DNA from: Bolinopsis microptera | Taxonomy: Eukaryota > Ctenophora > Tentaculata > Lobata > Bolinopsidae | Assembly: GCF_026151205.1 (NCBI RefSeq) | Contig: NC_087081.1 | Coordinates: forward strand, 9,481,246 to 9,545,245 | Direction of reading: 5' to 3' | DNA: 64,000 nucleotides | Shown here: positions 1-64,000 of the stretch, in pieces | Layout: every line of letters starts with the position of its first letter | Position numbering within the stretch: the first letter of the stretch is position 1 | Notes under the pieces: generated by a model | Told to the model about the DNA's origin: nothing | What the model saw: the letters and a program-made list of their open reading frames with translations, nothing else | The model's database searches: none | Position numbers and translations under genes: made by a program

Positions 1-1
1 T

Positions 2-850
2 GTGTTAGATACAGATTATGCAGATGACATGGCTGTACTGGATAACAGCGAGGAAGGTCTTCAAGAAACAACTGACCTTTTGTGTATGTATGGTGCCCAG
101 GGAGGTCTTAGAATCAATGGTAAAAAGACTGAGGCTATGGTCATTGGTAAAGCAACCTCTCAACGGCCATACACGAAAGAAGCCACAGTGAACATCACTG
201 TTGAAGACACGCCAGTGCAGCAAGTTAGTGACTTTACGTACTTAGGTACAATTATTTCCAGCGACGGTACTATCGACCGTGAGCTGTCAGCTAGGATTCA
301 GAAAGCTTCCGGAGCCTTCAATCAACTGAGTAATATATGGAAAAACCGCAACATCCAGTCTTATACAAAGATCAGGATTTATAAGGCAGCGGTTTTGACA
401 ATATTGTTATATGGTAGTGAGGTTTGGAACACAACCAAAAAGCAGCTACATCGCTTTGAGGTGTTCCATCAGCGTTGCTTGAGGAGAATACTTAGGATAA
501 GATAGCTCGATCGGGTTAGAAACACTGAAGTGCTGGAGCGTGCAAAGATAAATCCAGTAGAGACGTACATAGGAGCAAACCGCCTGCGTTGGTTTGGCCA
601 TGTCACCAGAATGCCAGACACTAGGCTTCCTAAGTACCTGCTTAACTGGACCCCTGCCCATGGGAGAAGATCTAGGGGCCGTCCAAGAAAGAACTGGAGG
701 AAATGTTTGCTGGAAGATGCTGCATCGTTTACAGGAAACACTGACATAGACCTAGAAGGAGCGAGCGAGATGGCTAGTGACCGAAAACTTTGGAGGGAGA
801 TGATACGTCACAAACGGGAGTTCATTGGTGCAGGCCACTCGAATGATTGA
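2..850 (+). pseudogene. Non-LTR retrotransposon reverse transcriptase, C-terminal part, broken
   Basis: The reading frame enters from the left edge of the window, so this is the 3' part of a LINE. It opens with the catalytic motif YADD (residues 6-9). The RT thumb and connection region follow (YLGTIISSDG, LYGSEVWN), then the C-terminal block LRWFGHVTRM and RSRGRPRKNW that is common in RTE-like and related LINEs. An in-frame TAG at 503-505 interrupts the protein, and the same frame continues to TGA at 848-850, so one nonsense mutation has split it. The 5' half with the endonuclease lies outside the window. A (CAAGTA)n tail follows. The exact LINE clade is not certain. Confidence 0.9.
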
Positions 851-861
851 GGAGACCTAAT

Positions 862-879
862 CAAGTACAAGTACAAGTA
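862..879 (+). repeat. (CAAGTA)3 3' tail of the LINE
   Basis: Three CAAGTA units lie just after the RT stop codon. LINEs often end in such short simple repeats instead of poly(A), so this probably marks the 3' terminus of the element at about 880. Confidence 0.7.
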
Positions 880-1567
880 AGGATTGATTTATATAGGCAA
901 TAAAGCAGCCTATGCTAATTTTTACACACTATCTTGAAATTGTTGGGGCAGGAAAAGTTAATTTTGTCACATTTTTAGTGACTTTGACAAATTTAACCTA
1001 AAATTGTTAAACTTGAGCTCTGATGTTCTGGACAATATTCTACCGATTTTTTTCTGGAAGAATGTTGAATTCTAATAGAGTCATAGAATATATAGATCTT
1101 CAAAATAGGGGCAAGACATGTTTACTTTGTCACATCGCATCAGTTATTATAAGAGTTATTATAAGAGACTATTTCATTCTATAATAATTGTTTTTAACCT
1201 ATTTACGATTTCGTATCATTTTTTGTGACAATGTAAACATCAATTGATCTTTACTTGCATCAACTACATTGTCATCATATGATAAAGTTTTCCCGCCTTT
1301 CAAACCAAAATCAGATATAAATAATTCGCCCAAAATTTAAAATTCCATATATTGTGACAGAATTAACCTCATTTCCCAATAACCAAGTGCCTGTATTAGC
1401 TAATTATTCGAAACAAAATATTTTAGGGCTATGATTGGTAGATCAACCATCAAATAATGAGTTAAAAGGTTTTTGAGGACACCTCACAGTAGAATAGAGG
1501 TATGGTATTCTGAGTGTGACAAAGTTACCCAAATATTGCCTTGTAACCGTTCGATGTAAATGAGCTT
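880..1567. other. Non-coding spacer with repeated TTTGTCAC motifs
   Basis: No coding signal is visible. The motif TTTGTCAC or its complement occurs near 964, 1126, 1226, 1352, 1516 and 1566 in both orientations. This could be the ends and subterminal repeats of a decayed MITE, but no target-site duplication was found. Confidence 0.3.
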
Positions 1568-2449
1568 TTGTCACCATTAAAGTCTTATATGAGAGCGAAT
1601 AAGTTACATATAAACATGTCCAAGTGCTGCTACATACACTTCAAACCCACCATGGCAGGTTCTAAGTTAGAGACTTTATCACACCCTGAAGTTGTATTAA
1701 CTATAGACAACTTTCCAATCAAAAAGGTTTCATCCGCAAAATTTCTGGGTGTTATAAATGACGAGAACCTATCATGGGAAGATCACATTAAAGCTCTTAA
1801 GCGAACTCTAAATCATTCCACATCCCCTTTATGTAGGCTTCGCTGCTCCCTTCCAGAATTTCTACACCAACAATTATATTATACCCTGTTCGAATCACAT
1901 CTTTCCTACTGTATATCTGTATGGGGTGGGGCAGCGAAACAACGTATAAGCTCAGAAGTACTGGCTCAGAGTACTATTTGGTGACAGGCTGGCATACCTT
2001 GATAAGTTTAAGACTTGTGCACGTACTAGGCCTATAGGACACCAGAAACTTGACCAAAAAGTTTTCATAAAAGAGCACACCAAACCGATATTTAAGCATA
2101 ATAATATTCTAGCTATACAAAATCTCTATACATACCACAGTTACCTCGAGCTCTACAAGATAATGAAATTCCGTGCTCCAATATCCTTACATGAGGGTTA
2201 CACATGTTCCTCGAGGAAACCCTGCCTTCTAATCTGTCAGGCAGACCCACCTGACAATCACAACACTAGATCAACTAAAATTTTTAACATTTAACCCCAA
2301 AATTCAGAATGACTGACTTTACTACTAGTGTAATGTGCTTGCGAGGTAAGCTAAAACGTGCGCTATTAACGAATCAACATAATCACGCCCTGCTTGATTG
2401 GACTGTCAAAGATTTTGACTGCGCAAATCTTATTTCCCAAACATTATAA
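1568..2449 (+). pseudogene. Jockey/CR1-like LINE reverse transcriptase fragment with frameshifts
   Basis: The first frame (1568-1984) encodes the region after the RT active site: NKLHINMSKC, the FLGV block, WEDHIKAL, then FESHLSYCISVWGG. Its TGA at 1982-1984 is avoided by moving to the next frame at 1983. That frame reads on (GDRLAYLDKF, ILAIQNLYTYHSYLELYKIM, the usual LINE C-terminal region) to TAA at about 2294. A third frame from 2309 to 2449 (LKRALLTNQHNH) completes the C-terminus. At least two frameshifts and the missing 5' half make this a dead, 5'-truncated copy. It is a different lineage from the fragment at 2-850. Confidence 0.85.
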
Positions 2450-4524
2450 CTGGCTGGTCACACACATCTCAATTAAAATTACCCTAGGCTACTATTTTCC
2501 AAGTCTTGTCCTGTGAGTAAAGTATGTGTGAGTTGTGAGAAAGTTTTAATAAAATTATTGTATATTTACTTTTGAATTTTTTAAATCTAATTTGAGAATG
2601 AAGTTTAAAGAAATCTTAATTAGCACTGTATAGTTTAAGATATTTATAGCTTATTATAACCATTGATACAAAATACAAAGGCCATGATCTTTCGCCAGCT
2701 CTCCAATATCCACCTTGAAAGCTTGAAGCTGCATTTTATATCCTTGAACTACACAATATAAACTAAAGAATGTTTTAGTGTAGACTTTTTGTCACAACAA
2801 GACTGCAACCTATAATAACAACTATAAACAGAACCCCTAATGTCTGCTTACAATTTTTCTTCTAGTCATAATCTGAGCCTTGTCTCTATAAACTTAACTG
2901 AACTAGCGTTTCGGTGTGTGCAAAAGCTTCCAGGCACGCGCATTCCTTGCCCCGTTAGTTACCTGTCCTTCCAAAACCAAACTAGCAGTCAAGGACAAAA
3001 AGTCATACACCAAATGGGCATTATATTTTATGAATTGTTTTACATCTCTTTATTCTGTAAAAATGTGCTAAAATTAAATTTCTTGTTTCATTGAATTTCT
3101 TGTTTCATTGATCCGTGCCCTTTAACCAATGTTGTATCATAACTATTAGATGGACCTAATCTACTATATTTCAGACCAAGGAATGATAGTTAGACAACTG
3201 CAGTTAACTTAGTCACACAAAATGTGACATCTGAGCAGTGCATATGGGAGTATAGGTTACGTGGCTATAATGTTCAGAACTTCTGAACGTGCTAGGTTAA
3301 TATATGTCAAAATTAAGCCACTATCGTCGAAAACGCTATCATTTTTGTTTACCAATATCCTCAAACTCAAATGAACGTGTCCATATACATTGTTTGTAGT
3401 ATATTATTTGTAATTGTAGCGAGTTATCGGATGTTTTATCTTTGAGCGAGGCTATCTTTATAGGAGTAGTCAAGAAGCTTGAGTTTTGGCGCTATGACGT
3501 GCTCCAGATTTTAGAAGATCTAAATATAAAATCTTTTAATATAATGGGAATTGAGCAGTGAGATTGGTTTCCTTTCTACATGATAACTCATATTGCTGGT
3601 GCAGTGATGTTAGGCGTCTGAGTTTGGGTATTTTAAGGAGCACTCTCTTTGGGAGACCACTGTCCAATTATGATTTCAAATGATATTATGTTAAAACAAG
3701 CTGCGGGGAAGGTTTTGATAGTCAGCTTAAATAAATTGCGACTACATAAAATCACTGAGACAAGAACAACCATAAATAAGGAATGACAACAAATAATTTG
3801 AGTGTTCACTAACATTTACATTATTTACATTGCTGTCTATCGATATTATTACGTAAGCCACCTAATTTTACATACCAGCAAATTCATGGAAAAACGACAC
3901 TTCAAACCTCAAAAATATGATTAACAATCGAAACCAGAAACAGCTGCTTATAATGAAGTTGCACTGCTGAAAGATGTATGAAACAGCGATAGTGAAAAAT
4001 CGTGATTTATAGAAGCTGGAGTAGAGTTGAATGGTGAAGGTGTTCTAAGGGTTCCACAAAATGGTCAACCCAACAAAAACTCGGCAGTAAACCTGAAATT
4101 GTTAACGAAAGCACAAATTGACCATTGGCGATGAACTTTAAGTTTTAATCACTCGAAATTAACATGCTATACCTTTGATCATGAATAACAGACTTTTAAT
4201 CGAGTAAATAGTGTAGTCAAATATGAAGTATAGAATAACTGAATAAGGTGTTATTAAGGCTAGACGTTGACTGAGCTTGAAGCAAACTACTGAGGATATA
4301 GAACCAGCGCAGCACTCCTGACAGCAAAACCAATTTTGCAATTTATCCAATGCGAAAATACGCATTAACAGTTAAATGAAAAAAGTTTGGGCGAGCGATT
4401 TAGTGAGCGCGCAAAAGGAAAGCTTGGCTCCTCCTTAAAGATGCGCTACAAAGATCCCTTGGTTTGAACCGAGACCGCGAAACTAAACTTAACCTATCTC
4501 GACGCACAAATAAAAAAAACACAA
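2450..4524. other. Stretch without recognisable genes
   Basis: AT-rich DNA with only short chance reading frames (for example 2840-3094, which has no recognisable motif). There is one small duplication, with TTTCTTGTTTCATTGA twice at about 3080-3115. The part from about 4380 may be the 5' leader of the following LINE. Confidence 0.5.
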
Positions 4525-5655
4525 ATGAGTGAAAACGCATCTGCACATTTTAGAGACCACGTGACCGTCTTCAAGGATCTCCCAATACTATCATGGAATG
4601 TCCACGATTCTATGACAAGTAAGGAGGGACCAAAAACGGATGACAAGGATTTTGTAGACGTGCTGCTGCAGAGCTCAATATTTTGTCTCCAGGAAACGAA
4701 GCGAGAGTTTTTCCTACCAAACTATGAATGCTTCAATAGCACTAGAAAGGACTCTCGCTCAGCAGGTATCTGTATCGGAATTCACTGCTCACTCTCAGGA
4801 AAAGTGAATAGGTTAAATACAGGTTGCCCTGACTTCCAAGCCGTGACAATTTTTCCGCAAGACGACTGCAAATTCACCATTATTAATGTGTACGACTAGC
4901 TCCGGAACAGTCTTCATACAAAGCCAAACGTAAAGCCAAAGGGAGTGGACCAAACCCCCAAATGACCACTCTAGAGCAAATCATGGAGTTCAGAGCACAG
5001 AATCCAAATATGGGTGAGATCCTGCTGGTTGGAGACCTGAATGCTCGTACAGGGAACCGTAACGTTGCTGCAGAAGAACTCGAGTTCGATACAGATCCTG
5101 AAGACTTCAATACAGCAAGTTACCCTGGAACCACTGAAAGAGCCAGTAAGGACCAAATAGTCAATGCCAGGGGATCTCTTTTACTGGACTTCCTTGCGTG
5201 TAACAAACTCCAAATTCTCAATGGATGTACTTTAGGGGACATCTTTGGAGAGTTCACATCTGTCAACTATAATGGATGCAGTGTAGTTGACTACATGGCA
5301 GCTACCCCTGACCTCAAAGAAGCGGTACTTTCTTTTAAAATTCTTGAGCTGAACAAGCACTCTGACCACAAACCCTACATTTGTGACTTGAAGTGTACTA
5401 ACTCCACTATTGATACGTCAGATCTTCTCGATTCTCTTGAAGATGCGCCAACTAAATACAAATGGAACAACGAAGACGAAGGGACTCACTTCAACTTTCT
5501 GGCTGCTCAAATTATCCGGAATTCCAAACGAAGATAACCAAGATATCGGCAACCCGTTGCAACAATAAAAACGACGTACTCGAACTTAATAGTAATCTTG
5601 TCTCTCTGTACCAGGAATTAGCGGGCACGGTTTTGCCGAAACAAGAATTTCGCCG
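4525..5655 (+). pseudogene. LINE AP-endonuclease domain, frameshifted
   Basis: The frame starting at ATG 4525 gives LSWNVHDS and LQETKREF, the N-terminal motifs of the endonuclease/exonuclease/phosphatase fold, and stops at TAG 4897-4899 just after IINVYD. The protein continues one frame over (LAPEQSSYKAKRK, then 4962-5537) with GDLNARTG and SDHKPYICD, the C-terminal catalytic motifs. Near 5520 it shifts again to the frame ending at about 5655 (NLVSLYQELAG). Two single-base indels thus break an otherwise complete domain that would nick target DNA to prime reverse transcription. Inactive as read. Confidence 0.85.
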
Positions 5656-6072
5656 CGGTTAAACCACGCACGATCAATTTTCCCTACGATGTACTTGTAT
5701 CTTGTATCATTAATTCTTTCGAGTGAAAAGTGTGACTGGAAAAAATAATAAATGAGTGGGATTCGCGCATGGTAAAAATTGACGATTTATTTTACCAATG
5801 TAGTGCCGCGCGCATCAACAATAAATGAATCCAGAAAATTGCGGAAAATAACTTTGCGAAGGAGGAACTTCACTGTAATTAATTAACACATGGCTAGCGT
5901 CGCGCGCAGCATAACAGACGCTTCCAATACACATAATTATAGGGGAGTGGTCTATATTGCGAAGGAGCAGACTTTTGTCGACACCGTAGGACCGTCGGGC
6001 CACCTCATATATCCAAACCCGATTACTTATTCCCTACGATCTTTTTGCCTTCGGCAAGAGTAGGGAAAAAAA
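5656..6072. mobile_element. Small insertion inside the LINE ORF, MITE-like
   Basis: The LINE frame is lost at about 5655 and resumes at about 6073 (SNSQTKPKPG). The intervening 0.4 kb has stops in every frame. It is bounded by TTTTCCCTAC (5678) and GTAGGGAAAA (6059), an inverted pair. Near the right end, TTCCCTAC, TTGCC-TTC-GGCAA and GTAGGGAA form a nested hairpin. No clean target duplication is visible, so the superfamily and exact ends are open. Confidence 0.5.
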
Positions 6073-8628
6073 TCCAACTCGCAAACCAAACCGAAACCAG
6101 GAAGTAAGAACAAAGTCAAAAGGCACCGGATGAAGCCAAAATCCCCATGGTTTGATGGGTCATGCATCAACAGCAAACGGGAGCTTAATAGGCTGGCTAA
6201 ATCATACGGGAAAAACCCATCAAGTCAATATCTCAGGGAATTGTACTACGATACGCGTCGATCTTATAGGAAACTCATCAAGTCGAAGAGGTCTGCCTTC
6301 ATTGAAGAACTCTGCAGAGACATTGAGTCAGGCAAAAATGTCAACTGGGGGAGATTCAAGAGACTCAAACAGATGAAAACTAAAGACAGTACGCTGGACG
6401 TGTTTGATATGTTCAATTTCTGTAAATTCTTCAACGATCTTTACAGCAAACCATCTATGGACAATCTAAGAATCACAGGGCTACAAAACGAGATGGTAAA
6501 AGACACCACGCAATCAAGCATTACGGAAATTCTCGACCATGATATCTCTTCTGAAGAGCTGTGTAACAACATCAGGACGCTTAAAAAAAATAAGGCAGTG
6601 TCCGAAGATATGATATCTAATGAGTTCCTAAAACCATCGGGAAATAACATGCAATCAGCTGTGTTGCACCTATTCAACCAATGTCTGTCATTTGGTGTCT
6701 ACCCGTGGAGCACATCTGTCGTGACTCCGCTACATAAAAAGGGTAATGTTTATGACCCAAACAACTACCGTGCGATAGCAGTGGCCAGCAACTTGGGAAA
6801 ACTCTTTGCGGGAATTTTGCTCAACCGACTAATTGAATTTAGATCCGTAGTGAACCCTGATACTCCAAACCAATTGGGTTTCTGCAAGGGTGCTCAAACA
6901 GCAGACCACATACTAACGCTCTCAACATGCATTGAAAAATATGTTAAAGTCGAAAAGAAACGAGTCTTCTCTTGCTTTGTAGACTATGCAAAGGCTTTTG
7001 ACACTGTTTGTAGGGAAGCGCTACTCTACAAACTTTGGAAACTAGGAGTTCAAGGGCGATTTTTCAATTGTATGGAACACATGTACACCCATTCATCTGC
7101 AAAAATAAAACTCCTCAACAAGCTCTCTGAGAAGATTGACGTCCTCTGTGGAACTGAACAAGGGCATCCCATGTCCCCGGAACTGTTCAAATGCTTCGTA
7201 CATGCCCTCTCCGAAGAACTGAACGAGCTAGATAACATCGAAGTGCCCATCATTAACTCCATCAAGGTGACACATCTGCTCTGGGCTGATGACTTAGTAC
7301 TTCTGGCTTTGAATCCTGAAAGCCTACATAAAATGCTCTCTGTTCTGTACGCCTACTGTCAGGAGTGGGGCCTAGTGGTCAACATGTCTAAAACCGCTAT
7401 CATGGTGTTCAACCGCGCTGGTCGTATACTCAAAGACAGCAAGACCTTCGCTTTTGGTTTAACACCGATCGACTCAGTTCGTGAGTACACTTACCTAGGA
7501 ATGACTTTCACTCTGACAGGATCCCTGAAGGTCGCACAGTCCAAACTTAGGCAGAAAGGACTTCGGAGTTATTTTTCGCTTAAAAGCATGATAGACTTAC
7601 GACACATAAGGAAAGAGATAATCTTTAAACTCTTCGATGCACTTATTGTCCCAGTAGTCTCTTATGGATGCCAGATTTGGCTCCCTCAGACATACTTCAT
7701 GGGTGCCTTCTCATCGGGTAACTTTCCCAACCTAAAACAGATCAGGCAAGATCCACTAGAAAAACTTCACATCTCGTTTCTCAAGTGGACTCTCAACGTC
7801 ATTAAACAAACATCAAATGCGGCAATTTGGGGTGACACAGGACGCTACCCTTTGGCGATAGAGCTATCATCCCAAGTGTATAACTACTGGGAAAGATTAG
7901 ATAAAATGGAGAAAGCTGGATCTAACAGTCTTGTGCGACATGCCTTCAAAGAGCAACGCAGCCTCAGTCTTTCTTGGAACACCAACATAGAGACTGCTTG
8001 GTCGGTTCTAAACCAACCCAATGGACATCATCTAAAACTCTCACCTTCACAAATCAAAGAAGCGATGCGTTCCAACTTCAGGCAGATATGGAACACTGAG
8101 AGATGGAACAACAAGAAACTAACGTTCTACAACACCATAAAGATGAGTTTTTGCTATGAGCAGTACCTCAATATGAACCTGTCGCACGCTGACTCCAAAA
8201 AGCTGGCTCAATTCAGATCAAGCTCACACAATTTCAATATTGAGACAGGACGTCATGGAACCCACAAAAGAAAACAGATCGTACCTCGGATATGTAAAGC
8301 TTGCTCAACAGAGGACATGGAAATGCTCGAAAATTTCGCAGAAATGCCATTCTTCGACCCCATCATCGAAGATGAGGTACACGTCCTCCGGACCTGCTCC
8401 CTGTATGAAGACTACCGACACCACTTTAGTCAGAGAGCCAAAACCTGTCTATTCGCTAACTTAGAGGGGCTATTCACAGATGCCAGCCTCATAAGAGAGA
8501 CAGCGAGGTTCTTGGTGAGAGCAAACAACAGGCGTTTCCCGAAGAAGGAAGTCACTAAGAAGGATCTGCTGAAGTCCAGCTGTAAAGTCCCCGCTACACC
8601 TCAACAGAACTCCTCTGCGGATACGTGA
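6073..8628 (+). CDS. LINE reverse transcriptase, C-terminal ORF2 portion
   Basis: An open frame (first ATG at 6130, 832 residues from there) carries a full RT palm: SVVTPLHKKG and NNYRAIAV (fingers), FVDYAKAFDT with the first catalytic Asp at about residue 285, GTEQGHPMSP, and LLWADDLVLL with catalytic Asp at 387-388. The thumb follows (EYTYLGMTF, SYGCQIW). Near residues 720-760 there is a Cys/His cluster (ICKAC and DEVHVLRTC), a zinc-binding C-terminal motif found in several animal LINE clades. The frame extends upstream of 6130 in phase to the insertion boundary, so the ATG is probably not a natural start. No frameshift was seen in 2.5 kb, so this half has decayed little. Confidence 0.85.
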   Translation, partial: SNSQTKPKPGSKNKVKRHRMKPKSPWFDGSCINSKRELNRLAKSYGKNPSSQYLRELYYDTRRSYRKLIKSKRSAFIEELCRDIESGKNVNWGRFKRLKQMKTKDSTLDVFDMFNFCKFFNDLYSKPSMDNLRITGLQNEMVKDTTQSSITEILDHDISSEELCNNIRTLKKNKAVSEDMISNEFLKPSGNNMQSAVLHLFNQCLSFGVYPWSTSVVTPLHKKGNVYDPNNYRAIAVASNLGKLFAGILLNRLIEFRSVVNPDTPNQLGFCKGAQTADHILTLSTCIEKYVKVEKKRVFSCFVDYAKAFDTVCREALLYKLWKLGVQGRFFNCMEHMYTHSSAKIKLLNKLSEKIDVLCGTEQGHPMSPELFKCFVHALSEELNELDNIEVPIINSIKVTHLLWADDLVLLALNPESLHKMLSVLYAYCQEWGLVVNMSKTAIMVFNRAGRILKDSKTFAFGLTPIDSVREYTYLGMTFTLTGSLKVAQSKLRQKGLRSYFSLKSMIDLRHIRKEIIFKLFDALIVPVVSYGCQIWLPQTYFMGAFSSGNFPNLKQIRQDPLEKLHISFLKWTLNVIKQTSNAAIWGDTGRYPLAIELSSQVYNYWERLDKMEKAGSNSLVRHAFKEQRSLSLSWNTNIETAWSVLNQPNGHHLKLSPSQIKEAMRSNFRQIWNTERWNNKKLTFYNTIKMSFCYEQYLNMNLSHADSKKLAQFRSSSHNFNIETGRHGTHKRKQIVPRICKACSTEDMEMLENFAEMPFFDPIIEDEVHVLRTCSLYEDYRHHFSQRAKTCLFANLEGLFTDASLIRETARFLVRANNRRFPKKEVTKKDLLKSSCKVPATPQQNSSADT

Positions 8629-9350
8629 CGGACGACGGTCAAGTCGAGCTTCATTTCATTTCATATCACGATCACCATATCATATCATTTTGGAACATGT
8701 TCATGGGAATTAAATTATTTTATTTGCACTTGTTTCTCTTTCAACAAAAGATGTGACGAAGTTAAATTTTTATGATTTTTAGATTTTTATTTTAAGAACA
8801 CCATTGCACATTATTTATTTCTATTATATTGATGTATAGTCAAGACGTGAGTGTTAGGGCTCTCATTGACAAATTTATGTTTAATCCTGTTTAATCCTGT
8901 TTAATCCATTAAAACACAGTCGCGCCGGGGCGGGGCCGATGGTGAAAAATGGTGAAAAATGGTGAACAGTTTTTATGGTGAATGCGGTAAAAAAAGGAAA
9001 ATTCGCCATTTTTTAAGAAAAATTTGTTTGAACTTTGCATTTTTCTTATCACACGGGGACATCTTAAACATCCAAAATAAGATTTTAAACTATCAACTTG
9101 CCCTTTTTACGAACATTAAATATCTGACAAATGTGTTAACAGACAAAATTTACGAGCACTGCTATAATATGTCCGGTTAGCAATGTTCATCACATTCTAA
9201 AGTTCAAATAGACTGATGCTATGAGAGGACATCGTCTTCGTTAACACAGTTTGTATGAACATGAACGTTATTAGTGTTTGCATCATATTATCTGAGTAAA
9301 AAACAATTCCTTACAAAATAAGTTCAGTCTGAAATATTGATAGTGTTCCC
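8629..9350. other. LINE 3' region and gene-free spacer
   Basis: It contains the likely LINE tail, three TGTTTAATCC repeats (8877-8907), and three GGTGAAAAAT-like repeats (8940-8965). The frame 8959-9180 has no recognisable motif. Confidence 0.4.
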
Positions 9351-9905
9351 TTAATCGTTAAACTTTAAATAAGTAGCGAGAAGTTTCTGGGCTTCCCTTA
9401 TCAACGGAAGGGCTTTAAGGTTATCAACTTTCATTCCGAATGCTTGTACGATCCCGGGTAGTTCAAGTAATCTATTACACTCCTCGCTTACCTCCGCCTC
9501 CAGTTTCACATCATCGTTCTCACTTGTCTCCTCGCTCTCATAGCTGATGACTTGATGATAGAACAATGAAGCTATGTGGAGCTTCATGGCATGTTTAAAT
9601 TTATTTCCTTTCACATACACTGGTTTTGGAACTGTCTTGATTAATCCTCTTGATGTAGATGGAGAACTAGAAGCTACATCAGGCTTCTTCTTTTTCTCTT
9701 GTACCAGGCGCTCTACCTCCTGATGGATTTTCTCCCTTTCAGCAGCAGCTGTCATTCTAGCAACAGTGTCTTTCTTCGATTTCAGAGAGTTTGATTCGAC
9801 AGCTCTTTTCATAGCTAAAAATACCTCTTTTGATGGTGCACGAATGCTCTTACCCTTCCAAAAAAACTTGTACAAATTTCTGTTTTCACAAGCTCTTGCA
9901 GGCAA
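9351..9905 (-). CDS. Hypothetical protein fragment, basic and coiled-coil-like
   Basis: An open minus-strand frame of about 184 codons. It has no ATG at its 5' end (the first codon is TTG), so it is more likely a 3' exon than a whole gene. The middle is charged and heptad-like (AAEREKIHQEVERLVQEKKK), followed by a Ser/Pro linker and an acidic stretch (SYESEETSENDD). I do not recognise the family. It lies about 250 bp downstream of the Myb/SANT-like exon on the same strand, which suggests one spliced gene, but I could not find a convincing donor-acceptor pair with matching phase. Confidence 0.4.
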   Translation of the reverse strand: MPARACENRNLYKFFWKGKSIRAPSKEVFLAMKRAVESNSLKSKKDTVARMTAAAEREKIHQEVERLVQEKKKKPDVASSSPSTSRGLIKTVPKPVYVKGNKFKHAMKLHIASLFYHQVISYESEETSENDDVKLEAEVSEECNRLLELPGIVQAFGMKVDNLKALPLIREAQKLLATYLKFND

Positions 9906-10168
9906 CCAGGGGGTCCTTTCCGAAATGAAACTTAGTAGTAAATATTGCTTAGTTTTCCCTTTTTGCTAAAATCCGTTCCGAAAACCAACTTAAGTAACAA
10001 AGTTAGCAAATTTTCAAGCAAAATTTCTGAACTAAGTTTTTACTTTTACTGATTTTTGCTTAGTTTCAACTTAAGAGCTATTTTTTGCTTAAGTTGCTTC
10101 CAATTTTTCATTTTTTGCTAATTTTTTAAAGTTTGGTTCAGACCAACCTTAGAATTGTAAGTTTTTAC

Positions 10169-10373
10169 TTAATATCCCAGTCCTATCTCCGTATCCATTC
10201 ATCCCGTTAAGTTCTTGAGCAATATGTTTCCATTTTCCTTGTTTCCCTTTCTTTGTTATAGTTGGCCCGAACCGACCTTTCAAATAAGCTTTCTCAGCAT
10301 TAGCAAGTTGCAACAGTAAAGTCTTCTCTTCAGAAGTAAACGAGCGTGCTCTTTGTTTGCCAGCCACACTCAT
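10169..10373 (-). CDS. Myb/SANT-like DNA-binding domain exon
   Basis: The ATG at 10373 opens MSVAGKQRARSFTSEEKTLL, followed by LQLANAEKAYLKGRF and KGKWKHIAQELNGM. The F-(S/T)-EE-K-LL...L and W..IA.E(L/F)N pattern is the Myb/SANT-like domain found in many animal nuclear proteins and in the accessory protein of Harbinger transposons. A possible donor (A|GTAAAAAC) follows at 10169. The second and third helices are only partly present, so the domain probably continues in a further exon. Whether it belongs with the frame at 9351-9905 is an inference from order and strand. Confidence 0.5.
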
Positions 10374-10733
10374 GGTAACACTACGAGGAAACAAATTAGG
10401 GAGATTCAGATTTAATCACAGTGCAGATTCGAATTTCAATAGAACTCATAAAATTAACATTTATTGATTATCAAATTCAAATTGATATCAAATTCAACTC
10501 AACATGAATGGTTATAAATCAAGAGGCTTGCATATAATGAACATATTCATGATAACAAAATCCAAGCGTCGCGCGTGAAATACGGCACACCAACAAGCAC
10601 GTCGCACCAACAAGCAATTGCATGACGAATTACGTCATCAGAGCTTTTGCGCGCATTTAAGGCGCGCATTTGTTACTTGCACGTGTAAATTTGTAACTTT
10701 GACGCGTTTGGGAAACACTTTAAGTAAAAGCTC

Positions 10734-11278
10734 CTGTACAAGTCCTACGTACGATCTCATCTGGAATACTGCTTTCCTCTGTGGTCTCCTCACATGCAGC
10801 GCGAAATTATTAAACTCGAAGCAGTTCAACGATCCTTCACTGCTAAAATCCAGGGTCTTGGAAATCTCAACTATACTGGGAACGCCTCCGTCGCCTGTCT
10901 ATGTACTCCCTTCAAAGGCGGCGTGAGAGATACACTGTCATCCTAGTTTGGAAGATCTATAACAATCTCACTCCAAACAGTATGAACATCAACTTCCGCG
11001 AGACCTCACGATACGGTCACGGAACAACGTGTATACGACCACTAGGGTCCTCCAAGTACACTAGTGTCAATAACCTGAGGTTCAACTCTTTTGCCTCTAG
11101 AGCCTCTGCACTGTACAACGTGGTCCCTCCTAGCATCAAGTCCCTCCTAACCTTGACCACTTTCAAACCTGCTCTTGATGCTTTCCTCAATGAATTCCCT
11201 GACACTCCACCAACACCTGGGTACACTGGACAGAACAGGAAATCAATGCTGGAGTGGGCCGGTGGCACGTGCCTCTGA
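10734..11278 (+). pseudogene. CR1/Jockey-like LINE C-terminal fragment
   Basis: Frame one (10734 to about 10872) gives LYKSYVRSHLEYCFPLWSPH, typical of the LINE region after the RT thumb. It shifts by one base at about 10872 into YWERLRRLSMYSLQRRRERY, then VWKIYNNLTPN, FASRASALYNVVPPSI and FKPALDAFLNEFPDTPPTPG, the conserved LINE C-terminus, ending in TGA at 11276-11278. The 5' end is truncated. A GTAA-rich tail follows. The insertion sits between minus-strand reading frames and may have separated parts of one gene. Confidence 0.85.
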
Positions 11279-11339
11279 CGCGCTACTACTTGGCGGTGGA
11301 GATGCAAGACATTCTTGGCCTGGTAGCACTCTAGCTCGA

Positions 11340-11374
11340 AACCCAACCCAAGTAACCCAAGTAAGTAAGTAACT
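11340..11374 (+). repeat. (CCCAA)GTAA tail of the LINE fragment
   Basis: CCCAACCCAAGTAACCCAA and GTAAGTAAGTAA follow the LINE coding end by about 60 bp. This is the expected 3'-terminal simple repeat and marks the right boundary of the insertion. Confidence 0.6.
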
Positions 11375-11379
11375 GACGT

Positions 11380-11919
11380 GTCAATGTTTTTATTCTTCGG
11401 GTTTTTCTTCTCAGCTTTAACAATCAAACGTTTAACGATCTTTTGTTTACCTTTCGTTGTGCTTGTAGCCTTCTTGGATTTTTCCCTGACAGTCTGCTCA
11501 CTTACAACAACATTCTTATTGTTACACAGTTTAACTGATGGTCCAGGCTGGGACAGTGCCTGTTCTACTTCTTCAGCTTCATGATCATCACCAGTAACCC
11601 CGGGGTTTTTGCTTGATTAATAGAAATTATTGATCTGATCATTTACGAGAGACTGCCCGATCCTGATTGTTTGAAATCCATTGGTAGATTTAAGATTTCT
11701 TTTGAGCGTCCAGTGACAATACAACTTATGACAATCAAGCTCACTGTGCCTAACAAGTGATCGCACAAAGTTTCTGTCTTGAGAGTCGAAGGTTTTAGTT
11801 ACTCTACATCCTTTGCAGCTGACATGCCTTTTTCCTATTGAAATCGATCCAGAGATAATTGGACAATCTTTAAGGTGTTGTAAGAGTTTGTCACTAGCTG
11901 ATTTTCTAGACGTAGACAT
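11380..11919 (-). pseudogene. Unrecognised basic protein, one in-frame stop, cut by LINE insertion
   Basis: A minus-strand frame starts at ATG 11919 (MSTSRKSASDKLLQHLKDC). It contains a Cys/His cluster (VSCKGCRV, later SELDCHKLYCHW) that could bind zinc in a BED-like way, then reaches TAA at 11617-11619. The same frame continues afterwards (SSKNPGVTGDDHEAEEVEQA, then a Lys-rich tail KSKKATSTTKGKQK and AEKKNPKNKN) to the LINE tail. Either a nonsense mutation broke the gene or an intron skips the stop. The family is unknown. Confidence 0.4.
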
Positions 11920-12467
11920 CTATATCATTTTGCTGAAAATATAACGTCATTTATTCACTCACTCCTATTTACAATTTTTAAACATGCTTTCAAAGTACCA
12001 ATGAATTGAAATGGAAAAGAACAGCAAAAATTCCACACGTAAAACAGCAACAAAAAGAGAAAGTAATTAATGCAAATATACACTGCTCCATAACTACCCA
12101 GTCAGATGTAGGCCAATTTTCACTGCCAATTGCTTGAATTTTTGGCAGTGTAAAAAATCGTGGATTATATCGTACATCGATTCCACATTTTGAAAGATTT
12201 CTAATTCTCGTCTTCAGCATAATATGTACCAGCAGATAATTTATGACAAATAACAAATAAATAAACAGGATTTCATGACACTCGATTTTGGGCCTATTAT
12301 AGCCTGGTGGACCACTGTGAGGGGGATCGGGCAATCATTATGCTTGATTACGAGAGGGATGGGGTAAAAACTGCCAAAACTTTGATAACGTAATATGTGA
12401 ACGATCCTTAAGCACGGTGGAGCCTGATCCAAAAAAGAACAACTGATCCAGAGGAGAACAACTAGAC
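11920..12467. other. Leader region before the Gag-like gene
   Basis: No coding signal. If the Gag-like gene is an LTR element, a 5' LTR should lie here. I found no sequence repeated downstream of the Gag stop and no clear primer-binding site. GATCCA-AAAAAGAACAAC and GATCCAGAGGAGAACAAC form a near-duplicate just before the ATG. Confidence 0.4.
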
Positions 12468-13784
12468 ATGTCTAAAGAACAACTTCTTCAACAACTCAAA
12501 ACCATCATCGACGAAGCAGGTGAGAACGCTACTCTTATTAAACAAGAGGCTGTAGATTTATTAGAATTACAAGCACAGATTACTCAAACTGCAGCCCAAA
12601 CCAACGGTGCTCAGCCAGGTTTAACAGAGGCACTAGCAAAATTAAAAATTTCACAATCAACGAAAATGCCCAAATTTGTCAAAACAGACAACTTCTCAAG
12701 ATATTGTGAACGATTCCAGGAATACGTTTACATAGCAAAAATCAACGATCCAAACCTTAACATGTTTTTTCTACAAAATTTGGACGATGAAACTTATTCA
12801 CAATTAAGAAATGTAGAACTTACCAACGAACAAAAAGCTAATGCTCAACTTTTCTGTCCAATTTACAAGCGAGCAATCTACGCGGACATGTCCATCTCAC
12901 TCAAAAACAAAGTGATGGAATGTCGTCAAAAAGTTGACGAAAACATTGCGGATTACGCATTTCGTCTCAGAGAAAAAGCAATGATTGCATATTCTAACAC
13001 GCAAGATGCTGAAGAAAATAGTCTAATAGCATTCCTACGGGGAGTTAAAGATCCTCAAATGAGGAGAAAACTTAATGAAGCATCATCTTTATCAACGTTC
13101 AAAAATGCAATAACCCTAGCAAAACGCTTAGAAAAAGTCAACGAAATGCTCAACGAGGAACCGGAGGTAAATTCGATTCTTAAAGAGTCAACTTACTCGT
13201 TCAAACCGGAAAGAGAAAAACCTGATTATCCACGAAATGAGTCTTATAATAATCAACGATATAGTAAATCGGAGTCTCCCAATAGAGCCTCAAACTCCGA
13301 TTATCATCAACGGAGAGACAGATCTTCGTCAAGAGACCACAATAGATCTCGACCCAGAGATAGGGATAGCAATCAAGGAAATCAACGAAGTGACAACTAT
13401 GACAGATCTCGTAGGAGATCGTCGTCACGTGACTCCAGAGGAAGCAACCAATCCAGGTCACAGTCACCCTGCTACAATAGAAGTAGATATAGGTCTAATA
13501 CTCCAGGTCGATTCAACGATAGACGAGGTAGATCCAGGACTCCGGAATATAAAAGGTATAATTATCGCAATGATTATAATAACAACGATAATTTCCATCG
13601 TAACGTAACTTGTTATAACTGTAAACAACAAGGTCATATTCAACGAAACTGTTCTTATAATACAGTAAATCATTTTGTAAGTCAACGTCCACCAATGCAA
13701 TATTGCGAACAGTTCCAACAATATGGAAGGAATTTCCCTCCGTCTAACCCTAATTCACAACAACATGTCTCTAGGAAACACTGA
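12468..13784 (+). CDS. Stand-alone Gag-like protein with CCHC zinc knuckle
   Basis: An intact 438-codon frame begins at ATG 12468. Residues 1-60 are helical and polar. Residues about 75-230 look like the Gag capsid region (FSRYCERFQEYVYIAKI, IADYAFRLREKAM, LIAFLRGVKDPQMRRKL). Residues about 250-375 form a long Arg/Ser-rich linker. A zinc knuckle C-X2-C-X4-H-X4-C lies at residues 382-395, for nucleic-acid binding. The family normally packages retroelement RNA. No protease, RT or integrase follows; within 80 bp of the stop there is a polyadenylation signal. The intact frame contrasts with the decayed LINEs nearby. It may be a domesticated gag gene or a non-autonomous retroelement, and the sequence alone does not decide. 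Confidence 0.8.
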   Translation: MSKEQLLQQLKTIIDEAGENATLIKQEAVDLLELQAQITQTAAQTNGAQPGLTEALAKLKISQSTKMPKFVKTDNFSRYCERFQEYVYIAKINDPNLNMFFLQNLDDETYSQLRNVELTNEQKANAQLFCPIYKRAIYADMSISLKNKVMECRQKVDENIADYAFRLREKAMIAYSNTQDAEENSLIAFLRGVKDPQMRRKLNEASSLSTFKNAITLAKRLEKVNEMLNEEPEVNSILKESTYSFKPEREKPDYPRNESYNNQRYSKSESPNRASNSDYHQRRDRSSSRDHNRSRPRDRDSNQGNQRSDNYDRSRRRSSSRDSRGSNQSRSQSPCYNRSRYRSNTPGRFNDRRGRSRTPEYKRYNYRNDYNNNDNFHRNVTCYNCKQQGHIQRNCSYNTVNHFVSQRPPMQYCEQFQQYGRNFPPSNPNSQQHVSRKH

Positions 13785-13855
13785 AACACCCCTAATCCTT
13801 ATTTTTCCAATAACATGTGTTCAAACACATCCCTCGTTTGACATTTTGTTTTATC

Positions 13856-13861
13856 AATAAA
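13856..13861 (+). promoter_or_regulatory. Polyadenylation signal AATAAA of the Gag-like gene
   Basis: AATAAA lies 72 bp after the Gag stop and is followed by a T-rich downstream element. A second AATAAA is at 13958-13963. This supports a Gag-only transcript. Confidence 0.5.
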
Positions 13862-13864
13862 CCT

Positions 13865-14787
13865 TTCTTTTTTCATTTCTTTTTTTAAAATATATTAACT
13901 GCGTGCAAATTTCTGTTTCAGATTTGATCTATTTATGATATGCATTTATGATTATGTAATAAAGTTATTATATTCGTAAACATTGACTGGCTAATAAACC
14001 AGTCCCCAAACAAACAAAAAAAATGTGTGCAGGTTTTAGGCGCAAGGTATCTAACCATTTTGATTTGATCTTCATTTCATCCAATCAAAAGGTCTGTTGG
14101 TCTGTTGAAGTCAACAGGTATGTGACCTGTCTTAAATCTTATTAGGGGTCCCGGTGCTTAAAGATTTGTGTATTAAATTATAAGATAAGAAAATACTGCA
14201 CTCTTTGTCTGCAACTCATGCTCATGTTTACAAGTGACTGGTCACAAGGTGTGACCAGGATTGGGAGATAAAATAGGGCTCACTTATTCATTTTAATTAT
14301 ATTTATTCAACTTCATTGTTTTGTAACTATTGGTACCATGGCCTTTCTCCCTTTTCCGAATAATCCGCATTGTGTTAAAGTTCCTGAAGACTACATACTA
14401 TAAAACTGAATACAACGTATCTGAGAATAATGACGTTTTAAAAAATGTCTGCTTCCTGAAGGCTATCAAAAAGTGAAATGTGAGGTTGTAAATGTAAGGG
14501 AGTATTCAAAAGTGGTAATATTATAATATCAGGTAAGACCAGCTCTTTTTATTAAGGGTTCGCAATTAACGCTGATTCATTTTAATTGTAACACGTTTGG
14601 TTTAGTTTATAACAATATTTCAGCAATTTTTTGATACGATGAAGAATGAAATTAAGTAGCGATTATAATTCGTGTATATAGGGGGTTACGCCAACATTTT
14701 TAAAGTTAACCTGATAACTTCCACACTACATGTTTCTACCAAACGATTCAGCTTAATTCCTGCTCCCGTTTCATACAAAGTTAACAC
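13865..14787. other. Gene-free spacer
   Basis: AT-rich, with no reading frame of note and no recognisable repeat family. Confidence 0.4.
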
Positions 14788-15499
14788 CTGTATATCTTAG
14801 ATGGCAAGTACGTACGGTACAGGGCTTTAAGTACGTACGGTACATCTACTTTTAAAGGTACGTACCGTACAGGCACTGTAAGGTACAATTTTTTTTCAAA
14901 TTTTTAGAATCAACTTCAGTGAATTACTTGCAATTTTTGATTAGTACTATTATCATCATAATTTTTGAGATAGAAGTCGAAAATTAACACAGTGGTTAAA
15001 ACAATCAAAGATTTAAGAGGAAAATTTGTGTACCGGATCGCTCTTAACCGGTACTACACTACTACTACTTGTAATTATCGTTAAACTCAAAGCTTCATCC
15101 TTTTGTTGCACTTGCAGTATAAGAACACCAGCTTTTCAGCTAGCTCAGGTCGCAACCTTAATCTACGCTTGTCCATAATATACTCGTAATCTCTAAAATT
15201 GGTCTCACAAATTGACGAAGAACTTAAAACACTGAATACTATTTGGGCCAACTGTTTAAGCAGAAAAAGTTATCCTCCAAAATATTTCCAGTATATTGAC
15301 GGATTAATTATAATAAGCTTCATAGGTTCTGATTCCGCATCAGTGTAGGGTTTTACCCCTTCTCTGTCGCACGTACCGTCTAGTTTTTGTTTCCATTGCT
15401 ATCAACTGGATTCAACCTTTCAGCCTACTTTATTAAGTACGTACCGTACAGCTAATTTAAAGGTACGTACCGTACGAACTTACCATCTTAGCTGTATAT
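14788..15499. mobile_element. MITE with 8-bp target duplication and TACGTACGGTAC subterminal repeats
   Basis: The direct repeat CTGTATAT flanks the element (14788-14795 and 15492-15499). Inside it, the ends are inverted: CTTAGATGGCAAGTACGTAC on the left and the complement of CTAAGATGGTAAGTTCGTAC on the right. Each end carries several copies of GTACGTACGGTAC or its complement (about 14808, 14831, 14857; 15436, 15463), probably transposase-binding sites. The element is 696 bp and has no coding capacity. An 8-bp duplication fits hAT or some Mutator-like elements. Confidence 0.8.
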
Positions 15500-16577
15500 T
15501 CAGCTTCGTGAAATTAAATTATCTTCAGAAATGTACGAATAAAAACAATTAATGATGAAGTCTACTGTCTATTACTTCATAAATTAACGATACATGTACT
15601 GCAATCATTGTAGGCAGATAGTCAATTTCAAATTTAATTGTAGTGATGGTCAACTATTTAAAGAATATTATCTGACAAGATGTTGCTACAAATACAGAAA
15701 CGGAAAATTCAACAGAAAGTGGTGCCATAAAAATGTTAAGGATAAATATCCCCCGGCAAAAAGAACTGGGAACTGCGAGATCCTAAAATCCACACAAAAT
15801 ACTAGCCTTTGAATTCGAACTACTCTATGAACAGTTTCATTGCAGGCAGGAGGTGGCGATATATTCCGATTTTTCTTACAACCAAGACGTAACAAAATGC
15901 ATTTATGATGATCTTTGAAAAAGTTGACTTAAAAATCAATTTTATCGCAGAGTAGACCGAAATTTATTGAGACCTGTTTTTATTTTTTAGATTTGTGTGC
16001 AAATTCTCAATAGATAAATCTGACTGTAATGTTACATCTGACTGTAATGTTACATTTGACTGTATAATGTAACATCTAAGTTTCGGATTACTTTACACTT
16101 TACTTAAGAAAAGAACATGAGTAGCAATTCCACCACTGCTAAATTAATTTGTGTCGTAAATACTCGAATTTAAATCACGGTGTTGAAATCGAAGAGATTT
16201 GGGGTGTTAATTCATTTAAACTGTCTAGATGAATTTAAATGTTCACCATAAGTCCTAGCTGATAATCAACAAGTCCATTTATCAGTATCTGTCAATAATT
16301 TATCAGCCCCAATTCCACAAGAAAATATAGCTGTTTTTAGTTTTCATTTTTAACAGTATCCTAAGGTCACAAATACTGATAAGTAACACATATAATAATA
16401 ATTAATAGTCAACAGTAACATCTGCAAATGATCCTAAAAATGTTTGGTAACAGCATAATTATTGATTAAGTTTCATAACTAAGAGCTGCATATAATGAAC
16501 TTCGCATTATCATAGATTAATAAAGTCACTAAATAAGAAGTAGCCTGTAGACATCATAGTGCTATCATAGAGCTTCA
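15500..16577. other. Gene-free spacer and probable 3' region of the SLC6 gene
   Basis: No coding signal is visible. CTGTAATGTTACAT is repeated three times at 16023-16070. The SLC6 3' UTR should lie to the left of 16578, but I found no canonical minus-strand AATAAA close to the stop. Confidence 0.4.
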
Positions 16578-19500
16578 TTAAAATTTACTTCTCCAAAGGG
16601 AGACAATCTTCTCTTTGTAGTAGAAGATCATGTAACCGGGAATCATGAAACACGAACTGAAAATATTGAATTGGGTTTTAGCAAGGATAAAATTATAGAG
16701 GATTTAAGAGGACGTTGATGAAGAAAGATAAACTTACAAAGCATTTAACAGGATGATGATGAAGAAAGAGAAACTAACAAAGCATTTAACAGGACGATGA
16801 TGAAGAAAGAGAAACTTACAAAGCATTTAACAGGATGATATTGAAGAAAGAGAAACTTACAAAGCATTTAACAGGATGATGATGAAGAAAGAGAAACTTA
16901 CAAAGCATTTAACAGGATGATGATGAAGAAAATAAACTTACAAAGCATTTGAAAGGACGATGATGAAGAAAGAGAAACTTACAAAGCATTTAACAGGACG
17001 ATGATGAAGAAAGATAAACTTACAAAGCATTTAACAGGACGATGATGAAGAAAGAGAAACTTACAAAGCATTTAACAGGGTGATGATGAAGAAAGATAAA
17101 CTTACAAAGCATTTAACAGAACGATGATGAAGAAATATAAACTTACAAAGCATTTAACAGGACGATGATGAAGAAAGATAAACTTACGAAGCATTTAACA
17201 GGACGATGATGAAGAAATAAAACTTACAAAGCATTTAACAGGACGATGATGAAGAAAGATAAACTTACAAAGCATTTAACAGGACGATGATGAAGAAAGA
17301 TAAACTTACAAAGCATTTAACAGGACGATGATGAGGAAAGAGAAACTTACGAAGCATTTAACAGGACGATGATGAAGATTGAAGAAAGAGAAATTTACAA
17401 AGCATTTAACAGGACGATGATGAAGATTGAAGAAAGATAAACTTACAAAGCATTTAACAGGACGATGATGAAGAAAGATAAACTTACAAAGCATTTAACA
17501 GGACGATGATGAAGACGAAGACTCCAGGATACTGATCCTTCACTACCCACGTCGGGTTCGCCTCCAAAGGAAGACCCTGAATTGTTAAGAATATTATTAT
17601 TTAATTATTACTTCTCTTTACTGATAGCATTATAATGTTGATGAAGCCCTTTCCTAGGGATTTAAATACCGGCATCAAATAGTGATACTGTCAAACCATT
17701 TTATATCAATGTCAATTATATTTTCCCCATCAGAAGATGACAAATAATTTATCAATTAACCTGGGCTTCCAAGGTGCTGTTGTCACACCCGACAAACTTA
17801 TCATACAGTGGATACCCCTCAATGATGGACAGACCAATCCCTGAAAGTATCAGGACTGCTATAACGAGAGGACATATCACCAGCCAGCAGGCTTTGAAGT
17901 AGATATTTGGTTCATATCCTATCATATCCTTGATATCTTTGCAGAACCTGCGGAATTAATGAGCGATATTGATATTTTCACAAAGCGTGTTTAATCAAGT
18001 TACTCCATACCCCTACGACTTCTTTTTCCTCGACATAGTTCCTTGACTCCCAACTTATTATACTCCCGAGTTTAAGCTTATAAAATCCCAGCCCTAAATC
18101 AAACCCTACGTTGCAGGGTTATACAATATACATTGAGGCGAGGTAAACTTTCTAAGTTTAGTCAGTCTGTAATTCAGTACTTCATGTCATTTTTAATTTC
18201 AAAATTCAAATAAACTTTACATCAATGTATTACAGTTACATTTACAAAAGACCACAATATCTCCTATGAGGGAAAGACATGGAATATGAAAGCTAGAAAA
18301 ATATATGAAAGCTAGAAATAAGAAAAATATCGATATAGGCCGATATTTAGAACGATTCTATTTGTATTTTATATTCATTTATTGCTGTACTCTGTGAAAT
18401 TGGAGAAATATTTAATTGAAAAAATACTAACTTGTTAACGCCATATACCCAAGCCACGACAACAATCTCTAGAAAAGCGACGATGAGGAGAGGATATGAC
18501 AAGGACCAGTTATCAAGGAGGTCCACGATGTAGAGGCCTCCTTCGAAGGACATGGGAATAGCAAGGATACACAGCACCAGACAGATACCTCCTGAAAATG
18601 TTCACACGTTGGGGAATTTATAATATTTCAACAACTTTCTGGCATTATCATACGACATTTTATCATTCTTCAAATTTCAGAACAAAACATTAGTCAGTTT
18701 ATACTTTATTCACAACCATCCAAAACAAACCTGAAACAAACTCCTTCCTAATTTTATTCAGATAAGTAAACTCATCCTTAAGTGAGGTGAGGAGACTTTC
18801 CAACATGCCAAACTGAGAGTCCAGACCAAGGAGGAAGAGCATGAAGAAGAAGAGGATGGACCAAAGGGGTCCCACTGACATCTCACTGATGGCATCTGTT
18901 ATTGCTATGAACGCTAGACCTGGCCCTGATTTCAGCTCCTCAAACTTCACTCCTGGTAGTACAATGATTGGTTATTAGATTCAGTTATGACAATTATGTC
19001 ATTAATTATGACAATTATGGCATTATATTATTAATGCTACTAGAGCAAAAGAATAAAAGATGCTTATAGAAGATTTCTAACACCATCGTTGAGATTTACC
19101 GGTCTTGTGAGCTCGGTACCCCAACAAGGAGAAGATAACGAATCCGCCGAACACGCTGGTACCACAGTTAATTAGCGTAACTACTATTCCATCTGGGGGG
19201 AAGTTTAAACATTATATCAGTGTCACTTCTACTAAGAAAGCTTAATTTGAAGAAACCTAGATTTGAAGAAACAATCACATCTATTCTATAATTTTGATGA
19301 AAATAAAACCCTAGATGCGATAACCCTGCCTGCTGTCAACATTTTGAATACTCAAAGTATTAATTCACGTTCTATTATATAACCAACATGCCGATCAGAG
19401 GGGACATTTTGCTTGTTGTACCCGTGTTTTCACTGTTAACACTTTAAACTACTGTACCTCTGATACAGTCGTTGTTGCTCTTGTTGTATGAAGAGTAAGC

Positions 19501-22500
19501 GACCACACTGCCGAATGATATTCCCAGCGAGTAGAATATCTGGGTAGCTGCGGTTCTCCAGACTGTGGGGTCCGCTAGGTGCTCCCACTGTAAGGGTGAA
19601 TATTGTTAGAAACTTTAACTTAAAATTATGTTATAGCAGTTCAAACTAGCAATGTGAAATATATTCTGAGAAATCGTTGCAGGTTGAATTTGCAATGGTA
19701 TACGAGGAAGCTGTAACTTAAACTAGAAAACATATTTATTTTTAAGCACTACTGCAATGATCACTGCTGATGTATCACAGACTTAAACCTCCATTCAAAC
19801 ACAAGGATACATTTCCTAACTTAAGATATAACGCGTACCTTTGGGGTAAGGTAGTAGAGGATGCCTTCTCTGGCTCCGGGCAAAGTGACTCCTCTGAAGA
19901 ACAGAACAACAAGCAACAGGTAGGGGAAGGTAGCGGTGAAGTAGACAACTTTACCTGACGATTCCACCCCTGAGAATAAATTAACGTTAAGTAAAGATGA
20001 GCATGTAGAGATTCATTCACAATTGATAATATATTGAGGAACACTGGCAGTACTCGAATCTAACGATAAACCTCAGCCGATCGGACTGCGGACACACTAT
20101 ACGTTTATAGGTTAAGATATTGGTCCAAAAGCAACCCAAAAATGTTTCTACATAGTGGGATTGATGAACATAGTAAATTTAAATTCGTTACAATTTGCTG
20201 GCCGTGAATAAATGGTAAAAGCGAGCGACCATTTTATTCTCGGTATCATTTTGCACTTTAATTTACTTTAAATATATCAATATGTCATTTCTTTTCGTTT
20301 GGAAAAATGTAGCACTGGTGACGGTCCAATTTACCCGATTTTGGTAAAACTAAATACAGCGAATTTTAGAGAATACAATTACACGACGAGCAATTCCTGC
20401 GGTCAGGCAACATGCAATCAGGTGATCTGCAATCAGGCGATCTGCAATTCTAGTGATTGAAAATCATGAAGTAACGGCGATAATTAGGTAGTGAATTGGA
20501 CCTAATTAACCTGATCATCAACACGCCTTTATCTTAAAAGGTGAGGGAGTGTTTGATGGGCGAGGGTCTGAACGTTGCAGTGATGTGAATTTGTGGATTT
20601 TTATTTTCAGTTGACCATTTTATGAATGCAAATGGTTTTATTTTCTACCCTGGTTTTTTGAAATTTATACCATTTTTATTTATTATTTTATTGACAGACA
20701 TTTACTTTTAGGTGTCTAAGTAACGGTAATCTTGGTCATGATCGTGATTTGTGTCCATTATTTCCGTTACTGTTATATATTGTAACTGTCCATCAGCAAT
20801 AGTTTAGATCAGAATAGTGACATGAACAACGAATACTGGAATAAAATAAGCGAAATCTTAACCAAGTGCAAATATAAATAACCTAAAAACGTCACAAACT
20901 CCGCCAAAGACGAGTTGAAAGTATTTTCATTAAATATTCGATCACTAGCAAAAAACATAACATATCTTAAAGAAGAAATCCACACCTCCTCAAAATGCGA
21001 TGTGTTATGCTTTAATGAAACTAACTGTAACATTGATAAGCTGCCTAATGGTATTGATGATATCACAATCGAGGGTTTTCACGAACCTGTTATACAAGCA
21101 CCTTTACGAAAATCGGGGAGAGGAGGTGGGTTAGCAATCTACATAAACAAACGCGTGTGCGATTTTGATCAAATTGAACGTATTGACTTAGCTCTGGATC
21201 CTGAAGACATGAGTGGCGAGTTCCAACTAGTCAAAATTCCAAGGTTATAGTAAATTTTTACAGATCACCGTCAAGAGATACAAATAAAGTCATGAGCTTA
21301 CTCGATCACGTACTTAATAGACTGGATAGACACTCACAAAAAAACACGTTATGTTTTATGGCGATGCAAATATTGATCTTATTAAATATGACACTGATTC
21401 CTCAAGCCAGAACCTCATTGACACACTGGCAAAATATGGTTTTGTTCAAACTGTTTCAAAACCAACACGAGTCACTTACCACAGTGCCACCCTTATTGAC
21501 CATGTGTACACAAATAATACTGAAAACACATTAAGTAGCAACGTGTTAACACTCGACATCTCCGATCATCTTGCAACGCTGACCACTATAAAGTTACGAG
21601 CAGTATCACAAAAGCACACCACACACTCAAATAGGACCGATACCACAAAATACCGTGAAACACGTACTATTAATGAAGCTAGCAATGCTATGTTCAAGGA
21701 GCTATTGGAAGGGGAGACATGGGAGGAGGCGCGGGAATCAGGCAGTGCGAATGAACAGTATGACAAGTTCTCAGAAATTTACATGAAACATTACAACACT
21801 GCATACCCCGTTTATAAGAGCAATCGTAATCGTCGCGAAAATGATTTAAGTTTTTACAAGTGAATTAAGCGAATTCATATGGAAGGTAAGCCCATACTAC
21901 ACATTCTTTATGATTATCAGCTCAGTATCTACCTAATTGTGGATTCTGTGTTCAAATAATCGCAAAAAATGAACAAAATTGCCCATATCTCAGTTCGCAA
22001 TATTTGCGAAACTAATTTCGCTCAAAACAATAGAACACAATAGGGTTTCAATATTTTTACATGAAATTTTCAGAATCAACGTATAATCGCATTTTGACCT
22101 TAAGTTTTAATATGGAATTTTGAGTTAGGCCTTTAAAAAAATTTGGAGGCCAAATTCTAAACAGGTTTAGGTCAAATAAAACAAACTGTGGCAGATGAAC
22201 TAATAAAAAAGCTGCCTGCAAGTGCAAGAAACCAATCAAGTGGTGAAACAAACTGTGGCAGATGAACTATTAGAAACCTGCATGCAAAAATGTGATTGTG
22301 CAGTGTGCTTGGTCAAAGCTTACTGGGCGGCGCTCAGCCTGTACTGATCACTCCACCGCAGCTTCAATCGCCTCAGCCTTAATCGACTTCAAGTTCAATG
22401 TTTTTATGAACACTTTTTTTTAATGAACACTTTTATGAACACTTTTATCAGCTGCAGGGGTCCTTAGGTAATGTCGAAGCCTTTGGATGCGGTTCTGACT

Positions 22501-25500
22501 AACAAAGAATTTCCAATCGATTACGATAACAAAAATGTGAAACAAGCGTCATGGAGTCACTTTTTAGGTATTCCGACCAATTTTTCCGTTCTAAACGGTA
22601 AAAAACGTTTTGTATTTGTAGGACACCCCAAATCAGAGCTTTTATTTGGACTGAGAGGCGGGAAAGGTGGAAATTGGAATTCAAATGAATTCGCTTAATT
22701 CACTTGTAAAAACGTAAATCTATAAATATCTACCGTTAAAATTGCCAACATTTTGAAAACGTCCAAACGTGTGAAATATAAACTAAAACCGTTTTATCGG
22801 GTTTTTTTTTCAAAAAGTGGTTAAAAACTTTTTTATTCCGAAATCAACCGTCCATAAGGACTAAGATTAAAAACCTACATGCAAGAATAAAAATTTCAAA
22901 ATTTGTGTGACTTTTTTAGATGTTTACAAAAATAATAAAATATTGATTGTAATTTCAACAAGTAAGGAGTATGTAAGGAGTATGTAAGGAGTATGTAAGG
23001 AGTAAGTAAGGAGTATACCTCTGCTCATGCATAGAAAACATACGACCCAGGCTACGATGAGTGTTCCGAACAGGTACCAATCAATTCCACCAACTGTTGT
23101 TATGTCGTTACTCGCTCCTAGAGTCTCGTAATACCTGACAAGGAGAATAATTAACGGAACTTTACTGTGCAAAATTTATATATCCAACTTAGACATCAGG
23201 CTTAGGCATCCATCTTTAAAGGTTTTCTTAAAACCGTAATTCATGTCATCAAAGAGTAGGATACTAAAACGTTAATTAAGTTTTAACACGTATTTTTAGT
23301 TTTAATTTAAAACTGAAATTCGACGGCGTGATTGGTAGCTGCCATGGTAGCTGATTGGTTATACGCAGTCTCACGTCAGAGACAGAATAGAAAAATAGAA
23401 ATGGCTCACCATTAATTAGTCACGTGGTATGAAATAAGTCTATCATTACGTCATCTACTCACCAATAGTACATAGTAGAGTTATCTTCATGTATACAACA
23501 CGTTTCAACATCAACAGGACAAGCCGACCAGGGCAGTGCTCCTGGGCAGTTAAATCAATGAGACAGATAATTTGTGAAATAATCGATTACATTTATATAC
23601 CTTTAAATTTCTACACTGTTTTTTATTAAAATCAGCGCATACTATTTGCTAATGAATATTTACCAGTGGTAAAGGAAGAAAAAAAGTATCTTAAGATCCA
23701 CATAATGATAGAGTTATAGTAGAAACTGCAGATAAGATCGAGAACCATAGCAGCGAAGCCAATTCCTCTGAAAGCTGAGTGCATCGCCTGTGGGGGTTGA
23801 AGAGATGAGATTTAACTTTTTACATGTTATGCTGATCACAAAGAACAAGTAACGACGCCAAGAATTTCTGTTCGTGAATTAATTTGATTAAACAACGCTC
23901 TGATAACACGTATTCAGCTGATGACAATTTTAAATACTCACAGAAAAAGCCCCCCTTCACTCTTTAGCCCCCCCCCCCCCCCCCCTTAACTCACAGCAAA
24001 AACCCCCCATTTTGCCCGCCCCCCTCCCTTTTGCCGCCGTCCCCCTTTTGTCCGCCCCCCCCCCCCCTCTCTTTTGACCCCGCCCCCCTTTTGCCCGCCC
24101 CCCCCCCCCCTGATCTCTTTTACCCCCGCCCCGCCCCCCCCCCTTCTCTTTTGCCCGGCACTCCCCCTTATACTCACAGCAAAAGCGCCGGGTGCTCCCC
24201 TCTTGGTGAGTTGCCCTAAAGAGGTTTCCAGGCAGAAGAGAGGTATTCCAAGCAATACCAGCATTATTATGTACGGTATCAGAAACGAACCTGACAAGGT
24301 GTTAACTTTAAAACAGATCAATATACGAACGAAATATTATGTTCAAACAGAAAATAGCAGGAAAAAATAAAACTCTATAATACAGTAACACGAAATTACA
24401 ACAACAAAAACAACCGAAAATCAGGAGCAAAACCAACCTCCACCGTATCTGTGACAAAGATAAGGAAATCTCCACAAGTTTCCTATTCCGACAGCGTACC
24501 CTATCAGGGCCAACATGTACTCTGTCTTATCTCCCCAGGAGTCTCTCTTTTCTTCTGAACCTCCCGTAGATACATCTTTATCTTCTGGTTCTAACACCGC
24601 AACTTCAACCTGTAAAACATATTGGAGGTTTATATTTGCAAGACTATAAAAAGAATGTTCACGTGAATGACCGAGTCGTGCTTTATTTTTACAATGCATA
24701 TTTTAATAAAAATAGGACCATCAGTTTGAAGTGAAGTTTAATGAAACTTGTATTGGTCAGGGTTTCGCGATAACACTCTTTGTTTCCTCCTCCCAAATAT
24801 GATAAAACAAATTATAGTGAACGTTGGCTTTGCAAAATGGTAAATAATGAGTAAATAAAAATCACCTTGTTCTGCATTGTACTTTATCCTTTTATCACGG
24901 TTTAGATCAAGTTCTAAACAACAGTTCAAATTAAAAATAAGGAAATTTTCAGCAGGTGACAAACAACTGTGCACAAAATCGGATGGCTAATGTACAGAGG
25001 TGAGCGACTAATGCCGTTTAAAATTCCATTTGCAAGAGGTGTAGTCATCAGCTTTTTAATAATCAAAAAGTCTGTAAACTAAGACTTAGCACCGCCTAAA
25101 ATTAAATTATTGTAATGGGACGGAAATTGTATCAAGGTTAATGGTACTGAAAAATCTATAACTCTATCAATAATCGGTTTTATCGTTGAAAGCGAGCTGC
25201 ACTGATTCGGGGGACAAGAGAAGTTGCTGGGAAACAGCGAAATTCTGAACGGTTTTTAATGACAGCTACGTCACAAATGATGTACTTCTTCATATGTTGA
25301 TACCGGATCATTTGCCAATTCTAAATAAACGAAGCCCTCCGAGGCTGAAAATCCCTCAAATAGGAGGAGTTACCGCAGACGCGTACACTGCATCGACGAG
25401 GTAAATTGTCTCCAACCTTACTAGTGCCATCACGAGTTGTAGGTATCTGACGTGATCCCTTAGTTCTCAGGTATGAAGATGTTTAGGGCAACCATTTTCC

Positions 25501-25886
25501 TTGGGTTACCAGATGGCACAATAAAAACATTTCCACGTCTGGTTAATCAAGTAGGGAAAGTGTAACTTTACGACAACAAATTTCACGCCATCATGCGGTC
25601 AAGTTAATAACAATCCCTTAATAAAAGTTCATTTATCATTACTCAAATGTGTCAGCTTTTTAATTGAACTAAATATGGTGTGGATATGCGACATGCAACA
25701 TGCGTATATGCATCATCTTTTATCCTCCAAAGTTCCCATATACGGCATACTTGCAAGATATCATAAAACAGCAAATAGGTACAATGCCGACCGGTAATTA
25801 GCCGGATAATAGCCAGCCTTTGGTTAAATATGGTCAATAGTATCTGAATTATTAATTACCTCCCCTACTTTCTCGTAGGCTGCCAT
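16578..25886 (-). CDS. SLC6-family Na+/Cl--dependent transporter, 14 exons, complete
   Basis: A plasma-membrane symporter that uses Na+ and Cl- gradients to import a neurotransmitter or amino acid. Exons (5'->3'): 25886-25860, 24609-24438, 24290-24178, 23787-23664, 23541-23463, 23134-23019, 19969-19839, 19587-19458, 19192-19100, 18952-18731, 18591-18432, 17947-17761, 17576-17488, 16656-16578. All junctions are GT-AG and every phase agrees: 1722 nt, 573 residues. Visible motifs: TM1 [14 protein letters not shown] (46-59); extracellular loop LPWSAC plus an NST glycosylation site; TM6 ATQIFYSLG with Gln270 and Ser274 of the chloride site; TM7 LINCGTS with Asn306 and Ser310; TM8 GLDSQFG with Asp373 and Ser374 of the Na2 site. 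Gly replaces the Asp that monoamine transporters carry in TM1, so a GABA, glycine or other amino-acid substrate is more likely. The loop after TM3 is short for the family. The start exon (MAAYEKVGE) is inferred from phase and a good donor. Confidence 0.93.
16727..17511 (-). repeat. 41-bp minisatellite copying an exon end and its splice donor
   Basis: About 19 tandem copies of a 41-bp unit (a few are 47-48 bp, with an added GAAGATT). They fill nearly all of the last SLC6 intron and reach into exon 13. On the gene strand each unit contains CTTCATCATCGTCCTGTTAA, then ATGCTTT|GTAAGTTT, which is the last 27 nt of exon 13 plus the 5' splice site. Most copies keep the donor intact. The array ends about 70 bp before the acceptor of exon 14 (16656). 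Confidence 0.93.
20860..21863 (+). pseudogene. LINE endonuclease fragment inside SLC6 intron 6, antisense to the gene
   Basis: The frame from 20915 gives [20 protein letters not shown] and [14 protein letters not shown], the N-terminal AP-endonuclease motifs of CR1-like LINEs. It stops at 21250. Another frame (21351-21863) carries [19 protein letters not shown] and ISDHLATL, the endonuclease C-terminus, then a linker that ends before any RT. At least one frameshift and the missing RT make it dead. It lies in the opposite orientation to the SLC6 gene, as is usual for tolerated intronic insertions. Confidence 0.85.
21843..22720. repeat. 36-bp inverted repeat bracketing 0.8 kb in SLC6 intron 6
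   Basis: The sequence at 21843-21878 (core TTTTTACAAGTGAATTAAGC, then GAATTCAT) returns inverted at 22685-22720 with one mismatch. The left copy includes the last LINE codons, so the right arm also copies LINE sequence. The 0.8 kb between holds no recognisable gene. The near-repeat AAACTGTGGCAGATGAACTA occurs at about 22181 and 22246. Confidence 0.8.
22966..23018 (-). repeat. 11-bp tandem repeat abutting the exon 6 splice donor
   Basis: About five units of GTAAGGAGTAT (plus strand) lie directly downstream of the SLC6 exon 6 donor (AG|GTATAC). The repeat begins within the intron's first bases. Confidence 0.85.
23950..24177 (-). repeat. G-rich tract with donor-like copies at the start of SLC6 intron 3
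   Basis: On the gene strand the intron begins with long G runs separated by short AAAAG-type spacers (C-rich on the plus strand), which could form G-quadruplexes. Two further copies of the exon 3 end and donor occur inside it: TTTTTGCTGTGAGTTAAGGG at about 23975-23998 and CTTTTTCTGTGAGTATTT at about 23936-23954, compared with the real CTTTTGCT|GTGAGTATAAGG. Confidence 0.8.
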
Positions 25887-28800
25887 ATCACTCGTTTGTT
25901 TCTCTCAGTGCTACTTTTCTTCTTTACTCGCCTACACGTCCCGTTAGCTTCTTTTTTGCCTTCTTTTTGACTCGTGATCCTTTCTTCTTACTTGTCTTAT
26001 CTAAAAATAGTTTCATCAGTGATCCTTTCTAACTACATATTTTTTTCAGGTAGAATGAGAGGAGTAATGGGGTGGGTGATTAGAAGTATTTAACTAGTTG
26101 ATAGTAAATTATTTAACAAAGCTTCTAATAAGACGGAATTAGAAAAGCTTATATTTTCCGACTATGAGAAGAGTAGCTAATTCTATATTATGAAACCTAG
26201 TAGGTTGGGCAAATGCAGACATGCATCACAGGAAGGAACTATTTTGGGAACTGCTTGCAAAACATTAAATTCGCTTTAAGTCGCACTTGGGAGCGAAGTC
26301 TCCTGAAGGTGGACCACACTGTCAGATATAAACACCACAAAGTCACGTGAAATGATATCAAGCTGTCACGTGAAGGTACTAGGGACACACCTGCTGGCAG
26401 GTGGCATACCCCCATCGACCAAGACTTGGTGTTGACTGTTGTGTCATATATCATATCATAACAATCAAATCATATTACAATGATGAGCACAGTAATTATA
26501 TCTGGACACCATTTTAGAACGGAGTTCCGAGTTAGTATCCAAACATACTGTATAAAATACTTTTGCAAAAAAGCACAAGGTGAAAAATTCTTTCCGATTA
26601 AGTCAAATATTGCGTCGAATCAAACGAACGATGTATATAAGCTTGAAAACTTCTGCAAATGGTGAAACAAGAAGGGTTTCTTGAAAAAGAGGGCGTTTAC
26701 AGTTTACACTGAGACACAATTCTTTAAGACAAGTATAAAAAAGTCTCTAACTTTTCCCCAATTAGGCGAATATAGCAAACATCAAACTGTGTCAAAAACA
26801 CACTCAAAATTGCAACTAAACCGTTATGAAATTAGTGTAAGAGTCTGTCTTAACCAGGCTGTGCTACTAAAGTACTAAATTATCAAATAACGTATAAATT
26901 ACCAAATTACGCGTAATTACGTGGTTTTACAGGGATTCTTATTATAACATAGTAAGAATCCCTGTAAAACCACGTAATTACTAATTTGGTCTATTATTTA
27001 TATCCATGTAAGATATAAGTGTAACCCGTCGAGTAAACAACAATTGCTAATATAGCTATTTTTGATTTTAGCAACATTAAACACAATGAACAGCACGTAG
27101 CAAGAATTAAACTTAGTTTTAAATCAGACTATAATAGTTGGTAAATTAGCCATGTTTCCAAATGATCAGGATATTGATCATACTAAATATTTGATCTCAC
27201 ATCCAAAACCAGCTTGATCAATCTAGGTAGCATGGCTAATAAGATTGCGATAAAATTGGGAAGAGATGCTGATTTAAGTGGTTTTAATATAATTAAATTG
27301 ATTCTGAAAAATTGACAAAGTAGCTCTGAATTTAAAAATAGTAAATGAAGGAGATAAGATCTAAATTGCAAAGTGCATAGTTGCATACTAGATACGAAGC
27401 ATCAAAATGTACCGCACAGCTGCATGTAATACTCGAATTGGTGGTGCCTCATTCTCGTCTAATCAAGTATATATCAGAGGAGTGGAGTCTCGTGCAGGCG
27501 AAGTGAAGAATATAACTCAGTGCAATCAATCACCAAAATACAGTGACTGAGTCACAACGTTTGGCAATCTTAATGTGCGTGTTACAAAATGTTTACCATT
27601 CTACTCCCCCTTCACCTGTTTTACTTGTAATATTATAAATGAATCATGCATCTAATCAGTAAATTTGTATCGACAGTTTTAGCATGATCGCTGCTAATAT
27701 ATTCTTGTGTTTGAAGTAAGACAGATTATCTTATCTCCGAGCCTGATACTCTCTTCCAATCGCAGATGGAAATTGACAAAAATTGTGTGCATCTTTTTTA
27801 CGGACGGATAAGTAATACAGAAAAGTTATAATATGGCATAAAAATTTAAATAAATATGCCATATAAAAAACACTAATTGATAAGTCTATATTCAGGAAAT
27901 TTCTTCCGTCTGAATTTATCTGCATGGATGCCAAAAACAAATTAGGCTTGGTTCAGTTAAACATTACCGTCAACTACCCCTTAAATTGGAATTTAATAAT
28001 TGTTATAAAATTCAGATAACTCTCCCCTTCCCGAAATATTTTCCGGAACCTCCACTAGATTCGCTGACAGATTAAACCTACCCTTATACAGCAGTCATTG
28101 GTTACATTAGCCACTTTGTTAACCACTCATGTGGCGCGAATGAACTTATTAAAGTCATAGCAAAACGAGTCATAATTATTTACACACTGGTATACAGACA
28201 GATGAAATTATAAAATTCGAATTGTAAGGTGCTCTGCATTACCTCATTACATGAAATAATGTGCTTCATGTATACCGACCATATGGTTAGCATCTGACAC
28301 AAGTGTCATTACAAATAATATAATACAATTTCTGTCTATTTCTCCTTACGACTTACGAGACGTATAACAAAACTACAACATAATAAAATACAGTAATCTT
28401 CCAAGAGCTAAATGACCAATCGATCACTATAATGAGTGAAGACTCGATCCTTCGATCGTTTTAGGAAAACAACATAAATCTAATGGTTTTAAAGGTGTGA
28501 ATTGAGAAAGGTATGAATGCATAACAATTGCATAAAATATGTTTTATGACCGGTCATGAATATAGCTGAGTTGTATAATAGTGCACTGCCACTATTATAG
28601 TGCAGTTGGAGAAAAAGGAAGAAAAGTTTCACACATTATTATTCGACAAATTTATTAAAAGCGTTCTGGACGAAAAAACCGGCGGGACTACCGGCGGGCA
28701 TGAAAATTGAACAAGCAAAATCAAGACGTTCTATATTTAATTTTATGCAAGCACGCGTTAAATCTGTTTCTTTGGTGGTAGCATACTTCTGCAATAGTGG

Positions 28801-29715
28801 GTGACAAGATGAGGAACATGCTGAAGTAAAATACGAAAGTTGTGGTCTCAATTACAAAATTAAAGCTGTCTTATATAGGAGACCCCGAAGGTAATTTGAA
28901 ATTAAACGGCAGTGAAGTATCACGTGATCACAAGTGGTAAGTTGTCTACTCGGGTTTCACGGATATTTCACACAAGAGAGGAACCACGTGGACAAATAGG
29001 TAGTTTTTATGGAGAAGCTAATTGGGGAGTCACTGCATGATAAGTGAAAAGTAAGATATGAGCGAGGTGTTGAAATCCCTTTAAAATGATAACGATCCTG
29101 TGACGTGACGGCAGCCGGGTACATTTCTTGCAGTCTAACTCTTACCCTAACTTTATTACCGTAACCATAATCCGATAACACTAGCTTGAAAACTAACCGT
29201 GAAATATGGTTTAAAGCGGGGAGATCAGTACATATCTAATATATATAATATAAGGGGTGCAGGTGAAATGTCATTTGTTGACGGAAAATAATTCAATTAT
29301 AAGATTTAATACACTATGGGACAAAATCAGGGAGCAGAAAATGATCATGTTTCTCCAACTTTTGACATAAAGCTTAAGCCAGCGTAAAAATGAAGAACTA
29401 CCTTCTACTTCTAAGCTTCTAGTGGCAGACAACATTTTTCAACCAAAAAAACTGCCTACCTTATACCGTTTTACCCGACTGCGGCCATATCGCTCCAAAA
29501 CTTGACGTGTGCCTGTGTTCACAACACTGTGTCATGTTTGTAATTCAATTTAAAGGCGGCCAGGAAAATGACAAAGCAAACCTTGCAGTTCCCAACCTTT
29601 TCAAGGATAGAGCTGGAGATGGTGCTGTGCACAATATAGATAGGTGCGAAAAAAACCGGTGGGACTACCTGGGTAGTTTAGCGGAACTCCCTGAAAAAAC
29701 GGTACAGTGACATAA
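25887..29715. other. Gene-free region upstream of the SLC6 gene
   Basis: AT-rich, with only short chance frames. The SLC6 promoter and 5' UTR should lie near 25887-26100; the sequence there is pyrimidine-rich on the plus strand, but no TATA-type element stands out. A perfect hairpin at 26901-26990 is listed separately. Confidence 0.4.
26901..26990. repeat. Short palindromic element (hairpin)
   Basis: The arms 26901-26941 and 26953-26990 are inverted copies (ACCAAATTA, then ACGTGGTTTTACAGGGATTC) with about an 11-nt loop and one 3-nt difference. Probably a tiny snap-back MITE. Confidence 0.85.
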
Positions 29716-31099
29716 TTAAGGGGACATACACCAAAACCTTTTTTGCCGGGACCCGGGATTTGACTTCATATTATGAAAGTATAGATTACAACTGTAAGAT
29801 TTGAGGCATTGAAAATTTTTTTTGAGAGTACGCACATTCGAAAAAAAAATTATTTTCTTTTTCGAAAGATTTGGAAATTTTGAGAAGTCTGTCACTGTAA
29901 TACCGATATTTCAGTCATTTTAAACATTTTTTGGCTGATTTTTTTACTGAACATTATTTACAATCCGTACAAGAAGCCTTGTAAAGGATTTTACAATTAA
30001 AGAATAGATGACGAAGTTACAGACCAAACAAGGTCGAGAGAAGCAAAATTGAAATTTTTGTAAAAATCAAAGTTGTATATTTTACCATTCACCCAGGTAA
30101 TAAGATATCGCTTCAAAAATTCTTGTGAGTGTAGCTGATGATCATATCCAACTTTTTGGAGCAGGATTTCTCTCAATTTTGAGTTTTAAGGTATGAAATG
30201 TGGCCTCAAACGACTTCGTAAAATTTATCGTAAAAAAGGGCCAAACATGGCAGATTTAAGGCTTAATTTTTTTTGAAATTTTTTTTACAGAATCGTAATC
30301 AGCTTGAGAAGACGAATCTTTTAGTACCAAATTAATTATAGTTTAAGACAAAAAATTTGTAAAAAAGCGTGTACAATTTGTACAAAATTTATACAAGGGG
30401 GGACCCTCGTGTTCAAGCTAGAAAATGATTTAAGACAATTTGTCTTCTAAAATAACCTATTTGGTACTAAAAGATTCGTCTTCTCAAGCTGATTACGATT
30501 CTGTAAAAATAATTTCAAAAAATTGATGCTTTTTGAGTAATAGGCATTTTAAGCCTTAAATCTGCCATGTTTGGCCCTTTTTTACGATGAATTTTACGAA
30601 GTCGTTTGAGGCCACATTTCATACCTTAAAACTCAAAATTGAGAGAAATCCTGCTCCAAAAAGTTGGATATGATCATCAGCTACACTCACAAGAATTTTT
30701 GAAGCGATATCTTATTACCTGGGTGAATGGTAAAATATACAACTTTGATTTTTACAAAAATTTCAATTTTGCTTCTCTCGACCTTGTTTGGTCTGTAACT
30801 TCGTCATCTATTCTTTAATTGTAAAATCCTTTACAAGGCTTCTTGTACGGATTGTAAATAATGTTCAGTAAAAAAATCAGCCAAAAAATGTTTAAAATGA
30901 CTGAAATATCGGTATTACAGTGACAGACTTCTCAAAATTTCCAAATCTTTCGAAAAAGAAAATAATTTTTTTTTCGAATGTGCGTACTCTCAAAAAAAAT
31001 TTTCAATGCCTCAAATCTTACAGTTGTAATCTATACTTTCATAATATGAAGTCAAATCCCGGGTCCCGGCAAAAAAGGTTTTGGTGTATGTCCCCTTAA
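29716..31099. mobile_element. 1.4-kb foldback element with very long inverted arms
   Basis: The left arm (29720 to about 30340) and the right arm (about 30458-31095) are nearly perfect reverse complements over more than 600 bp, starting GGGGACATACACCAAAACC. TTAA flanks both ends (29716-29719 and 31096-31099), which fits a piggyBac-type target duplication, although the symmetry also continues into AATTAA/TTAATT. The short centre is unique and non-coding. If transcribed, it would form a long double-stranded hairpin. Confidence 0.9.
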
Positions 31100-33720
31100 T
31101 TAACTGGTAGTTCAGCCCATTAATAAAGTAATATTGAAATGTTGATACTCAGAAACAGGGTAGAATACTGCTGTACTGTGCGCACGGGTTGACAGATGAG
31201 AGATTGCTGTTCACTAAATTCGATCAGAGGTTGAAATTAGTAACTTCATGGCTCGGATTTCCAAATCCTTTCATATGCCGGATTAGTATTTCACAAGGCC
31301 GTTTGTCGGTGGATTAGTCAAAGGACATCTGTTTAGAGATATAAAGATGACATATTAAGATGGAGTTGTAAGTTTTACAGCGGGGATCCTGGTGCGTGAG
31401 GAACGTGCAGGGACAAAGGGAGAGCTTATGAACACTAAAGTACTATAAGCAGCCCCCTACCCAAGCCCCCTAAAAAGGTATTTTATTATGCAGCGTCTCC
31501 AATGAGACATGGCGGTATGGGAGATTAATTCAGTTATTTTTTCAAATTTCATGAGACTTTGGCAGTTAAAATTATTATAATTTCAATAAAATTCTGCTAC
31601 ATTTATAGGACAAAAGGAATTCAAGGATGGTCTCTGGCTTTAAAAGACTTTTATACGGCCTTGAAATTTTGTATTAAAAATCGGCATGAAATATTTGATT
31701 TTAAATTCCTATTTGTCTTTCGGAATTCGGAGGTGTTATACATAAAAACGTAACTCCAAATACATCAAGCAACGGTAAATATAAATCGGGATTTTACTAG
31801 TAGAATGAAACAATTTAGCGGAATCTGGTGGATTCGTGTATAGTGTTATAAGTTATTGATCAGTCTCATGATTTGATAGTTCTTTCATTCAAATTTCTGA
31901 TTGTTTCTGAATAGACTCAGTGAATACAGATTTTAATGGAAATAAATAGCTGAATTCAGAAACAATCAGAAATTTGAATGAAAGAATTTAGCGGAACACG
32001 TATACATAGCTTTAAAATAAATAGAAGAATATTCAAGTTTTATGGACACTTACCAGAATAAAGCCCAATACATATAAATATGTCATTTTTCAATTTCTCT
32101 GTCTAATTGCAATTCCGATCGATCAATGAGGAGTCCTGAAACGAAATTTAATTTAATTTCATTGCAGTTTGGAATCACGTTTTCACATAAAAACATGAAT
32201 CAAGCATCGGTATTCATAGATCGGGATTCGACAATTAGAATGAAAAAATTTAGCAAAACCTATACTAAAAGTATAAAGTAGAATATAAAAGTAAAATAAG
32301 ATCTATAATAGACATGTTTTACCTGAATTATTAATTGTCCAACATATTATATAAATAGGTCATTTTTCAATTCCGTTATCTTGCAATTCTGATCGATCAA
32401 TAAGGAGTCCTGAAACGGGATTTAATTTAATTTCACAGGAGTTGTATTTTGCATAGCAGCATAGTTGATTATATTACAAGTACATGAATAAAGTTGTCAC
32501 ATTTTACGGCCAATTGAAATCTTTTTAGAGATATTGAAACAGTGCAATAAGATCTACAGGAGTGAAAAAGGCGGCGGTCCGGTTTGCTACAATTTTAGAT
32601 TGCTCAAGATCCAAAGTGTTTCCAAATGGAGGTTGTATATATGAAATGATATTGGAAGGTATAAAAGGTGCTCTTCAAACAAAACTTCAAAAGTTCAAAC
32701 CTCACAACCCCAAACCTCACAAAATAACATTTTTAAAGCTTATTTTTCAGAAACAATGGTTATTATTGCTTTATTGAGGGGGCAGGATCATGCGATCTTA
32801 GTGATTAACATACGATCAAGCCTTTGTTGGAGCTTTGTTGGAGCTTTGTTGGGATCTCTGTTACTGATCACGTACCGTGATGACTTAATCATCAAGCACC
32901 GCAACTCGCAAGGTCGGAAGTAACTAATCAGTGTGATTATACTCATTATACTGGGATTGGGTTAGTTAGTGGTATGTTCATTGTCTTTCGAATGGTTGCA
33001 GCACTAAGGCTCCTGCTAAACACTGTCTCTCTGCCATGCATATTGACTATTGAGGGTGAAATAAGCAACGTATAGTCTACAATCTGCATTGTTACTTCAC
33101 CCCCAATATTATATATATTCATACAGTTCTCAACTAAGTAATTAGTAGACATTAATAAAAGGAATTGTAAGAACTTCCGGAATCTAGATGCCAGTATTTC
33201 TGCACTCAGCAGAGCGTGTTCACGGTTCCAGAACCTTCCTCTTCTAGTATATTCTGTAATCCACGGAACTGGTTCTCGGGGTTAACCGTTAATCTGATGA
33301 AATAGGGAACTGTTGTTATCTCGCCTCTTCCCACGAAAATTCGAAAAAAAAGACAATTTTATTCCGCCGAGACGGGCGGAAAGAATTGATCACTTTTTGT
33401 TGGGCGCTTCTTCGTTACGCAGCGCCGTATAGCTGACGGAACCTGGGACGCTATAAGACAGGACGACCCCTAGGAGATAGATAAACCGATAAAGATGTGA
33501 AACGGTAGGACTAGGACCGAGTCATAGGATTGACTAACAGTGCTTGCAGAGGGACCTTCTCCACTCAAGACTTCTTTCCTGTAAACTATTCATTTTCTAC
33601 TAATCGCTTGGGTAAGTACTTCTGAAGGGGCTCTCATATTATGTTATAACATAATCCCTAGTACGTTTTTCTGTTATTGTATGTATCCATTGCTCAATAT
33701 AATTACCTTGACATCAGAAG
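31100..33720. other. Gene-free region with diverged internal duplications
   Basis: No gene was recognised. The segment at about 31980-32170 is repeated, diverged, at about 32240-32445: both contain AGAATGAAA-A-ATTTAGC, a GTCATTTTTCAATT block and GATCGATCAATRAGGAGTCC. Three copies of AGCTTTGTTGG lie at 32820-32850. Confidence 0.5.
31881..31985. repeat. 32-bp perfect inverted repeat with 41-nt loop
   Basis: TCTTTCATTCAAATTTCTGA at 31881 (arm to 31912) returns inverted at 31954-31985. Nothing coding lies inside. Either a snap-back repeat or the remnant of a small element. Confidence 0.8.
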
Positions 33721-34085
33721 CTTAATACCAAGGTTGTTAAATACGTATTAGGAGGGAATACGTATTGGAATACGAATACGTATTAATCCTCGAAAATTGA
33801 CGTATTACGCTTATCGGATTATCCATGAAATTTGATTACAAATTTAAGTTATCATGTATAACTGCACTCCTTTAATGCATGATCAATGATGAGGGTGGCG
33901 CGCAGCTGTAATGTTTAATTTTGACAAATCAGCGTATTACGGCGTATTATGGCGTATTCGTGGACGTATTTAACAATCCATAGAAATTACCGTATTACGG
34001 CGTATTACGACGTATTCTTTATTAGAACCGAATACGTCGTATTATTTCACGAAAATTTGACGTATTTAACAACCTTGCTTAATAC
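33721..34085. mobile_element. hAT-type MITE, 349 bp, with perfect 8-bp target duplication
   Basis: CTTAATAC is present on both sides (33721-33728 and 34078-34085). The element (33729-34077) starts with CAAGGTTGTTAAATACGT and ends with its exact complement, an 18-bp terminal inverted repeat. The interior is rich in CGTATTACG-type repeats and non-coding. An 8-bp duplication plus a CA(A/G)GG terminus is the hAT signature. Confidence 0.92.
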
Positions 34086-36797
34086 TGACCCCCTATATAA
34101 TTATACCTCAATATAATCGTGAGAACAACAGGGAAACATCCCTGTCATTTCTGGCTGTCGAGTGTCAATGTTTTAGTGGAACGTTAGAGACCCAGGTTAG
34201 TGAGCATGATGCAAGAAAGTACTGACCCGCTTACCCGGGCTAACCAGGTTCGATCATGTTTCAGGAGCAGTTGGGACGCTCCTGTGGAGCCCCAAGTTTA
34301 ACTAAATGGTATTTAGGTTCACCGCGGCTGTAGGTTGCGGTCCTTTTCCATCAGACGGCCGGGTCTTACACGAGCAAAGGTGAGTCTACTGTAATCAGTG
34401 CAATAAGCAGATAAGGGCAGCACTAGTCTCTTATAATCGATCACGTGGTATATAATTCAGGTGAAATTAGAAATATGTTGGATTTTTGTGTCGTCGCTTT
34501 TAAATTGTGCCTCGAATCACTTTGTAAAAGTTTACTGTAATAAATTAAAATGGAAATTTACTAGTTTGGATATTATTACGCTTATTTTACATTTTGATTA
34601 ATTATGCAAATTTCTCTGCAAGAAAAATGTACTTATACTTATGCGGCCAGGTTATCATTTTTACTTTCACTTTTATATTTTACATGAATTAGTGCACTTT
34701 TAGAAGTTCGTTAGTATATTTTGAAAATTTGCAACTTTAACTTGAACATGCACATGAAAGCGACCATTTTATCATTTCATTTGAATTTTGGTGTGGTTGA
34801 TTCATGTTTATTAGATTAACAAACTTGGCACATTATATTAACGTGGTAAATACATGAGAATTCATTATCTTGGATTTGATATTATCTAAGTCTTATATGT
34901 TATAGCATAGATATATGACTTATTGCATTCGAGCTTTTCATTTAGAATTAAAAGAAGTCCTTCATATTACTATATTATAGAGCTGCATGTTGTGGAATGT
35001 GTACAGTGTACTGTGTACACCTTCCATCCCATTACGTAATGATCAATAAATGTTATAAATTTGTTGTGTTGTAATACTAATAAGTTATAATTAATACTCT
35101 AATTAGTTTATGACACGAGTTATTTAAATTTTAGCTGAATGTTCTTCAAATTCTATGGATAATAATTTTGTTTAATGATTGTGGTTAAGACAAATTGGCA
35201 CTCTACACTCTACAGCTTGTCAACAAAAATATTAGTCCGTTTATTAGCCTGCAGGATACCTGCACAGATTGCAAAGATCAATCTCTGATTGCATATTACT
35301 GCTTTAAAAGATGATGTGCCTCATTTATTGTTGTACTCTGTAAAATTTTAAAAGTATTGCCTTGAAGACGTGGGCAGCACAGGCACAGTGCAGTTAACAT
35401 TTCTTAACGCTATATTTTAGCGATTGCACACCTCGGTTGCATGCTTAAATTCCCAAAAATAGCTTGCTGAAAGCACCACCAAATTCTGCATTATTACATA
35501 AATTATGTAATCATGTCGTTAAATAAATCAGGAAATGATGCGGTGGTATAAGTAAACCTCACGTACTGTTGTTAATATGTCGTCAGAGCGATTACACTTA
35601 AATTTGAATTAGCACAAGGAAGTGGTATATTAGCTAATTCTGCCAAAATACAAAACCTGTTCAGTGCACAAATAAATGAGAATGTGGTTTGCAGCGTCAC
35701 GTACCGTCTAGCTATAATGATTTCTATGTGGCTATCTTATTTCTCTCCTAGTGAACATACGAAAATGTATTTTTATTTGAAGCAGTTTTGATATCATTAC
35801 AACGTGACACGTTACCATCAACATGGCAACTTCTAATTCGTGTGAAGATATGTCGAGGCACGTGTATATCTTAATTTAATTATCATTTCTAAAATTTTCT
35901 ATTGTAATAATCATCTTTTGTAATAAACATTTTTTATGTAATCACCTATTCTAATTAACTTAACAATTCTCTAATACTTTATGATAGAGGGCCAATAATT
36001 TGATAGTGGGCCAATAATTGGATTTGATATTATCAACGCAATTATAGCTTGCCAAGAATTTCGAATTTCCTGTTTGCTGCCAATGGTTTCAATTCGTCGC
36101 TGTATCAGTCCAAGAGCTAATTTTAAATAATCTCCTGAAAACAAGCCGGCCAATAATTGGATTTGATATTATCAACTTGCCAAGAATTTCGAATTTTCCT
36201 GTTTGCAATTTAACAAAACCGCACAATACAACAATTATCACCGATTTCAATTTTACTATTCTACAAAGAAATTGTTTCTGTTTATCTCTTTAAAGCCGTT
36301 CTGTGGTCGCTGTATCAGTTAAAATTTTAAATCATCTCCTAAAAACAAGCTCATTCATCTATTCATGAACAATATTTGATTGGTTTGTTGTTTTACCATA
36401 ACGTTTGGTAAGATAGACCGTCCTAAAGGACTCTACTTTATTGTTAAGAGTAAGACTACTAGACTGTAAAACCCAGTATACACATCTGTTCATGCACACT
36501 TAATTGACCAATTAAATCGTTAAGTGATTATCTCCAGCGTTTATCAAACTCTATATCATGTAGTGCAGACTATACCGGTGTTCAACCTTTGTTCAAATCA
36601 GTATAGGCCGCCCATAAAACATATGGCACTTGCAGTTACTCAGGACTTCAGGAGATTTTATAATGATCATGGTCATTATTATTGTGTATGTTGAAAGAAT
36701 GCTCATGTTTGCGTGAAGTTGGTAAAGTTAAGCTAGTCTTTAGGATTAAAACATTTACTTATTTAAAATTCACACATACAATTATCAAACTAACAAT
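34086..36797. other. Gene-free region
   Basis: No coding signal. A duplicated block (GGCCAATAATTGGATTTGAT, then TATTATCAAC, followed by CTTGCCAAGAATTTCGAATT) occurs at about 36008-36080 and again at 36149-36205. Confidence 0.4.
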
Positions 36798-37571
36798 TCA
36801 CGCTCTGCTTCTCTTGTTCTTAAAGAAGTTTCTGATCTGCTTCTCAGTTAGTCCAGTATTCTCTCTCAGCATGCTGATAGTCTCCTGGGAAGGGGTTCTC
36901 TCTCTTTTGAAGACAGCTAGTAGAAGGGACCTTGCGTTGTCGTCAAAGTGGTTGTTGCTCTGGAACTTCACTGATGAGATGGTTGATGGAAGAGGGTTCG
37001 ACTTCCTCAATCGATACTTCTGAGTGGGCATCAGGTGTCGTTTGCAGGAAGATATCTTGTAGAGCTCGTAAAGACAATTGTAGAAGAGTTTCTGGAGATG
37101 AGGGTGATCTGAGGAAGGGAAGTAGGTGACGGAGAGGTAAGACTTAAGCTCGTCGAACTGCTGTTCATCGTACAGGGACTGTGCAGTGATTGCCTGGTCG
37201 GACAGGTTTGTTGAAGACGGGGAGCTAGCAGGTAAAGTACTCGGAGAAGGACAGGGAGATCTGTATGAGCTCTGGAGAGGGGGAAGGATAGGCATATCCA
37301 CATCAGGGTTCGCTGGGAGTTGTGTCAGAGCTGGAACTTCCGAAGAGGAAGTCTCAGATCCAGTGAATGTCTCCACTACTGGAACAGTGAAAATACTTGG
37401 GGCGCAGTTGGTGATATTCTGGCAACTTGAAGGTAGTTCCTGCTCAGGGAAAGTGAAAATGAAGGATATAGGGATGGACCAGGATAGGTAGAAAGAGCTC
37501 ACTGGAACCGGTTCTGGTAGGTCGTTCACGGAGGTGAAATCTTGGTAAGTAGGGTAGTTGAAAGATTCCAT
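36798..37571 (-). CDS. Divergent SIX-class homeobox protein, single exon
   Basis: A 257-residue frame starts at ATG 37571. Residues 1-125 are Ser/Pro-rich and unstructured. Residues about 128-205 resemble a SIX domain: LKSYLSVTYFP, HPHLQKLFYNCLYELYKI, KYRLRKSNPLPSTI (compare the family's H..LQ..W...Y.E, KYR.R...PLP.TI). The homeodomain occupies 202-257: TPSQETISML, then TGLTEKQIRNFFKNKRSRA. Lys at homeodomain position 50 (residue 251) is typical of SIX proteins, and Asn51 (252) is kept, but the near-invariant Trp48 is Phe (249) and Arg52 is Lys. The protein ends at homeodomain position 56. A nuclear DNA-binding role is inferred. No introns were seen, so a retrocopy origin is possible. Confidence 0.8.
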   Translation of the reverse strand: MESFNYPTYQDFTSVNDLPEPVPVSSFYLSWSIPISFIFTFPEQELPSSCQNITNCAPSIFTVPVVETFTGSETSSSEVPALTQLPANPDVDMPILPPLQSSYRSPCPSPSTLPASSPSSTNLSDQAITAQSLYDEQQFDELKSYLSVTYFPSSDHPHLQKLFYNCLYELYKISSCKRHLMPTQKYRLRKSNPLPSTISSVKFQSNNHFDDNARSLLLAVFKRERTPSQETISMLRENTGLTEKQIRNFFKNKRSRA

Positions 37572-39444
37572 GATAATGATTGAATATGTTTCAGTTGCAA
37601 TTGAAAGTTAACACTGTTATTGAGATTGTAATCGTAATTGATGTCTTGTGTTAATCTGGCTATTGTTATATACTCTGGGTAAGCTGCCCATCTAAATTTC
37701 CAACAAGGCTTGACACCAATATGTTCATGGCCCATATTCCCTCTTCTATTGACTGTTACAAGCATGCCGTATGGGGAGCTCAAATGCTTGTTTATACTTT
37801 TGTATTAGAACTGGTGTCAACAATCAGCAAACCAGTCCAGTGCGGTTAAACCACTGAGAATTAGTGATCCTAAGCTGTAAATAACTTGACATATTGTAAA
37901 ACTCTAGTGCCTGGTACGGCTGGCTAACCTTAGGTCATGAAGTGATCTGAGCATTAAGTACGTCATTGTACGTCATCAAGTAATTAACATGAGTAGCTCT
38001 GACATTTAAGAACCAATTAACACAGATTATGCACAACTAAGAACCAACAGAGAAATTTGGAGTAGGTCGGCATGTTGATAGAATGCGGTACTTTTGTTTT
38101 ATATTCAATCTTCCAATGTTTATACCTAAGATCTAGGTATCAAAGTTAACACCTGATCGGCTTAGGTACCAATCCCCTTGCATACCTTCTCACGTCCCTT
38201 CACTCCCTTGATACGAGAACAGCCCGTTTAAATTCTGCTGATGGGGGCCGACTCAGTGCCATACCCCAACGTCTACCACTGACTGGTACATGCCTGTCAT
38301 GCATAGATTTTCTCAATACGAGCCTAACCATATTAAAACGTGACCATTTTGGCGGAAGTAGGGCAGTTCACATATAAAATAAAAGGGCTATGTATGGTTT
38401 ATCGTATATCAGGAATTTTTGAGGAATACACTTCTGAAGTGTCCCCCTTTTCTTGCAGAATTCGCCACATTTTTTCGCCACCAAGTGACCTAGACAGACA
38501 TGACAGAGGAGTCCATCCAAGAAGATACGACTTTACTTTGCTACCTTTTTGCTTTTTTGGCTTTCATAGCTAATTTATTTGTTAGATAATGCAGAATACA
38601 TGTATGTTATCTCTGATTTGTTGATGAATGCAGTGCTCAGTCTTCAAACAAAGCTTCTTAGATTATTCTTCTATCAAGATGGCGTAAACTTATATAGTTT
38701 TACAGTATGAATGGTGTAAAATAAAGTTAAATTATGACAGTATTTTATCGGTAAGTTTTAGTCGGATTATGTTAAGATGATAGTTTAGTTAGAGAATTAA
38801 GCCAGCTAAAGTAATATTATTTGTCGTTAGCTGCTGTATTTTCATTGATTTGCTTTTTGTTGCAGCTGTGCAATCATTAGTCGTTAAGTCGAAATATAAT
38901 GATTTTGCGGCAATTTTGTTAAAGAATATTATCAAAGTCTATCATAAAAAGAGCCATTCATAGCATTCAAACGTCGTTAGTTTTTAAAAGCATTCAGATA
39001 GTCGAAAAAGTTGGTTTCTTTTGTTTCCGATAAGACATTATCTTAATAGCAGAGGATAAATGACTTGTTAAGATTTGTTGAATAATATTTTATAGCTTTG
39101 TTTACTGATCGTTATGGGTATTCAAATGGATATCATTTAAGTATATAAATAACTGGTATATAAATTATACTGCTCACTGATTTTCAGGTTGGCGGACCAA
39201 ATTCCTAACGGACCGAATCCTTTATCCTTCCCGCTTACCTAACTTAGTATTAACCGCAACCGTACCCGTGATCTTAACCTAATCCCCTAACCCTGTCATA
39301 CTAGTGCAAGTTAAGAAGTGTCCGCTTACCTTCACTAGTCCAGGAAGCTTAATTAATTGATATATAGTGTTTCTATGACGATTTAAGCTTCCTTCAAATT
39401 GTCTTATCTGTTCTAGAACAGAGAGTGCAGTAAAAACAGTAAAC
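37572..39444. other. Upstream region of the SIX-like gene; no other gene seen
   Basis: The promoter of the SIX-like gene should lie at its left end. The frames 37526-37783 and 38340-38573 have no recognisable motif. Confidence 0.4.
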
Positions 39445-39744
39445 ACCATACAGATGATTGGGCGACATCTGTCCGACAGCGACATCTGTCCGAAAGCTGA
39501 ATTAGGGATTTCGGACAGATGTCGCTGTCGGACAGGAGTCGTTTTTGGCGACATCTGTCCGAATTTCGGATCATATTGTAATTTCGGTTCACATTCGTAT
39601 TTCACAAGCTCACGGGTAATCTCGTGACCTTCTAAAGCTGATGTGATCCCTTAAGATCTGATCATCGATACGTGATTGAGAACAGGATCGTGCTAGCCGT
39701 ACCCTAACAAGCTGTCGATCACATCACAGGACATGAGTACATAA

Positions 39745-40990
39745 GGCTGTAGGACTATTGAGCGGTGGACTGTTGAGCGTAGGACTGTAGGTCGGTGAAG
39801 GTCGGAAGTAGGACTGTAGAGCGGTGTCAATCGCCAGGGTAGGACTCTAGAGCGGCCGCCCTTATAGATCTCACAACATGAGGACTTTAGAGCGGCACGA
39901 TCCTAAAATAAGGACTGTAGAGCGGTGGACTGTTGAGCGGTGGACTGTAGGCCGGTGAAGGTCGGAAGTAGGACTGCAGAGCGGCCCTCCCTTATAGATC
40001 CCATAACACGAGGACTCTAGAGCGGTACCCTCCTATAACATGAGGACTCTATAGCGGTTGAAAATTTGAAGATTGAACACTCAACGAAGCTAAGTTATAC
40101 ATTGTAACTCGTGAATGAATATGATCATGACATTCTAGGATGATAACTTTATTGAAGAGTCATGGAGTTAATGAACATTTTCATTTACTTATTATATGAT
40201 GCGCCTACTAAGGGTCATGGAGAGTCATGGAGTCAATGAACATTTTCATTTACTTATTATAAATATTTCATTACTAATATTATAGTGTAACTTAATTTAA
40301 GATTATTGGTCGGTCTCAACGTCTTCCAAATGATTGAAATAAATTCTTCTGCTACTCAAAAATGTAAAACGTGTCTTCGGTATTTTAGTGAACTGTTCGT
40401 ATCAATGTGATTTCGCTGACGCTAAGCAGAGTACCGATCAAGTTCGTGCAGATCATTTAGGAATGAGGATCGCATCGCGTGACGCTTTAGCGCCTACTAA
40501 GGATATCTAATGTTCATTAATCTGGTGACGGGACTGATTCAGATCCCATCGCAGTGCGATATCTTGTTAGGATTTCGAAGGTATGGTATAAATATCACGG
40601 AGTATCCAGTTTTCTTAAATAAAGTTATCATCCTAGAATGTCATGACCATAATCAATCACGAGTTACAATGTATAACTTAGCTTCGTTGAGTGTTCAATC
40701 TTCAAATTTTCAACCGCTATAGAGTCCTCATGTTATGGGATCTATAAGGGAGGGCCGCTCTGCAGTCCTACTTCCGACCTTCACCGGCCTACAGTCCACC
40801 GCTCAACAGTCCACCGCTCTACAGTCCTCATTTTAGGATCGTGCCGCTCTAAAGTCCTCATGTTGTGAGATCTATAAGGGCGGCCGCTCTAGAGTCCTAC
40901 CCTGGCGATTTGACACCGCTCTACAGTCCTACTTCCGACCTTCACCGACCTACAGTCCTACGCTCAACAGTCCACCGCTCAATAGTCCTG
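39745..40990. repeat. Inverted repeat studded with AGGACT(N)TAGAGCGG motifs
   Basis: The left arm (39745-40158) and right arm (40617-40990) are reverse complements. Each carries roughly a dozen spaced copies of a motif like GGACTGTAGAGCGG or GGACTGTTGAGCGG, some next to GAAGGTCGGAAGT. A third copy of the right arm starts the second cassette (41514 to about 41876). Regular dense spacing suggests protein-binding sites. The about 460 bp between the arms carry two copies of a GTCATGGAGT-AATGAACATT block (40158, 40218). Confidence 0.85.
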
Positions 40991-41040
40991 CTCCCGTACA
41001 TATAGGACAGCAGTATGGAGATCACTTATAGCAATCCACA

Positions 41041-41259
41041 ATGGCAACCAATCTTCAGTTTATCCCTGGACGCAAACAAGGCTCGGAGAAACCTGTCCTA
41101 AATGGCTTCAGATACGTCTTCGACAAGCGAAGAGACGACACCTCCTACTGGAAATGTTCGGATTTCCGAAAGGGTTGCAGAGCCCACATCCGTACCGTGG
41201 ACAGACAACTGATCAGGAAGGCTTCTGGTGGAGATCAACCGACGAAGCTGCACAGATGA
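41041..41259 (+). pseudogene. FLYWCH zinc-finger fragment, MULE cassette copy 1
   Basis: The 72-codon frame has LNGFRYVFDKR, SYWKCSDFRKGCRAHIRT, the FLYWCH finger (F, L, Y, W-x-C, C, H in order) that precedes many animal MULE transposases. It runs out of frame right after the finger and stops at TGA 41257-41259. The catalytic core that should follow is missing. Confidence 0.75.
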
Positions 41260-41522
41260 GGAGTCCTCGCTCATCCAACATCGCAGAAGGTTGGCATCAC
41301 GGATTCCATTCAATGCTGTCCTGCTCGAAGCCCACAATTTGGAAGTTCCTTGATTGCCTTAAAGCAGAACAACCCCTTACAGACGTGAAGAAAACCAAAA
41401 GAGACGGGCGGGAACTACCTGAGCCACGTGCACCCAAATGGATCCGTTATGATCGACAACTTCAAAGAATTGTAGATGATTACGACAACTACAGCAATCC
41501 TATGGATTTCCTTTCATCCTAG
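41223..41522 (+). pseudogene. MULE transposase C-terminal remnant, copy 1
   Basis: In another frame: RSSNIAEGWHHGFHSMLSCS, PTIWKFLDCLKAEQ, then a charged tail (ELPEPRAPKWIRYDRQLQRI). The (T/S)N-x-EGWH...HP-x-IWxFxxxL pattern is the end of MULE transposases. The frame follows the FLYWCH part directly, so an internal deletion has removed the DDE core. It ends where the second cassette begins. Confidence 0.75.
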
Positions 41523-41926
41523 AATGTCATGACCATAATCAATCACGAGTTACAATGTATAACTTAGCTTCGTTGAGTGTTCAATCTTCAAATTTTCAAC
41601 CGCTATAGAGTCCTCATGTTATGGGATCTATAAGGGAGGGCCGCTCTGCAGTCCTACTTCCGACCTTCACCGGCCTACAGTCCACCGCTCAACAGTCCAC
41701 CGCTCTACAGTCCTCATTTTAGGATCGTGCCGCTCTAAAGTCCTCATGTTGTGAGATCTATAAGGGCGGCCGCTCTAGAGTCCTACCCTGGCGATTTGAC
41801 ACCGCTCTACAGTCCTACTTCCGACCTTCACCGACCTACAGTCCTACGCTCAACAGTCCACCGCTCAATAGTCCTGCTCCCGTACATATAGGACAGCAGT
41901 ATGGAGATCACTTATAGCAATCCACA

Positions 41927-42145
41927 ATGGCAACCAATCTTCAGTTTATCCCTGGACGCAAACAAGGCTCGGAGAAACCTGTCCTAAATGGCTTCAGATA
42001 CGTCTTCGACAAGCGAAGAGACGACACCTCCTACTGGAAATGTTCGGATTTCCGAAAGGGTTGCAGAGCCCACATCCGTACCGTGGACAGACAACTGATC
42101 AGGAAGGCTTCTGGTGGAGATCAACCGACGAAGCTGCACAGATGA
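41927..42145 (+). pseudogene. FLYWCH zinc-finger fragment, MULE cassette copy 2
   Basis: The translation is identical to the frame 886 bp upstream, so the tandem duplication is recent. It has the same frame break after the finger. Confidence 0.75.
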
Positions 42146-42429
42146 GGAGTCCTCGCTCATCCAACATCGCAGAAGGTTGGCATCACGGATTCCATTCAAT
42201 GCTGTCCTGCTCGAAGCCCACAATTTGGAAGTTCCTTGATTGCCTTAAAGCAGAACAACCCCTTACAGACGTGAAGAAAACCAAAAGAGACGGGCGGGAA
42301 CTACCTGAGCCACGTGCACCCAAATGGATCCGTTATGATCGACAACTTCAAAGAATTGTAGATGATTACGACAACTACAGCAACCCTATGGATTTCCTTA
42401 AAGCTATCGGAAATTTGACTATGCTTTAG
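42109..42429 (+). pseudogene. MULE transposase C-terminal remnant, copy 2
   Basis: The same peptide as copy 1, but continuing past the duplication end (DFLKAIGNLTML) to TAG at 42427-42429, so this copy keeps the original C-terminus. One silent base difference from copy 1 was noticed (AATCCT versus AACCCT at the NP codons). Confidence 0.75.
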
Positions 42430-44649
42430 ATTTGATTATGTGATATTGTATTATATTGAATTAATTTATAACATTTAAATAACATTGAAACTATTGTCCA
42501 ATTTATCGACATCAAATTAAAATAAACTGTGGTAGTAAACTATAGCTCAGATCATATCTCAAATTGGACATGTTACGTATACAATTTAGCAAGTACCTAA
42601 CAGTTTAGATCATGTCTTTAATTGGAAATGTTCACAATTTCGGACAGATGTCGTTTTTTTTTGGTACCCTGATTCGGACAGATGTCGCTGTCGGACAGAT
42701 GTCGCTGTCGGACAGGAGTCGTGTTACCATACAGATCGGGTGTTACAACAATTAATTATTGTAACACAGTTATAACAATTAATTATTGTTAATACTGACA
42801 GATTGCCTGGTAAAGTCACCATCAAGTCCACAAGACAGGTGACTAATTAAGGGAATCAAGATAATTACTGGCGGGAATATAATTATCTAGACACTTATAA
42901 TCACAATTCTTCAGAACCAGGTTCGTCTCAGTCTTCACTTTAACAATAACTAAGAAGGACCTATTAAGATTTTTGGCTTTTGCAGGTTTGAAGATTAGAA
43001 CATTTCAGTGGCTTGAAATTTAGTTCGATTAAATTGGAGTTGTTATTTGGAATATTATATCGATCATTTTTCCGTAGAAATGTGGGTTATAACTTAATTG
43101 TTCATCTACTGCAGACAGCAATATTTTTATTGTACTCATTACACAATCTCATAATGCGTTACGTACCGTATGCATATTTAGGACCAAAGACCAGATAACC
43201 TAACTGCAGTAACACTAACGAACGTCTGCTCGGAAATGACCGTCTAGTTTGTTTGTTCAGAAGTTTGTCCCTAGTCCCTTATCCCTACAGAAACTGCACA
43301 TGTGCGAATACACACACGTCTAGTTAGTAGATAGTACAATAAATCTATCGCGTGACCTAATAAACCTAATACATGATTATACATAATATGTGTAAATGTA
43401 TTTTGTTGGTTACGATGATATGATCGCATAATTTATTGTAAATTCGTTGTATTTCAGTATTATTAGTGCTGTTCAATACAAATTAAAACGAGCCCCCCCC
43501 CCCCCCCGCCCCCTTCATGTTATGGAGCCAGGCTAATTAGGAGTAGTACTGGCTTTTACCCGCTTAAAACGTTTCCATCACGTTACATAATACTCAATAA
43601 ATGAAATAGATTCGTAGTGTTGCAATTAATTTAAATGATGTTCTTATATGATTGCATAATTTATTGTCAATTTGTTTTATTTCAGTATTATGTAATGGGA
43701 TGGACGCGTTTCACAAGCTGTGTAACCAGTCCACGCCCTGGCTCTATTATAAAAGAAGAATTGTTTCACTTCTAGATAAAAAGCTCCATCTTCTTATTGC
43801 TTGCTTTATTTTTGGCAGTACTCGAGTACTTTACTGCTATAATGTCTTCACTACAACCAGGAAAGCCTGATATTAGGCTTCCATAGCTTCGAAAATGTAT
43901 TTAAATTCTGTGTTTTTAAATTTAGTTCAATTAATGGCCGATGAAATGTATCTACGTTAGATAGTGTACCTACGTGATGTAGCTTCTTGTCGACTGGCAG
44001 CTCACGTACTACCGAATTAACTTCCATATTCCATTGTTACTCCAGTATCATTATGTTATTATTCTATTAAAATTGCTTTCCTTGGCCTTGCTTTCCTTGG
44101 CCTTTTATGTTGTAGTTAATTTTGGAAGCTTATATTGGCTCTATGTTTATACCTAGTTATTATCATTCTAATTGAATCTTTGTTGGACAAGTTGTTTTTT
44201 GTTTTCTAATTAACCATACCTCACACCATAGTGTTCATCACTGATAAAATAGCTAACTATCCTTGTATGCTGTAGCCTATTTTAGCATTAATTGCTGTAG
44301 CCTTACATTCTACATATAAGCATATATTACGCAACAATATAGTTTCATATTTCCGGTCAAATATGTTCCTCCACCATCTTCATAATAGACCATCACGACT
44401 CCATTATTGCCAATTTGGACGACTTGTAATGGTAAAATTGGATTGTTAATAACAATTAGCAGTATCAGTAAAAAGAAGCTATCAGTATCAGCTTATCAGG
44501 TTTTCTGAAGGTATAGCTGCTCTGATAATAACTATTTCATGCTTAAAGCGATCTAGTGATCTGATATTTTTTGACATTTCGTTTTTTGAACAAATGTTGT
44601 CAGGCGATAGGTTGCATTTATATAATTATATATTATACATGTAGTTATA

Positions 44650-44985
44650 TACATGAAGTGAAATACGTGTAGTGAAATATAACGTGTATTAAAATACGTG
44701 TAGTGAAATATAACGTGTATTAAAATACGTGTAGTGAAATATAACGTGTATTGAAATACGTGTAGTGAAATATAACGTGTATTGAAATACGTGTAGTGAA
44801 ATATAACGTGTATTGAAATAAGTGTAGTGAAATATAACGTGTATTAAAATACGTGTAGTGAAATATAACGTGTATTAAAATACGTGTAGTGAAATATAAC
44901 GTGTATTGAAATACGTGTAGTGAAATATAACGTGTATTGAAATACGTGTAGTGAAATATAACGTGTATTGAAATACGTGTAGTTA
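44650..44985. repeat. 31-bp tandem repeat, about 10.5 copies
   Basis: Unit ACGTGTAGTGAAATATAACG plus TGTATT(A/G)AAAT. Copies are nearly identical, differing mainly at one A/G position. Confidence 0.92.
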
Positions 44986-47382
44986 GAGTGTGTTTAGAGC
45001 TCCTAATATGGAAGCTGATATACTTCTCTTCTGAAATCTCTGTATGGAGTTGTATATCGTAGAGAGTTTAAATACAGAGTACCTTCTAAAGAGAGTTGTT
45101 TGTTCGTAGAGTATAAACAATAGGACACCCACTTTATATTATACGGAGAGAAGTGATTTTCTCTTTTTGCTTTCGAGAGTGCCGTCTTTTGATTCATGAC
45201 TCCCCCAATTTTGTCCTCGTCGGTCGTTCTATTGTTTCCGCGATTATCTGGAAACCACTGATGATACAGTTGAAAATTTAGCAGTGCCTATTTCGAGAAT
45301 ACTTCTACCGGAGAATGTCTTGGTGCAGGATAAACGATGCTACTATCTCATCTCCAGTGCATTGTGCTCAGTTGGACAAAGTATCAGTATCGCTCCGGTG
45401 ATTGACCCTTAATTGGTGCCAGTAATAGCAATCATGTGGGTGATCTCGTATCACAAACCCCTGGAGTTTGTACCCTGTACATTCCAACGAACCAATGCAG
45501 TCGATTAAAGCTATAATTACCGACTACCGTTATTCTGTTATTCCGTTAACTCTTTACATTTACAGGCTGTAAATGGCAGATGATAAGAAAATATGAACTT
45601 GAAGTGCTTGCAATGACTACAATTTGTTACGGATAAAGTAAGCCTATAACTCTATCTCTCCATAATGTTTCGATATCATATGCATATTCCCATTTATTAA
45701 GTGGCGGCGGGATGTCGTTTGATCCGGATCGTACTACTACTTGCTAACTTGCTTACTTGGTACTGCGCTTACCGATACCAATTTTTTTCGCATTTCATTT
45801 TATGATCATGTTTGTTGTTTATTCTTCAGAACAAGCTTCCTTATAAGAGTCTAAGAGTATAACGGTCTTGCTGCTTTAGTTTATTTCATGCAACGCTATC
45901 CCGAATGAGATTCAAACTCGAGTATTTTCTTACATAAGAGTTAACAGAGCCATGTTTTAATTCGAAACGAAAATCTCGAATAGACAGATTCAGTAACTGT
46001 AGCAATATAGTGTATCCTGAGCCTAGCTACAGTCCAGACAGCTTGTAAGACGTTAAACACAACATAATATTACAAGCTGGGAGCATTTATAGCTAAGAGA
46101 ACAACTCCACCAAATCATTGGTACTGTCTGAACTTGAACCTGCACTGCAACTGTACAGACAATGATCGAGAAGAGGAGAGAGAGCGCAATAATCACACAC
46201 AGATCTATCAGATCATTTTCCATCCACTAACTCCGCAAGCAATCATCTCTACTCCGCAAACGATCAAGAATACTCCTCAAAATCCGCAAAGAAAGTCGAT
46301 AATTTCTTCTCTACACGACATGTAATGAGAGAGAACGCGTCTGCTTGTGTCTCATCCTCACGAGACCACTCCTCTACTAAAATTAACTGAACGTCTAGTG
46401 CGAGGTTTGCTCTGGGCGGGTAATCATACCCCACCCTTCTCCACTCTTCTCCTCTCATTAGGATTCCTCTTACATATCCAGTACAATGGAAGATTGTTGG
46501 CGGAAATAGTCATTATCCAGCATGCAGCACTGAACACCCACTGAAACTCTGCTGGACAATGATCCTGATTTCATCCGGTAATTGGTCACATAGCGTGGCA
46601 CGGCTGATCTTGCCGTGTAGTCATATCTGGGGAGTGAGAGGTGTTAAGTATAACTGGTTGGGTATATGATCGCGGGGGATGTGATGTTCTGAGTTACAAA
46701 TACAATGTGTGTTATACATGCAACTACTCAGTACTCATTTGCTCTTTTGCTCTCCGTTTAGGAACGCTACTATTACTATTGTTGAATAGGAGTTAAGGCT
46801 TTTGTCAACTTTGCTTTTTTGCAACTACAAACTTTGTTTGATATTATATTCGACTACGTTCGAACCTGCAATTTTAAAAACCTTCAACGGCGCGTGTTAC
46901 GCCCTAACGTTGCTCTAAGTCTATCCGTTCAGTTGCTAACAGCTACGAAAACCCTAACCCTAACTTATAAAACTAATTCAAAACTGGAGGGGAAAATGTT
47001 GGGGTATGTCCTCTTTCCCCAACTTTTTGTCCCTATTCTGTTAATTCTATCCTCCAAGTCCATACCTTGCGGTAGTTATTTTCAGACAGGGGTGCTAGAC
47101 AGTTAGACATCCTACTCCTAGGATGATACAAGCGCCCTGCCACTATATACTAACGATCCCCTCCTGTAACCACCGTCTTAAATTGAGGCCATGATGTCGC
47201 CAGGGTAAACGTTAACCTGCTCACTTCGTTAACTTGCTCAGCTGTATGTCGTTTGATATGTAACTGGGTACAATAGATCTGAATGTTAGGGGTGACCGGT
47301 GAGTTGAACCATACCGACACGTGACAGGGTTTAACCATCAGCAATTCCACTGTTGGTCAATCAAAACCCAGAGTCAAGCTGT

Positions 47383-47433
47383 CACGTGTAGAAACAAGTC
47401 CCGTGTAGAAACAAGTCACGTGTAGAAACAAGT
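47383..47433. repeat. 17-bp tandem repeat with CACGTG core, three copies
   Basis: CACGTGTAGAAACAAGT three times; the middle copy has CCCGTG. CACGTG is an E-box, but no gene lies close enough to assign a role. Confidence 0.8.
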
Positions 47434-48516
47434 CTCCTCACCACCAGTATATCTATCAGAATTCTTGAGATTTTAACAATTTGATTCGTTTAGAGTCGAT
47501 CGTGATGTTAAATCCTGAATATTTCACAATTGTCAAGTCATTTAAGATCGTGAAGATATAGAATTACTAGAAGTGCAAAACATCGTACATTTGTGTTGAC
47601 TTTTGTGAACAATGATATACTGTGCGTTTAATCCTTTTAATGGAGAGCATGGATCTCGTTCCATGCCAAAGAGTACAGTTTGGGTTATGTCCATGGAATT
47701 CTCAGATTTGTCATAATTAAGTTAATTACAGTGATTAGTGATATCAAAACCGCTTGTTCGGATATGAAGGCTAGTGACTAAGCGTAAGATTTTATAATTG
47801 ACCTGAATTAAATTAATTACGGCAAATTCCAACATTCATTTAAATTTCCGAAGCTGGAGAATCAACGACCAGGTTCTTCTCTGTTTAATTTTTTATGTAT
47901 AATTTCGACTTTGATGTTAGCCGCAAAATCAACGTTTAACATCTTTAAGCTTATTCCACCCAATTAATGTATCAATGTTTCAAACAGGTTTTTTGAGAAT
48001 TTCGATTTTGAAGCTCCTTCATCATAGATTATGATACCTTGTGGTTAATCCTTAAACCATAAGGGTTATTGGTTCGGATTCTCGTCAACACGCTGTTCGT
48101 ATAAGAAGAATAATCATCAGACTAAGGAGCAATCAGCCTCGGTGTTGACGGCATCTAATAATAAATAGTTGTTTGGCTGTTATTGTTTACCATAATCGAC
48201 AAAAGATGAGGAATGTTCCGATCGTTTTACCTCCATAAGCATACAAATTTCAATAACAGTGGGTATTGCGATTCAGTAATAAATATGTGATGTGCTTAAC
48301 CTGTTGAACACTATTAATTCATCGTTCAAGAAAAGATGGTCATAATTTAGAAAAGAAGAACCTAAACGTAGGATGTGTAAAGGGTAAGATGAAGAACTTT
48401 ACCATCAGTTTCATTCTCAATAAGTAATTTTTAACCATATTTTCAGTAACACTTCTTCTTAGCGTCCTGATAAAAAGAAATGAGTGACTGATAAGGGAAA
48501 TGCTTACCTTCGTGAC

Positions 48517-49273
48517 ATGAGAGGATGGGTAACCTCGCTGCTATTATTCGTTATCTCCTGTTACCATGGTTACTGTCTCACTGATGAGGAGCTTAAGGTG
48601 GTTCGGGATGCGGTGATTAACAGACCTAACCTTGTTATAAATGGTATTCAGTTGTCTCAGGTGAGCAATTGTGTTTGTACCATTTTGAAAACGTATGATG
48701 CTGAAAGTTTTGAAAACTAATTGCGGAGGACAGTGGAAATTGTTTTTATTTTCAATTGGAAAGTGTTTCGTTACGATCCACTATGATTTAAAATAATTTA
48801 GTTATATTTTAACAGTACAGTCTAGTGGAACTGTCTTAATACATCATATTTCTGTTATGTAACCAACACCTCTTCCTTCAGCTGGAGATGAAAGAAGAGA
48901 ATGCTGGAAGGCTGTCGTTTAGAACTAACAGTAAACCTGGCTACATAGAACCCGACAAGTCGGGCTATCCGGTGGATAAAGATGTCCAACTTAATGTAAG
49001 TACCTGATAGGTGTACAGCTGCTGCTTTTTAAGATTATTATTTGTATCACGTGCATCCAATGGAACAATTATACAAGTTTAGAAGTTTTCACTTATCGCA
49101 ATTTATTAACAAATCATACTATGATAAGCTCCTGCACCTTCAGATACCCAAGTTCCCGATGTACGGTGACAGGTCTAGTTGCCTCCCCACGGGGGAGCCC
49201 GTGGGAATAACAATACTGGGAACTTTGATATACTCCGTGTCTCTTGCCCTTCCAGGTAAACGAAAACGAAGTG

Positions 49274-49304
<31 letters not shown>

Positions 49305-51242
49305 ACATATGTACATTGTATATGTTTCCAGGAATATATAGAATACAAGGGCGATGAAATCATGTTACATGTCTGACCGCGCTTAGAATTCTTCACGGTT
49401 TAATATCAGCTGCATGTCTTTCAAGCTGACAGCTGTATACATCATTTACTCGTGTTCTAGAAATTGATGACATATTTCTGACACTCCAATACTCAGGCTG
49501 CCCCCAAGCAGATGAGCCAGTGATCGGGGACGGTATCCCAGATGGGGTGAAAGAACCTGATTTTGATGAGTGTGGAGGTCAAGTGGGAGAGAATAGAACG
49601 TATCGGGTTTACACTTGGAGTGACTGTTTTGAAACTCTCACTTGTTCCGAGCCTTCCGGAATGATTGGTGAATATTGTTTGATAGTTTTAGTCCAAATAT
49701 TTCTGCTGCGAGCACATGAACGTTCTATATGGCGAGATTTCTATCAAATTCGATCCCTTTCAAAAATATACAATTCTATAGTCGATTTATCAAGGACAAT
49801 TTCAGGTGTTGCTTTAGATGGTTACCCTATATACGGTCCGATAGACGAAACAGGAAGACAGCTCACGACTGCGGACCTTGACGAGTGTCACGGCAAAGTC
49901 TCTGATGGCCAATACAGGTGAGAGCCCCCCCCCCCCCTGGGAGGCTGCAAAATATCGTGAACATCGCAAATTAAAGTCGTTATATAGTATTACAAATGGG
50001 AATAAATTCAGTAATAATATCCATGATTATGTAGTTAAATTTAGTGATATTGATAATGAATAATTGAATATTTATTTTAGGTACCACGCGACTGTAGACT
50101 ACCCTTACTTCATCTCCTGTTTCAAGGGAATTGTTCCCGAGGACGTTGGAATAAGATACCCGATAAAATGCACGTGTCCGTACGATGATACACCTTATAT
50201 TGACCCTGATAGGATACCCTTTCCCAATTACACAATAGGTATTGTTCTTCTCGGAATCATTCAATTTTAGTTCTTGACCACATTTGTAGGAATATGAAAG
50301 CATGCTTACAAGTTAAAGACACGTGTTCTTGTAAAGTGGAAGTGAGATTGAAAAATATAACCCTCCATTACGTTGAATGTATTTGCAACCAATTTGAATT
50401 ATTATATAAAATGGTCATTTTCAAACATTCCTACATATTCCAGCCTACGAGTGGACGCCCATTTACCGCAATTTATCACTATATCCCTGTCAACTTTGTT
50501 CGGGGGTTAGAAAATACAACACAGCTTTCAGTTCGGATTCGTGGCTCAACTATAACAAAGTAAGTTAATTAAAAGTGACAAAATTTATCATCACGGCGCG
50601 GCAGCTTGCTAATTTTCGGTTTAATTTCTCCATGTTGATTCCCCACTATTTAGTATTTATCCAGCCATGTTCAAGATCCAATGTTGCATTAAAAACAACT
50701 GTTCTGATTTCAGGTAAAGCAGATAGTACAGGTGTGTAACATAACTACAGATAGCAGATTTACTGATGTTATCAAGAGGAGGTTAACTCAAGGCCGGCTA
50801 CCTCCTGATAAGGAATACAACTATTTTAGATCCCTCAGTAACCCGCATGACAGTTATTTCAAAGGTAGGTGACCCTAGTTTTACAAATTATTTCTTGATC
50901 GTTATACATTCTTGTTTTATGATGTCATATTTTTTGCCGACAAGAAAAACAACATTTTTCAGAAAGTCGGTAATTATTTAGAATTGCAATTTAATAACCA
51001 ACTTGCACCAACCTTTACTTGTAGTATATGAAAATGAAAGTGAAAATGAAAGTGAAAGTGAAAGTGAAAGCGAAAAAATTGAAAGTGAAAGTATATGCTT
51101 ATTAATGCTTTTCACATTTCTTTCAGAGAACACCTCCCCCAAATCAAAATCAGATGCTCTTGGGCTTACGTGGCGGACATTGGACTTTAAAGCAAACTTC
51201 TTTTCGATCTTGTGGGCATATGTAATCTACTGCTTCCTTTGA
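48517..51242 (+). CDS. YHYH-domain secreted or GPI-anchored protein, nine exons
   Basis: Exons: 48517-48660, 48882-48995, 49144-49255, 49497-49667, 49806-49917, 50081-50238, 50444-50559, 50714-50864, 51127-51242. All junctions are GT-AG and phases agree: 1194 nt, 397 residues. A signal peptide covers residues 1-20 (MRGWVTSLLLFVISCYHGYC). The YHYH family (function poorly known, often extracellular) is recognised from DECGGQ (147-152), GVALDGYPIYGP (181-192), LDECHG (205-210) and QYRYHAT (216-222), with paired cysteines around them. The first YHYH position is degenerate (Y159-R-V-Y). The C-terminus ANFFSILWAYVIYCFL (382-397) is hydrophobic and final, so GPI anchoring or a tail anchor is inferred. 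An upstream in-frame GTG exists, but the ATG at 48517 gives the signal peptide. Confidence 0.9.
49261..49303 (+). repeat. (GTGAAA)n microsatellite at the start of YHYH intron 3
   Basis: GAAGTGAAAGTGAAAGTGAA and further units begin within ten bases of the exon 3 splice donor (CCAG|GTAAACG). Confidence 0.9.
49926..49939 (+). repeat. Poly-C run at the start of YHYH intron 5
   Basis: About 14 C residues lie directly after the donor AG|GTGAGAG. Confidence 0.85.
51029..51095 (+). repeat. (GAAAGT)n microsatellite near the end of YHYH intron 8
   Basis: GAAAATGAAAGTGAAAATGA followed by GAAAGT units, about 30 bp before the acceptor of exon 9. The same hexamer is found at the donor side of intron 3. 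Confidence 0.9.
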
Positions 51243-51354
51243 TTTCATATTGCTCTTGTATTTTATAATTTTTTAGTTGGTTCAAATAGGATTAGGAGTG
51301 ACACAATAAGTAAAGACTATTGTTAAGCATACGCATTTCAGACTGTAACAATGA

Positions 51355-51360
51355 AATAAA
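51355..51360 (+). promoter_or_regulatory. Polyadenylation signal AATAAA of the YHYH gene
   Basis: AATAAA lies 113 bp after the stop codon, in ATGAAATAAAATCG, with T-rich sequence downstream. Confidence 0.6.
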
Positions 51361-52003
51361 ATCGATGACACTGTATATTTTTTTGTTCTCAGGGAATTGA
51401 TCTCGTGAGAAAAAACAATTATCACGATCAAGGATATTGAATATAAACTTTACTTTTATATTAAACTTCCGATGTACATCAACAACAGCTTAAATGAACT
51501 TTATCATAATCAAACTGAATTAAGCATTTGATTCCAAACATGAATAATTTCATACAGCAAGTTACATTTTATGCAATTTTATAATTAATGATTTAATTAG
51601 ATTATCCTTCTTTTCGACAATTTTTATTTTTAAAACTTTATACATTAATACACAATATGATTGGCATATCGCATTCAACCTTGACATGATTAATCACTCT
51701 ACACTCGACTGTCACGTGATGTTTTCAGCCCGTTCTCTAGCGCAGTAGCTGGCCGGCCCTGAATAAATATTCGAAACCCTAACCCTCTAATCTGATCCCA
51801 ACCCTAACCGGCCCTAACCCAATCCCTAACAAAAACATATGCTGAAACTCTAACCCTAACGAGAAATTAGACCAACTTCCTTATAGTTATACGGTCATAT
51901 CACATGATCGAGACAGTTGTTCACCAATATCTTGCCAGGGGAGCATTTTAACCCTATGTCATGGGGGTGATACTGATTTGGAATCAGCGTCCGAAAATTC
52001 ATC

Positions 52004-52149
52004 AATTCAAGTTGTTGATTCACGATGTCAATCCTTCGCAGCTAGGTGAGGCACAGTGGTGCATCTCGCCGATATACCGAAGTGGTTGCGAGAAGAATTA
52101 TTTGATGCGCGGCGCGACCCAGTAGTGCATCGCGCTACAATTCAAGTTG
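52004..52149 (-). mobile_element. Repeat family A, full copy with 11-bp target duplication
   Basis: AATTCAAGTTG flanks a 124-bp element (52015-52138). On its own strand it starts GTAGCGCGATGCACTACTGG and ends GATTGACATCGTGAATCAA. The ends are weakly inverted (TTGTAGCGCGATG and the complement TTGATTCACGATG). Non-coding and GC-rich compared with its surroundings. The duplication length suits a Mutator-like MITE. Confidence 0.85.
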
Positions 52150-52413
52150 GTTCATGGTTTCAAGTTCAACTGTCAGGGGCCCTTTTAGAAAAATCTCGAA
52201 GATCGAGTGTAGAGTGATTTAGCACGCTCGATTTATAACTCGACAAAAACATATGCACTTGGGTCAAGTCATTTAATAATTGGACGAGCAAATAATAATA
52301 ATTAAAAGCTTATTATATAGTGGAACTAGGAGAATTTCAGCAAATACAATTTACAAATTTGAAATTACTTGGGCCGGCCGAGTTTACCTGGGGACCTCAG
52401 GCTATCATGTTAT

Positions 52414-52527
52414 TGTTCATTATTGTAGCGCGATGCACTACTGGGTCGCGCGCGCGCATCCAATAATGCTTCTCGCAACCAGATCGGCGAGATGCGAAGG
52501 ATTGACATCGTGAATCAATGTTCATTA
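52414..52527 (+). mobile_element. Repeat family A copy, internally deleted
   Basis: TGTTCATTA flanks it (52414-52422, 52519-52527). It lacks the ACCACTGTGCCTCACC part seen in full copies. It is inserted into another dispersed repeat whose parts (CTCAGGCTATCATGTT; GGCGGAATGACAGGCTGAGC) occur together at about 59941-60016. Confidence 0.8.
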
Positions 52528-52737
52528 GAGATTAGGCGGAATGACAGGCTGAGCGCGGCCCAGTAAGGCCGAGTATGCTTTTTGAAGTGAATGATATATT
52601 CAAAAACGCATTTGTTTTATTTCTTGGATGCATGAATAAATATAATTACTTTACACTCGACTGTCACGTGACTTTTTAAACACGTCCTCTATTAGGTGGC
52701 TCTAAGTCTAAATGACTATTTGAAATCCTGACCCTCT

Positions 52738-52862
52738 AATTATAATTTAACGGGTGATACTCGTAAAATATCTGTTCCATATATTGGACCGTCGACGAGG
52801 ACCGTCGACGAGTCCAACTCGGCGCGCGTCCTGGTAGGTTGTAAACCTACAAATTATAATTT
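52738..52862 (+). mobile_element. Repeat family B, copy with 11-bp target duplication
   Basis: AATTATAATTT flanks a 103-bp element (52749-52851) that starts ACGGGTGATACTCGTAAAAT, contains two GACCGTCGACGAG units and ends GCGTCCTGGTAGGTTGTAAA plus CC. Other copies lie at 59818-59893 and 60755-60840. Confidence 0.85.
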
Positions 52863-53131
52863 GATCGGATGATGATTAATAACTCTACACTCGACTGTCA
52901 CGTGAGCTTTTAAACCCGTTCTCTGATCTAGCTGGCCCTGAACGACTATTCGAAACCCTAACCCTCTAATTTGATTCTAACCCTAACCCTTGCTCTAACC
53001 AGAGCCCTCTCGCTTGCAGTAGCGCGCGACCGCCGAAACAAGCGCGTCACGCAGTACGCGTATACACATGGCTATGTCAATGTAAACCCTAACTCTATAA
53101 CTATAACCTAATCTCTAAAAAAGCATATGCT

Positions 53132-53343
53132 TAAACCCTAACCCTAACTAGAAATTAGACCAACTTCCTTACATGGTCATACCACGTGATGATCGAAACA
53201 GTTTTTCGCTTGTGGCGCGATGCACTACTGGGTCGCGCCGCGCATTTTCTCGCAACCACGTATGCAGATCCAAGATCGGCGAGATGCGAAGGATTGACAT
53301 CGTGAATCAAGTGTTTCGCCTATATCTTGGTAGGGGAGCATTT
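53132..53343 (+). repeat. Duplicate of 51843-51953 that has received a family A insertion
   Basis: Both segments share CTAACCCTAAC, GAAATTAGACCAACTTCCTT, GGTCATA.CA.GTGATG and TATCTTG(C/G)(C/T)AGGGGAGCATT. Only this one has the family A element (53210-53310), flanked by GTTTTTCGC and GTGTTTCGC; the other copy reads straight through. So 51843-51953 is the empty site. Confidence 0.8.
53201..53319 (+). mobile_element. Repeat family A copy with 9-bp target duplication
   Basis: Element 53210-53310 between GTTTTTCGC and GTGTTTCGC. It keeps CGCGATGCACTACTGGGTCG and GATTGACATCGTGAATCAA, with a changed middle. Confidence 0.8.
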
Positions 53344-53525
53344 AAATCTTGTGTCATGTGCATGGGGTGCATAGAACACAACTCGGAATACTTAGTGGCC
53401 TTAACATTCAACTTAGGCAGAACATAGCTTAACGACAAAACATCTGCAATCTGATATTACAACTTCAGAAACCGAGGAGTGTCATTTTTGAATTAAAAAT
53501 TAATAATTCCAAAAATGAGTCAAAA

Positions 53526-53780
53526 ATGAAACAAAATGAGTCTCAAAATGGCCGAGGAGACTCATTTTTGTCGGAATATTGTTTGGTACTGCATGCTTGG
53601 CCATGGCCGAGGAGGTTCATGGTCGGAAAATTGTTTGGTACTGCTCGGCCATGGCCGAGGATACTCATTTTGTCGGAATATTGTTTGGTACTGCTCGGCC
53701 ATGGCCGAGGATACTCATTTTGTTGGAATATTGTTTGGTACTCCTCGGCCATGGCCGAGGAGACTCATTTTTGGAAGGCG
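53526..53780 (+). repeat. 50-bp tandem repeat with perfect CCTCGGCCATGGCCGAGG palindrome
   Basis: About five units, each with GTTTGGTACTGCTCGGCCAT, GGCCGAGGATACTCATTTTG and TCGGAATATT. CCGAGGAGACTCATTTTTG inside the unit resembles the element's own end (CCGAGGAGTGTCATTTTTG), so the end seems to have been amplified. Confidence 0.9.
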
Positions 53781-53959
53781 CAGTTTATATCTCCGCCAAA
53801 AGCAAATTTGTAAGCACTCACGCGCATTATATCCAAATGTGATTTTAAATTTTCGCATTGGATCGTTGCGCATTAGATGGTTGCTAAGCCGCGCCCTCCA
53901 GCATTATTCCTTCAATTGAGACCTTCGCCCCGCATTTAAGCTACTCGTCTGATATGATA

Positions 53960-54225
53960 CCTTTATTTTTTAACAGCTTATTTTTTAAACATTTGATCAA
54001 TTATTCTGTCTTATTTTGTTCCATTTTAAACTGTACGATTAATTGTGAGTGTGTTTTATATACATTTGAGTTCACAGTTGTGAACTTTATTTTCAGTATT
54101 TTATGTGACAGAGATTAGTTTAACTAATATTTGCTTCTCCTAAATCAGCTTATTTTTTTAACATTTGATCAATTATTCTGTCTTATTTTGTTCCATTTTA
54201 AACTGTACGATCAGTTGTGTATGAA
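53960..54225 (+). repeat. Two direct copies of an 80-bp block, 170 bp apart
   Basis: CAGCTTATTTTTTAAACATT with TGATCAATTATTCTGTCTTA and GTTCCATTTTAAACTGTACG occurs at about 53978 and 54148, just before the satellite array. Confidence 0.85.
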
Positions 54226-54235
54226 AATTATAATG

Positions 54236-55048
54236 ATTGTCACGAGATGTTTGATCTAGTTATTAGAGTTGAGCTATTCCTAGTCCTTGCTATGACAGTA
54301 TTAAAACTGCAATAGTTGTCACGAGATGTTTGATCTAGTGGCTAGAGTTGAGCTATTCCTAGTCCGTGCTATGACAGTATTAAAACTACAATAGTTGTCA
54401 CGAGATGTTTGATCTAGTTATTAGAGTTGAGCTATTCTTAGTCCTTGCTGTGACAGTATTAAAACTACAATAAATGTCACGAGATGTTTGATCTAGTTAT
54501 TAGAGATGAGCTATTCCTAGTCCTTGCTATGACAGTATTAAAACTACAATAGTTGTCACGAGATGTTAGATCTAGTAGCTAGAGTTGAGCTATTCCTAGT
54601 CCTTGCTATGACAGTATTAAAACTAAAATAGTTGTCACGAGATGTTTGATCCAGTTATTAGAGATGAGCTATTCCTAGTCCTTGCTATGACAGTATTAAA
54701 ACTACAATAGTTGTCACGAGATGTTAGATCTAGTAGCTAGAGTTGAGCTATTCCTAGTCCTTGCTATGACAGTATTAAAACTAAAATAGTTGTCACGAGA
54801 TGTTTGATCCAGTTATTAGAGTTGAGCTATTCCTAGTCCTTGCTATGACAGTATTAAAACTACAATAATTGTCACGAGATGTTTGATCTAGTTATTAAAG
54901 TTGAGCTATTCCTAGTCCTTGTTATGACAGTATTAAAACTACAATAGTTGTCACGAGATGTTTGATCTAGTGGCTAGAGTTGAGCTATTCCTAGTCCTTG
55001 CTATGACTGTCATTAAAACTGTAATAATTGTCACGAGATGTTTGATCT
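54236..55048 (+). repeat. 79-bp satellite array, forward, about 10 copies
   Basis: Unit starts TGTCACGAGATGTTTGATCT, then AGTTATTAGAGTTGAGCTAT, TCCTAGTCCTTGCTATGACA, GTATTAAAACTACAATAGT. Variants TTATTAG, TGGCTAG and TAGCTAG mark unit subtypes. Confidence 0.95.
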
Positions 55049-57575
55049 AGATCAAACATCTCGTGACAACTATTGTAGTTTTAATACTGTCATAGCAAGG
55101 ACTAGGAATAGCTCAACTCTAATAACTAGATCAAACATCTCGTGACAATTATTGTAGTTTTAATACTGTCATAGCAAGGACTAGGAATATCTCAACTCTA
55201 GCCACTAGATCAAACATCTCGTGACAACTATTGTAGTTTTAATACTGTCATAGCAAGGACTAGGAATAGCTCAACTCTAGCCACTAGATCAAACATCTCG
55301 TGACAACTATTGTAGTTTTAATACTGTCATAGCAAGAACTAGGAATAACTCAACTCTAATAACTAGATCAAACATTTCGTGACAACTATTGTAGTTTTAA
55401 TACTGTCATAGCAAGGACTAGGAATAGCTCAACTCTAGCCACTAGATCAAACATCTCGTGACAACTATTGTAGTTTAATACTGTCATAGCAAGGACTAGG
55501 AATAGCTCAACTCTAATAACTAGATCAAACATCTCGTGACAACTATTGTAGTTTTAATACTGTCATAACAAGGACTAGGAATAGCTCAACTCTAATAACT
55601 AAATCAAACATCTCGTGACAACTATTGTAGTTTCAATACTGTCATAGCAAGAACTAGGAATGACTCAACTCTAATAACTAGATCAAACATCTCGTGACAA
55701 CTATTGTAGTTTTAATACTGTCATAGCAAGGACTAGGAATAGCTCAACTCTAGCCACTAGATCAAACATCTCGTGACAATTATTGTAGTTTTAATACTGT
55801 CATAGCAAGGACTAGTAATAGCTCAATCTAGCCACTAGGTCTAACATCTCGTGACAACTATTGTAGTTTTAATACTGTCATAACAAGGACTAGGAATAGC
55901 TCAACTCTAATAACTAGATCAAACATCTCGTGACAACTATTGTAGTTTTAATACTGTCATAACAAGGACTAGGAATAGCTCAACTCTAGCCACTAGATCA
56001 AACATCTCGTGACAATTATTGTAGTTTTAATACTGTCATAGCAAGGACTAGGAATATCTCAACTCTAGCTGCTAGATCTAACATCTCGTGACAACTATTG
56101 TAGTTTTAATACTGTCATAACAAGGACTAGGAATAACTCAACTCTAATAACTAGATCAAACATCTCGTGACAACTATTGTAGTTTTAATACTGTCATAGC
56201 AAGGACTAGGAATAGCTCAACTCTAGCCACTAGATCAAACATCTCGTGACAATTATTGTAGTTTTAATACTGTCATAGCAAGGACTAGGAATATCTCAAC
56301 TCTAGCTGCTAGATCTAACATCTCGTGACAACTATTGTAGTTTTAATACTGTCATAACAAGGACTAGGAATAGCTCAACTCTAATAACTAGATCAAACAT
56401 CTCGTGACAACTATTGTAGTTTTAATACTGTCATAGCAAGGACTAGGAATAGCTCAACTCTAATAACTAGATCAAACATCTCGTGACAACTATTGTAGTT
56501 TTAATACTGTCATAACAAGGACTAGGAATAGCTCAACTCTAATAACTAAATCAAACATCTCGTGACAACTATTGTAGTTTCAATACTGTCATAGCAAGAA
56601 CTAGGAATGACTCAACTCTAATAACTAGATCAAACATCTCGTGACAACTATTGTAGTTTTAATACTGTCATAGCAAGGACTAGGAATAGCTCAACTCTAG
56701 CCACTAGATCAAACATCTCGTGAGAATTATTGTAGTTTTAATACTGTCATAGCAAGGACTAGTAATAGCTCAACTCTAGCCACTAGGTCTAACATCTCGT
56801 GACAACTATTGTAGTTTTAATACTGTCATAACAAGGACTAGGAATAGCTCAATTCTAATAACTAGATCAAACATCTCGTGACAACTATTGTAGTTTTAAT
56901 ACTGTCATAACAAGGACTAGGAATAGCTCAACTCTATAGCCACTAGATCAAACATCTCGTGACAACTATTGTAGTTTTAATACTGTCATAACAAGGACTA
57001 GGAATAGCTCAACTCTAATAACTAGATCAAACATCTCGTGACAACTATTGTAGTTTCAATACTGTCATAACAAGGACTAGGAATAGCTCAACTCTAATAA
57101 CTAGATCAAACATCTCGTGAAAATTATTACAGTTTTAATACTGTCATAGCAATAAGGACTAGGAATAGCTCAACTCTAGCCACTAGATCAAACATCTCGT
57201 GACAACTATTGTAGTTTTAATACTGTCATAGCAAGGACTAGGAATAGCTCAATTCTAGCCACTAGATCAAACATCTCGTGACAATTATTGTAGTTTTAAT
57301 ACTGTCATAACAAGGACTAGGAATAGCTCAACTCTAATAACTAGATCAAACATCTCGTGACAACTATTGTAGTTTTAATACTTTCATAGCAAGGACTAGG
57401 AATAGCTCAACTCTAGCCACTAGATCAAACATCTCGTGACAATTATTGTAGTTTTAATACTGTCATAACAAGGACTAGGAATGGCTCAACTCTAGCCACT
57501 AGATCAAACATCTCGTGACAACTATTGTAGTTTTAATACTGTCATAGCAAGGACTAGGAATAGCTCAACTCTAAT
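55049..57575 (-). repeat. 79-bp satellite array, inverted, about 32 copies
   Basis: The same unit in reverse complement. The switch is a 42-bp palindrome (55028-55069) centred on GATCTAGATC. Blocks of several units recur with the same subtype order (for example around 55,660-55,900 and 56,580-56,870), a sign of multi-unit duplication. Confidence 0.95.
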
Positions 57576-58294
57576 AAATTTTATTCGTTGTTATGACAAT
57601 AATATAACTCAGTATGTTAACAAGTTTTTGAAAAGACTGTAGAAGAAGATATCATGCCTCATTCGTTGGAGTTCTCAGACCCGTCGACACTCTACTGCAC
57701 AATTTCTAAGAAGAGGGTTGACTTCCTCAAAATGGGAAACAGGAGAAAAAGCTACAGACCATCAAGGCAGAATTAAAAGAATCATTTACCTAATACTTTT
57801 TAACAGTCACAGAGTTTTATAATAAAACTTTGTAAGAATTTTGATCGTTCTTTAAAGTTGTGTTTTGTAACATCATATTTTGTATTTCTCGACTCAAAAA
57901 AAGCATTATTATATAACAAACGAATCTTTTATCATTAAAGCATTTCATGCTTTACTGCCGGTTTACTATACGACTGAAGTGCACAATTGTATGGAAAAGT
58001 AAATTTATTCTCAATAATACGGGAGGAGGTGTTCTAACCAAATTGTACTAATATCACCCCGTAGGTATACCGGTACCGGTACACCGTAGGTACCGGTTTA
58101 TTCTCTACTAAATATCGCCCATGTACAATATCGTCTCGGCCATGCTATTAATGTGCCAAGTTCGAATTCGGTTTCTTGCACTTTACTTATATATAATATT
58201 TTGCTTCCTATAAACTGGTATGTTAGGAAGCAAAAGTGGCTGTTTAATGTAACTTCAGGAAGGCGCGACTGTGAAAATAGTTGAGAAAACTACG
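57576..58294. other. Right flank of the satellite arrays
   Basis: No gene could be assigned. A 40-codon frame from ATG 57654 (MPHSLEFSDPSTLYCTISKK...) has no recognisable family. GTACCGGT-type repeats lie at 58068-58097. Confidence 0.3.
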
Positions 58295-58394
58295 CGCATT
58301 AATGCTAAAATGTGATGCTTTTGGCGGAGATATAAACTGCGCCTTTTTGGAATTATTAATTTTTAATTTAAAATGTAAAAATGACACTCCTCGG

Positions 58395-58927
58395 CCGCTA
58401 TACTGTATACTTCTCTATAGCCTCTTTTTTAATAACAGAATAATCGTCAGCGCGCGAAAAGTGGCATGCAACGTATGTCAATCAATTACAATTCATTAAA
58501 ATTACCAATAATAATATTAAAAACTGTCCAAAATATCTAAGAAAGCCAAAGGGCTCAATGTTTAAATCTAAATCTTCAATATTGTCTGGTTTATGTCGCA
58601 ACTTGGGCCCTCTGCCCCTTTGTCCCCCCCCCCCCCCCCCCCCCCCTTATATTATTATTATCGAAATAGCCACCTGCCACTAGCAATTAGACTGTTTGGA
58701 AATATCAGTATCTCATATTCCCGGATTTTTAGATTAAATTTCTTTGACACATTTACCGTTGTATAATTTTTTTGCGAGCGAAATGAAAAATTAAAGGAAT
58801 ACAACGTGTAACCAAATTTTAGATACCACTTATAAGCTATAAAAAGTTCCATTTAGGCTATAAAAGGTAAATATCGTTTCATTGATCACTGTTGATACAT
58901 GTCCAATGTTGCGAATCACAAACATTG
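58395..58927. other. Spacer with poly-C run
   Basis: A run of more than 20 C lies at about 58624-58647. No coding signal. Confidence 0.4.
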
Positions 58928-59061
58928 AACATCAGTTGTAGCGCGATGCACTACTGGGTCGTGCGCGCATCAAATAATGCTTCTCTTCGGTAGATCGGCG
59001 AAATGCACCACTGTGCCTCACCGAGCTGCGAAGGATTGACATCGTGAATCAAAAACATCAG
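58928..59061 (+). mobile_element. Repeat family A copy with 8-bp target duplication
   Basis: AACATCAG flanks the element (58936-59053), which keeps both internal halves (CACTACTGGGTCG and CACCACTGTGCCTCACCG). The target sequence lies in a region with further ACATCAGCATCACAAACAGC repeats (59054 and 59199). Confidence 0.85.
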
Positions 59062-59309
59062 CATCACAAACAGCAAACATTTTGTCATACCGCGTTGTAT
59101 GACCCGCCGCGCACGAGTGCGCGGCTCCCCTGTATCGTCGCGTAAGAACCTAGTGGAACGACTTTGGGGGTCGCGACGTGATACAACAAACATCAGCATC
59201 ACAAACAGCAACCAAACAGCAAGCATCAGCAGCGCGCGCTTCGAGCGCGAAAAGTGGCATGTGCAACGTATGTCAACACACAACAGTCAACAGTCAAGCA
59301 TCAAAATCA

Positions 59310-59575
59310 TTGTACGCGAGATGCACTACTGGGCCGCGACGCGCATCAAATAATTCTTCTCTTCGGTAAATCGGTTGTAGCGCAATGCGTTACTGTGCCG
59401 CGCCGAGCTGAGATGAATTGACATCGTCAATTAAGTAAATCGGTAAAATGTTGCTCTAACCAGAGCCCTCTCGCTTGCAGTATCGCGCGACCGCCGAAGT
59501 ACGCGTAGGCACATGGCTATGTGAAGGCAAAATGCACCAGTGAGTCTTGCCGAGCTGCGAAGGATTGACATCCTT
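59310..59575 (+). repeat. Diverged family A copies
   Basis: A diverged copy lies at about 59318-59432 (GATGCACTACTGGGCCGCG to GAATTGACATCGTCAATTAA) and a partial one at 59530-59573. Between them, GCTCTAACCAGAGCCCTCTC with CGCGCGACCGCCGAAGTACG repeats a block seen at about 52992-53070. Confidence 0.7.
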
Positions 59576-59655
59576 ATGCCATAATTATCATGGATAATAA
59601 TAATTAATGCGACCGTCGAGCATCCAATAATGCTTTTTGCAACCACAATCTTAAT

Positions 59656-59801
59656 ATCATCTTCATTGATTCACGATGTCAATCCTTCGCAGCTCGGTGA
59701 GGCACAGTGGTGCATCTCGCCGATCTACCGAAGGTGGTTGCGAGAAGCATTATTTGATGCGCGCGCGACCCAGTAGTGCATCGCGCTACAATCATCTTCA
59801 T
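59656..59801 (-). mobile_element. Repeat family A, full copy with 11-bp target duplication
   Basis: ATCATCTTCAT is present at 59656-59666 and 59791-59801 around a full-length copy (59667-59790) nearly identical to the one at 52015-52138. Confidence 0.88.
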
Positions 59802-59808
59802 AACTACT

Positions 59809-59902
59809 AATTTAAAATTGTAGGCATTATACAACCTACCAGGACGCGCGCTGAGTATATATGGAACAAATACTTTACGAGTATCACCCGTTAAATTTAA
59901 AA
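59809..59902 (-). mobile_element. Repeat family B copy with 9-bp target duplication
   Basis: AATTTAAAA flanks 59818-59893, which holds CAACCTACCAGGACGCGCGC and TTTACGAGTATCACCCGTTA. The middle (CGTCGACG units) is deleted. Confidence 0.8.
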
Positions 59903-60746
59903 CCAAAACTACCTCAAAACAGCTAAAGCATAAATTACCTGAGGACCCCAGGCTATTATGTTCATTAACATAATGGAATGACATTGGCGGAATGACAGGC
60001 TGAGCGCGGCCCAGTAAAAGCATAAACAGCTCATACATCGTTTTACAAGCCTATCATGTGCGCGCGTTTTACAAAACGGTTATTTGCTCATAACTCGTCA
60101 AGAAATGATTTTCATGCTACGTAATATAAGGTTTTATTTAAAATCAGCATAAAAATGCATTGGTAAAGTTTACTTTTACAATCCCACAGCTTACTAATTT
60201 TACAAAAACGTATAAGCATGTACACAGAACGGTCGAAATCTAATCACGATCCCTTATCATTCAACAATACAACTTTCCTTAAATGGGCGAGTTGCGCTAT
60301 AACTGGGCCTCGAATTTCTTCGAAGTAGCGCGCGCCGCTTTCGTCTCGAAATGTTAGCCCGAGGCTAGTGCTACGAAATAGCGAGCGCCAGGTTAGTCCA
60401 TTAACAATGGACAAGTAGGCCTATAAAATATAAAAACTGCAAAAATGTGCTAAAAAGCGCGCGCGCAGCGATTGTCCATTGTTAATAGACTAGCCCGGTG
60501 CGCGTTACTTTGTAGCACTTGCATCGCGCGGGGTATTAACGGATGATACTCTTAAAATATTCGTCGACGATCAGTACAGAGTACAATTCGCCCAGCTCCA
60601 AAAGGGGTTGCAGATAAAAAGGTCGCAAGATACCTTTCTCGCCGGCCGGCCGGAGTGCATGAGAGCTAGATATACAACGTCAAACGTGTAAGCTGTGTAG
60701 CAAGTAATAAAGCTACATGAACTGATCAACAGCAATTATATGATTG

Positions 60747-60848
60747 ATTAGCCTTTTTAGGTTTATAACCTACCAGGACGCGCACCGAGTTGGACTCGTC
60801 GACGGTATGGGACAAATATTTTACGAGTATCGACCGTTAAATTAGCCT
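60747..60848 (-). mobile_element. Repeat family B copy with 8-bp target duplication
   Basis: ATTAGCCT flanks 60755-60840, with ACCTACCAGGACGCGCACCG and TTTTACGAGTATCGACCGTT. A truncated relative lies at about 60534-60575. Confidence 0.8.
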
Positions 60849-62328
60849 ATAAGTATATAATTACAAAATTAGCCTAAATTACAAAACTCCGTCAAATCAA
60901 TTAACGCATAGATTGAAAATGCTCACAAGCCGGCTAGTGCCTAGTGGTCATTTTTATTTACTGGCTACTACTACTAGCCCGTCACTACTAGAAAAGCTCC
61001 CTTTTGACTAAATTAAGACTAGGTGTTCACTAGCCGGCTACATTTATCGTAGTTTTACTTTTATGACCTTAAAAACTATGTTTTACTGATACTCTGATAC
61101 TGAGCTAAAAATCAGATAGAATATTTATGTTATACACTAACTATTAACTATCATATTTAATTGATTTCATTAACAAATGTTGATATTTTACTATTTTATA
61201 GACTGCAGACTGTAACTTACAGTTTGAGTTATTTAATTTAGTACTAAAGCCCAAATATGGGTGTAGCTTTTTTGGCTGATAAATCAGCAACTTGCATATA
61301 CATTTATTCATTATTAACGAGAAAGTGGCCTTTCGTCCTATTCATTGTTACAAGCAAACTTTTTATTTTGTAACATCTTCAGTTTCTCTATAACACATGT
61401 CTTTACAGGTTGAGCAATTGTTAGTAAATATTTGATACGTAAATTTTAGTACGAAATAAAACAATCTTATATTTTTAAATGCAGGTTTCAAACGCATCAA
61501 AAGAGATCGACTAACAAAAGATGACACCAGCAGATTATCATTAAAAACCACCATCAGAACATACATCTTCAACAAAAAACTGAGATAACAATTCGAAAGT
61601 TGGCATACTCCCAGGAAACATATCTATAGTTATTTGTCCCATCCACAAAAATGCGATTTACTCTAAGAGAATACCAAGTGTTGCATTTGCAATGGTAGGA
61701 ATGATCACTGAATCAAGCTGATCAATCGGTTAATTAATTAATTAAATAATCAATCAACTGATTAATTTATATGTCATCTCCTGCCAGTCGGTCGCCCTGT
61801 TGGCTGAATTTTCGGTACAGACCATCTGTCTCGTACCACTGTCTCAATATTATCTCTCTCTCACTCCGATTTCCCTCCGTTTCTTAGTCCACCCGGACCG
61901 CAATCTCTCCACTCCACCACCAGAATGACAGAGCCCTATTATTTATTGTTTCATTAATAAGTCAATATGGAGACTTTTGGGATGTGAAGGTTGAGTTGGA
62001 CAGGATAAAAGATGGCGGGATATGTTACAAATGATTGGGATGGTTAAGGTTAACCGTTAAGATTAGATTTATTCGGAACAAGGTCATTCTGGAGGTCGGC
62101 GGGGAGATATCATATCTGTTCATCACATATCATATATTACACAGAAATCAAATTCACTGTTATTCTCTTAAAAATCATACAAAATCTCAGTCTCATATCG
62201 TATCATCATCATCATCAATATTCTCAATATCCAGTATCCACCCTCACGGGAAATCAGCAATCAGTCGGCCGAAAAAGAGACAGTCATTTCGCGGCTCCTT
62301 TTCCTCACAGGGAATCACAGTTCCCGTA

Positions 62329-62393
62329 GTTACATAAACAAGTAACCATAGTTACATAAACAAGTAACCATAGTTACATAAACAAGTAAGATG
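62329..62393. repeat. 22-bp tandem repeat, three copies
   Basis: GTTACATAAACAAGTAACCA plus TA repeated at 62329, 62351 and 62373. The unit is itself partly self-complementary (GTTAC...GTAAC). Confidence 0.85.
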
Positions 62394-62876
62394 TTTTCTT
62401 TATACAGTATTATCATTGTACATATTACCTTGAATTTCAAGCAAATTGAACGTTTGTACGATCACAACCGAACCTGCCACCATCAGCCGCTACTTTTCAA
62501 ATTGTTTTTTCCATCACTACACTCAGGTGTAGTAACGCCTGTTAAACGAGGAGGTGTGCGAACAACACTTACCAAGTTGCTGTGTAACGTACATATTGAG
62601 GAGCAGTATGACGGTTATCTCGTATTATTGTTTGGAAGGGGCTGGCTGTGGCGGCAGGACCGATCCATGGCGGCTAAACGGCATGGTAGCCGCCGCCATA
62701 TACAATACCTTGTACGGTGTACATTCCATAATCCATATACATAGTACCCTTGAAAAAAACAGTCCTCTGCTTCTGGGCAGAGCTATATTAAGCTTCACAA
62801 CTTGATTCGGACTTAGAGGGCACTTTTCTACCTGCTCTCTTGAGAAATGTGACCTTAAAGAAGGCACAGTGACGCA

Positions 62877-63050
62877 GCACACGCACGTGCTAGTGTAACC
62901 ATGACAACGCACACGCACGTGCTAGTGTAACCATGACAACGCACACGCACGTGCTAGTGTAACCATGACAACGCACACGCACGTGCTAGTGTAACCATGA
63001 CAACGCACACGCACGTGCTAGTGTAACCATGACAACGCACACGCAGGGAG
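62877..63050. repeat. 32-bp tandem repeat with GCACGTGC core, about 5.4 copies
   Basis: Unit CACGCACGTGCTAGTGTAAC plus CATGACAACGCA, copies identical. Confidence 0.92.
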
Positions 63051-64000
63051 GTGAAATAGTTCCCTCTTTGTCCTTCACAAGCGTGCTCGTGTGATTGTAT
63101 GTGTGTTGGTTTAGCGTATCTGTATTGTTTATAATATCTTATAAATACAGGAGACCTAGAAATCGGATTATTACATACTCTGGAAAACCTCAACCCGTCA
63201 AAGAAGAATCAACAACATCAATTAGATCAAGATATAATCATATCAACATAATCAAATCGACACCAGCTGATTAGAAAATCTCCATCGGGGTAAAATTCTC
63301 ATAAACACCGACTATCTACATCTCCTGTCGACATTTTTTTGGTATATTGCACCCCTTTTGTCATTTTTTTGTAATACAGATAGTAAACACGTGTTGTGAG
63401 ATGCCATGGCAACTTGGCCTGATAATATAACTAGTACTGCATTGTGTCCTAATTTTAATGGAATTAAATTATCAATATTCGAATCTACTAAACATTTGAA
63501 GGTTTATTTCATACGAATGTTAAATGGGATCAAAGTGTGTCAAAGCTGGAGTAAATTAAGGTCGTATTCATTCAATCTTTATTGATTTACTGGAATTTTT
63601 TAAAATAAAAAGGCCATATTTGCAGTTCTAAGCTATCTTCTCAAACCGAGCAGTCAGCCATCTCACCATCTGAATATAAACATTCCCAAATGTTAAAATC
63701 GCTAACCCTTTACACTGATATTATCTTTCAAATTACTTGGCAGAAAACCCCACAAAGAATACGTGAAAAGAGGAAGGGGAATAATCAATAGCTTTCCCGA
63801 AATTGTATTAAATGAAAACAACTATAACCGTTATTAAAAGCAAAAAGACGGTTCTTAATAATAAAAAAGGAGACAAAACCAAATCACAACATTTTCGTTT
63901 TCCTATTCATCATCGCATTGGTCGGACTGAACTCAAAAAAAATTACAAAATTTGTTATGAAGAATCTTAGTGGAATCCACGACAGCAGATCTCATGATAA

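Follow-up and report, generated by a model that had tools for sequence, protein, structure and literature searches.

The closest described counterparts of the array reported here are the 'mirage' minisatellites of amphioxus, tandem repeats which lie across exon-intron boundaries in Adh3 and in the globin genes BflGb6 and BflGb9 (PMC3087553) and, by citation, also in PGBD5 and troponin C (PMC3087553; PMC3902484). In these two papers, the repeat units measure 10-72 bp in Adh3 and about 150-160 bp in the globins, the length of the arrays is unstable (6 versus 3 units in two BflGb6 haplotypes), and RT-PCR suggested that mirages leave regular splicing undisturbed (PMC3087553; restated in PMC3902484). 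Tandem duplication of a stretch carrying splice signals, mirages included, was furthermore proposed there as a source of new introns (PMC3087553). In human segmental duplications, minisatellites located at exon-intron boundaries have an average unit of 30 bp and an average of 4 units, and the reported effect is the formation of new introns and of alternative transcripts (PMC2812944). In a C. elegans survey, multiple splicing decisions are linked to a minisatellite located within an intron (PMC4039745). Among the open-licence papers listed, no reports of such arrays beyond amphioxus and human were found. The original mirage paper is reportedly that of Canestro 2002.

Most work on how one of several identical donors is chosen has relied on designed constructs, and in minigenes with a duplicated 5' splice site strong donors compete for a single acceptor. 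Hodson 2012 is said to be cited in connection with this competition. Such minigenes are designed and contain few donors, whereas the array described here, which occupies the last intron of a glycine transporter-like SLC6 gene of a ctenophore, is a natural row of 19. As in the amphioxus mirages, the repeat spans the exon-intron boundary, including the end of the exon, its units carry and thereby multiply a splice signal, and the unit size is comparable. It differs from the amphioxus globin mirages by its higher copy number and its ctenophore host. A search of this genome with an Antennapedia-type homeodomain gave no match above 55% identity, and that one spanned 38 residues, which sets the genome apart from amphioxus. 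By its structure the SLC6 array is thus a mirage-type minisatellite, a kind of repeat that is known but rarely described. Compared with the human boundary repeats, the intron is here probably older and the array is located in a surviving full gene. Tandem duplication involving splice signals is common to the SLC6 array and to the intron-gain model, but a new intron position was not found here.

The window, which is the whole stretch of 64,000 nucleotides analysed (contig C10:9481246-9545245), has a GC content of 38%; the genome searched for related sequences comprises 264,652,675 bases on 232 contigs, with a contig C1 of 26.2 Mb. A profile search placed SNF exon matches above the cut-off for the SLC6 gene at C10:9499081-9505791. 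When its last three exons were joined, they matched the Pfam SNF domain (PF00209) with an E-value of 2.8e-8 (33.4 bits, cut-off 27), and a join of exons encoding 357 residues matched glycine transporter 2 at 6e-86, in an alignment that covers residues 2-273 and lies upstream of the array-bearing exon. The SLC6 identity which an earlier note on this DNA, made from the sequence alone, had given to the flanks of the repeat is supported by these two matches, and membership of the family follows from the SNF domain. The penultimate coding exon, numbered 13 in the earlier note, ends inside TM12, and the last exon continues TM12 in frame (Table 1).

Table 1. Features of the array-bearing SLC6 gene (positions in the window) and of the four other loci with arrays at apparent exon ends (positions on contig C1).
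Feature	Position	Strand	Basis or remark
GlyT-like SLC6 gene	16578..24702 (5' limit provisional)	(-)	SNF exon matches, exon reading, glycine transporter 2 match
Upstream exon, TM11 region	17761..17947	(-)	Frames and splice signals read
Penultimate coding exon (89 nt), in which TM12 begins; its final 28 nt recur as the exonic portion of each repeat unit	17488..17576	(-)	
Intron, 831 nt, phase 2, nearly all tandem repeat	16657..17487	(-)	
Minisatellite, unit of ~41 bp, 19 donor-bearing copies, copy 1 includes the exon end	16686..17515	(-)	TRF and donor reading
Donor 1, GTAAGT	17482..17487	(-)	Sole donor yielding the full-length C-terminus
Decayed 20th unit beside the 3' splice site, donor lost	about 16685..16722	(-)	Alignment to unit
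Last coding exon including stop	16578..16656	(-)	
L011: Sushi exon, 44 donor copies	C1:426500-432500		Sushi 1.2e-8 on two joined exons; exon alone 0.002, below cut-off
L012: dynein heavy chain exon, 5 donor copies	C1:882500-887500		phmmer 8.9e-7; no Pfam match
L013: last intron of Img2-domain gene, 39 donor copies	C1:4180000-4185500		1.1e-7, 32.4 bits, under the curated cut-off of 34.4
L015: unnamed ORF, 37 donor copies	C1:35000-40000		Open frame alone

The array was recovered by TRF as 20.0 copies of a 41-bp unit (91% matches, score 1296), with a second register of 48 bp between 17332 and 17515. Nineteen copies, read on the minus strand, carry a donor at the identical place in the unit, with the +1 G running from 17487 to 16737 and a spacing between consecutive donors of 41 nt in 14 of 18 cases, the remaining spacings being 40 nt (2/18) and 48 nt (2/18). 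All 19 donors have kept GT and 17 read GTAAGT, the exceptions being copy 3 (GTAAAT) and copy 18 (GTTAGT). The earlier description of the last SLC6 intron as an almost uninterrupted minisatellite of about 19 copies of a 41-bp unit, which presents a row of near-identical donors, was therefore accurate. So was the reading of the unit as exon end plus donor, except that its exonic part is not 27 nt long: donors 1 and 2 have 28 exact bases in common upstream and 19 downstream. The 20th unit scores 45 when aligned to the unit, compared to 27 for the best of 5000 base shuffles, and has AT in place of the donor GT.

All 19 possible donor-acceptor joins were translated, and the full C-terminus was obtained from donor 1 only. 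In the frame of the exon, the GTAAG of donor 1 is read as TTG TAA, so that donors 2-19, including those that follow a 48-bp unit, yield one shared truncated product, ...VLLNAL*; retention of the intron would meet the identical stop. A premature stop, the feature of a poison isoform, is thus introduced by the outer donor in 18/18 cases, and this stop ends 37 nt short of the junction when copy 2 is used, and 85 to 746 nt short of it with copies 3-19. The outcome is binary: full length via donor 1, or a single truncated form. Since the donor 1 stop precedes every outer donor, repeat length cannot vary the C-terminus through the reading frame, and the proposal that steps of 41 nt would alter the C-terminus, with 48-bp variants keeping the frame, is not borne out; frame-keeping 48-bp units were ruled out as an isoform mechanism for the same reason. 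What repeat length could alter is only the share of productive mRNA. Messenger RNAs with a premature stop are often removed by nonsense-mediated decay under the usual junction rule, provided that this animal follows it.

Variation among the 19 units was used to examine the upkeep of the donors. The donor columns depart from the majority base in 2 of 114 cells, compared to 29 of 665 cells in the other columns, so that no special conservation of the donor columns was detected across the 19 units (Fisher test, p = 0.30). Departures number 14 among the 513 cells of the 27 exon-like columns and 15 among the 152 cells of the other 8 intronic columns, the latter mainly at one A/C site. Homogenisation of the repeat would be enough to maintain the donors, and nothing in the array points to selection on the outer ones.

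Local properties do not set donor 1 apart either. Pairing with U1 is at -5.4 in 15 of the 19 copies, donor 1 among them, at -5.7 in two and clearly weaker in two others. Predicted accessibility of donor 1 is 0.089, which ranks fourth of 19, with values of 0.030-0.149 for the others and of 0.39 for copy 3; RNA folding was rejected as the chooser of donor 1, there being no clear difference in accessibility. As the outer donors match donor 1 both in U1 pairing and in accessibility, nothing local explains a preference for it, and if donor 1 is preferred, context must therefore act. Classic constructs with a duplicated donor often splice from the site closest to the 3' splice site, and on that pattern donor 1 would be at a disadvantage. 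When several U1 particles sit on alternative 5' sites at once, this is described in a review as affecting choice and not efficiency, unless the sites are very close (PMC5389562). The effect on choice counts against a preference for donor 1, and the unchanged efficiency counts for an array that is tolerated (PMC5389562).

The history of the array can be followed through a partial duplicate of the SLC6 gene, which comprises its 3' part and is located 52 kb away on the same contig (L001, C10:9444900-9450500). This copy is a young, 5'-truncated pseudogene: its similarity to the gene ends at about window position 20739, and the upstream exons of the gene had no match in the 15.6 kb fetched around it. 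Its exons contain deletions of 22 bp, 2 bp and 1 bp, as well as substitutions at about 2% of the positions aligned (52 of 2601). The same unit is present in the pseudogene in 5 copies, compared to 19 in the gene; GT is kept in 4 of them and the first donor is broken (TTAAGT). Because the pseudogene array ends in the same decayed unit as that of the gene, the array predates the duplication, and its length has since changed in one or both copies.

Eight paralogue loci were read. A distant SLC6 paralogue (L007, C10:2.257 Mb) has an intron at the same residue and in the same phase 2, 208 nt long by our reading; no array was present in this intron at the homologous position, and the last exon is comparable to, and in the same frame as, that of the SLC6 gene. 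In five of the eight loci (L003-L006 and L010) TM12 is encoded without an intron there, and L008 and L009 were left out of this tally of intron presence and absence. In TRF output for eight other SLC6 loci, no donor-unit array was recognised at the 3' end. As L007 has the homologous intron without an array, the array probably arose later than the intron. SLC6 exon matches also formed two similar sets, at C10:2250692-2257937 and at C53:10483-20039; C53 is small and possibly represents the other haplotype or a recent duplicate.

Similar arrays were sought elsewhere in the genome with threefold repeated donor-type motifs. Among the matches listed, nine other arrays with repeated GTAAGT-type motifs were inspected (L011-L016, L017 together with L020, L018 and L019); these were fetched from 5 of 7 arrays for AGGTAAGT x3 (leaving out C1:761375, whose unit is as in L015, and C1:3114174), 3 of 8 for GTAAGT x3 (L016 appearing only there) and 3 of 3 new arrays for AAGGTAAGT x3. 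Four of the nine (L011, L012, L013 and L015) lie at apparent exon ends, and in these the unit takes in the last 29-41 bases of the exon, so that four other genes of this genome appear to carry boundary arrays too. In the other five no exon end was recognised by eye, without annotation. The protein of L013 had no match in PDB, and its Img2-domain gene product is presumably mL49 of the mitochondrial large ribosomal subunit. L015 gave no family match in Pfam or PDB, and the donor multiplied there, GTACTT, lies on the other strand from the search match. Measured from donor 1, an in-frame stop starts after 1 nt in the SLC6 gene, 8 nt in L011, 1 nt in L012, 6 nt in L013, and 12 or 44 nt in L015, depending on which of two open frames is genuine. 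The donor consensus itself is prone to contain stops, so that nothing firm follows from these distances. At L012, part of the dynein exon seems to be duplicated upstream of the donor array. A span of ~7 kb of 34-bp repeats with AAGGTAAGT (C2:21866316-21873721, L017 and L020) shows no recognisable exon end.

Match counts over the whole genome were 17,414 for GTAAGT x3 and 3,146 for the reversed pattern, 1,464 versus 12 for AGGTAAGT x3, and 484 versus 1 for AAGGTAAGT x3. A control 8-mer of the same composition, AGTGAGAT x3, gave 1,011 matches and its reverse 1,021; because these two counts are similar, match counts reflect a few large arrays, and a genome-wide enrichment was not established. Over the first 6.7 Mb of C1, at least 7 separate arrays were counted for AGGTAAGT and at least 1 for AGTGAGAT, which is suggestive in favour of AGGTAAGT, on small numbers.

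We consider it likely that splicing of the SLC6 gene relies mainly on donor 1 and that its array is a mirage which is tolerated, not one selected as a switch. Slippage or unequal exchange at the exon-intron boundary would have built up the array within an intron that already existed. Donor 1 would be mostly used, since it alone ends the true exon, has the 3' splice site and the enhancers of that exon close by, and comes first in transcription. The outer donors would be decoys at most, and the mRNA from their use, with its premature stop, would often be decayed if the junction rule holds in this animal. This reading is supported by the arrays in the Sushi, dynein and Img2 genes, which presumably still need splicing, by the undisturbed splicing reported for amphioxus (PMC3087553), by the donor columns being no better kept than the others, and by the 19 join products, the L007 intron without an array and the 5-copy pseudogene array. 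A regulatory dial, in which donor 1 competes with the decoys and the unproductive share, set by repeat number or by splicing factors, adjusts transporter output, appears rather unlikely to us; the 17 intact GTAAGT donors, the in-frame stop in every outer use and the difference in copy number between gene and pseudogene fit it, but the donor columns show no special upkeep, like arrays occur in unrelated genes, as expected of a mutational habit, and the mirages of amphioxus reportedly splice normally (PMC3087553). That the truncated ...VLLNAL* form would be the main or a major functional product, as which it could arise from all 18 outer donors or from intron retention, is very unlikely: TM12 would be cut short, the last exon, in which TM12 runs on in frame, would be lost, and L007 has a comparable last exon in the same frame.

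Two further explanations concern the origin of the array itself. Tandem arrays are hard to assemble, and the copy number or even the array could be an assembly artefact; given the many variants between copies, and an independent array 52 kb away that shares both the unit and the decayed copy at its end, this is highly unlikely. Recent gain of the intron by tandem duplication of an exonic segment, which the array would then mark, has a precedent in the proposal that mirage repeats are a source of new introns (PMC3087553), but was rejected as extremely unlikely on the L007 intron, whose position at the same residue and phase indicates that the intron probably predates the array; for the intronless loci L003-L006 and L010, loss is as possible as gain.

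Were such arrays tolerated, the splicing machinery would have to disregard 19 to 44 near-identical donors. Between 5 and 44 near-identical donors stand in a row in real genes of this genome, and the SLC6 gene offers an unambiguous readout, since full-length protein is obtained there from the first donor only. Mirage arrays, described for amphioxus in the papers found, appear to extend to another animal lineage, and arrays of differing copy number allow the growth and decay of boundary repeats to be studied. We tentatively suggest, as a possibility that we would not yet call probable, that boundary arrays recur across unrelated genes of this ctenophore, one of them coding for a mitochondrial ribosomal protein, that their 5, 19, 37, 39 and 44 donors form a natural dose series in which the first donor, that of the exon itself, is selected from among dozens of nearly identical ones, and that arrays may persist where misuse is stopped at once (after 1, 8, 1 and 6 nt in the four whose frame has homology support).

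The window contains several other repeats. Within the SLC6 gene, an 11-bp array of 5 copies (22962-23016) starts just inside the intron after the TM4 exon, C-rich tandem repeats occupy 24003-24167 in the intron after the TM2 exon, and plus-strand ORFs of 122, 109 and 177 aa in an intron (20882-21863) are, by eye, candidate retroelement remnants. An inverted repeat at 29716-31099 is marked by ORFs of 64 aa and 62 aa that recur on the opposite strand, around position 30407 or so. At 54219-57574, TRF found two 79-bp minisatellites head to head, one of about 10.5 copies and one of about 32. The consensus unit of each is the reverse complement of the other, and together they form a 3.3-kb inverted array.
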